NCBI GenBank assembly: GCA_030533085.1
Contig: JAUNJZ010000026.1
Span: 1-37,244, forward strand
Length of the DNA: 37,244 nucleotides
Reading direction: 5' to 3'
Origin: Synergistaceae bacterium
GTDB taxonomy: Bacteria > Synergistota > Synergistia > Synergistales > Synergistaceae
Made by a program: the position numbers and the translations under genes
The notes under the pieces: generated by a model
Database searches by the model: none
What the model was told of the DNA's origin: nothing
What the model saw: the letters and a program-made list of their open reading frames with translations, nothing else
Shown: positions 1 through 37,244 of the stretch, piece by piece
Layout of the letters: each line of letters opens with the position of its first letter
Numbering within the stretch: position 1 is the stretch's first letter

Positions 1-68
1 CTTAACCCACAGGTTTTGCTTGACATCTTGTTCTTTCCAAAAAAGTAAATGCTGTTGCCCTGCAACTT

Positions 69-106
69 CCGGCGCGGCGCTTATAAAGGATACAAAGCCG
101 CGCCGG
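69..106 (-). terminator. GC-rich inverted repeat downstream of the ADP-ribosylglycohydrolase gene
   Basis: Two perfect 10-base arms (69-78 and 97-106, CCGGCGCGGC and its complement) flank an 18-base loop just past the stop codon of the minus-strand gene. The position fits a transcription terminator, but no clean U-tract follows on the minus strand, so it may act only as an mRNA 3'-end stabiliser. Bases 1-68 hold nothing I recognise. Confidence 0.4.
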
Positions 107-109
107 GCT

Positions 110-1261
110 TTATATCCAGTGTTTGCCGGAAGAAAATATCGGATGCGGCTCTATGCGGAAGCGTCCGCGCGGCGAAGAGCCGTAGCCGCCATCGGCGTAG
201 TTTTCAAGGTAGAGGTCGAAGCCGTTTCTGTTTAGCGCGATGAAGGCGTCCTCAAAGGATTTAAAGCAGAGCTGGTCGAAGATGACGGAGCTGTCTGTCG
301 AGAAGTAGACGCTCGCCTCGCGCGGGATTTCGGATTCCGTTACGAAGGCCCAAAGTTCCTCGCGTGTTTCCGGCTCCTTCACCCACCAGCGGCAGCCTCC
401 GGGGTTCAGCTTCAGCAGCTCGTAGGGCATACCATTTTCCGAGGGGCGTCCATCCGCGCTCTCCCGGCCGCAGCAGAAGAAGTTGTACCGGGAATCAAGG
501 TATTTTTTGTTGAATTCGCCTATGACTTTCAGCGCGTCCTGCGGCATCAGGATGTTGAGCAGCGTCACCCAGCGCTTTGAGAGCGGGCCGTAAAAGGCCT
601 CCGCGACCGCTCCGGCTATGCAGGCCTGGGTGTCGGAGTCGCCTCCCAGCGATACGGCGTTGCAGAGGGCGTCTTCGTAAGAATCCGATTCGAGGAAGGC
701 TATAAGAGCCTCCGGAACGCTGCCCTGACAGGATGAGTCGAAGCTGTAGTCCGGCCTTATATCGTCAAGCGCGCGGCTGAGGTCGTAGCCGAATTCTCTT
801 TCAACATATTCTTTTATTTCCTCTTTTGAAGCCCCTTTGCGCGCGAGGAATACCGACGCGGCGACGGCGGAGGCTCCCTTTATCCCTTCTGGGTGGCTGT
901 GGCTGGGGGCCGCGTTTTTCTTCGCCTCCTCAAGGACTTCTTCAATGCTGTCAAAGGCCCAGCCGATGGGGGAGACTCGCATGGCGGAGCCGTTGCCGTA
1001 GCTCTCGCCGATCTCGTCGCCGTCGGAGACGCACCAGCGGCGGAATTTCTGTCCGTAGCCGGCGTTTGGGTAGCTGCGTCCCCAGTATTTGAATACCGGC
1101 ATGTATGCGTAGTCGTGGAGAAGCGCGTCCGCCGTCGCTACCGTCAATATGGAGTCGTCTGTGAAACGGCTTTGCTCAGAGATGAAATCAAAGTCTTTGC
1201 TTTTATGCGGATTCCGCTCGAATACCGAGCCGACGATATCTCCTATAAGTGCGCCTAACAT
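110..1261 (-). CDS. ADP-ribosylglycohydrolase family protein with C-terminal extension
   Basis: A 383-residue protein of the ADP-ribosylglycohydrolase (ARH/DraG) family, which hydrolyses ADP-ribose from proteins or small molecules using two magnesium ions. The metal-binding TDDS motif is at residues 34-37 and the second GGDSDT motif at 206-211. The glycine-rich GNGSAMR segment is near 90, and an SHSHPEG segment follows near 120. The recognisable domain ends near residue 255. The remaining roughly 125 residues, rich in aromatic and charged residues, form an extension I do not recognise; the core family is usually about 250-300 residues. The gene is monocistronic, preceded by a TATAAT box and a weak AGAGAG ribosome-binding site. 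Family assignment is firm; the substrate cannot be told from sequence. Confidence 0.88.
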   Translation of the reverse strand: MLGALIGDIVGSVFERNPHKSKDFDFISEQSRFTDDSILTVATADALLHDYAYMPVFKYWGRSYPNAGYGQKFRRWCVSDGDEIGESYGNGSAMRVSPIGWAFDSIEEVLEEAKKNAAPSHSHPEGIKGASAVAASVFLARKGASKEEIKEYVEREFGYDLSRALDDIRPDYSFDSSCQGSVPEALIAFLESDSYEDALCNAVSLGGDSDTQACIAGAVAEAFYGPLSKRWVTLLNILMPQDALKVIGEFNKKYLDSRYNFFCCGRESADGRPSENGMPYELLKLNPGGCRWWVKEPETREELWAFVTESEIPREASVYFSTDSSVIFDQLCFKSFEDAFIALNRNGFDLYLENYADGGYGSSPRGRFRIEPHPIFSSGKHWI

Positions 1262-1294
1262 TTATATCACTCTCTTAATTAAAAATAATGATAC

Positions 1295-1300
1295 ATTATA
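1295..1300 (-). promoter_or_regulatory. Probable -10 element for the ADP-ribosylglycohydrolase gene
   Basis: A perfect TATAAT on the minus strand lies about 34 bases upstream of the ATG. The expected -35 position holds only a poor match (TATTTA or TTATTT, spacing 17-18), so this is an inferred sigma-70-type promoter of moderate confidence. Confidence 0.45.
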
Positions 1301-1361
1301 CTATAGGAAGCGCTGATTAAATAACCCTGCATATTAATATTACAGAGACGATTTCCGGCGC

Positions 1362-2006
1362 TTACAGCCCCTTTTGTTCCGGGCGCTCAAATGGGTCGCC
1401 CAGGTGCGCGGCGTCGCCCATCAGCAGCATCCTGGGGGCGCTGCCTTTCTTTACTTCGACGACGGTTATGCTGCAATTCGGCAGCTGAAATCTGAAGAAG
1501 CTCGACAGCGGCGCGTCCAGCCAGTGGCAGAGCAGCACTTTTATTACTGCGTCGTGCGAGGCGAGCAGCAGGTCTCCTTCATATTTTTCGGCGGCGGCCT
1601 GAACTGCCGGCGCGGCGCGGCGCAGTATATCTTCCAGATTTTCACCCCGCGCCCCAGGCATTTTTACCTTTTCCGGCTCGCTGCGCCATAGGCGCATCAG
1701 CTCCGGCCACTCGGCCTCTATATCGTCGGCCAGCCGCCCCTCCCAGGAGCCGTGGTTGATTTCAGTCAAGGCGTCAACTGTAATAAACTGCCCGTACTCA
1801 CATTCCGAGGAGGCGATTTCCGCCGTTTTTCGTGCGCGCGCCAGCGGGCTTGTCAGCACCGCGTCAAATTTATGTCCCGCCAGCCTATTTCCCAGCAGCC
1901 TCGCCTGACGCAGTCCGTTTTCGTTCAGCTCCGTGTCTTCCTGCCCCTGAAAGCGTCCCTCGACATTCCATGCCGTTTCGCCGTGTCTTATGACAAAAAA
2001 TCTCAT
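1362..2006 (-). CDS. Histidine phosphatase family protein, candidate phosphoserine phosphatase
   Basis: A 214-residue protein of the histidine phosphatase (phosphoglycerate mutase-like) superfamily. The phospho-accepting His8 is in the RHGE motif (residues 7-10). Arg57 and Glu82 fit the substrate pocket, and the second catalytic histidine is His151 in SHDAV. It starts one base after the serA stop codon, so it is the last gene of the aminotransferase-serA operon. Metal-independent phosphoserine phosphatases of this superfamily are known, for example in Hydrogenobacter, and no HAD-type serB occurs here. The context therefore suggests it performs the last step of serine synthesis. Other possibilities are a CobC-type alpha-ribazole phosphatase or a broad-specificity phosphatase. 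The superfamily is certain; the substrate is inferred. Confidence 0.85.
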   Translation of the reverse strand: MRFFVIRHGETAWNVEGRFQGQEDTELNENGLRQARLLGNRLAGHKFDAVLTSPLARARKTAEIASSECEYGQFITVDALTEINHGSWEGRLADDIEAEWPELMRLWRSEPEKVKMPGARGENLEDILRRAAPAVQAAAEKYEGDLLLASHDAVIKVLLCHWLDAPLSSFFRFQLPNCSITVVEVKKGSAPRMLLMGDAAHLGDPFERPEQKGL

Positions 2007-2007
2007 T

Positions 2008-3654
2008 TTATCCTGCTTTCGTGAAGTCTACAGTCGCGACCCAGAGCATGTCGCCGTTTTTGACAAGCTCCTGATTGAGATTGTCGTCTATATCGCCGTC
2101 TATCTCGAGAGCGCCGAGGGCGAGGCCGCTTCCGTCCTTGCGTCCGAGCGCGAAGCTTGCGATGTTGACCTTTGCCGCGCCGAGTATGCTGCCTATTTTG
2201 CCGATAACGCCGGGGCGGTCGTGGTTCTGGAATATCAGCAGCTTGCCGCCGGGGACGAAGTCCACCCAGTAATCGTTGACGCGGACTATGCGCTGGCGTC
2301 CCTCTTCCGTTATGGTGGCGAGCAGAGAGACGGGCCCTTTGGCCGTCTCCAGCTCCACTTCGATGGTATTTTTATAGGTGCGCGGCTCTCCGTAGCTTTC
2401 GTCGATGGAGATGTGGCGGTCTTTCGCGAGCAGCGGCGCTATCATGTAGGTCACTGATGTGCCGATGCTTACCTCAAGCATTCCTTTCAGAACTGCGATG
2501 GTGTATGGGCGCAGTTTGTTCGCGACGCATTTCTCTTCATCATCAAAAAGCGCGCCGCGCAGCGTCACGTGGCATTTGTGGGCCGCGGAGCCGCGCACCT
2601 GCGCAAGTCTGGCGGCCAGCAGGCCGAGTTTGCGGGCGAGGTTGAGGTACATTCTCTGGTCTCCGTTAAGCGACTGTTCCATGAATGGCAGGTTGACGGC
2701 GTGGTTGTAAGGCTCGCCGCGCAGCACCATCAGCATATTCCAGGCCGCTATGCGCGCCACCTCAGACTGCGCTTCGATCGTGTTAGCCCCTATGTGAGGG
2801 GTTATGACTATCCTGTCCGCTATATCTTCGGCAAGGAATGGGTGGTCGGCGGAAAGCGGCTCTTCGCTGAATACGTCGGTCGCGAAGCCGTAAAGGCGCT
2901 CTTCGCGGACGGCCTCCGCCACGGCAGCCTCGTCAACAATGCCGCCGCGCGCGCAGTTCACCAGATAGGCTCCGTGTTTGAAGGCGCGGAGCATCGCCGC
3001 GTCTATCATGTTTTTCGTCTCTTCGGTGAGCGGCGTGTGGATAGTCACCATATCGGCCAGCGATACGGCCCCTTCCAGGTCGCTCATCAGCTCTACGTTA
3101 AGGGAATCGGCGCGTTTTTGCGGAATGTACGGGTCATAGGCTATGACCTCCATTCCGAAGGCGCGCGCGCGCTTCGCCACCTCGCCGCCTATGCGTCCGA
3201 GGCCGATTACGAGCAGCGTTTTTCCGCTGAGCTGGCGGCCTGTGAATTTGCCGCGATCCCATTTGCCCTCGTGGAGCGATGTACAGGCCTGCGGGACCTT
3301 TCTCACCACAGCGAGCATGTTGGCCATTGTCAGCTCCGTGGCGGCGAGAGTGTTGCCGCTGGGGGCGTTGATGACAATAATGCCGCGGCGGCTGGCGACC
3401 GGCAGATCTATGTTGTCAACGCCGACGCCGGCGCGTCCTATGACCTTGAGCTTTTTCCCGGCCTCTATCTTCGCCGCGTCCATTGTCGTGCCGCTGCGTG
3501 TGAGGATGGCGTCGACGCCGGCGAGCTTTTCTATAAGCTCTTCCTCTGTAAGCTCAAGCGCAACTTCAAGCTCGACGTCCTGCGCGGCTCTGAATATGTC
3601 AAGCCCCGCCTCGCCAACCTTTTCAGTAACTAATACTTTCCATTTTTCGCTCAT
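2008..3654 (-). CDS. serA: D-3-phosphoglycerate dehydrogenase
   Basis: SerA oxidises 3-phosphoglycerate to 3-phosphohydroxypyruvate with NAD, the first step of serine synthesis. The order is a split catalytic domain, an NAD-binding Rossmann domain (GLGRIGGEVAKRARAFG), an intervening allosteric domain, and a C-terminal ACT domain containing NHDRPGVIGKIGSILG. Catalytic residues are seen in NCARGGIVDE (Arg), FSEEP (Glu) and TPHIGANT (His). This is the long ACT-bearing form, about 548 residues, so serine feedback is plausible. I chose the ATG giving MSEKWKVLV, which matches the usual family start and has a GGAT element upstream; an ATG at 3678 would add eight residues but has a poor ribosome-binding site. 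The gene lies between the aminotransferase and the histidine phosphatase, downstream of a serine-rich leader peptide. Confidence 0.95.
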   Translation of the reverse strand: MSEKWKVLVTEKVGEAGLDIFRAAQDVELEVALELTEEELIEKLAGVDAILTRSGTTMDAAKIEAGKKLKVIGRAGVGVDNIDLPVASRRGIIVINAPSGNTLAATELTMANMLAVVRKVPQACTSLHEGKWDRGKFTGRQLSGKTLLVIGLGRIGGEVAKRARAFGMEVIAYDPYIPQKRADSLNVELMSDLEGAVSLADMVTIHTPLTEETKNMIDAAMLRAFKHGAYLVNCARGGIVDEAAVAEAVREERLYGFATDVFSEEPLSADHPFLAEDIADRIVITPHIGANTIEAQSEVARIAAWNMLMVLRGEPYNHAVNLPFMEQSLNGDQRMYLNLARKLGLLAARLAQVRGSAAHKCHVTLRGALFDDEEKCVANKLRPYTIAVLKGMLEVSIGTSVTYMIAPLLAKDRHISIDESYGEPRTYKNTIEVELETAKGPVSLLATITEEGRQRIVRVNDYWVDFVPGGKLLIFQNHDRPGVIGKIGSILGAAKVNIASFALGRKDGSGLALGALEIDGDIDDNLNQELVKNGDMLWVATVDFTKAG

Positions 3655-3688
3655 TTCAATCATCCAATCGTCATTCATTCTTTTTATT

Positions 3689-4825
3689 TCAGTTGCCGTT
3701 AAAAATCTGTTGGGCAGTTTTTAGATAACTATCGTCCTTTGTATCCGCGTCTATAGATGAGGCAATGGCTGTGAGGATATCATTCATTTCATCCCATCCC
3801 CAGTCGCTGTAATGCGCCGCGCGGATGATCTTTCCCTTGAGCGCCCCCTGTCCTCCGGCTGTCTCAAAGCCCAGCGCGGAGAGTATTTTGCGGGTAGCTT
3901 CACTGCCTCCCGCCGGAGCGGAGAAGGCCGTCACGCCGGCGGAGCGCAGAGCCTTATCCTTTACCAGAAGCTCGCAGCCAAGCAGTTCGACGGCGGCCGC
4001 AAAGGCCGATGCCCAGCGCCTGCGTTTCGCGAACCAGTCGCGCGAGCCCTTTGCCAGTATTACCTCCAGCGCCGCGTCGAGGGAGTAGTAGAGCGATACC
4101 GGCGGCGTGTACGGGTTGGCGTAGGATTTTTCCGTCATCTGCGCGAGATGGAGTTTCAGGTCAAAATAATAGCTGGGGCAACCGCGTTTGTCCAGCTCGG
4201 CAAGCGCGCGCGGCGAGAGCCATATCAGCCCAAGTCCGGGAGGGGTCATCAGCCCCTTTTGCGAGGCTGTGCATAAAACGTCTATCCCCCATTTTTCCGG
4301 CAGCGCTTCCATCGCTCCGACAGAGCTTACGCCGTCCGCCATTATCAGCGGCCTTTTAGCGGCGGGCAGCGCGGCGATTATATCCTTTAAGGGAACTGTG
4401 ACGCCGGTCGAGGTTTCATTATGCGTTATGAGTATGGCGCGCGCCTCCGGATGCTCGCGCAGCAGCGCAGCAGCGCTCTCCGCATCCGGCGCTTCTCCGG
4501 CGGTAAAGTCGGCGGAGACGGCGCGCGCTCCTGTACGCGAGGCTATCTCCCGAAAGCGTTCGCCGAATACTCCGCAGGAAAGGGAGATGAACTCATCTCC
4601 GGGGCGGAGAAAATTAACCGCCGCGCACTCAAGCGCCCCGGTGCCGGAGGAGGGGAGTATCACCACAGGCGACTCGCTCTCAAAAAGCAGCCGCAGCTTC
4701 GCGGAGATTCCCTTGAAGAGAGAAGAAAATTCTTCGCATCTGTGGCTGATCATCTGAGCGGAGCCTGCTCCGAGAACTTCCTTAGGAAGCTGAACGGGGC
4801 CGGGGGTAAGCAAATATTTTTTCAA
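3689..4825 (-). CDS. Class V aminotransferase (serine-pyruvate / alanine-glyoxylate type), probable phosphoserine aminotransferase role
   Basis: A pyridoxal-phosphate fold-type I, class V aminotransferase of the AGXT/serine-pyruvate family. It opens with LTPGPVQLP. The cofactor phosphate-binding SGTGALE is near residues 60-66, the aspartate is in MADGVSSVG, and the Schiff-base lysine is about Lys190 in SQKGLMTPPG. I place the start at TTG 4825 because AGGAGG lies eight bases upstream; an in-frame GTG at 4846 would put that Shine-Dalgarno inside the gene. It is the first gene of the operon with serA, the same pairing as TM1400-TM1401 in Thermotoga. It probably converts 3-phosphohydroxypyruvate to phosphoserine in place of canonical SerC. 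Substrate specificity is inferred from context; glyoxylate or pyruvate transamination remains possible. Confidence 0.88.
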   Translation of the reverse strand: MKKYLLTPGPVQLPKEVLGAGSAQMISHRCEEFSSLFKGISAKLRLLFESESPVVILPSSGTGALECAAVNFLRPGDEFISLSCGVFGERFREIASRTGARAVSADFTAGEAPDAESAAALLREHPEARAILITHNETSTGVTVPLKDIIAALPAAKRPLIMADGVSSVGAMEALPEKWGIDVLCTASQKGLMTPPGLGLIWLSPRALAELDKRGCPSYYFDLKLHLAQMTEKSYANPYTPPVSLYYSLDAALEVILAKGSRDWFAKRRRWASAFAAAVELLGCELLVKDKALRSAGVTAFSAPAGGSEATRKILSALGFETAGGQGALKGKIIRAAHYSDWGWDEMNDILTAIASSIDADTKDDSYLKTAQQIFNGN

Positions 4826-4863
4826 AGTCAGAACCTCCTGAAGCACAAATATGTAAACTGTAA

Positions 4864-4892
4864 TAAAAAAGACCGAAAGTATCCTTTCAGTC
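4864..4892 (-). terminator. Attenuator terminator in the serine operon leader
   Basis: On the minus strand GACTGAAAG (4892-4884) pairs with CTTTCGGTC (4879-4871) through a GATA loop (nine pairs, one G-U), followed directly by six Ts (4870-4865). It lies about 40 bases before the aminotransferase start and downstream of the operon promoter, so it must be conditional. Its 5' arm overlaps the 3' arm of a competing helix at 4890-4892. Confidence 0.9.
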
Positions 4893-4958
4893 TCAAAACG
4901 TATCCCCTCTTTTTTACTTTTATCGCCGAGGCAGCATTTCTGCTATTCGCTTTGAGAC
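4890..4958 (-). promoter_or_regulatory. Predicted antiterminator helix of the serine operon leader
   Basis: On the minus strand GTCTCAAAGCG (4958-4948), which covers codons 29-32 of the leader peptide, is complementary over 11 bases with one G-U pair to CGTTTTGAGAC (4900-4890). The second arm shares three bases (up to five if the terminator stem is extended) with the terminator's 5' arm, so the two structures compete. A ribosome at the leader stop codon (4943-4945) would cover the first arm and allow termination. A ribosome stalled at the earlier Ser codons would leave it free. A small hairpin (arms 4978-4984 and 4962-4968) lies inside the leader ORF and may help separate the states. Confidence 0.75.
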
Positions 4959-5041
4959 AAGCGCGGGAAAGAAAAACTCCCGCGAGAAGAGAGGCGCGAA
5001 ATAGACGACGATGATAAAAACGAACATATATAACAGAACAT
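4943..5041 (-). CDS. Serine-rich leader peptide of the serine biosynthesis operon
   Basis: A 32-codon ORF on the minus strand starts with ATG at 5041 and ends with TAG at 4945-4943. Twelve of 32 residues are serine (positions 7, 10-13, 15, 18, 19, 22, 24, 29, 31), including four consecutive Ser codons, TCA TCG TCG TCT, at 10-13. An AGAGGGGA Shine-Dalgarno-like element lies about nine bases upstream, and the ORF begins about 32 bases after the predicted transcription start. Its stop codon is immediately after one arm of an antiterminator helix. Length, amino-acid bias and position match classical leader peptides such as those of the his, thr and leu operons. The downstream genes make serine, so I infer it senses charged tRNA-Ser. 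No experimental support is available to me. Confidence 0.82.
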   Translation of the reverse strand: MFCYICSFLSSSSISRLSSRGSFSFPRLSQSE

Positions 5042-5079
5042 CCCGACCGATCCCCTCTCAAACTTTTTATCAGTTTACT

Positions 5080-5108
5080 TTTATACGCCAAACTCCCTGT
5101 AATGTCAA
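5080..5108 (-). promoter_or_regulatory. Sigma-70-type promoter of the serine operon
   Basis: On the minus strand TTGACA (5108-5103), a 17-base spacer, then TATAAA (5085-5080). Transcription would start near 5073, giving a leader of about 248 nt before the aminotransferase start. It is a near-consensus promoter, consistent with regulation mainly by attenuation after initiation. Confidence 0.8.
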
Positions 5109-5159
5109 TAGTGTCATAGACTTACAAGCGTTGAAAATCACGCGCCGTTTGCGCGCTTA

Positions 5160-5244
5160 CCGCTGTAAATTATTTTTTCTCTTCGCTCACAGGCTGTCAT
5201 TTATAAGATATAATTTAGGACGCAATGTGAATGGGGTAAGGGAG
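5160..5244 (+). repeat. 85-bp direct repeat, left copy
   Basis: This segment recurs at 6734-6818 with a single difference (G at 5236, A at 6810). It contains a promoter and ends in a TAAGGGAG ribosome-binding site. The copies lie 1574 bp apart and bracket the AlbA_2 gene; similarity stops at TAAGGGAG on the 3' side. Upstream of 5160 only a faint similarity may persist. Confidence 0.95.
5186..5214 (+). promoter_or_regulatory. Promoter in the left repeat copy, driving the AlbA_2 gene
   Basis: CTCACA (5186-5191), a 17-base spacer and a perfect TATAAT (5209-5214), about 37 bases before the ATG. The same promoter occurs in the right repeat copy in front of mltG, so both genes should be expressed from identical signals. 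Confidence 0.65.
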
Positions 5245-5250
5245 ATTCTC

Positions 5251-6669
5251 ATGATAGAAAAATTGATAGCCGAAGCGACCGAGTGTGATTACAAGGCTGC
5301 ACTGGAAGTTAAAAAGCCAAAGAGCTGGCTGAAAAGTGTTAGCGCCTTTGCCAATGGGATTGGCGGTACACTGTTTTTTGGCGTTGCCGATGACCGTGAA
5401 ATTGTGGGATTAACTGATGTGCAGTCGGATGCAGAAACCATCAGCCGCCTTATTCGAGAGCGCATCACGCCGTTGCCGCATTTTGTACTTACACCTGTAA
5501 AGGAGAACGGAAAAGAACTTCTGATTTTAAAGATTGCTGCCGGACGCGCCACACCCTATTACTATAAAGCTGACGGTATTATGAAAGCCTATATTCGCAG
5601 TGGGAATGATAGTGTGCCAGCCCCGGGACATGTGCTGAATGAATTGATTTTAAAGGGTACAAATCAGTCCTTTGACTCACTTGTAACAAACGCCCCAAAA
5701 GATGATTACAGCTTTACGCTATTGGAAGCTGTCTATCTGGAACGCACTGGGCATCACTTTGAAGCTACAGATTATATTTCATTTGGACTGATAGATAAAA
5801 ACGGCTTCCTGACCAATGCCGGCAGACTGCTGACAGACCAGCACAGCGTGTTCAATTGCCGACTGTTCTGCACACGTTGGAATGGTTTAGAAAAAGGCTC
5901 CATTTTCGATGACGCGCTGGACAATAAGGAATATGCCGGAGGCTTGATTTATTTGCTGCAAAGCGGCTATGATTTTATCCGCAACAATTCCAAAACTCGC
6001 TTTGCCAAAGAAGCGCGTTTCCGTGTAGACAAGCCGGACTACAGTGACCGGGCAGTAACTGAGGCTTTGGTAAATGCCCTTATACATCGTGATTTCATCA
6101 TCATGGGAAGGGAAATCCACATCGATATGTACGATGACCGTTTGGAAATACAATCGCCTGGCGGAATGTTCGAGGGCAAGCCGATTCAGGAATGCGACAT
6201 CAACTCCATTTGTTCTGTACGACGCAATCCCGTCATTGCCGATTTGTTCCACCGTATGAAGTACATGGAGCGCAGGGGCAGCGGTTTGAAAAAGATTTTA
6301 AGTGAAACCGCAAAGCTGCCAGGATATACTGAACAGCTAAAGCCTGAGTTTTACTCCACTTCTTTCGATTTTCGTGTGATTTTGAAGAATGTAAATTATA
6401 ACTTGTTGGTTTCCCCACAAGTAATCCTACAAGATACCCCACAAGATAACAAACAAGTCAGTTTCGAGGAAAAGATACTTATATTCTGCAAAGAAGCGCG
6501 CAGCCGCAGGGAAATCGCGCAATATTTCGGTTATAAGGATGTACGGCACTTTTCCATCAGCTATTTGCGCCCCCTCATGGAGCAAAAAAGATTGCGGTTG
6601 ACTATTCCAGATAAGCCCAACAGCCGCAACCAGAAATATATCGTATCTACAGCCAAGAAAGAGGGATAA
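5251..6669 (+). CDS. AlbA_2 (Schlafen-like) domain ATP-binding protein
   Basis: A 472-residue protein of the family usually annotated as ATP-binding or Schlafen AlbA_2 domain protein. Residues about 10-130 form the AlbA_2 nucleic-acid-binding domain (KSVSAFANGIGGTLFFGVADD). Around residues 270-350 is a GHKL-type ATPase region (TEALVNALIHRDF, SPGGMF, ERRGSGLKKI). The C-terminus resembles a winged helix. I chose ATG 5251 because of the GGGAG ribosome-binding site in the preceding repeat; an in-frame extension to 5011 lacks support. Family members are often DNA-binding regulators or accessory genes in variable islands; the function is unknown. The gene is visibly more AT-rich than its neighbours and lies between 85-bp direct repeats, which suggests acquisition by transfer. 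Confidence 0.88.
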   Translation: MIEKLIAEATECDYKAALEVKKPKSWLKSVSAFANGIGGTLFFGVADDREIVGLTDVQSDAETISRLIRERITPLPHFVLTPVKENGKELLILKIAAGRATPYYYKADGIMKAYIRSGNDSVPAPGHVLNELILKGTNQSFDSLVTNAPKDDYSFTLLEAVYLERTGHHFEATDYISFGLIDKNGFLTNAGRLLTDQHSVFNCRLFCTRWNGLEKGSIFDDALDNKEYAGGLIYLLQSGYDFIRNNSKTRFAKEARFRVDKPDYSDRAVTEALVNALIHRDFIIMGREIHIDMYDDRLEIQSPGGMFEGKPIQECDINSICSVRRNPVIADLFHRMKYMERRGSGLKKILSETAKLPGYTEQLKPEFYSTSFDFRVILKNVNYNLLVSPQVILQDTPQDNKQVSFEEKILIFCKEARSRREIAQYFGYKDVRHFSISYLRPLMEQKRLRLTIPDKPNSRNQKYIVSTAKKEG

Positions 6670-6733
6670 TATCACTTTACAACCGCTTGTTTATTTTAGT
6701 GGCAAACGCTGAAAACATGCTTTGCGGCACCGG

Positions 6734-6818
6734 CCGCTGTAAATTATTTTTTCTCTTCGCTCACAGGCTGTCATTTATAAGATATAATTTAGGACGCAAT
6801 GTGAATGGGATAAGGGAG
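6734..6818 (+). repeat. 85-bp direct repeat, right copy
   Basis: Matches 5160-5244 with one substitution. This copy supplies the promoter and ribosome-binding site for mltG and is probably the ancestral one, since mltG is the conserved neighbour. Between the AlbA_2 stop codon and this repeat (6670-6733) I see no terminator. Confidence 0.95.
6760..6788 (+). promoter_or_regulatory. Promoter in the right repeat copy, driving mltG
   Basis: CTCACA (6760-6765), 17-base spacer, TATAAT (6783-6788); identical to the left copy. Confidence 0.65.
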
Positions 6819-6826
6819 CTGCGGCG

Positions 6827-7834
6827 ATGAAGAGAAAAAACGAAGAGCTGTTACTTTTTATATTTACGATTTCTGTTTACTGTCTCCTCTGTTTTTATCT
6901 TCCGTATAAATATCCAGAGCTGCCGGGGAGTCTGACCGAAGAGATAGAGTTTGTTATTCCAAGCGGCGTCAGCGCTAAAGCCGCGGCGGAGATAATCAAA
7001 GAGGCTGGCGTTGTGGACGATTCCGCCGCGCTGGTTCGCGAGATGGTGAATTCCGGCCTTGACCGAAGGATAAGGCCGGGGCGCTACAGGCTGCGCCGTT
7101 CCACGCCGGGCTGCGTCGTGCGGCAGATGGAGCAGGCCAGACCGGAAAGCGAGAGGGTGACGCTTATTCCCGGCTCGCGATATAAAAGGCTGACGTCTCT
7201 CTTTGAAAAAGAGGGGCTTTCCGCCGCCGATTTTGAAAAGGCTCTCGCTGACGACAATAATTTTTATCACAAAGCGCGCGGTTGGCTGCCCGCTAGGACG
7301 GAAGACAGGATGATATTCCTGCTGCCGGAGACATATTTCCTGCCTCCCGGAGCCGGCGCGGACGAGTTTGTCAAAGGCGCGTCGAGGCTTTGGTACGAAC
7401 GGGTCGGGGCAGCTATCGCACCGGAAACGCCCCCCGATGAGGTCGTGCGTCGCGGCGTGCTGGCGTCGGTCGTTGAGGGGGAGGCGCGCGTCGCGGAGGA
7501 GCGCCCGCTGCTGGCGGGGATATTTCTCAGCAGGATAGAAAAAAGTATGCGGCTGCAATCATGCGCCACTGTCATATATTCATGGGAGGAGAAGAATATA
7601 AAAAAGAAGAGCCTCACATACAGAGACCTTGAAATCGATTCTCCCTACAACACCTACCTAAACGACGGACTTCCGCCAGGCCCCATCTGCGTTCCGTCGG
7701 AAAGCTCATGGAAGAGCGCGCTCGCCCCTGAAAAAAGCGATTATCTATTTTTCTTCGCGAACGGAGAGGGGCGTCACATATTCAGCGAAAGCTATGACGA
7801 GCATATCGCGAAACAGAGGAAGATGGGGCTGTGA
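6827..7834 (+). CDS. mltG: Endolytic transglycosylase MltG
   Basis: MltG (YceG family) cleaves nascent peptidoglycan strands at the cytoplasmic membrane and helps set glycan chain length. The 335-residue protein has one N-terminal membrane segment (about residues 8-26), a LysM-like region (about 40-110), then the catalytic domain. The catalytic glutamate is probably Glu217 in ASVVEGEA, corresponding to Glu218 of the E. coli enzyme. Further family hallmarks are the SPYNTYLNDGLPPGPI segment and the C-terminal FFANGEGRHIFSESYDEH. The start follows the AAGGGAG site in the direct repeat. Its stop overlaps the GTG start of the next gene, so mltG, the DUF4911-like gene, tldD and ftsK probably form one operon. 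Confidence 0.93.
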   Translation: MKRKNEELLLFIFTISVYCLLCFYLPYKYPELPGSLTEEIEFVIPSGVSAKAAAEIIKEAGVVDDSAALVREMVNSGLDRRIRPGRYRLRRSTPGCVVRQMEQARPESERVTLIPGSRYKRLTSLFEKEGLSAADFEKALADDNNFYHKARGWLPARTEDRMIFLLPETYFLPPGAGADEFVKGASRLWYERVGAAIAPETPPDEVVRRGVLASVVEGEARVAEERPLLAGIFLSRIEKSMRLQSCATVIYSWEEKNIKKKSLTYRDLEIDSPYNTYLNDGLPPGPICVPSESSWKSALAPEKSDYLFFFANGEGRHIFSESYDEHIAKQRKMGL

Positions 7835-8091
7835 AGCCGGAGATTAAGGCGCTGCGCTTCATCGTGCCGCAAAAGGATATATACTATATAAGCTGGATAA
7901 TCGACGCGGCGGAGGGGCTTGGATTCTTACAGACCGACGACGCGGCGAATGGCAGGATAACGGTTTTCACGCCGGCGGAGCTTGTTCGCGATCTGCTGGG
8001 GCTGATGGAGGCTCTGCGCGCGGAGGGAGTGGCGGTGGAGAAGATCTGCGAAGAAAAGAGCGATATGGGAGAAAGAGAAGATGAAGGATAA
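7831..8091 (+). CDS. DUF4911-like small protein
   Basis: An 86-residue acidic protein beginning at GTG 7831, whose start overlaps the mltG stop (GTGA). It resembles DUF4911: a KALRFIVPQKDIYYISWIIDAAEGLGFLQT-type region in which a hydrophobic stretch is followed by an alpha-beta pattern. No catalytic motif or membrane segment is visible and the function is unknown. The last residues overlap the start of tldD by 11 bases, so translational coupling on both sides is likely. The family assignment is from memory of the family pattern and is moderate. Confidence 0.7.
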   Translation: MKPEIKALRFIVPQKDIYYISWIIDAAEGLGFLQTDDAANGRITVFTPAELVRDLLGLMEALRAEGVAVEKICEEKSDMGEREDEG

Positions 8092-9445
8092 ATTTGAATT
8101 TCTGCACGACAACATTGCAAAGACGCTGAAAAGCGGGGCGCAGTACGCCGATATTTTTATTCAGAGCGGCGAGGGGCACTCCGTTCATTTTGAAGACGGC
8201 AAGATAGACGAAATATCATCCTCTACCGCCGACGGAGCGGGAAGCAGGATAATCGCGGGAGGAAAGACCTTTTACGCGCACGCCCCCGGAAACGGTGCGG
8301 AGACTGTCGGTGCTTCATTTGAAGAGTGCGCGGCTTCCGCCTTTCGTCAGCCCCCATCGCTTTATTCGTCAGAGGGGGCGCTGATGGAGGAAGAAGAGGC
8401 TATCGAGCAGCCTGCGGTCGATTTTTTCCGTGAAATCGACGAAAAGATAAAAAAGGAATCGCCGCATATCAGGCAAAGCTCCTACCGCTATACCACGTCG
8501 CACCGCCGTCTGCTTATCGTGAAGCCCGACGGCTCCGTCGCCTTTGACAGAAGATATTACTGTTCTTTCGCCGCGCAGCTGATAGTGGAGAAGGACGGGC
8601 TTTTGCAGACCGGCTCCGAGCGGCGCTGCATGTCCCTTCCGGCCTCCGGCTTCTGGGAGGGCTTTTCGCCGCTGGAAACGGCGCGCGCCGCGCTTCGCCG
8701 CGCGCTGCTTATGCTGGAGGCGCGCCCCTGTCCCGCGGGAAAGATGAATGTCCTGATGGCTGGCGAGGCCGGCGGGACGATCATTCATGAAGCCTGTGGC
8801 CACGGGCTGGAGGCGGACATAGTTGAAAAGGATTATTCCGTCTATCGCGGCCGTATCGGCGAGCAAGTCGCGCATGAGAGCGTGACGATGCTGGACGAGG
8901 CTGCGATACCGGGGCTGTACGGAAGCTACAATTTTGACGACGAAGGGACTCTGGCCGGGCGCACTCTGCTAATTGAAAACGGGATACTGCGCGGCTACCT
9001 CACGGATGTGATATCGTCGCAGCTTTACGGCCTGCCGCTTACCGGCAACGGCCGCCGCGAATCGTACCGCTGTATCCCCGTTCCGCGCATGAGCAACACC
9101 TATCTCCTGCCGGGAAATGACGATATGGATACGATGCTGGCGCGGGCGGATAAGGGGCTGTATGTCAGAAAAATGGGCGGCGGCGAGGTCGATCCCACCT
9201 CCGGCGATTTCGTATTCTACGTTACGGAGGGATATTTGATAGAGAAGGGCAAAATATCCTCGCCTGTGCGCGGGGCTATCCTAACCGGCAACGGGCCGGA
9301 GGCGCTGAGACGGATATCGGCGCTTGGAAATAATCTTATAATGGACCCCGGGATATGCGGCAAATCAGGGCAGGGGGTTCCTGTGACTGACGGTCAGCCC
9401 TCGATGCTGATAGAGGGGCTTACAGTCGGGGGAAGCGAAGCATGA
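8081..9445 (+). CDS. tldD: TldD-type metalloprotease
   Basis: A 454-residue member of the TldD/PmbA family of zinc metalloproteases, which in E. coli work as a TldD-TldE heterodimer degrading unfolded or leader peptides. The metal-binding HEACGH motif (HExxxH) is at residues 236-241, followed by GLEAD. A C-terminal cysteine and glycine-rich segment (DPGICGKSGQGVPV) also fits TldD. No tldE/pmbA partner is in this window. The stop codon overlaps the ftsK start (ATGA), so the two are probably translationally coupled. Confidence 0.92.
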   Translation: MKDKFEFLHDNIAKTLKSGAQYADIFIQSGEGHSVHFEDGKIDEISSSTADGAGSRIIAGGKTFYAHAPGNGAETVGASFEECAASAFRQPPSLYSSEGALMEEEEAIEQPAVDFFREIDEKIKKESPHIRQSSYRYTTSHRRLLIVKPDGSVAFDRRYYCSFAAQLIVEKDGLLQTGSERRCMSLPASGFWEGFSPLETARAALRRALLMLEARPCPAGKMNVLMAGEAGGTIIHEACGHGLEADIVEKDYSVYRGRIGEQVAHESVTMLDEAAIPGLYGSYNFDDEGTLAGRTLLIENGILRGYLTDVISSQLYGLPLTGNGRRESYRCIPVPRMSNTYLLPGNDDMDTMLARADKGLYVRKMGGGEVDPTSGDFVFYVTEGYLIEKGKISSPVRGAILTGNGPEALRRISALGNNLIMDPGICGKSGQGVPVTDGQPSMLIEGLTVGGSEA

Positions 9446-11775
9446 GGGATAAAGAAAAAGCCCCGCTCAAAAGGAGACGCTCAGCCGCCCCCGCTCCGGA
9501 GGAAAAGAGAAGCGCCGCCGACATTTTCAGACAGCTCTCAGCCGACATGCGTATGGCTTTCAGGATATGCAGCATTCTGCTGACGCTGATCACTCTCTAC
9601 CTGATTGCGTCGCTCTATACACCATGGACCGGAGATATCGGAGCGGCCGCTGCAAAATGGCTTTTGTCCGTCGTCGGCGGCTCTGTAATCGTGCCGCTGC
9701 TCTTCCTGCTTTATACGGCGCTGTCGCTGCTCTTCAGACGCAGCCTTAAAGGTTATGCGCGCCAGCTATGCGGCACATTCTTCGTCTTTCTTTTCATATC
9801 GCTGCTGCTTGGGCTGAACCGGATGACAGGGGGAGAGGCGCGGCTTGGCTTCCCTTTCGTATCGTCGGGGAGCTTCGGCTATCGTTTCAGCAGCGCGGTC
9901 TATAAATCGACCGGAGTGCTGGGAACATTCATCACAGGGCTGCTCATCATCTATTTCGCGCTTTTATCCTTTGGATTGCATATATTGTCATATCTAAAAC
10001 TGCCCCAAATATCATTGCCATCTCTTTTTTCAAGAAAGAAGGGCAAGCGCGGCGCTAAAGAGAATGAGAGCGCCGCAAAAAAGAAGGCGCTGAAAGGAGC
10101 GCCGAACATCGCCGAATATGACGACGAGGGAAACTATTTCGACTACGGCGATGAGGATGAATACGACGAAGATGACGAGGAATACGAAGAAGCCTCCGAC
10201 GACGAAAGAGAGACGCTGCCCGAAGAGGATATAGACTACAACGACCCCGAAAGCATAGCGGCCGGGCAGGGGGATTTGCCGGAGCTTATTCAGGATCCGA
10301 ACTTCAATCTTGAAGAGTCAGGCGCAGGTCGGATCAAGCAGGGGATATTCCCGCCGCCGATAGAGATATTCGGCCCGGAGGAATCGCGCGAGGGTGAAAT
10401 GGATGAAGATCGCGCCGCGCCGCTTGGGGATAAAATAGTAAGGACATTAGAAGAGTTCGGTATCGAGTCGCGAGTCGCGGAGATATTGGTCGGGCCGACA
10501 GTCATTCAATTTCGCATTCAGCTTTCTCCGGGAATTAAGGTCAGCAGAGTCGCGGCTCTCTCCAACGATATCGCGCTCGCGATGGCCGTGCCCAGCCTTA
10601 GAATAGAAGCGCCGATACCTGGCAAGCCCTATGTCGGGATAGAGATCCCAAATCCGAAGCGCCGCGGAATACCGCTGCGCACCGTGATAGGGGACGATGG
10701 CTTCAAAAAGTCAAAGGCCTCGCTGCCGCTGCCGTTCGGAGTGGCCGTCAACGGAGATTCCGTCATTGTGGGACTTGAGGAGCTGCCGCATCTGCTTGTC
10801 GCCGGCACAACAGGCTCCGGCAAGAGCGTATTTGTCAATTCATGTATAGTGGGGCTATGCTCAAAGCGCTCGCCGGAGGAGCTGCGCATGATACTGGTTG
10901 ACCCCAAGCGCGTTGAGATGGCCGTCTACGACAGGCTGCCGCATCTGCTCACACCGCCGGTGACAGACCCCAAAAAGGCAGTGCAGGCGCTGGCGTGGCT
11001 GATACGCGAGATGGAGGAGCGTTACAGCACATTCGCGAAAATACGTGTACGCAACCTTGAAGGATATAACGAAAAGGTATTGCCGAAGGACAGGCTGCCC
11101 CATATAGTGATAGTGGTCGACGAACTTGCCGACCTGATGATGACGGCGGCGAAAGAGGTAGAAGAATACATATGCCGCCTCGCCCAGATGGCGCGCGCGA
11201 CAGGCATACATCTGATGCTTGCCACACAGCGCCCGTCCGTCAATATCATCACCGGACTTATCAAGGCAAACATACCGGCGCGCGTCGCATTCACGCTGCC
11301 CAGCAACGCCGACTCTCGCACCATAATCGACTGCGCCGGAGCCGAAAAGCTGCTCGGTAAGGGCGACATGCTCTTCCTCTCCACGAAGCACCCCAAGCCC
11401 ATAAGAATCCAGTCGCCGTGGATAGATGAAAAGATACTTGCCGACTGGCTCAAATATCTTACAAACACATTCGGCGAGCCTGACTTCATCGAGATAGAGG
11501 CTCAGGGCGGCGTAGGGAACGGCGCTCCGGGCGGCGGCGCGAAGTTTGACGACGAAATGCTGGAAGAGGCGATAGAGACGGTGCTTTCCACGGGAATAGC
11601 CTCCGCCAGCGGCTTGCAGCGTCGTCTGCGTATCGGCTTTTCGCGCGCCTCGCGGCTGATAGATATGATGGAGCAGATAGGCATAGTGGGAGCCGCTGAC
11701 GGAGCGCGGCCGCGCGAGATACTTGTCGACGAGGACGGGGCTCAGGAGCTGCTTGACGACGCGAGGGGAGAGTAG
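9442..11775 (+). CDS. ftsK: DNA translocase FtsK/SpoIIIE
   Basis: A 777-residue septal DNA translocase that pumps chromosomal DNA during division. Four hydrophobic segments within about residues 40-180 anchor it, then comes a long acidic linker (about 220-285). The motor follows, with Walker A GTTGSGKS at residues 455-462 and a Walker B region containing IVIVVDELADLMM. The C-terminal winged-helix gamma domain (SASGLQRRLRIGFSRASRLIDMMEQIGIVG-type) would read orienting sequences in the chromosome. The length is typical of the shorter SpoIIIE-like forms rather than E. coli FtsK. It is the last gene of the mltG operon and converges on rpmB. Confidence 0.95.
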   Translation: MRDKEKAPLKRRRSAAPAPEEKRSAADIFRQLSADMRMAFRICSILLTLITLYLIASLYTPWTGDIGAAAAKWLLSVVGGSVIVPLLFLLYTALSLLFRRSLKGYARQLCGTFFVFLFISLLLGLNRMTGGEARLGFPFVSSGSFGYRFSSAVYKSTGVLGTFITGLLIIYFALLSFGLHILSYLKLPQISLPSLFSRKKGKRGAKENESAAKKKALKGAPNIAEYDDEGNYFDYGDEDEYDEDDEEYEEASDDERETLPEEDIDYNDPESIAAGQGDLPELIQDPNFNLEESGAGRIKQGIFPPPIEIFGPEESREGEMDEDRAAPLGDKIVRTLEEFGIESRVAEILVGPTVIQFRIQLSPGIKVSRVAALSNDIALAMAVPSLRIEAPIPGKPYVGIEIPNPKRRGIPLRTVIGDDGFKKSKASLPLPFGVAVNGDSVIVGLEELPHLLVAGTTGSGKSVFVNSCIVGLCSKRSPEELRMILVDPKRVEMAVYDRLPHLLTPPVTDPKKAVQALAWLIREMEERYSTFAKIRVRNLEGYNEKVLPKDRLPHIVIVVDELADLMMTAAKEVEEYICRLAQMARATGIHLMLATQRPSVNIITGLIKANIPARVAFTLPSNADSRTIIDCAGAEKLLGKGDMLFLSTKHPKPIRIQSPWIDEKILADWLKYLTNTFGEPDFIEIEAQGGVGNGAPGGGAKFDDEMLEEAIETVLSTGIASASGLQRRLRIGFSRASRLIDMMEQIGIVGAADGARPREILVDEDGAQELLDDARGE

Positions 11776-11793
11776 GAGATGGAAAAGAGGAAT

Positions 11794-11817
11794 AAAAAAA
11801 GAGCCGTGTTACACGGC
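11794..11817 (-). terminator. rpmB terminator whose loop is the stop codon
   Basis: On the minus strand GCCGTG (11817-11812) pairs with CACGGC (11808-11803); the three-base loop is exactly the rpmB stop codon TAA (11811-11809). After TC come seven Ts (11800-11794). The stem therefore includes the last sense codons of L28. Confidence 0.88.
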
Positions 11818-12003
11818 CCTTTGTACTTTACCGGAACGGAGGCACTTCGTACAGATATGAAGTCTACGAGTCTCTCCTCCGCCTACGTCCACCTTTACGC
11901 TCTGAATATTGATGAGCCAGCGGCGTCTCGTATGGCGGTTAGAGTGGCTAACGGCGTTCCCTGTTACAGGCCCGCGCCCGCAGCAATCACAGAACTTTGA
12001 CAT
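11809..12003 (-). CDS. rpmB: 50S ribosomal protein L28
   Basis: A 64-residue L28, a basic protein of the large ribosomal subunit. It keeps a zinc-ribbon-type pair of CxxC motifs (Cys5/Cys8 and Cys51/Cys54), so it is the C+ zinc-binding form. Typical features are CDCCGRGPVTGNAVSHSNRH and RRRWLINIQ. The AAGGGGGG ribosome-binding site is strong. The gene is monocistronic and convergent with ftsK; it diverges from xseB. Confidence 0.96.
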   Translation of the reverse strand: MSKFCDCCGRGPVTGNAVSHSNRHTRRRWLINIQSVKVDVGGGETRRLHICTKCLRSGKVQRAV

Positions 12004-12025
12004 TTGTTTTCCCCCCTTGTTTACC

Positions 12026-12055
12026 TTGAAACAATCAACTGGAGTATTGTATCAT
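12026..12055 (+). promoter_or_regulatory. Promoter for the xseB-recN operon
   Basis: TTGAAA (12026-12031), an 18-base spacer and TATCAT (12050-12055). It overlaps the oppositely oriented rpmB promoter, so the two operons may compete for polymerase. Confidence 0.5.
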
Positions 12056-12075
12056 AGCAACGCTTAAAGATGCAA
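12046..12075 (-). promoter_or_regulatory. Promoter for rpmB
   Basis: On the minus strand TTGCAT (12075-12070), an 18-base spacer and TACAAT (12051-12046). Confidence 0.5.
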
Positions 12076-12116
12076 CTGCCGACAGCAAAGAAATTTTATA
12101 AAGGAGAACAACTCAC

Positions 12117-12362
12117 ATGAATTTTGTCGAAAAAATGACCGAGCTTGAAAAGATACTCAAAGATCTGGAGGGCGGGGGAGAGGATTCCCTTTCGCTGGAT
12201 CTCGCGCTCACCGAATATGAAAGAGGCATAGAGCTGGTACGCGAGTGCCGCGCCTATCTCGCCGACGCGCAGCGGAAAATTTCCATTCTTTCTCAGGATG
12301 GGGAGCTGACGCCGCTCGGCAACGGAACGAAAAAGGATCACGAGGGCAGAGACGATGAATAA
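12117..12362 (+). CDS. xseB: Exodeoxyribonuclease VII small subunit
   Basis: An 81-residue XseB, the small helical subunit of exonuclease VII, which degrades single-stranded DNA. The family pattern is seen in FVEKMTELEKILKDLEGG, SLDLALTEYERGIELVRECR and AYLADAQRKI. The AAAGGAG ribosome-binding site is good. The catalytic subunit gene xseA is not in this window, although the two are often adjacent. It overlaps ispA by eight bases and heads a six-gene operon, xseB-ispA-dxs-tlyA-nadK-recN. Confidence 0.92.
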   Translation: MNFVEKMTELEKILKDLEGGGEDSLSLDLALTEYERGIELVRECRAYLADAQRKISILSQDGELTPLGNGTKKDHEGRDDE

Positions 12363-13260
12363 AGACGAACTGAACGCCGTAAAAAAAGAATTTGAAAGAT
12401 ACCGGCTCATGATCGAGGCTTATATGGCCGAAAGCGCGGGGAAGCGGGCTGCCGGCGTTCCTCCGAAGCTGTTTGAATCCATGGAATATTCGCTCGGCGC
12501 CGGAGGCAAAAGGCTGCGCCCTGTGCTTTGCCTCGCGGCCGCCGAGCGCTGCGGACTTGCCGCTGAGGCGGCGCTGCCGATGGCGCTGGGGCTTGAGATG
12601 CTGCACACCGCAACGCTGATACATGACGACCTGCCATGTATGGACGACGACGACATGCGCCGCGGCAAGCCCTCAAATCACGCGCTCTTCGGCGAGACGA
12701 TGGCGGTGCTGGCCGGCGACGCGCTGCTGGCTCAGTCGCTCTCATACCCGATGACGGAGCTCAAGGGCATAGCGGCGGCAAATATACTGCACGCTATGGC
12801 GATATTCGCTCAGGCTATAGGCCCCGCCGGCGTCTGCGGCGGACAAGTGCTCGACATGGACGCTGAAGGCGGAAAAGAAGAGGCTGACTACGTGCGCCGG
12901 ATAGCCGCCCTTAAAACCGGCGCTCTGATACAGGCCGCGGTGCTCGCCGGGGCGGCTCTTGGCAGCGACGACGCGCAGCTTTTGAAAAAATATGGCGATT
13001 ACGCTTTGCATCTCGGCTCCGCATTTCAGATTGTCGATGATATACTTGACGTGACAAGCACGGCGGAGGAGCTGGGCAAAACTCCCGGCAAGGACAGCGA
13101 GCAGGGCAAGCTGACGCACGTCACCGTCTACGGCATGGACAGAGCGCGCGAAATGGCGGAGAAGGAGTCGCTGGAGGCAAAGGCGGCACTGGCGGATATA
13201 CTGAGCTCCGGCGATTTTCTGATGCAGCTGCCGGACTACCTCGTTCACAGGAGCTTCTAG
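12355..13260 (+). CDS. ispA: Polyprenyl (farnesyl) diphosphate synthase
   Basis: A 301-residue short-chain trans-prenyltransferase that condenses isopentenyl diphosphate with allylic diphosphates, probably to farnesyl diphosphate. The first aspartate-rich motif DDLPCMDDDDMRRG begins at residue 91; the second, DDILD, is at 228-232. GGKRLRP near residue 49 binds diphosphate. The DDxxxxD first motif is the bacterial type. It stands directly before dxs, as in many bacteria, linking isoprenoid precursor supply with chain elongation. Chain length, farnesyl versus geranylgeranyl, is inferred. Confidence 0.92.
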   Translation: MNKDELNAVKKEFERYRLMIEAYMAESAGKRAAGVPPKLFESMEYSLGAGGKRLRPVLCLAAAERCGLAAEAALPMALGLEMLHTATLIHDDLPCMDDDDMRRGKPSNHALFGETMAVLAGDALLAQSLSYPMTELKGIAAANILHAMAIFAQAIGPAGVCGGQVLDMDAEGGKEEADYVRRIAALKTGALIQAAVLAGAALGSDDAQLLKKYGDYALHLGSAFQIVDDILDVTSTAEELGKTPGKDSEQGKLTHVTVYGMDRAREMAEKESLEAKAALADILSSGDFLMQLPDYLVHRSF

Positions 13261-13308
13261 CGCGCCGCCGTCAGGCAAAAATAATTTATGTCAGAGGTGG
13301 AATCAAAA

Positions 13309-15183
13309 ATGAGCCTTTTAGAATCTATAAATGATTTCAGAGGCCTTTACGGACTGAGTGAAGCCGGGCTTAACGACCTCTGCTCCGAAATCAGAAAAAA
13401 AATACTGGACGTTACGCTGCAAAACGGCGGGCATCTCAGCTCATCGCTGGGAGCTGTGGAGCTGAGCGTCGCGCTGCTGCGCATATTCAACCCGGACGTG
13501 GACAAGCTGATATTCGACGTCGGCCATCAGAGCTACGCTTACAAGCTGCTGACGAAACGGCTCGACCGCTTTGATACGCTGCGGCGCGAGGGGGGGCTGG
13601 CCGGCTTCCCGCGCATGGACGAAAGCCCCTACGACTTTTTCACCACCGGCCACAGCAGCACGTCGATATCGGCGGCTTTAGGCTACGCGAAGGCGCGCGA
13701 CCTCAGAAAAGAGAGCCACGAGGTCATAGCCGTAACGGGCGACGGCGCGCTGCTCAACGGCGTCTCCTTTGAGGCGCTCAATTCGATGTCCAACATAAAA
13801 TCCAAAGTCATCATAGTGCTCAACGACAACAATATGTCGATAAACGCCCGCGTCGGCGGCATGGCCTCCCATCTGGCCAAGCTGTCTGTCAGCCCGACAT
13901 ACAGAAAGCTCAAAGACTACATAAAGTCCCAGTGCGCCCCTATCGATAACGAAAAAAGCGCCAACTCTACCCTCGCGCGGATAAAGCGGATAAAAATGAA
14001 GCTCAAATCGCTGCTGCTGCCGACGAACGTCTTTGAGGAGCTGAATATAAGCTACTGGGGGCCATTCGACGGACACAACGTGAGGGAGCTGGAAGAGGTA
14101 TTCCGGCTTGCCAGAGATTATGACGAGCCGCTCCTTATACACGTAATGACCCGTAAGGGAAAGGGCTTCAAAGAGACGGAGGAAAACCCCTCCTTCTTTC
14201 ACGGCATATCCCCCGGAACAAAGCTTTCCGACGCGCTGAAAAAAAACGACGCCGGCGACAGCTGGAGCTCCGCAATGGCGGAGTCGCTTTGCCGCGCGGC
14301 GGAGGAGGACCCCATGCTGACGGTCTGCACCGCCGCGATGAAGGACGGAACAAAGCTTGACCAATTCGCGAAGAAATACCCTGAACGCTTCTTTGACGCG
14401 GGAATAGCGGAAGAACATATGCTGGTCTACGCCGCCGGCCTCGCCGCCGCCGGTATGCATCCCGCCGTCTGCATATACTCTACCTTCCTGCAAAGGGCTA
14501 TGGATCAGGCAATGCATGATATATGTCTGCCGAAACTGCCCGTATTGCTGGGAATAGACCGCGCCGGACTGGTGGGGGAGGACGGAGAAACGCATCATGG
14601 AGTGCTTGACACGGCCTGGCTGCGCGCGCTGCCTAATATGACCGTCGCCGCCCCGCGCGATGTCGTCGATCTGGAATTTTTCGTCCGGGAATGGCGCGCG
14701 AGGCGGATACCTATGGCAATCCGCTACCCGCGCGGCAAGGCCGTGAAATCGATCGCCGCCGGCGGCATACCGCGAAAGGCAGCCCCCTGGGAAGCCGCGG
14801 AAGTGCTGCGCAGGGGCAATGGGCTATGCCTCATCGGAGTTGGAAGCACAGTAGAACTGGCGCTCTCCGCCGCCGACAGGCTGCTGGAAATGGGAGCGGA
14901 GGCGACGGTCGTCGACCTTCGTTTTATCAAGCCCATTGACTTCCGGCTGCTTCTTCCGCTGCTTGCGGAGCACGAGCGCGTCATAACGGCGGAGGAAGGC
15001 TCGCTGACAGGCGGCGTCGGAGAGGCCATAGCCGCGCGTATGAAAGAAGAGGGGCTTGCCGCCTCTATATCCTGCGTCGGAGTGCCGGACAGATTCATCT
15101 CACATGCCGCGAGAGCGGAGCAATGGAAGCAATGCGGCCTCTCTGTGGATAACATAATAGAACTTGCCGGATTCAAAAAATGA
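13309..15183 (+). CDS. dxs: 1-deoxy-D-xylulose-5-phosphate synthase
   Basis: DXS condenses pyruvate and glyceraldehyde 3-phosphate with thiamine diphosphate, the entry step of the MEP isoprenoid pathway. The thiamine-binding segment GDGALLNGVSFEALN is followed by an NDNNMSIN motif. Transketolase-like pyrimidine-binding and C-terminal domains follow (GIAEEHMLVYAAGLAAAG, DRAGLVGEDGETHHGVLD). I start at ATG 13309 because AGAGGTGG lies eight bases upstream; an in-frame ATG at 13288 has no such site. This gives 624 residues, usual for the family. It follows ispA by 48 bases and overlaps tlyA by four bases. Confidence 0.95.
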   Translation: MSLLESINDFRGLYGLSEAGLNDLCSEIRKKILDVTLQNGGHLSSSLGAVELSVALLRIFNPDVDKLIFDVGHQSYAYKLLTKRLDRFDTLRREGGLAGFPRMDESPYDFFTTGHSSTSISAALGYAKARDLRKESHEVIAVTGDGALLNGVSFEALNSMSNIKSKVIIVLNDNNMSINARVGGMASHLAKLSVSPTYRKLKDYIKSQCAPIDNEKSANSTLARIKRIKMKLKSLLLPTNVFEELNISYWGPFDGHNVRELEEVFRLARDYDEPLLIHVMTRKGKGFKETEENPSFFHGISPGTKLSDALKKNDAGDSWSSAMAESLCRAAEEDPMLTVCTAAMKDGTKLDQFAKKYPERFFDAGIAEEHMLVYAAGLAAAGMHPAVCIYSTFLQRAMDQAMHDICLPKLPVLLGIDRAGLVGEDGETHHGVLDTAWLRALPNMTVAAPRDVVDLEFFVREWRARRIPMAIRYPRGKAVKSIAAGGIPRKAAPWEAAEVLRRGNGLCLIGVGSTVELALSAADRLLEMGAEATVVDLRFIKPIDFRLLLPLLAEHERVITAEEGSLTGGVGEAIAARMKEEGLAASISCVGVPDRFISHAARAEQWKQCGLSVDNIIELAGFKK

Positions 15184-16022
15184 AGGCGAAACCGCTGCGG
15201 CTTGATAAATTTATGACGGGCCGAAAGCTCGCCGCCTCGCGCGCTCTCGCTCAAAGCTATATAGAGGAGGGGCGCGTAAAGGTAAACGGCGTGGTCGCGA
15301 CAAAGGCCGCCTCTATGATTTCACCGGAGGCGCGAGTACAGATAGACGCGCCTGAAAGAGAATGGGTCAGCCGCGGGGCCTACAAGCTGCTCCGCGCGAT
15401 TGAAAGCTTTCAGATAGACGCCGGAGGAAAACGCTGCATCGACATAGGCGCATCCACAGGAGGTTTTACAGAAGTTCTGCTGTCAAATGGAGCCGCGATA
15501 GTCTACGCGGTTGACGTCGGTTACGGGCAGCTAGCCTGGAAGCTGCGCGGCGACCCACGCGTCAAGGTGATGGAACGCACCAACGCGCGCACGCTGACGC
15601 TTGCCATGACGGATGGCGAAAAGGCCGACCTCATCGTCTCCGACGCCTCCTTCATCTCGATAACGCTGCTGCTCCCTACGCTGGAAGCATTGCTGAAAGA
15701 TGACGGACAGATGATCCTTCTGATAAAGCCGCAGTTCGAGGCAGGGCGCGAACGTGTCGGCAAGGGCGTTATAAGCGACCCGCGCATCCATCTTGAAATA
15801 CTTGGCGAAGTCGCGGACTTCATTGAAAAAAATACCGGCCTGCTGCTGAAAGGGGCGGACTATTCGCCGATACGCGGGCCGGAGGGAAACATAGAGTTTT
15901 TATTCCTGCTTGGTTATAGAGGCGCTTCCGCCGCCCCCCGGCCGGATTTCCAAAAAATCGTAGAGGATGCGCACCTGCACGCGGCAGCCCATCCGCAACG
16001 GAGGTCTACTGAAAATGAATGA
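15180..16022 (+). CDS. tlyA: TlyA family rRNA (cytidine-2'-O)-methyltransferase
   Basis: A 280-residue TlyA/hemolysin-A-like methyltransferase, which in mycobacteria 2'-O-methylates cytidines of 16S and 23S rRNA. An N-terminal S4 RNA-binding domain (about residues 6-60, RLDKFMTGRKLAASRALAQ) precedes a FtsJ-type Rossmann domain. The SAM-binding DIGASTGGFT is near residue 88, followed by SDASFISITLLLP and IKPQFEAG. Its ATG overlaps the dxs stop. The tlyA-nadK-recN order recurs widely in bacteria. Despite the old name, haemolytic activity is not implied. Confidence 0.93.
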   Translation: MKAKPLRLDKFMTGRKLAASRALAQSYIEEGRVKVNGVVATKAASMISPEARVQIDAPEREWVSRGAYKLLRAIESFQIDAGGKRCIDIGASTGGFTEVLLSNGAAIVYAVDVGYGQLAWKLRGDPRVKVMERTNARTLTLAMTDGEKADLIVSDASFISITLLLPTLEALLKDDGQMILLIKPQFEAGRERVGKGVISDPRIHLEILGEVADFIEKNTGLLLKGADYSPIRGPEGNIEFLFLLGYRGASAAPRPDFQKIVEDAHLHAAAHPQRRSTENE

Positions 16023-16899
16023 GAAAAAGAAAATCGGACTCCTGTTCAACACACAAAAGCCCGCCGCGATAGAAATGGCGTGTCGCCTCTGGAACTGGGG
16101 CAGAGAAGAGGGCATAAGCTTTATTCTGCCTCCGCACGAAGCCGCCGCCCTCTCGATACCGGGAGTGGAAGACGACCTATGGCGCAGAGAGGCGGCCTTC
16201 GCCGTGATACTGGGCGGAGACGGAACCTTCCTCCGCGCCGCGCGCTACACATTCGGACATCAGATACCGCTGTACGGCATAAATCTTGGGCGTCTGGGCT
16301 TCCTCGCGATCGGAAGCCCTGACTCGGCGGAAAATGATATCAGGGCGATAATCAACGGGGAATACAGCATACAGCGCCGCCATTTGCTCAAAGGCCAGGT
16401 CAGGCGCGGCGGCAGGCTCGTTCATGAGCTGCACGCGCTCAACGACCTCGTTATATCAAAGGGCAATCTTGCGCGGGTGATAGACCTTGAGGTAAAGGTC
16501 GGAAACGAAGTGCTGACACTCTTCCTCGCCGACGGACTGATACTCTCCACGCCGACAGGCTCCACAGCCTACGCCCTCTCCGCCGGCGGCCCCATAGTGC
16601 CGCCGCACGTCCCATGCATGATAATGGCTCCCATCTGCGCCCACACACTCTACGCCAGACCGGTCATCCTCAGCGAGACAGACATGGCGCTCGTCATACC
16701 GAAAGGCGACACGCGCAGCCTCATACTGACACAGGACGGACAGCTCGGCTACGAACTGCTCCCCGGCGACGAGCTGCAAGTGACGCTCGACCGGGAAATA
16801 TCTGTAGAGACGATACAGCTCAACGGCCGCAGCTACTACGACCTGTTGAGAGAAAAGCTGCGCTGGGGCTTCAACGGCATAAGCGACGGAGGCGACTGA
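16015..16899 (+). CDS. nadK: NAD kinase
   Basis: A 294-residue NAD kinase that phosphorylates NAD to NADP. The GGDGTFLRAAR motif carries the catalytic aspartate; NLGRLGFL, LNDLVISKG and STPTGSTAYALSAGGPIV are the other NAD-kinase signatures. The start at ATG 16015 is set by an upstream ACGGAGG site and overlaps the tlyA stop by eight bases. recN starts two bases after its stop. Confidence 0.95.
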   Translation: MNEKKKIGLLFNTQKPAAIEMACRLWNWGREEGISFILPPHEAAALSIPGVEDDLWRREAAFAVILGGDGTFLRAARYTFGHQIPLYGINLGRLGFLAIGSPDSAENDIRAIINGEYSIQRRHLLKGQVRRGGRLVHELHALNDLVISKGNLARVIDLEVKVGNEVLTLFLADGLILSTPTGSTAYALSAGGPIVPPHVPCMIMAPICAHTLYARPVILSETDMALVIPKGDTRSLILTQDGQLGYELLPGDELQVTLDREISVETIQLNGRSYYDLLREKLRWGFNGISDGGD

Positions 16900-16901
16900 T
16901 A

Positions 16902-18560
16902 TTGATCGAAGAACTCTCCATAAGCGGGGTAGGGGGCATCAGAGAGGCGTCGCTGCTGTTTGACGGCGAATTTATCGTCATTACCGGAGAAAGCGGTTCC
17001 GGAAAAAGCAGCCTCGTGCGCGCGCTGGAATTCATATCAGGCAAGCGGGCGCAGCTGAACTATATCCACACTCAGGAAGAGAGCTGCGAAGTACAGGCCG
17101 TGATAAGCTCCGAAAACATAGCCGGACTTGAAGAAAGATACCAGCCGCAGGAAAAATCGCTGATAGCCCGCCGTTCCTTTTCCAGAAGCGGCAAAGGAAA
17201 ATGCTCCCTACAGGGGCAGAGCGTCCCTCTGGCGCTGCTCTCACATGCTATGGAGCCAAACGTCGTAATACAGAGCCAGTTCGCGCAGCTCGGCCTCCTG
17301 GAGCCTGCCAGACAGCTTGAGCTGGTAGACTCCTGCGGCGGGGAAGGATTAAAAAAGGCGCTCTCCGAACTTGACACCGCCTTCGCCGCCGCCGTCGCGG
17401 CGGAAAAAAGGATAATCGCGCTGAAAAAACGGCGCAAAGAGGCCGAAGAACGTTACGAAGAAGCGCCCGCCGTGATAAGGCAGGTAAAGGCGCTCGAACT
17501 GCGCGCGGAAAGCGAAGAACAATGGAATAAGGAGCTGCGCGAAATAGAGAGCGGCGAAGCGAGCCTCCGCGCAATGCGCCTGCTGGCGGAAAAGATGAAC
17601 GCTCCTGAAAACGGCCTACTCGACCAGCTTGAAAGAGCCGGCAAAAGCATCTACGACTCGGCGCGCGGCAAAGACGAACGCTGGCGCGCCGCGGTAGAAA
17701 AAATGCTAGGCGGCGCGCAGCAGCTATCCTCCCTTCTCGCCGCCGAATGCCGAGGAAGTGCGGAGCCGGAAGCCGCGGAAGAGGCAAAAGAACGGCTGGA
17801 AAAAAAGATCGGAGCGCTGCGCCGGATAAAACGCACACTCAACCTGCCGAACGCGGCGGCTGTGCTCGAGTATGCGGCGGAAGCCGAAAAAGAGCTGGAA
17901 TGGCTGAAAAACAGCCGCGAAGAGCTTGAAAGGCTAGAAAGCGAAGCGCAGGAGCTGCGCAGAGAGACCGCAAAGCTGGCGATGGAAGTGCGCGCGAAGA
18001 GAAAAGAATCCGCGGCGGCGCTCGCAGCCTCCGTCAACGGGCATCTGAACGAGCTGGGAATGGAATACGCGACATTCAACATCGAGATAGAGCCGCTCGA
18101 CAAAGTGCGCGCGACAGGCGCGGAAAATGTGAGCTTCACCCTGGCGCTGCCCGACCAGAAGCCCCTGCCCGTAGGCAAAAACGCCTCCGGAGGCGAGCTG
18201 TCCCGCATACTTATCGCCTTACAGCTCTCAGCAGGCGACGACAAACTGCCCGGCACACTGGTATTCGACGAAGTAGAGGCCGGACTGGGCGGCAAAACGG
18301 CGCTGCTCGCCGGCTGCAAACTGCGCCAGCTGTCCAGACGCTGCCGCACAGTCCTCATCACCCACCAGGCGACAATAGCGGCGATGGCCGATCAGCACTT
18401 CGTAGTCAAAAGAGATGGAGAAAACACCGAAATAAGCGAAGTCGCGGGCAAAGAGCGCGAACGCGAGATAGCAAGAATGCTATCCGGCGACGAAAACTCC
18501 TACGAAGCGCTGGAACACGCAAAGGCGCTGCTGGAAAACGGCGGCGGGGAAGTAAGGTAA
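16902..18560 (+). CDS. recN: DNA repair protein RecN
   Basis: RecN is an SMC-like ATPase in double-strand-break repair. Walker A GESGSGKS is at residues 29-36, a coiled-coil rich in Glu, Lys and Arg occupies about 150-370, the ABC signature ASGGELSR begins near 428 and the Walker B VFDEVEAG near 454. I place the start at TTG 16902, two bases after nadK, with GGAGG nine bases upstream; the longer in-frame reading to 16614 only shadows nadK. At about 552 residues it is full length. It is the last gene of the xseB operon. Confidence 0.94.
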   Translation: MIEELSISGVGGIREASLLFDGEFIVITGESGSGKSSLVRALEFISGKRAQLNYIHTQEESCEVQAVISSENIAGLEERYQPQEKSLIARRSFSRSGKGKCSLQGQSVPLALLSHAMEPNVVIQSQFAQLGLLEPARQLELVDSCGGEGLKKALSELDTAFAAAVAAEKRIIALKKRRKEAEERYEEAPAVIRQVKALELRAESEEQWNKELREIESGEASLRAMRLLAEKMNAPENGLLDQLERAGKSIYDSARGKDERWRAAVEKMLGGAQQLSSLLAAECRGSAEPEAAEEAKERLEKKIGALRRIKRTLNLPNAAAVLEYAAEAEKELEWLKNSREELERLESEAQELRRETAKLAMEVRAKRKESAAALAASVNGHLNELGMEYATFNIEIEPLDKVRATGAENVSFTLALPDQKPLPVGKNASGGELSRILIALQLSAGDDKLPGTLVFDEVEAGLGGKTALLAGCKLRQLSRRCRTVLITHQATIAAMADQHFVVKRDGENTEISEVAGKEREREIARMLSGDENSYEALEHAKALLENGGGEVR

Positions 18561-18579
18561 CCTAAAATCAAAGTAAAAA

Positions 18580-18620
18580 GAAAGGCCGTCATGAGCAGAA
18601 GAAGCTTCGGGCGGCCTTTC
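18580..18620 (+). terminator. Inverted repeat after recN
   Basis: Perfect nine-base arms GAAAGGCCG (18580-18588) and its complement (18612-18620) enclose a 23-base loop that itself contains GAAGCTTC. It lies 20 bases past recN and probably ends its transcript, although the U-tract is only three Ts within the stem end. Confidence 0.5.
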
Positions 18621-18658
18621 GCGCGCCGGCGCATTAAGAGCAGAAAAGCGCTGCACAG

Positions 18659-18695
18659 TGACATTATCTCAGAACATTTATGGGGTGACATTATC
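18659..18695 (+). repeat. Paired 11-bp direct repeats between recN and rplU
   Basis: GTGACATTATC occurs at 18659-18669 and again at 18685-18695, 26 bases apart, just upstream of the rplU promoter. The spacing and sequence remind me of repeated terminal motifs of IS21-type elements, so this may be a relic end. Alternatively it is a paired regulator site. No transposase is present. Confidence 0.55.
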
Positions 18696-18725
18696 ATAGA
18701 CTAATAACACAGGCAAAATGCGCCC

Positions 18726-18754
18726 TTGACAGCGGCGCTTTTTATTCCTATACT
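18726..18754 (+). promoter_or_regulatory. rplU: Promoter of the rplU-rpmA operon
   Basis: TTGACA (18726-18731), a 17-base spacer and TATACT (18749-18754), a near-consensus sigma-70 promoter. A leader of about 78 nt follows, with a GGAGGAGGG ribosome-binding site. Confidence 0.82.
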
Positions 18755-18838
18755 TACTTGGTTTTAGAATACGCTTGGTGTGGGCCTTAAAATGTCGTAT
18801 GACTGCCTGACACACAGCGGAGGAGGGAAAATTATATT

Positions 18839-19150
18839 ATGTACGCAGTAATCGAGCAGGGCGGAAAGCAGTACAGGGTCGCGGCGGGCGACAAGTTCAG
18901 GGTGGAGAAGATTCACGCTGAAGACGGAACACAGGTGGAATTTGACAAGGTCATTATCCTCGGCAAGGATGACGGCGCTGTTATCGGCGCTCCTTACGTT
19001 GAGGGCGCGACGGTGACGGCGAAGATTCTTGAGAGCGGCAAGGACGACAAGGTTATCGTCTTCAAGTACCGCAGAAAGAAGAATTACCGTAAATTCCGCG
19101 GCCATCGTCAGCAGTACACGCTTATCCAGATCGAAGCTATTAACGGTTAG
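18839..19150 (+). CDS. rplU: 50S ribosomal protein L21
   Basis: A 103-residue L21 of the large ribosomal subunit, recognised by MYAVIEQGGKQYRVAAGD at the start and the C-terminal RRKKNYRKFRGHRQQYT segment. It is followed 28 bases later by rpmA; the two are co-transcribed in most bacteria. The ysxB-type protease gene that separates them in Firmicutes is absent. Confidence 0.97.
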   Translation: MYAVIEQGGKQYRVAAGDKFRVEKIHAEDGTQVEFDKVIILGKDDGAVIGAPYVEGATVTAKILESGKDDKVIVFKYRRKKNYRKFRGHRQQYTLIQIEAING

Positions 19151-19178
19151 TTTTTTTACGCAAGGGGGATATTGAGTT

Positions 19179-19436
19179 ATGGCACATAAAAAAGGACAAG
19201 GAAGCTCAACCAACGGCCGCGACAGTCAGCCTAAGTATCTTGGCGTCAAACGCGGAGACGGTTCTTTTGTAAACGCTGGCACGATTATCGTCCGTCAGCG
19301 CGGCACGAAGATTCATCCGGGGCAGCACACCGGACTGGGGCGCGATTTCACAATCTTCGCGCTTGTTCCCGGCAGGGTTCGTTTCCAGACGAAGGCGGAC
19401 CGCAAGTACGTTACGATCGAGCCGGAAGCGCTTTAA
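19179..19436 (+). CDS. rpmA: 50S ribosomal protein L27
   Basis: An 85-residue L27, whose N-terminus reaches the peptidyl-transferase centre. It starts [16 protein letters not shown], so it is the short form without the roughly nine-residue prepeptide that Firmicutes remove with a protease. AAGGGGG precedes the ATG. A strong terminator follows. Confidence 0.97.
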
Positions 19437-19507
19437 ATATTTAATCTGTCAGTCACTGATCGAAGGGCGATAACAGGCCAGTCTGATCAGCGGAGTCAGA
19501 ATTTTCA

Positions 19508-19537
19508 GGGGGCCTCGCAGAGCAGGCCCCCTTTTTT
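19508..19537 (+). terminator. Intrinsic terminator after rpmA
   Basis: GGGGGCCT (19508-19515) and AGGCCCCC (19524-19531) form a perfect eight-pair stem, followed by six Ts (19532-19537). Confidence 0.92.
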
Positions 19538-19541
19538 CAGC

Positions 19542-19571
19542 TTGTATTACCGCCGCTTTTATGCTTATATT
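19542..19571 (+). promoter_or_regulatory. obgE: Probable promoter for obgE
   Basis: TTGTAT (19542-19547), 18-base spacer, TATATT (19566-19571), immediately after the rpmA terminator. It would drive obgE through the HIT gene. Confidence 0.5.
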
Positions 19572-19628
19572 TATCAGTTACCGGCCATGAAAGAGCGCGT
19601 GTAAACATTTCATGAATGAGGTGAAAAT

Positions 19629-21035
19629 ATGAAATTTGTCGATTCTCTGCGAATGTCCGTGAAGGCGGGACGCGGCGGAAACGGCTGTATGAGTTTTCTG
19701 CGCGAACGCTTCAAGCCTAACGGCGGCCCGGACGGCGGCAACGGCGGACGCGGCGGCAGCGTGATATTTGAAGCGACCACGAATTTACAGACATTGGCCG
19801 ATCTTGAATATATGCACCATATAAAGGGCGAAAACGGAGGGCATGGCAAGGGCGCCGCCAGAAACGGCCCCGCCGGTGAGGATAAGATCATCTACGTTCC
19901 ATGCGGCACCGTTATTTACGATGCGGATACGGGGGAGGGCTGCGCAGATCTTGTGGAGCCTCACGACCGTTTTGTCGCCGCGCGCGGCGGCAGGGGAGGG
20001 CGCGGCAACCGCTATTTCGCCAGTTCGTCAAGAAAAGCGCCGCGCTTCTGCGAGCAGGGCGACATGGGCGAGGAGGTCAAACTGCGTCTTGAGCTTCGGC
20101 TGATAGCGGACGTAGGGCTCGTAGGACTGCCAAATGTCGGAAAGTCGAGCATTCTGGCCGCGATATCAAACGCACAGCCAAGGATAGCGAATTATCCCTT
20201 TACCACGCTCTCTCCGAATCTCGGAGTTCTGAACAGCGGTGAGGAGCGCATCGTCATAGCGGACATTCCCGGACTTATAGAGGGGGCGCACATGAATAAG
20301 GGGCTGGGGCTTGAGTTTTTGCGCCATGTTGACAGATCCCGCCTGCTTATCCATGTTTTGAGCCTCGAAAGCCGCGATTATGATACAATAATCGGGGATT
20401 TTGAAGTTGTGCGCCGCGAGATGGAGAAGTACGATCCCGCGCTTGAAAAACGTCCGTATTTCGTCGCGGCTAACAAGCTGGACGAGCTGGAGGAAGAAGG
20501 CGCAGCGGAGCTGATCGGGAGGCTGGCTTCCTATTTCAGAGAAAAGGGGCTGCTTTTCATTACGGTCAGCGCTTTGACGGAAGAGGGAATACCAGAGCTG
20601 GTCGAAGAGATAATAAAATTCACCGCCGCCCATCCGCGCCCAAAGAGCAACGTAAGGCTCTTCGCGCTGGATGAGAGACTGCCGGAGAAGACGCCGCTGC
20701 GCAAGCGAAACAGGATACAGATCATATCGCTGCACGGAGGCGGCTATCAGTTGTTGCACTACCAGCTCGAAAAGGCGGCGGAGCGCTACGATTTCAGTCA
20801 GGATGAAAATGTAGCGCGCTTTACAAAGCTGCTGCGCAGATATAAGGTGGAAGAGCTTCTTGAAGCGGCGGGAGCGCAGCCGGGTGATTCGGTGACTATC
20901 GGATATAAGGAATTCAACTTTTATCCCGACTATTACCCGGATGAAGAGTACGAAGAGAAGGAAGCCCCGGAAGAGGAAAAGAGCGGAGCGGACGAGGAAG
21001 ATACGGAGAGCGGGCCTGTTGACGACGATGAGTAA
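19629..21035 (+). CDS. obgE: GTPase ObgE/CgtA
   Basis: A 468-residue Obg GTPase, which binds the 50S subunit and affects ribosome assembly and stress responses. The glycine-rich Obg fold covers about residues 1-158. The G domain has the P-loop GLPNVGKSS at about 166-174 and DIPGLIEGA at switch II. A C-terminal OCT domain follows, and finally an acidic tail of about 30 residues rich in Glu and Asp. The AGGTG ribosome-binding site lies partly inside a small inverted repeat (CATTTCAT...ATGAGGTG). The next gene begins 15 bases after its stop. Confidence 0.96.
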   Translation: MKFVDSLRMSVKAGRGGNGCMSFLRERFKPNGGPDGGNGGRGGSVIFEATTNLQTLADLEYMHHIKGENGGHGKGAARNGPAGEDKIIYVPCGTVIYDADTGEGCADLVEPHDRFVAARGGRGGRGNRYFASSSRKAPRFCEQGDMGEEVKLRLELRLIADVGLVGLPNVGKSSILAAISNAQPRIANYPFTTLSPNLGVLNSGEERIVIADIPGLIEGAHMNKGLGLEFLRHVDRSRLLIHVLSLESRDYDTIIGDFEVVRREMEKYDPALEKRPYFVAANKLDELEEEGAAELIGRLASYFREKGLLFITVSALTEEGIPELVEEIIKFTAAHPRPKSNVRLFALDERLPEKTPLRKRNRIQIISLHGGGYQLLHYQLEKAAERYDFSQDENVARFTKLLRRYKVEELLEAAGAQPGDSVTIGYKEFNFYPDYYPDEEYEEKEAPEEEKSGADEEDTESGPVDDDE

Positions 21036-21050
21036 ATCCGGTGCTGTAAA

Positions 21051-21674
21051 ATGACGGAAACAAGACGCAGGATAGGGATAATGGGCGGCACCTTTGACCC
21101 GATTCACTACGGTCATCTGCTCGCGGCTGAGGAGGCGCACACGGCCTTCTGGCTGTCAGAGGTGGTTTTCGTGCCCACCGGGCAGCCTCCCCACAAAGCA
21201 CGGCAGAAGGTCACGTCGCCGGAGGACAGATATCTGATGACGGAACTGGCGACGATGGACTGCCCATATTTCCGCGTTTCGCGCGTGGAGATAGAGCGCA
21301 AGGGCGAAAGCTATACGATAGACACGCTGAGAACCCTTCGCTCATCCCCTGAGTACGCCGGTTCGCTTTTCTACTTTATCACCGGACTTGACGCGGTGCT
21401 GGACATAGTATCCTGGAAGGATCCGCAGGAGCTGATGGAGCTGTGCCGCTTTGTGGCTGTGAGCCGCTACGGATATACCCACAAGAGGATGGATGAGCTG
21501 CCGCAGGAGCTGCGCTCAAAGATAATACCGCTTGAAATCCCGCTTCTTGCCATATCCAGCACGGAGCTGAGAGAGCGTATAAAACGAAACAGAAGTATCC
21601 GCTTTCTGGTTCCGCCGGCGGTCGAGCAGTTTATAAGAAAGAAATCCCTGTATAAGAATCAGACGGAGGAATAA
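21051..21674 (+). CDS. nadD: Nicotinate-nucleotide adenylyltransferase
   Basis: A 207-residue NadD, which adenylates nicotinate mononucleotide in NAD synthesis. The nucleotidyltransferase motif GGTFDPIHYGH is at residues 12-22, FVPTGQPPHK near 40-49 and ISSTELRERIKRNRSIRFLVP-type residues near the C-terminus. It pairs functionally with nadK, which lies in another operon of this window. The obgE-nadD-LCP-rsfS order is common in bacteria. Confidence 0.95.
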   Translation: MTETRRRIGIMGGTFDPIHYGHLLAAEEAHTAFWLSEVVFVPTGQPPHKARQKVTSPEDRYLMTELATMDCPYFRVSRVEIERKGESYTIDTLRTLRSSPEYAGSLFYFITGLDAVLDIVSWKDPQELMELCRFVAVSRYGYTHKRMDELPQELRSKIIPLEIPLLAISSTELRERIKRNRSIRFLVPPAVEQFIRKKSLYKNQTEE

Positions 21675-21677
21675 TTT

Positions 21678-23108
21678 TTGAAGCGTTCTGCCATAAGAAA
21701 AATTTTTCTGGTAATCATACTTGGAATCTTCGCCTTAACGGCCGGAGCCGGACTTCGGATATATCTGGCCTGGAACACAAAGGGCGACGACCTGATAAAC
21801 ATAGCGAAGAAAGACGCGGAAAACAGCGATTCCGATTCATACGAGGCGCTTGAGAGTCAGGGCAAGTTCAATATACTTCTGATGGGGGAGGACGACGTGG
21901 AAGGCTCGCGCCGTTCCGATACGATACTTTTCATCACGGTGGATATTGACGACAAGAACATCAGGGTAATGTCAATGCCGCGCGACACGCGCGTTCAGAT
22001 ACCGGCGCACGGAGCGCAGAAGCTCAATCACGCCTTCGCTTACGGCGGGGCGGATCTGCTGAGGGCCACAGTGTCAAAATACCTGAACGAGCCGATACTC
22101 TATTATGTGGTGGTGGATTACAACAGCTTTCCTGAATTTGTAGACATGCTCGGCGGGGTGGATATAGACGTGCAGAAGAGAATGCGCTATGTAGACCGCG
22201 CCGGAAAACTCGATATAAATATAAAGGCCGGCCCGCAGACGCTGGATGGAAAAACTGCCCTGCATTTTGTCCGCTTCAGAAAGGACGCGCTGGGCGACAT
22301 CGGACGCATACAGCGTCAGCAGCAATTTATAAAGGCTATGCTGAAAAAAGCTTACGACCCGCGCGTGATAATAAAATTCCCAGAGCTGGCGGCTCAGGCG
22401 ATGAAGATATTCAGGACGGACATGTCCAATACTTTCGCGCTGCAGCTCGCCGGTTTTATCCAGAATGAGGTGGGGCGCGAAAGAGTGTTCTTCACGACGC
22501 TGCCGGGAGAAGCTGCGATTATAGACCGCCTCAGCTACTGGATGGGCGACGTGAAATCCGCGCGTGCCTTTATTAACGCCTCGCTGGAAGAGCTGATGGA
22601 CGGCGGCGCGAGAGCCGGAGCAGGCGGAGCTGCATATTCAAGCGCCCTTGACCCTGACGAACAGCTAAAGCTCGATGAGGAACAGAGCGGCGACGCGCAG
22701 CAGGCGGAACAGCGGGGGAGCAGCAGCGCCCAAAATGGTATGACGAAAGACGAGCTGCTGGCCATCGTAAAATCAATACCGGATTCGATGGCGGTACTGA
22801 ACGGAACAGGAAAGAACGGCGTCGCGGCGGAAATATCGACAAAATTGCAGCAGCTCGGCGTAGACGTGGTGCATACAGGAAACGCGAAGCACAGCGACTA
22901 CCGCCATTGCAACATCGTCTATCCCACCGGAGCCTCCGCCAGCGTGAAGGAAACGGCGAGAATAATGGGGAGCCTTCTGAAAATCCCAGGAAATCTGGTA
23001 AGACCCAGCCAACAGGCATTTTACGCCTCGCTCATCGCGGGGCATGACTATAAGAAAATCGTAACGCTGCTTGACGAGCTGATAAAAACCGGCAGCACGA
23101 ATAACTAG
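21678..23108 (+). CDS. LytR-CpsA-Psr (LCP) family protein with LytR_C domain
   Basis: A 476-residue membrane protein beginning at TTG 21678, with GGAGG a few bases upstream. One membrane segment (about residues 7-27) anchors an extracytoplasmic LCP domain (about 60-220), recognised by FNILLMGEDD, SDTILFITVD, MPRDTRVQIP, KLNHAFAYGG and LDGKTALHFVRFRKD. After a Gln/Ser/Glu-rich linker there is a LytR_C domain (about 355-450). LCP proteins transfer undecaprenyl-linked glycopolymers to peptidoglycan or proteins in Gram-positives; the acceptor in a diderm is not known from sequence. The family is certain; the substrate is not. Confidence 0.9.
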   Translation: MKRSAIRKIFLVIILGIFALTAGAGLRIYLAWNTKGDDLINIAKKDAENSDSDSYEALESQGKFNILLMGEDDVEGSRRSDTILFITVDIDDKNIRVMSMPRDTRVQIPAHGAQKLNHAFAYGGADLLRATVSKYLNEPILYYVVVDYNSFPEFVDMLGGVDIDVQKRMRYVDRAGKLDINIKAGPQTLDGKTALHFVRFRKDALGDIGRIQRQQQFIKAMLKKAYDPRVIIKFPELAAQAMKIFRTDMSNTFALQLAGFIQNEVGRERVFFTTLPGEAAIIDRLSYWMGDVKSARAFINASLEELMDGGARAGAGGAAYSSALDPDEQLKLDEEQSGDAQQAEQRGSSSAQNGMTKDELLAIVKSIPDSMAVLNGTGKNGVAAEISTKLQQLGVDVVHTGNAKHSDYRHCNIVYPTGASASVKETARIMGSLLKIPGNLVRPSQQAFYASLIAGHDYKKIVTLLDELIKTGSTNN

Positions 23109-23130
23109 AACAGGGAGAGGATCTGCGCGT

Positions 23131-23493
23131 ATGACCGAAGAAAAAGATTTTTGCGAACCATACAAAATACTCATCGAGGCGCTGCTTGACAAGCACGCGA
23201 AAGAAGTGACGGTGCATGACCTTAGCGAACTGTCCGGCTTCGCCGAGACATTTATAGTGGCAGTGTCGCGCTCTGAGCTTCACAGCCGCACGCTGAAAGA
23301 TACGGCGGAGGAGGCGCTCGACAGGCTTGGCCTTCCCTACAGGATTGAGGGGGAGAACAGCAGCAAATGGACGCTGATAGACGTGGGGCATCTCATCGTC
23401 AACATACTGAGCCGCGAAGGACGCGACTTTTACCGCCTCGACTCCCTCTGGGGAGACGCGCCGACGAAGCGCTTTGTCGATCAGGACGACTGA
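23131..23493 (+). CDS. rsfS: Ribosome silencing factor RsfS
   Basis: A 120-residue RsfS (Iojap/YbeB family), which binds L14 and prevents joining of the ribosomal subunits under starvation. Family pattern: the DLSELSGFAETFIVAVSRSELHSR segment, then WTLIDVGHLIVNILSREGRDFY. It lies 22 bases after the LCP gene and five bases before the HIT gene. Confidence 0.94.
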   Translation: MTEEKDFCEPYKILIEALLDKHAKEVTVHDLSELSGFAETFIVAVSRSELHSRTLKDTAEEALDRLGLPYRIEGENSSKWTLIDVGHLIVNILSREGRDFYRLDSLWGDAPTKRFVDQDD

Positions 23494-23498
23494 CATCT

Positions 23499-23870
23499 AT
23501 GGAATGTATCTTCTGCAAACTTACAGATTATGCGCTGGAAAACGAGCTGGCCTACGCGGTATTTGACGTAATGCCGGTGAATCCCGGACATATGCTCATA
23601 ATACCGAAGCGCCACGTGCAGAACTATTTCGATATAACGGTTCAGGAAGAGGCGGCAATGATGGAGCTGCTTCACAGAGGAAAAGAGCTGCTTGACGAAA
23701 AATATAAGCCAGACGGCTATAATTTCGGCGTCAACTGCAGCGAGTGCGCCGGACAGTCTGTGATGCACGTCCACATGCACCTGATACCGCGCTACAAGGG
23801 CGACACGGAATCGCCTCTCGGCGGCGTTCGCGGAGTTATTCCGGAAAAGATGGGATACCGCATAGGCTAA
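23499..23870 (+). CDS. HIT family protein
   Basis: A 123-residue histidine-triad hydrolase. CIFCKL at the N-terminus and HVHMHLIPR, with the catalytic HxHxH at residues 90-94, place it in the HIT/Fhit-like group, which hydrolyses dinucleoside polyphosphates or nucleoside phosphoramidates. I start at ATG 23499, five bases after the rsfS stop; a longer in-frame reading to 23367 only overlaps rsfS. It is the last gene of the obgE operon. Confidence 0.92.
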   Translation: MECIFCKLTDYALENELAYAVFDVMPVNPGHMLIIPKRHVQNYFDITVQEEAAMMELLHRGKELLDEKYKPDGYNFGVNCSECAGQSVMHVHMHLIPRYKGDTESPLGGVRGVIPEKMGYRIG

Positions 23871-23974
23871 AAAAACGGCTGACTCTGTATCCGGCGCGAA
23901 ATGGTATCTTCAGGCTGAAAAGAAGATATCCGCGGCGCACTGGGGCTGACCGGCGAGGCTTTCAGTGAACTTAC

Positions 23975-24026
23975 AGCGTCTGATTATTTCTCCGAAGGCG
24001 CGGAGGAATAGTCAGACGCTTTCTCA
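23975..24026 (+). terminator. Long hairpin terminator after the HIT gene
   Basis: Twenty-base arms (23975-23994 and 24001-24020) pair fully with two G-U wobbles around a six-base loop, followed by TTTCTC. It probably ends the obgE-HIT transcript, 105 bases past the last stop. Confidence 0.7.
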
Positions 24027-24425
24027 TTTACGCGGCGGACGCTGACGATATGCTTTTCTTCGGCTTTAGCGATTGCGGACGGCTGGCCGGAATGACGGCG
24101 GCGCGCGGCAGGCATATCTGCCTTTTATTTGTAAGAAAGATCTGTCAGCGCAAAGTGATTGAAAGCCCTCGTCGGCCATCTGCGCAGTGAATGCGCACTG
24201 GCGGAAACGCCAGCCAACTCAACGCCGCACGTCCGCAAATTTTACGCGCCATTGGCTTTACCGACACAAGCGGCGAAAAAATACAAGATACAAAACGCCA
24301 TCAGATATATTCACATGAAGCTGGAAGAGACAGCATAAATATCTCATATATTTCATATATTATAATTACCGGAGGCTCCTTTCGATTTTATATCGATGTC
24401 CTATAATTTATCTTATGTTACATTT

Positions 24426-24457
24426 GACCCCCTCTCAGAATGGCCTGAGAGGGGGTC
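24426..24457. terminator. Thirteen-pair stem-loop downstream of tpiA
   Basis: GACCCCCTCTCAG (24426-24438) and its perfect complement (24445-24457) with a six-base loop. It lies 61 bases beyond the minus-strand tpiA stop. The U-rich side follows the plus strand (TGTTTGCTTTT), so it could end a plus-strand RNA from the AT-rich stretch as well as the glycolytic operon. Confidence 0.7.
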
Positions 24458-24518
24458 TGTTTGCTTTTCGGGTACTCTTTGTCCTCTTATTTTTTACAGC
24501 GCTTTTTTATTGAGCCTA

Positions 24519-25304
24519 TTAAAGCGCGTTCTTTACGATCTGTATGAAGCTCTCCGGCTTCAGCGACGCGCCGCCGACAAGGACTCCGTCGATGTCGGGC
24601 TGCGAGATTATCCCTTTTGTATTTTCCGGCTTAACGCTGCCGCCGTAAAGGATGATAATCTTGTCGGCCGTTTCGCCGTCAAAGCGCTCGGCCGTCAGTT
24701 TGCGGATGTAACCGCAAATTTCCTCCGCGTCGTCGTTTCCGGCGGTCTTGCCGGTGCCGATGGCCCATACAGGTTCGTAGGCAATTATTATCTTTTCCGC
24801 CGCCGTTTTCGCATCTATACCTTTCAGCCCTTCGATGAACTGTTCCCTGATAACGTCGAAGGCTCTGCCGGCTTCGCGTTCTTCAAGCAGCTCGCCGACG
24901 CAAAGCACAGCGACCAGGCCTCCTTCAACGGCGGCCTGTACCTTTTTGTTCAGCTCTTCGTTGATCTCACGGAATATATGCCGCCTTTCGCTGTGGCCGA
25001 TCAGCACATGCGTCGCGCCGACCTCCGTTATCATCGGCACGGATATTTCGCCTGTGAAGGCTCCGTTCTTTTCCCAGTGGCAGTTCTGAGCGCCGATAAT
25101 GACGGGCAGTTCTTTTACGCCGTCAGCAGCCGCCGTAAGCGATATGGCGGGGACAAAGAGCGCTATTTCCTCGCTGCCGTCAGCAACCGCCTTTATTACC
25201 TCCGGCGAGGCCTTTATCTCTGCCGAGAATTTGTTAATAAATTCACTTGTTGCCTTTGGGCCGTTAAACATCTTCCAGTTGCCGGCAATAAATTTTCTGC
25301 GCAT
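24519..25304 (-). CDS. tpiA: Triose-phosphate isomerase
   Basis: A 261-residue TIM-barrel enzyme interconverting dihydroxyacetone phosphate and glyceraldehyde 3-phosphate. Lys11 (AGNWKMF), His104 (IGHSERR) and the catalytic base Glu177 (YEPVWAIGTG) are present, with the phosphate-binding ILYGGSVKPEN and GVLVGGASL. It is the last gene of gap-pgk-tpiA, separated from pgk by 180 bases, longer than the other gaps in the operon. Confidence 0.97.
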   Translation of the reverse strand: MRRKFIAGNWKMFNGPKATSEFINKFSAEIKASPEVIKAVADGSEEIALFVPAISLTAAADGVKELPVIIGAQNCHWEKNGAFTGEISVPMITEVGATHVLIGHSERRHIFREINEELNKKVQAAVEGGLVAVLCVGELLEEREAGRAFDVIREQFIEGLKGIDAKTAAEKIIIAYEPVWAIGTGKTAGNDDAEEICGYIRKLTAERFDGETADKIIILYGGSVKPENTKGIISQPDIDGVLVGGASLKPESFIQIVKNAL

Positions 25305-25436
25305 ATCTGAGACATCCCTTCTGTTCTGACATTCTTTTATTTCTAAAAATTTCTGGGCAGTTATGACATAACGGTTATCAGCTTTTTTTTTGAAAAAGCG
25401 CCGCTCCAGCGTTATATGCCCTTCCCTCTTTACGGC

Positions 25437-25468
25437 GCGAAGGGCGGACTGTTTCTTCCGCCCTTCGC
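25437..25468. terminator. Stem-loop in the pgk-tpiA gap
   Basis: GCGAAGGGCGG (25437-25447) and its exact complement (25458-25468) with a ten-base loop lie 17 bases past the pgk stop. The T-rich run is on the plus-strand side, so for pgk it may be a stability or partial-termination element rather than a full terminator. Confidence 0.55.
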
Positions 25469-25484
25469 CTGTTTTATATTTTTG

Positions 25485-26675
25485 TCAGTCCAGCACGTAA
25501 GGCTCTATACCGGGTAGGCTTTTGCCCTCGAAAAATTCTAGGCTCGCTCCGCCGCCTGTAGAGACGTGCGAAACCTTATCCTCCATTCCGAACTGCGCTA
25601 TTGCCGCCGCGGAGTCTCCCCCGCCGACGACCGTCAGCGCGCCCGCCGCGGTGCTGTCGGCCATTGCCTTTGCGACAGCCTCTGTTCCGGCGGCGAAAGC
25701 CGGCATCTCAAAGACGCCCATTGGGCCGTTCCACAGCACCGTCTTAGCTCCCTTTATTTCGCCGGAGAAGAGCTCGGCCGTTTTGGGGCCTATGTCGAGT
25801 CCCATTTCATCCGCCGGCATCGCATCCGCCGATACGACCGAAGCCGGCGCGTCGGCCTTAAATTCAGGGGCGACTACGACGTCGAGCGGAAGAAGTATCT
25901 TAACGCCCAACTTCGCTGCTTCGTCGAGCATCTTCGCCGCGAAATCCAGCTTTTCCGTCTCACAGAGCGACTTTCCTATCTCCGCCCCCCGCGCTTTCAG
26001 GAAGGTGAAGGCCATACCGCCGCCGATGAGTATCGTATCGACCTTTTTAATCATATTCTCGACTACCGCTATTTTGTCGGATACCTTAGCCCCTCCGAGA
26101 ATGAGGACGAATGGCTTGCGCGGTTCGTCGCGCGCGGCGGAGAGCATGCTTATCTCACGGTCGATGAGCTTGCCGGAATATGACGGCAGTATTTCAGCCG
26201 CGGCCCGTGTCGAGGCGTGTGCGCGGTGCGATGCGCTGAAAGCGTCCATCACAAAGAGATCGAAGTTTTTCGTCAGCCGCCGCGCGAATCCCGCGTCGTT
26301 TTTTTCCTCTTCGGGATAGAAGCGGACATTCTCCAGCAGCAGCACTTCCCCATCTTTCCATGAGGCGACGGCTTCATCCGCCTTTTCGCCGACGCAGTCC
26401 GGAACAAAGCGCACGGGCCAGCCGGTCAGCCTGGCAAGTTCCTCGCCCACCGGTTCCAACGTATATTTAAGGTTGACGCTGCCCTTCGGCCTGCCCAGAT
26501 GGGAGACGAGCGCCACCTTCGCGCCGGCCTCGCGCAGAGCGGTAAGCGTCGGAAGATGCGCCTTTATGCGGGTGTCGTCGGCGACCGCGCCGTTCGCGAG
26601 GGGGACGTTGAAGTCCACCCTCACCAGAACCTTTTTACCGGCTACATCCGATGGCGAAAAGGTTTTCAGCCGCAT
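25485..26675 (-). CDS. pgk: Phosphoglycerate kinase
   Basis: A 396-residue monomeric kinase making ATP from 1,3-bisphosphoglycerate. It shows VRVDFNVPL near residue 19, SHLGRPKG, VLLENVRFYPEE, the LILGGAKVSDKI hinge segment, NGPMGVFE and the C-terminal GGGDSAAAIAQFG. It starts three bases after the gap stop, so the two are tightly coupled. Its substrate 3-phosphoglycerate is also the starting point of the serine operon in this window. Confidence 0.97.
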   Translation of the reverse strand: MRLKTFSPSDVAGKKVLVRVDFNVPLANGAVADDTRIKAHLPTLTALREAGAKVALVSHLGRPKGSVNLKYTLEPVGEELARLTGWPVRFVPDCVGEKADEAVASWKDGEVLLLENVRFYPEEEKNDAGFARRLTKNFDLFVMDAFSASHRAHASTRAAAEILPSYSGKLIDREISMLSAARDEPRKPFVLILGGAKVSDKIAVVENMIKKVDTILIGGGMAFTFLKARGAEIGKSLCETEKLDFAAKMLDEAAKLGVKILLPLDVVVAPEFKADAPASVVSADAMPADEMGLDIGPKTAELFSGEIKGAKTVLWNGPMGVFEMPAFAAGTEAVAKAMADSTAAGALTVVGGGDSAAAIAQFGMEDKVSHVSTGGGASLEFFEGKSLPGIEPYVLD

Positions 26676-26678
26676 GGC

Positions 26679-27698
26679 CTACAGCCCTTTTTTGAGCATA
26701 TAGTTGGCGAGGTCGATCACCCTGTTGCTGTAACCGCACTCGTTGTCGTACCAGGAAAGGAGCTTTATCATTTTGTCGCCCATCGCCATTGTATGTCTCG
26801 GCGCGAATATTGACGAGTTCGTGTCTCCAACGAAGTCCATAGAGACGAGATCTTCCGGCTCGTACTCAAGAATGCCTTTAAGATAGCTCTCTGCGGCCTC
26901 TTTCATCGCGGCGTTCACTTCGTCCACGGTCGCGGCCTTTTCAAGCACTACGGTAAGGTCTACGACGGAAACGTCTGGAGTCGGCACACGGAGGGCGAAG
27001 CCGTTAAGCTTGCCTTTCAGCTCCGGCATGACCTCAGAAATGGCCTTTGCCGCGCCGGTGCTTGTCGGAATGATAGAGAGGGCGGCGGCCCTTCCCCGCG
27101 AAAGGTTTTTGTGCGGGAAGTCCAGCGTCTTCTGGTCGTTCGTGTAAGCGTGTATCGTGTTCATAAGCCCCTCTTTGATGCCGAACTTATCCTGAAGCAC
27201 CTTGCAGACGGGGGCAAGGCAGTTCGTCGTGCAGGAGGCGTTGGAGACGATATTGTGCTTCGCGGGATCGTATACCCCTTCGTTGACGCCCATGACTATC
27301 GTCGCGTCGTGGTTCTTCGCAGGAGCAGAAATGATGACCTTCTTCGCGCCGGCTTCAATGTGCGCCTTCGCCTGACTGGCGTCTGTGTAGCGTCCGGTCG
27401 ATTCGATTACGAGATCCACGCCCATTTCCTTCCAGGGAAGCTTCGCGGGATCGGGCTCGGCGAGAGCCTTTATCTTCTGTCCGTTCACCACGAGGCAGTC
27501 GCCGTCGACCTCAACCGTTCCGGGGAAACGGCGGAAGACGGAGTCATATTTGAGCAGATAGGCGAGAGAGGCAGCCGGGGTCAGGTCGTTTATAGCCACT
27601 ATCTCAAATTCATTTTCCTTCCCGTTCGTGAAAAAAGCGCGGAGCGAAAGGCGGCCGATACGTCCAAACCCGTTAATCGCAACTTTGTACTTAGCCAT
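26679..27698 (-). CDS. gap: Glyceraldehyde-3-phosphate dehydrogenase, type I
   Basis: A 339-residue GAPDH. The NAD-binding INGFGRIGR begins at residue 8, Asp38 (AINDLT) indicates NAD rather than NADP preference, and the catalytic Cys156 is in [16 protein letters not shown] precedes the ATG. It is the first gene of the gap-pgk-tpiA operon, with a TTGACA promoter and a leader hairpin upstream. Confidence 0.97.
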
Positions 27699-27741
27699 TA
27701 TAAAACTTCCTCCTTAAATTTTTTTTCTTTATTTGTGAAAA

Positions 27742-27770
27742 GAGGGATAAAGTTTTTAATTTTATCCCTC
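27742..27770 (-). promoter_or_regulatory. Terminator-like hairpin in the gap leader
   Basis: On the minus strand GAGGGATAAA (27770-27761) pairs perfectly with TTTATCCCTC (27751-27742) around a nine-base loop, then TTTTC. It lies between the gap promoter and the ribosome-binding site. It may end readthrough from the upstream debranching gene, attenuate gap, or stabilise the gap mRNA 5' end. Confidence 0.6.
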
Positions 27771-27775
27771 TGCTC

Positions 27776-27804
27776 ATTCTGACTCTTTATTAGGATTTTG
27801 TCAA
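27776..27804 (-). promoter_or_regulatory. gap: Probable promoter of gap-pgk-tpiA
   Basis: On the minus strand TTGACA (27804-27799), 17-base spacer and CAGAAT (27781-27776). Confidence 0.6.
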
Positions 27805-27831
27805 TAACCGAAGCTTTTCTGAATATTGCTT

Positions 27832-29808
27832 TTATTCTTCCGTTTCAAGATTCTCGTGGAGAACGCGCAGCAGCTCTCCGAGCGAAATCGCGCTCAAAAC
27901 GTCTCCGTGCGGACGATAGGGCATCATCCCGTCGAAAAGCTCTGCGACGCCGCCAAGGCAGCCGTGGCGCAGATGCGAGTTGAATGGACGGATGAAGACC
28001 CAGCCAAGATCCCTGCGGGAGGGCGAGAGCTTCAGGTAGGCCGTGATGAACTGCCCGAGCAACCATGTCCAGGCCATGCCGCGATAACGCGCTTTGAGGC
28101 GCTGGTCGGCGCGTCCCTCGGAACGCCCCTTGAACTTATCGTGGCGCGGGTTGAGTGTGCGCAGGCCGTAGGTCGTGTAAAGCTCGTTCCAGCAGAGGCG
28201 CACGACCTTTTGAGCCATTTCCGGCTGCAACGGGCTGTACGGCAGTGATACGGCCAGAATCTGATTCGGGCGTATAGAGGCGTCGTTCTTGAATGTCTCA
28301 GGGTCAACGCAGTCGTAGAGGCCGTTCATATCGAAGCTCCAGAAGGCGTCGCGGAAAGCTTTCGCGCACTTCTCCGCCGCTTCGCTGAATTTCTTTTCGC
28401 CCTCCGCGCCGTCAAATTCTGCCGCGCATTTCGCTGCGACACGCAGCGCGTTGTACCAGAGGGCGTTTATCTCGACAAGATAGCCTTTGCGCTCCACCAC
28501 CTGCTCCTCTCCAGCCAGCGCGCCCATCCAGTGACGCGCGGGATTGTCGGAGGTCAGCTTCAGCAGCATGTTCGGGTCGCAGACAAGGTCAAGCTCAGGG
28601 ATACCGGAGAGATATTTCAACGTTATCTCCCTCACTGCGCGGGCAAGTTCGGCTCTGAAAGCATCCTTGCCGTCGCTGTGCGAGAGATATTTATCCGCTG
28701 CGTAGACAAACCACAGACCGTTGTCCGCTCCGCCGAATTTTATTCCGCTTTCGGAGTCCAGCTTATCGGGCATGACCCAGCCGTTGTTTTCGGCAAGCTC
28801 AAGCCAGTAGCCAAGCGTCTTTGCCGCCACCGCTTCCCTGCCTGTGGCGATAAGCAGTCCGGGGAGCGATATGAAGCTGTCGCGGGCGTTCGTCCCGACT
28901 GAGGGATAGCCGGTATAAATCGGCGCTACGCTCTCGGGGCGATCGTCCACCAGATGGTAGGAGGCGGCTATCATATCCTGCTCGGCGCTGCTCAAAGCGG
29001 GAAGATTCGCCTGTTCGAGGATATTTTCAAATCTGTCGCTGGCCTCTTTTTCCATGTCGGCCAGCTCTTTGAGGCTGTAATTCAGGGGACTCTGCGACAG
29101 CACCACATATACGACGTCGCCTTCGGAAAGCTCGTTGGAGATGAAGCCGGGCGACCAGAGGTGATCGACAGAGGATGAATCCGGACGGTCGTCATGTTCG
29201 TAGATGAGATTTTCAAACCAGAGCGGTTTCAGCGACCATGTCCCCGCCGTCACGGAAACGCAGCTTGTATGGCTCCTTCCGCTGATGCTGATGCTGTGCG
29301 CGCTGTCCGAGGATACGCTGAAATCGTTTCCCCTTGAATCAGGGCAGACGCTGCCGCTGGAACGGTGAGCCACCAGCGGACGCAGGTCGAGGCGGATCTT
29401 GTCGGGAGCCGCGAGCAGTTCGTACTTTATCACCGTACATTCTTTGCCGTTAGGCATGAAGATGGATTTTTTCAGTAGGATACTGTGAATAACAAAGAGC
29501 ATACTCGGAAAGGGATTGCCCTGACATTCCTGCAGATATCTGTACCCGTCCGGGTAAACCAGATCCTTGTAACGATTTGTGGAAAGCTGATATTTTTTGT
29601 TTTGATCAAATATCGTCTCTTCAATTTTGCTTACCAGTACCGAGTGCTGGCTTTTATCTTCCGGCCTCACAACCAGAAGGCCGTGTTCCCTGCGCGTATT
29701 TGCCCCTATGACTGTTGAAAAGCCGTAACTCCCGCGCCCGTTCGAGATAAGAAACTCTCTCCCGGCGCCTTTGTCATAGGTGTTAACGTCCGCCTTTCCC
29801 AAGTACAT
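27832..29808 (-). CDS. Amylo-alpha-1,6-glucosidase (glycogen debranching enzyme)
   Basis: A protein of about 658 residues with the GDE_N and GDE_C domain order of the GH133-type debranching family, which removes alpha-1,6 branches of glycogen-like glucans. The N-terminal half (FLISNGRGSYGFSTVIGANTRREHGLL) is the beta-rich domain. The catalytic (alpha/alpha)6 barrel contains YPSVGTNARDSFISLPGL, GGADNGLWFVYAADKYL and the conserved PNQILAVSLPYSPL. I choose ATG 29808 with AGGGG eight bases upstream; an ATG at 29817 sits right on that site. It overlaps the end of whiA by 26 bases, so it probably belongs to the rapZ-yvcK-whiA transcript. Confidence 0.88.
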   Translation of the reverse strand: MYLGKADVNTYDKGAGREFLISNGRGSYGFSTVIGANTRREHGLLVVRPEDKSQHSVLVSKIEETIFDQNKKYQLSTNRYKDLVYPDGYRYLQECQGNPFPSMLFVIHSILLKKSIFMPNGKECTVIKYELLAAPDKIRLDLRPLVAHRSSGSVCPDSRGNDFSVSSDSAHSISISGRSHTSCVSVTAGTWSLKPLWFENLIYEHDDRPDSSSVDHLWSPGFISNELSEGDVVYVVLSQSPLNYSLKELADMEKEASDRFENILEQANLPALSSAEQDMIAASYHLVDDRPESVAPIYTGYPSVGTNARDSFISLPGLLIATGREAVAAKTLGYWLELAENNGWVMPDKLDSESGIKFGGADNGLWFVYAADKYLSHSDGKDAFRAELARAVREITLKYLSGIPELDLVCDPNMLLKLTSDNPARHWMGALAGEEQVVERKGYLVEINALWYNALRVAAKCAAEFDGAEGEKKFSEAAEKCAKAFRDAFWSFDMNGLYDCVDPETFKNDASIRPNQILAVSLPYSPLQPEMAQKVVRLCWNELYTTYGLRTLNPRHDKFKGRSEGRADQRLKARYRGMAWTWLLGQFITAYLKLSPSRRDLGWVFIRPFNSHLRHGCLGGVAELFDGMMPYRPHGDVLSAISLGELLRVLHENLETEE

Positions 29809-30688
29809 TGGCATCATCCCCTTTTGATTGCTGTTTAAGCATATTCTCTAATTTACGCCACCTATATTCTACCGTACTTTTGCTAATTGGTGTTGGTAAA
29901 CTTTGTCCAAGTTCTTTTAAAGATACGCTCGGATTTTTTTTTCTTGCGATAATAAGCTCTCTGAGCGGCGCCGGAAGCTCTTCCGTCATTCCAAGCTCGT
30001 CCATTTTATTTATAAGCGCCATCTGCTCTCGCGCCGCGCCGAGGCTCTTGTTGATATTCGCGGCGTCGCAGTTCACCAGCTTGTTGGCGTGATTCCTCAT
30101 CGAGCGGTAAATGGCGGTCTCCTCCAGGTCAAGCGCCGTCTTTACCAGCCCTATGCGCGAAAGGAAGGTCACTATCTGCTGCTGGTCGCGCAGCATCAGC
30201 TCGCGGCAGCCGGTCTTTTTCCTCACGCCAAGCGCGAAGCCGCAGGAGCGCAAGATGGATTGCAGCCGCTCCGCCGCGCCGCTTCCCAGCGGCGGGCGCA
30301 TCGCCAGATAATATCCCGCCCTCGGCAGATAGAGAGCGCCGCAGCTTCCGAAGATACCGCGCACCCAGTTCCAGTTCCGCCGTCTGCGCGACATCGACTG
30401 CGTGACGGAAAATATTTCGGGGACGACCGCGCCGTCAACAGCGAAAACTATCCTGCCGCCGCCCTGCGTCCGCACGAGACGTATTCCGCCGTCGCTCTTC
30501 CAGCCGCAGTCGTTCCAGATGCGCATAAGCCTGCGCACAGTGAAAAGCCTTGAAGAGCTGAAAAGCTGTTCCTCTCCCTCGACGCTGCGCGAAAGCCCCT
30601 CCATGATACCGGCGGCCTCGTCCCTTACTGGCGGAGTCGGGGCAAGAGCCCCCCATTCGTCCCAGATGGTGTGATTAAGCCCCTCCAT
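29783..30688 (-). CDS. whiA: Sporulation-type regulator WhiA
   Basis: A 301-residue WhiA-family DNA-binding protein. The N-terminal LAGLIDADG-derived fold includes the FGSCGALYLPRAGYYLAMR segment. The C-terminal helix-turn-helix has the family pattern LGAAREQ, LPAPLRELIIARKKNPSVSLKELGQ, PISKSTVEYRWRKLE. WhiA controls sporulation in Streptomyces and affects cell division and chromosome segregation in Bacillus. It follows yvcK by 11 bases in the conserved rapZ-yvcK-whiA order and ends inside the debranching gene. Its target here is unknown. Confidence 0.92.
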   Translation of the reverse strand: MEGLNHTIWDEWGALAPTPPVRDEAAGIMEGLSRSVEGEEQLFSSSRLFTVRRLMRIWNDCGWKSDGGIRLVRTQGGGRIVFAVDGAVVPEIFSVTQSMSRRRRNWNWVRGIFGSCGALYLPRAGYYLAMRPPLGSGAAERLQSILRSCGFALGVRKKTGCRELMLRDQQQIVTFLSRIGLVKTALDLEETAIYRSMRNHANKLVNCDAANINKSLGAAREQMALINKMDELGMTEELPAPLRELIIARKKNPSVSLKELGQSLPTPISKSTVEYRWRKLENMLKQQSKGDDANVLGKGGR

Positions 30689-30699
30689 CCCCGATCCCC

Positions 30700-31821
30700 T
30701 TAGCCGCCTTTGTTCCTGCGCGCAAGCTCCAATATCGTCTCCGAGAGATGGCGCGCATTGTGTCTCAGATACTTTCCGTCCTTTATCTCGCAGTAGTCGC
30801 CGTAAATGACCTCGCAGCCCAGCGATTCGAGATACTGCTCTTCCTTCGCGGAGAGATAAAGAGGCTCAGCCCCTATCTTCCCGTAACGCGACAGAAATTC
30901 TTCCGGAATGGCGGACTGATTCGCGAGAATATAATCGGGAACAGCCCCCAAAACGCCGGTTATCCAGTCCACATGGGCAAGGATATTCATCCCCTCAGTT
31001 TCTTTCGGCTGAGTCATAAGATTGGCTATATAGGCGATGGGAAGCTGAGATTCCCGCAGCAGCTCCGGCACCTTGGCGATAAGCAGATTCGGCATCACGC
31101 TGGTAAAGAGGCTTCCCGGCCCCAGCACTATTATATCCGCCTCGGCTACCGCCTTTTTTATCCCCTCCAGCGGTTCCGCGTCCGCCGGCTCCAGCCAGAG
31201 CCTGGCCAGCTCGCTGCCGTTGTCGGAGATCTCAAGCTCGCCTGAGAGGGCTTTTTTATCCTTCGTTTCCCCTTTCAGCCTGACGCTTTCCGTAGTAACG
31301 GGCAAAACCTGTCCGCGTATCGCGAGCAGCTTGTTCAGCTCCTCTACCGCACGCTGAAAATCCCCCATCATCTCCGTTGTAGCCAGCAGAATGAGATTCC
31401 CGAGGCTGTGCCCTTTCAGCTCGCCGCGGTCAAAGCGGAAATTGAGCAGGCTGTTGAGCGAGCTGTCGTTCTCCGCAAGCGCGACAATGCAGTTGCGTAT
31501 ATCGCCGGGTGGAAGCATCCCCCACTCCTGGCGCAGGCGGCCGGAGCTGCCCCCCTCGTCGGTCACTGCCACCACCGCCGTGATGTTGCGCGTAAAACAT
31601 TTCAGCCCGCCCAGAAAGGTCGAAAGCCCTGTCCCACCGCCGATAGCCACGACATGCGGCCCCACGGAAAGCCTGTGCTCCTTTGCGTTGCTCATGATGA
31701 TCGAAGTCTTGACCGGATTCTTCATACGCTTCCTTCGTCCGGCGGCAGCGATATAAACGGAAGCGCCGCCCGCCGCGAAGGCCGCGGCCACGGCGATAAG
31801 AAAGAAAACGGCTTTCACCAT
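30700..31821 (-). CDS. yvcK: YvcK/CofD-like gluconeogenesis factor
   Basis: A 373-residue YvcK-family protein, whose homologues bind UDP-N-acetylglucosamine and are needed for growth on gluconeogenic substrates and for cell shape. The nucleotide-binding GGGTGLSTFLGGLK begins at residue 61, followed by VTDEGGSSGRLR and PPGDIRNCIVAL. An N-terminal hydrophobic segment (about 3-26) suggests a membrane anchor; the Bacillus protein lacks one, so the start might lie further in, at MSNAKEH. It overlaps rapZ by seven bases. Confidence 0.92.
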   Translation of the reverse strand: MVKAVFFLIAVAAAFAAGGASVYIAAAGRRKRMKNPVKTSIIMSNAKEHRLSVGPHVVAIGGGTGLSTFLGGLKCFTRNITAVVAVTDEGGSSGRLRQEWGMLPPGDIRNCIVALAENDSSLNSLLNFRFDRGELKGHSLGNLILLATTEMMGDFQRAVEELNKLLAIRGQVLPVTTESVRLKGETKDKKALSGELEISDNGSELARLWLEPADAEPLEGIKKAVAEADIIVLGPGSLFTSVMPNLLIAKVPELLRESQLPIAYIANLMTQPKETEGMNILAHVDWITGVLGAVPDYILANQSAIPEEFLSRYGKIGAEPLYLSAKEEQYLESLGCEVIYGDYCEIKDGKYLRHNARHLSETILELARRNKGG

Positions 31822-32708
31822 ATATTCCCCTTATCAATATCGCGGTGCTGCACCTTGACGCGCCTCCCCGCCTTTTTCAGCGCCTCGCCAAGCATTTCCG
31901 TCACTGCGACGGAACGGTGACGTCCTCCGGTGCAGCCGATACAGATGTGGAGCTGCTTCTTCCCCGTTTCGCCGTAGATGGAAGCGACATAGCCGAGAAG
32001 CGCCTCCGCGCGGGATAGAAATTCGCCGAGCGCCGGGAAGCCTTCGAGATACCTTCTCACCGGCTCGTCTCGCCCGGAAAGCAGATGCAGCTCATCCACA
32101 TAATTGGGATTCGGCAGGAAGCGGACGTCAAGAATATAATCCGCGTCCTGCGGCGGACCGTACTTGAAGCCGAAAGAGCTGACGATGACAGCCGGCTCCT
32201 CCGCGGACATTCCTGCCGCCTCCAAAAGGCGCGCCTTGAAATCGGGCAGTTTAAGTCCCGTTGTGTCTATAATAATATCTGAATTTTTAATAATCCCATT
32301 CAGCAGCCTGCGCTCATCCTGAATGCCTTGCAGGATCGTCTTCCCCTCCGCCAGCGGATGGCGGCGGCGCGTCGTCTCAAAGCGGCGCACAAGCGTCTCG
32401 TCTGAGGAGTCCACGAAAAGGATATCAGTCTGGACATTTTTCTCCCTCAGCCTCGCTACTACATTTGTCAGATCGTTCAGCAGCTCCTGACCGCGAACGT
32501 CCACAACGGCGGCGACGCCGCCGCTCACAGCCGACTGATGGCTCCCCAGCACCTCGAGGAGCTGAGGCAGCAGCGTCGGCGGCAGATTGTCTATCGCGTA
32601 AAAGCCCTGATCCTCAAAGACATTCAGAGCGGAAGACTTGCCCGCGCCGGACATCCCTGTGATAACCACGCAGCGCTTGATCTCTCTTTTTCTTTCCAGC
32701 TCAATCAT
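31815..32708 (-). CDS. rapZ: RapZ/YvcJ nucleotide-binding protein
   Basis: A 297-residue RapZ family P-loop protein. Walker A GMSGAGKS is at residues 18-25, then QGFYAIDNLPPTLL. The C-terminal domain ends in IGCTGGRHRSVAVTE, typical of the UDP-GlcNAc-sensing module. In E. coli it directs RNase E to the GlmZ RNA; in Bacillus YvcJ has NTPase activity. The role of yvcK's product in the same sugar-nucleotide network fits the operon. Its own ribosome-binding site is weak. Confidence 0.94.
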   Translation of the reverse strand: MIELERKREIKRCVVITGMSGAGKSSALNVFEDQGFYAIDNLPPTLLPQLLEVLGSHQSAVSGGVAAVVDVRGQELLNDLTNVVARLREKNVQTDILFVDSSDETLVRRFETTRRRHPLAEGKTILQGIQDERRLLNGIIKNSDIIIDTTGLKLPDFKARLLEAAGMSAEEPAVIVSSFGFKYGPPQDADYILDVRFLPNPNYVDELHLLSGRDEPVRRYLEGFPALGEFLSRAEALLGYVASIYGETGKKQLHICIGCTGGRHRSVAVTEMLGEALKKAGRRVKVQHRDIDKGNIW

Positions 32709-32791
32709 CTCACTTTACTTTTTCTTCTCCGCGCCGCTGTCATAATAGCACGGATAACCGAAAGGACAACGGAGATAACGCATATCTTCAT
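32705..32791 (-). CDS. Possible short upstream ORF overlapping rapZ
   Basis: A 28-codon ORF on the minus strand (ATG 32791 to TGA 32705) encodes a hydrophobic segment followed by a basic tail (ARRRKSKVR). Its stop overlaps the rapZ start as ATGA, and a TATAAT box lies just nine bases before its ATG, so the message would be nearly leaderless. It may couple translation to rapZ, whose own ribosome-binding site is weak. It could equally be chance. Confidence 0.3.
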   Translation of the reverse strand: MKICVISVVLSVIRAIMTAARRRKSKVR

Positions 32792-32799
32792 TTATGTGC

Positions 32800-32829
32800 A
32801 TTATAACAAATCTTTCCGCCTTATGTTTA
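32800..32829 (-). promoter_or_regulatory. rapZ: Probable promoter of the rapZ operon
   Basis: On the minus strand TAAACA (32829-32824), 18-base spacer, perfect TATAAT (32805-32800). A second candidate, TTGTCC and TATTAT with spacer 16, lies nearer the gene. Confidence 0.5.
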
Positions 32830-32885
32830 TCAGCCGCGCCGCTCTGTAGTAAAATTAAAAGATAAATTTTTGGAGGTGAAGCGAT

Positions 32886-32915
32886 ATGCCGCACAGCCGC
32901 GCATTTTTTACCTGA
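32886..32915 (+). CDS. Possible nine-codon mini-ORF in the dehydratase leader
   Basis: ATG 32886 follows a strong GGAGGTG Shine-Dalgarno (32872-32878) at seven bases and encodes nine residues (MPHSRAFFT) before TGA. It lies 170 bases upstream of the dehydratase-family gene. Such a strong signal on so short a frame suggests a leader peptide or relic; a longer reading in another frame from GTG 32876 to 33100 is also open. Confidence 0.35.
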   Translation: MPHSRAFFT

Positions 32916-33084
32916 GCCGCTCTGAATGCAGGGACTGCATTGCGTTTAACAGCGAGCGCGCGGCGGAACGGCCGCTGACGGAAGCTTCACGCTCCGCCGT
33001 CATCCTCCCGTTGCCCCTCCGCGCCGCTCCCGGTTCCGGCGCGCAAAGCCGGTTTGTTAATATCAAAGAGGGAGAACGAAAAAA
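32916..33084 (+). promoter_or_regulatory. Structured leader of the dehydratase-family operon
   Basis: The span holds several inverted repeats: AATGCA/TGCATT near 32927-32943, TGACGG/CCGTCA near 32977-33002, and GCGCCG/CGGCGC at 33021-33042. It ends in an AGAGGGAG-type site. No terminator with a U-tract is obvious. It may be a riboregulatory leader, but no known class is recognised. Confidence 0.35.
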
Positions 33085-34239
33085 ATGTACAACGACATAG
33101 ATAAAATATTCGACGAAATGCGCGAGGCCGTCCGGCAGGGGGCTGTCGCGATAAAAGAGCTGAAAGAGGCCGGACGTCCCGTTATAGGAACATACTGCAC
33201 ATTCACGCCGTGGGAGCTGGTCAACGCAGCCGGCGGCATCTCCGTATCATTATGCAGCACAAGCGAAAAACCAATAGCCGCCGCCGAGAAGCATCTGCCG
33301 CGCAACCTCTGCCCGCTGATAAAATCCAGCTACGGCTTCGCCCTTACCGACACTTGCCCCTACTTCCATTTCTGCGACATGGTCGTCGGCGAGACCACCT
33401 GCGACGGTAAGAAAAAGATGTACGAGCTGCTCGGAAAGCTGCGCCCGACTCACGTAATGCAGCTTCCTCAGCGCAGGGAGCACCCGATGAGCCTCGAACT
33501 CTGGAAACGCGAAATAATCGCCCTTAAAGAGAGGCTTGAAGAGCTATGCGGCACGGAAATCAGCGACGAAAAACTCGCCGCCTCCATCTCGCTCAGAAAC
33601 GCGATGCACGCCGCCGCGCTGCGCTTTTACGACCTATCAAAGCTGCCTGACGCGGTAATAACAGGCAAGGAAATAATGCTCGTCTCCGACTATCTCAAAT
33701 TCACATTCGACTACGAAGAAAGCATAGCGAAGGTCAACGAGCTTGTGGACAAAATAGTGGAAAATTACATCGACGGGCAGCGCCGTCAGGACATAGCCGC
33801 CCACCGTATACTCATCACCGGCTGCCCGATGGGCAAATCCCTTGAAAAAATCGTTGACGTCCTTGAATCGCCGGAATGCGCCTCGCTAGTCGTCGGCTTT
33901 GAAAACTGCGGCAATCTCAAATGCTCTCACTACAAAGTACGCGAGGAGATAGCCCCACTCGACGCGCTGGCGGAAAAATACCTCTCCATCCCCTGCTCCG
34001 TCATGTCCCCCAACAGCGAGCGCGAAGAGCTGCTGCGCCACTACGTGGAGAGATACAGAGCCGACGGCGTTGTCGACGTCATACTCCAGGCCTGTCACAC
34101 ATACAACGTAGAATCTTACTCAATCCGTCAGTCGCTCGCGGAAGAGGGAGTTCCCTACATCGCGGTTGAGACGGACTACTCGCAGGGCGACCTTGGGCAG
34201 TTAGCCACAAGATTCGGCGCCTTTACGGAGATGCTTTAA
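33085..34239 (+). CDS. Double-cubane-type 2-hydroxyacyl-CoA dehydratase family protein (YjiM-like)
   Basis: A 384-residue protein of the HgdB/BcrC/FldB superfamily. Cysteines Cys38, Cys57, Cys76, Cys91 (TCPYFHFC), Cys97, Cys106 and later Cys246, Cys274, Cys279 and Cys336 could bind iron-sulfur clusters. True 2-hydroxyacyl-CoA dehydratases need two different subunits plus an activase. Here a single such gene is directly followed by an activase, the arrangement of E. coli yjiM-yjiL and of the double-cubane cluster protein of Carboxydothermus, which does ATP-dependent low-potential reductions. The natural substrate of this group is unknown. A role as a dehydratase subunit cannot be excluded. The ATG follows a GAGGGAG site and the stop overlaps the activase start. 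Confidence 0.85.
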   Translation: MYNDIDKIFDEMREAVRQGAVAIKELKEAGRPVIGTYCTFTPWELVNAAGGISVSLCSTSEKPIAAAEKHLPRNLCPLIKSSYGFALTDTCPYFHFCDMVVGETTCDGKKKMYELLGKLRPTHVMQLPQRREHPMSLELWKREIIALKERLEELCGTEISDEKLAASISLRNAMHAAALRFYDLSKLPDAVITGKEIMLVSDYLKFTFDYEESIAKVNELVDKIVENYIDGQRRQDIAAHRILITGCPMGKSLEKIVDVLESPECASLVVGFENCGNLKCSHYKVREEIAPLDALAEKYLSIPCSVMSPNSEREELLRHYVERYRADGVVDVILQACHTYNVESYSIRQSLAEEGVPYIAVETDYSQGDLGQLATRFGAFTEML

Positions 34240-35000
34240 TGGCAAGCGTAGGCATTGACATCGGCTCCACCGCGACAAAAGGCGTTCTATGGAAGGGCGG
34301 CTGCTTTGAATGCTACCTCACCCCTACCGGCTGGACTCCGGGCGAAAGCGCGGCAAAGGCGCTGGCGCAGGTCAGAAGACGCGGCCGTCTGCCCAGAGGC
34401 GAAGAGCTGCACGTAACGGCCACTGGCTACGGAAGAAACGTCTTTCAGGCAGACAGGCGCGTCACGGAGATAACCTGCCACGCCGCCGGCGCGCACTACC
34501 TCGCGCCGCAGGCCTCGACAGTGCTCGACATCGGAGGGCAGGATTCAAAGGTAATAACCCTCTCGCCGAATGGGAAAGTCACGGATTTTCTGATGAACGA
34601 CAAATGCGCCGCCGGCACGGGACGCTTTCTGCAAAATATGGCGGTACAGCTCGGCTGCTCGCTGGCGGACTTCGGCGATATACCGGAGGAGACGCCATTC
34701 CAGCTTATAAACAGCATGTGCGCCGTATTCGCGGAATCCGAAGTGATAGGGCTGCTGGCGCAGGGAGTAGCGAAAGAATCCATACGCCTCGGCCTGCTAG
34801 ACTCAGTAGCCCAGCGTGCCGCGAACCTCGTCTCGCGGATATCAGACCACGGCGACATCTGCTTCACCGGCGGCTGCGCGCAAAACAGCCTGCTTGGAAA
34901 GCTGATAGAAAAAAAGACAGGAAGACATGTAATCATCCCGGAACGCGCCCAATACGCGGGAGCGCTTGGAGCGGCGCTCATCGGCGCCGGCCGCGCGTAA
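34239..35000 (+). CDS. Acyl-CoA dehydratase activase (ATP-dependent reductase component)
   Basis: A 253-residue ASKHA-fold activase. The phosphate-1 motif GIDIGSTATKG begins at residue 5, the phosphate-2 region has LDIGGQDSKVI (about 97-107), and the two cysteines that ligate the inter-subunit [4Fe-4S] cluster are Cys123 (NDKCAAGTGRF) and Cys161 (SMCAVFAESEV). It uses ATP to inject an electron into its partner, here the double-cubane-type protein immediately upstream (ATG overlaps that stop by one base). Its short length matches HgdC and YjiL, not the long fused activases. Confidence 0.93.
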   Translation: MASVGIDIGSTATKGVLWKGGCFECYLTPTGWTPGESAAKALAQVRRRGRLPRGEELHVTATGYGRNVFQADRRVTEITCHAAGAHYLAPQASTVLDIGGQDSKVITLSPNGKVTDFLMNDKCAAGTGRFLQNMAVQLGCSLADFGDIPEETPFQLINSMCAVFAESEVIGLLAQGVAKESIRLGLLDSVAQRAANLVSRISDHGDICFTGGCAQNSLLGKLIEKKTGRHVIIPERAQYAGALGAALIGAGRA

Positions 35001-35049
35001 AAAACAGCGCGCTGCAAAGGCCGATAATAAATCCTGCCACCTGAACATT

Positions 35050-35087
35050 ATAATCGCCCGCTTTCATACAGAAAAGCGGGCGATTAT
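35050..35087. terminator. Bidirectional stem-loop between the activase and the symporter
   Basis: Fifteen-base perfect arms (35050-35064 and 35073-35087, ATAATCGCCCGCTTT and its complement) with an eight-base loop lie between two convergent genes. Neither side has a strong U-tract, but the AU-rich base suits termination in both directions. Confidence 0.75.
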
Positions 35088-35146
35088 AGGCCGTGCATGA
35101 ATACAGCACCGGCGCAGCATATTATTCGGCGCAATGGGTCAAATAG

Positions 35147-36586
35147 CTATTTCTCCTGAGTGCAGAGCGAAACCGTTACGCCAGTCAGCAATGAAGCGAC
35201 AAAACCGACCAACATTGCTGTCACTTTAGCATCCAGTCCCGACGCTATCCAGAAAATGGTGAAGAAAAGACCGACTATGATTGTCCACAGTGCCGCCTTG
35301 GCGGTATACTTTTTCCAGTATATCGAAAGCAGCGTGACAACGGCGAACGGGCTGCCAAGTCCGGCCCATACGTAACTGACCATTGTAAATATCAGCGTCT
35401 TGGGCAGGATAAATGCGAAAATAATCGCCAAAACAGCCAGGCCTATCGTTATCAGCCTTGATATTCTAAGGCTGGCTCGCGACGAAAGCTCCTTGCCTTT
35501 CATAAAATACGGTTTGACTATGTCTTCCGCAACTTCAGCCGACGTAAGTGCAAGCAACGAATCCGCCGTTGACAGCATAGCCGCAATTCCGCCTGTGATG
35601 AACAGCGTCGCCAAGGCAGGATGGAAAAGTGTTTTCATGACATTCGGCATTATCTGTTCTGTGTCTTCGATACCGGGGCCAAAGATGGCAAAGCCTACAA
35701 AACCAACCAGAATAGCGCAGATATAACTCAATACGATATACGATACAGAGATGATACGTCCGCTCTGGAACGCCTTCTCGTCCTTCATAGACATGAATCG
35801 CGTATTAAGCTGAGGCAATCCTCCAAGATAGGCGAACATCCATGCCATCCCATTTCCGAAAACGACGCCCTTACCTATTCCCTCCGCGCCTCGGAATAAC
35901 TCTCCGTAACCGCCTCCAGCTTTTGCCCAGGCAGCCCCGATGCTGCTCGCATAAACCTCAGGGTTTGACGCGATATAGCCAAAGCCGAAGATTGTGCCTA
36001 ACAGGAGCGCGGAAAACAGCATCACCGCCTGAAGGCAGTCGGTGTAGACAACGCTGCCAAAACCGCCGTACATCGTATAAGAAACGACCACCGCGGAAGT
36101 TATCAGTATGCCGATTGTTGTATCGAGACCAAAAAGAGAAAAGAATGTCTTTCCCCCTCCTATAAGCTGGGCACTGATATACAGCGTGAAGAAGAAAATT
36201 ATCGTAAGGCTTCCAAAAACGCGGATACCTTTTGCATTGGCGGAATGCCTCTTTGCTATCCAGTCAATATAGGTAACGGCGTCAAGATCAGCTGATTGCT
36301 TGCGCAGCTGGTTGGAGACCAGCCACCACGCTCCCGCGGAGCCGATAAGGCAGCCGACGGCGGCCCAAATACTGCTCATTCCAAGAGCGTAAGCGCTGCC
36401 AGGCACGCCAAGCAGCATCCACGCGGAACAGTCCGTGGCTCGTTCAGAAAGCGCGGCAGCCCAGCCAGGAATATTTCTGCCGCCTATTGCGTAATCCTTG
36501 CCGCTTTTTACTTTGCGCCCGGCTATGAATCCTACGGTTATCAACACTCCGAGATAAAGAGCGAGTACAACAACAGATACGTTCAT
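35147..36586 (-). CDS. Sodium:solute symporter, PutP-like
   Basis: A 479-residue SSS-family transporter with about 12-13 membrane segments. The N-terminal region (AIGGRNIPGWAAALSERATDCSAWMLLGVPG), YTMYGGFGSVVYTD and ITGGIAAMLSTADSLLALTSAEV fit proline/sodium symporters. Proline is the best-supported substrate by resemblance, but related members carry other amino acids or pantothenate, so I give no symbol. TAAGGAGGAC precedes the ATG. It is monocistronic and converges on the activase gene. Confidence 0.9.
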   Translation of the reverse strand: MNVSVVVLALYLGVLITVGFIAGRKVKSGKDYAIGGRNIPGWAAALSERATDCSAWMLLGVPGSAYALGMSSIWAAVGCLIGSAGAWWLVSNQLRKQSADLDAVTYIDWIAKRHSANAKGIRVFGSLTIIFFFTLYISAQLIGGGKTFFSLFGLDTTIGILITSAVVVSYTMYGGFGSVVYTDCLQAVMLFSALLLGTIFGFGYIASNPEVYASSIGAAWAKAGGGYGELFRGAEGIGKGVVFGNGMAWMFAYLGGLPQLNTRFMSMKDEKAFQSGRIISVSYIVLSYICAILVGFVGFAIFGPGIEDTEQIMPNVMKTLFHPALATLFITGGIAAMLSTADSLLALTSAEVAEDIVKPYFMKGKELSSRASLRISRLITIGLAVLAIIFAFILPKTLIFTMVSYVWAGLGSPFAVVTLLSIYWKKYTAKAALWTIIVGLFFTIFWIASGLDAKVTAMLVGFVASLLTGVTVSLCTQEK

Positions 36587-36642
36587 AATCTATGTCCTCC
36601 TTATTATTAACGTAACAAATTGAAAAGCACACTCCATCAGCA

Positions 36643-36661
36643 ACAGATATCTGAAATCTGT
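36643..36661. promoter_or_regulatory. Operator-like inverted repeat upstream of the symporter
   Basis: ACAGAT (36643-36648), seven bases, ATCTGT (36656-36661), with a nested palindrome CAGATATCTG (36644-36653). A regulator binding site is possible; no regulator gene is adjacent. Confidence 0.35.
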
Positions 36662-37069
36662 CGGCAAGATCAGACACAGATACTGACATATACATCATTT
36701 ACAGTGTACTTTTGTTATGAGCTGTTATGGTTTTTACGCAGATATTGGGAAATAAAAAATGCTGGCCGTTTAACATCGTCGTATCGGTAGAAACAAACCC
36801 TGCGTCTCTTGGCGTTTTTTGTATCTTTTTCCATCGAACGCATCAGCAATATTGCCTTCTCTTATCACAACTCTCACTCCCTTCCTCGCGGCGCTGCTAT
36901 TTCTGCCGCTCATTGTCAATTTTTGTAACTATGATCATTATAGATATTTTATATAATTTGTAAAATGAATTATTTCTATAGCATAGATTAATTTTACTAA
37001 TTAAGCTCTTTTCTCACTTTACATTTTTATGGAAAAAGCCTTTTGCATAAGTGAAAAATAGTGTATGGA

Positions 37070-37191
37070 GTAGACGTATCATATTGATAGCAGCGGATGC
37101 GTAACCTTGCAGTCCTCGCACACCTGCAAGCTAGACAAAGACAGCTCCGACAACAGCAACAGAGCCGGTCCCGCGGCCGACTCTGTTGTTG
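37070..37191 (+). ncRNA. Candidate small structured RNA ending in a terminator
   Basis: Three hairpins follow each other: TATCA/TGATA (37077-37089), CTTGCAG/CTGCAAG (37106-37130) and the GC-containing stem at 37154-37191. An upstream TTGCAT (37043-37048) and TATGGA (37064-37069) are spaced only 15 bases apart, so the promoter is weak. No protein frame is convincing. Confidence 0.3.
37154..37191 (+). terminator. Terminator-like stem-loop at the intron insertion site
   Basis: CAGCAACAGAG (37154-37164) pairs with CTCTGTTGTTG (37181-37191), eleven pairs with one G-U, enclosing a GC-rich 16-base loop; GCTT follows and the intron starts at 37195. Class C group II introns typically insert just downstream of such stems. 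Confidence 0.7.
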
Positions 37192-37194
37192 CTT

Positions 37195-37244
37195 GTGCGC
37201 CCGGCATGGTCAACAACTAGGTGGTGAAAGTCCACTACGCGCTC
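37195..37244 (+). mobile_element. Group II intron, 5' end (truncated by the window edge)
   Basis: The last 50 bases begin GTGCGCCCGGCATGG, close to the conserved 5' end of bacterial group II introns (GUGYG), including the Oceanobacillus class C intron. The later GGTGGTGAAAGTCCAC forms the small hairpin usual in early domain I. The intron-encoded reverse transcriptase would lie beyond the window. Position just after a terminator stem suggests class C, but the class cannot be settled from 50 bases. Confidence 0.75.

Follow-up and report, generated by a model that had tools for sequence, protein, structure and literature searches.

A putative serine-specific leader-peptide attenuator ahead of serine synthesis genes in the Synergistales

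How is serine synthesis controlled in the Synergistales, and does a short serine-rich reading frame that precedes the serine operon of a Synergistaceae bacterium form part of that control? The locus lies in a stretch of 37,244 nucleotides (contig JAUNJZ010000026.1, hereafter the window) from a genome of 2.63 Mb, where the whole control region occupies positions 5108-4865 of the minus strand, the strand of all elements described here. It opens with a near-consensus promoter, whose -35 element TTGACA (5103..5108) and -10 element TATAAA (5080..5085) are separated by a 17-nt spacer and are of a type that recurs in nearly all relatives. The promoter stands ahead of a leader peptide ORF of 32 codons, MFCYICSFLSSSSISRLSSRGSFSFPRLSQSE (4943..5041; ATG at 5041, TAG at 4943), in which 12 codons specify serine, including a run of four, and two specify cysteine; a candidate Shine-Dalgarno sequence, GAGAGGGG (5052..5059), weak by itself, lies approximately 10 nt ahead of the ATG. 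The final codons of the ORF contain the 5' arm of a predicted antiterminator (GTCTCAAAGCG, 4948..4958; segment 2), which can form 11 bp, one G.U among them, with a 3' arm further downstream (CGTTTTGAGAC, 4890..4900; segment 3). The end of segment 3 overlaps the 5' arm of an intrinsic terminator (4865..4892), recognised from the sequence, from pair counting and by separate terminator detection, in which the arms GACTGAAAG (4892-4884) and CTTTCGGTC (4879-4871) are separated by GATA and followed by six T residues (4870-4865), and the stem of which reaches 11 bp if G4894 and A4893 pair with T4870 and T4869. A further 39 nt separate the terminator from the TTG start codon of the first gene (4825). 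The promoter, the 32-codon ORF with 12 serines, the 11-base complementarity and the terminator on which the original prediction was built are all present, exact to the base.

That first gene encodes a class-V aminotransferase (PF00266; 3689..4825), presumed to be phosphoserine aminotransferase, and has a ribosome-binding site AGGAGG at 4839-4834. It is followed by serA, encoding a phosphoglycerate dehydrogenase with an ACT domain (2008..3678; TIGR01327, 568.5 bits, above the cut-off), and by a gene for a histidine-phosphatase-superfamily protein (PF00300; 1362..2006), presumably a PspA-like phosphoserine phosphatase, which scores 134 bits against the PspA model NF045917, under the cut-off of 350, and is kept as the third gene in relatives. 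The order aminotransferase, SerA, phosphatase is preserved in relatives wherever the contig extends far enough. The operon was originally read as one for serine synthesis, and this stands, on the TIGR01327 match for SerA and on family membership and conserved neighbourhood for the presumed functions of genes one and three. A gene for an ADP-ribosylglycohydrolase (PF03747; 113-1261, minus strand) comes after the operon in the same direction; a homologue directly follows serA in genome G026 (L104), and the association may consequently predate the window's genome.

Taken singly, the features of the leader are less exceptional than they may appear. ORFs of 15-60 amino acids with at least 12 serines occur in 34 of 3706 segments of 185 nt along the contig (five of the 34 being the leader itself), and 2 of 2000 segment pairs drawn at random contain an 11-bp helix of the antiterminator kind; the serine count of the window's leader has p = 0.003 against composition-preserving shuffles. 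Given that neither a serine-rich ORF nor such a helix alone is far beyond chance, the case rests on comparison.

For this comparison, aminotransferase orthologs were identified in 70 of the 188 genomes of the phylum, and the upstream regions of all of them yielded 71 loci. A serine-rich leader ORF (at least 5 serines) lies behind a promoter at 57 of these loci, in 25 genera, and the ORFs average 9.4 serines in 41 amino acids (e.g. MNCKTISKSVSSSSLSSGLSSCGWSSPRRRSQSE, MRRSAYLVYTGISSSSLCSGVSSSCGGSGCLCRSRNVYPMNREDH, MAQAFLFSGIGSGSSSSSGWSGRAGLPVPAGETPQP and MTKSKKRLLGIGCSGAMGSSSSSWEGDSSSIVLFLRAPETDY). Almost all relatives have a promoter of the TTGACA/TATAA type ahead of the leader ORF. A Shine-Dalgarno sequence is recognisable in only about half of the ORFs, given the starts chosen. 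A terminator is present at 52 of the 57 leader-bearing loci, at a median position of 40 nt past the ORF stop and 43.5 nt ahead of the gene. A scan of genome contigs with the aminotransferase as query gave matches in close relatives only.

The 14 loci at which a serine-rich ORF was not detected include four from a distant family (f11) with a different upstream gene, several that are clipped by contig ends (two of which, L060 and L066, visibly bear the end of the leader), and one weak case (L069). At three further loci, from the small genomes of genera g4 and g5, the serine operon is present and no serine-rich ORF was found. Within g5 (L086 of G023 and L085 of G004) the operon has been kept and the serine-rich ORF lost; in G023 the antiterminator/terminator region is still recognisable (39.7 bits with the antiterminator model) and contains no serine run, and apparently represents a decaying attenuator.

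Genomes without an aminotransferase ortholog were searched through their SerA orthologs instead. In families f7 and f9 and in G026, all of which lack the aminotransferase, a serine/cysteine-rich leader with a terminator lies immediately 5' of serA, as illustrated by the peptides MFISTSLFRSSCGSSSASRGCEWCIFRFFSPGPGTLS (L111) and MMMNRNAVCGSCGGSCSRSWSSSQDREGCCFWPRDQV (L112) and by the G026 ORF, which ends in SRSISSIPSGLSSCGCISSCRRSRSV. These serA-first leaders add 9 genomes and 3 genera, and bring the total to 66 genomes, which represent 28 genera and nine Synergistales families. G026 has retained promoter, leader, antiterminator and terminator although the aminotransferase is gone, and its serA-first site is matched at E 1e-10 by a covariance model for the antiterminator region that was trained exclusively on aminotransferase-first loci. 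Strong matches to this model number essentially one per genome and lie at the serine operon, the remaining matches being at noise level. Pattern search detected the switch only once in the window's genome, where the extra model matches are likewise noise-level only; no such leader was seen in the SerA-first genomes G001, G006, G014 and G024. Judged by this distribution, the leader accompanies serine synthesis rather than one particular gene. Conservation in relatives, which the original prediction had named as a check, was borne out: the serine-rich ORF, the promoter and mostly the terminator recur in nine families, including the serA-first lineages.

Whether the two stems have evolved as competing structures was assessed in an alignment of the window's clade (14 sequences from six genera), in which 14 antiterminator pairs were considered. 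Standard pairs fill 94.9% of the antiterminator cells in these sequences, a figure that falls to at most 55% when the partner is slid by 1-3 columns, and two of the pairs show changes on both sides (C-G/U-A and G-C/A-U). In the terminator 98.7% of cells are paired, again with two pairs showing double changes. As both stems pair and both show double changes, the arm that they share co-varies with both of its partners. The number of double-change pairs alone does not stand out from letter shuffles, 275 and 326 of which, out of 500, attain the same number; the fraction paired and the covariation score do stand out (0-1 of 500). Over 26 genera, the arms of a locus fit each other better than they fit foreign arms (KS p 0.003), a preference that is clearest in genera g8, g12, g16, g19, g20, g23 and g26. 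This swap, together with pair counting, replaced a test of RNAduplex energies against shuffles, which is too permissive because the arms are GC-rich.

In families f3 and f8, and in some of f10, own antiterminator arms fit no better than foreign ones, and the conserved feature by the serine run is rather a hairpin of the CUUCCGG...CCGGAAG type. The covarying competing stems that had been anticipated are found in the window's clade, with compensatory changes in both, and in these other leaders the antiterminator is indistinguishable from chance. The peptide past the serine run (SSGWSGRAGLPLPAG) is strikingly conserved at seven f3/f10 loci (L052, L055, L062, L063, L065, L068 and L070), more so than elsewhere, and the cause may lie either in the RNA, constrained by the CUUCCGG...CCGGAAG hairpin, or in a role for the peptide as it emerges from the ribosome.

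Folding at equilibrium, with a ribosome modelled in place, offers mild support only, and is weak at single loci. When the ribosome is modelled on the serine run, pairing at the terminator base drops by more than 0.3 at 14 of 53 loci and never rises; in the window the effect requires the ribosome to sit on the final serine of the run (0.35 against 0.95). Part of this asymmetry is inherent in the test, given that less competing RNA remains when the ribosome sits at the stop codon, and mean terminator pairing is a misleading measure because the upper stem is common to both states.

The codons of the leaders provide a further line of evidence. UCN codons make up 464 of 535 leader serine codons (86.7%), a larger share than the 77.7% of the aminotransferase genes (Fisher p 5e-6), and this bias runs in the direction expected, because ribosomes of serine-starved Bacillus subtilis slow at UCN and cysteine codons and not at AGY codons (PMC3862929). 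Serine columns contain 152 synonymous versus 77 non-synonymous codon differences, a comparison biased by the columns having been picked for serine, and the other columns contain 232 versus 708; beyond the serine columns, the peptide sequence changes freely. A codon-position test over all peptides gave little signal, partly on account of misaligned or wrongly chosen ORFs (e.g. L048).

We consider it very probable that this switch is a ribosome-mediated transcription attenuator specific for serine, which would answer to the level of seryl-tRNA(Ser). Its anatomy, the conservation of leader with operon across the order and, within the window's clade, the compensatory changes in both stems can be read directly from the genomes, and it shares with the class its clustered cognate codons, its terminator ahead of the gene and its cognate biosynthetic operon; an antiterminator that excludes the terminator is present in the window's clade, and was not recovered at f3, f8 and some f10 loci. 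The classical reading offered by the original prediction consequently gains support from recurrence in nine families and from compensatory changes in the window's clade, while we infer that the ORF is translated and that ribosomes stall on it, as well as the direction in which the switch responds. Under this model, a ribosome would translate the serine-rich leader in the wake of RNA polymerase. With ample seryl-tRNA(Ser) it would reach the stop codon and cover segment 2, whereupon segment 3 could fold into the terminator and transcription would end ahead of the operon. With scarce seryl-tRNA, above all of the isoacceptors that read UCN, the ribosome would stall within the serine run, segments 2 and 3 would pair, the terminator base beside the U tract could not close, and the aminotransferase-serA-phosphatase operon would be transcribed.

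Could the signal be wider than serine? Cysteine and glycine derive from serine, and on that ground the cysteine codons beside the serine run may also stall ribosomes, so that the leader would report the joint supply of serine and cysteine, perhaps with glycine. We regard this as possible and as considerably less likely than not. Cysteine occurs in 50 of the 57 leaders, where it accounts for 5.2% of residues versus 1.6% in the aminotransferase, several cysteines are present in f7/f9 leaders (CGSS, CCFW), and the higher ribosome density of serine-starved B. subtilis extends to cysteine codons (PMC3862929). However, cysteine reaches just 1.15 times the share predicted from composition (5.2% versus 4.5%), as against 2.2 times for serine (23.3% versus 10.5%), and both cysteine codons of the window's leader precede the serine run. 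Cysteine enrichment was accordingly set aside as independent evidence, given that it vanishes once nucleotide composition is considered, and a cysteine share so near to the composition prediction leaves cysteine co-sensing as only a possibility. A broader proposal, in which the leader senses the whole serine family through UCN-serine and cysteine codons and has controlled serine synthesis since the ancestor of the Synergistales, having survived loss of the aminotransferase and reshuffling of the first gene, is likewise put forward tentatively.

Two further explanations dispense with a sensing ribosome. The serine-rich ORF could be incidental to a pyrimidine-rich, structured RNA that senses its signal independently of translation, as a T-box, a riboswitch or a protein-bound attenuator. 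T-boxes do occur elsewhere in Synergistaceae genomes, and the serine run is pyrimidine-rich and, in several families, complementary to a downstream GGAGAGG/CCGGAAG stretch. Nevertheless, Rfam returned no match at gathering score in the window, and a scan of 16 loci from different families gave none at E<=0.5 aside from tRNAs and isolated sub-threshold matches; serine columns vary at third positions while serine stays (the 152 versus 77 differences above, with the same bias in column choice); and serine-rich ORFs survive where the nucleotide sequence can no longer be aligned between families. Such a sensor therefore seems very unlikely. A pyrimidine-rich spacer might alternatively read as serine-rich by chance ahead of a constitutive terminator, and at 33 of 65 single loci the serine count does lie within the range of dinucleotide shuffles (p>0.05). 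Yet 21 of the 65, from approximately 13 genera, exceed the shuffles at p<=0.01 where 0.65 would be expected, and against chance there stand the promoter-ORF-terminator order in 28 genera, the compensatory pairs in both stems, and the retention of the leader ahead of serA in genomes without the aminotransferase, which together make this explanation extremely improbable.

Several features of the neighbouring DNA and of these genomes merit a brief mention. An 85-nt direct repeat (99% identical; 5160-5244 and 6734-6818) brackets an ORF on the plus strand (5260-6669) of low GC content (44%), with SLFN_AlbA_2, RecG-C-like ATPase and Fic-like C-terminal domains. This looks like a gene that was inserted between the promoter of the serine operon and the gene beyond it, apparently duplicating the intergenic segment in the process; relatives contained no close full-length ortholog (best match 53% over part of its length). 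Several T-boxes per genome coexist with the leader-peptide attenuator in Synergistaceae, and the window's genome has five T-box matches, zero of them inside the window.

Leader-peptide attenuation is textbook knowledge for His, Trp, Leu, Thr, Phe and Ilv, and many Synergistales bacteria live on amino acids. What would be new here is the specificity for serine and the phylum Synergistota, the mechanism itself being already known. A serine attenuator in nine families of one order widens both the list of amino acids and the phylogenetic range of this mechanism, and provides a natural multi-genus data set with which to test selective-charging theory (UCN versus AGY serine codons). Its description would also enable Rfam and genome annotation to detect such leaders, the short ORFs of which are easily overlooked. 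The statement that no serine-specific attenuator is established agrees with the open-access literature searched, in which none is described, though a subscription journal may hold one; as far as that literature shows, this is the first classical-type attenuator described for serine.

Among known systems, one survey (PMC3766115) gave His, Leu, Thr and Trp as the only amino-acid attenuators listed in Rfam at the time, with Ilv and Phe attenuators known as well. Surveys of attenuators in Firmicutes, Actinobacteria and further groups, as far as they were searched, make no mention of a serine leader. CodY, known in Synergistetes (PMC9318921), was considered as an alternative and set aside, the text of that paper containing neither serA nor serine. 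No Rfam match to a known riboswitch or to the His, Trp, Thr or Leu leaders was obtained, and these were ruled out, as were the T-box (RF00230), which matched neither the window nor the serine operon at any scanned locus, and the serC element (RF00517), whose model matched neither the window nor those loci. With the his, trp, thr and leu attenuators (RF00514, RF00513, RF00506 and RF00512) the Synergistales leader shares a promoter, a short ORF rich in cognate codons, competing stems and a terminator ahead of the operon, and it differs from them in its serine codons, its serine operon, its phylum and the lack of any sequence match. Similar logic and similar comparative evidence characterise the hisS/hisZ and his operon leaders of Firmicutes (PMC2965389, PMC9413887), the Trp, Leu and Cys leaders of Actinobacteria (PMC1262725) and the Rhodobacterales Cys leader uORFC-8-2 ahead of cysS (PMC8632094), none of which is specific for serine, and no serine operon comes up in these reports as far as they were searched. 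The T-box likewise reads tRNA charging ahead of amino-acid genes. The serC element of Alphaproteobacteria also lies upstream of a serC-serA operon; however, it consists of two stems proposed to hide the ribosome-binding site, and unlike the Synergistales leader it has been described with neither leader peptide nor terminator (PMC1273637). Finally, the SinR serine-codon sensor of B. subtilis similarly exploits slower translation at UCN (and cysteine) codons upon serine starvation, but does so as an effect within a coding sequence, without a leader peptide or an RNA switch (PMC3862929).
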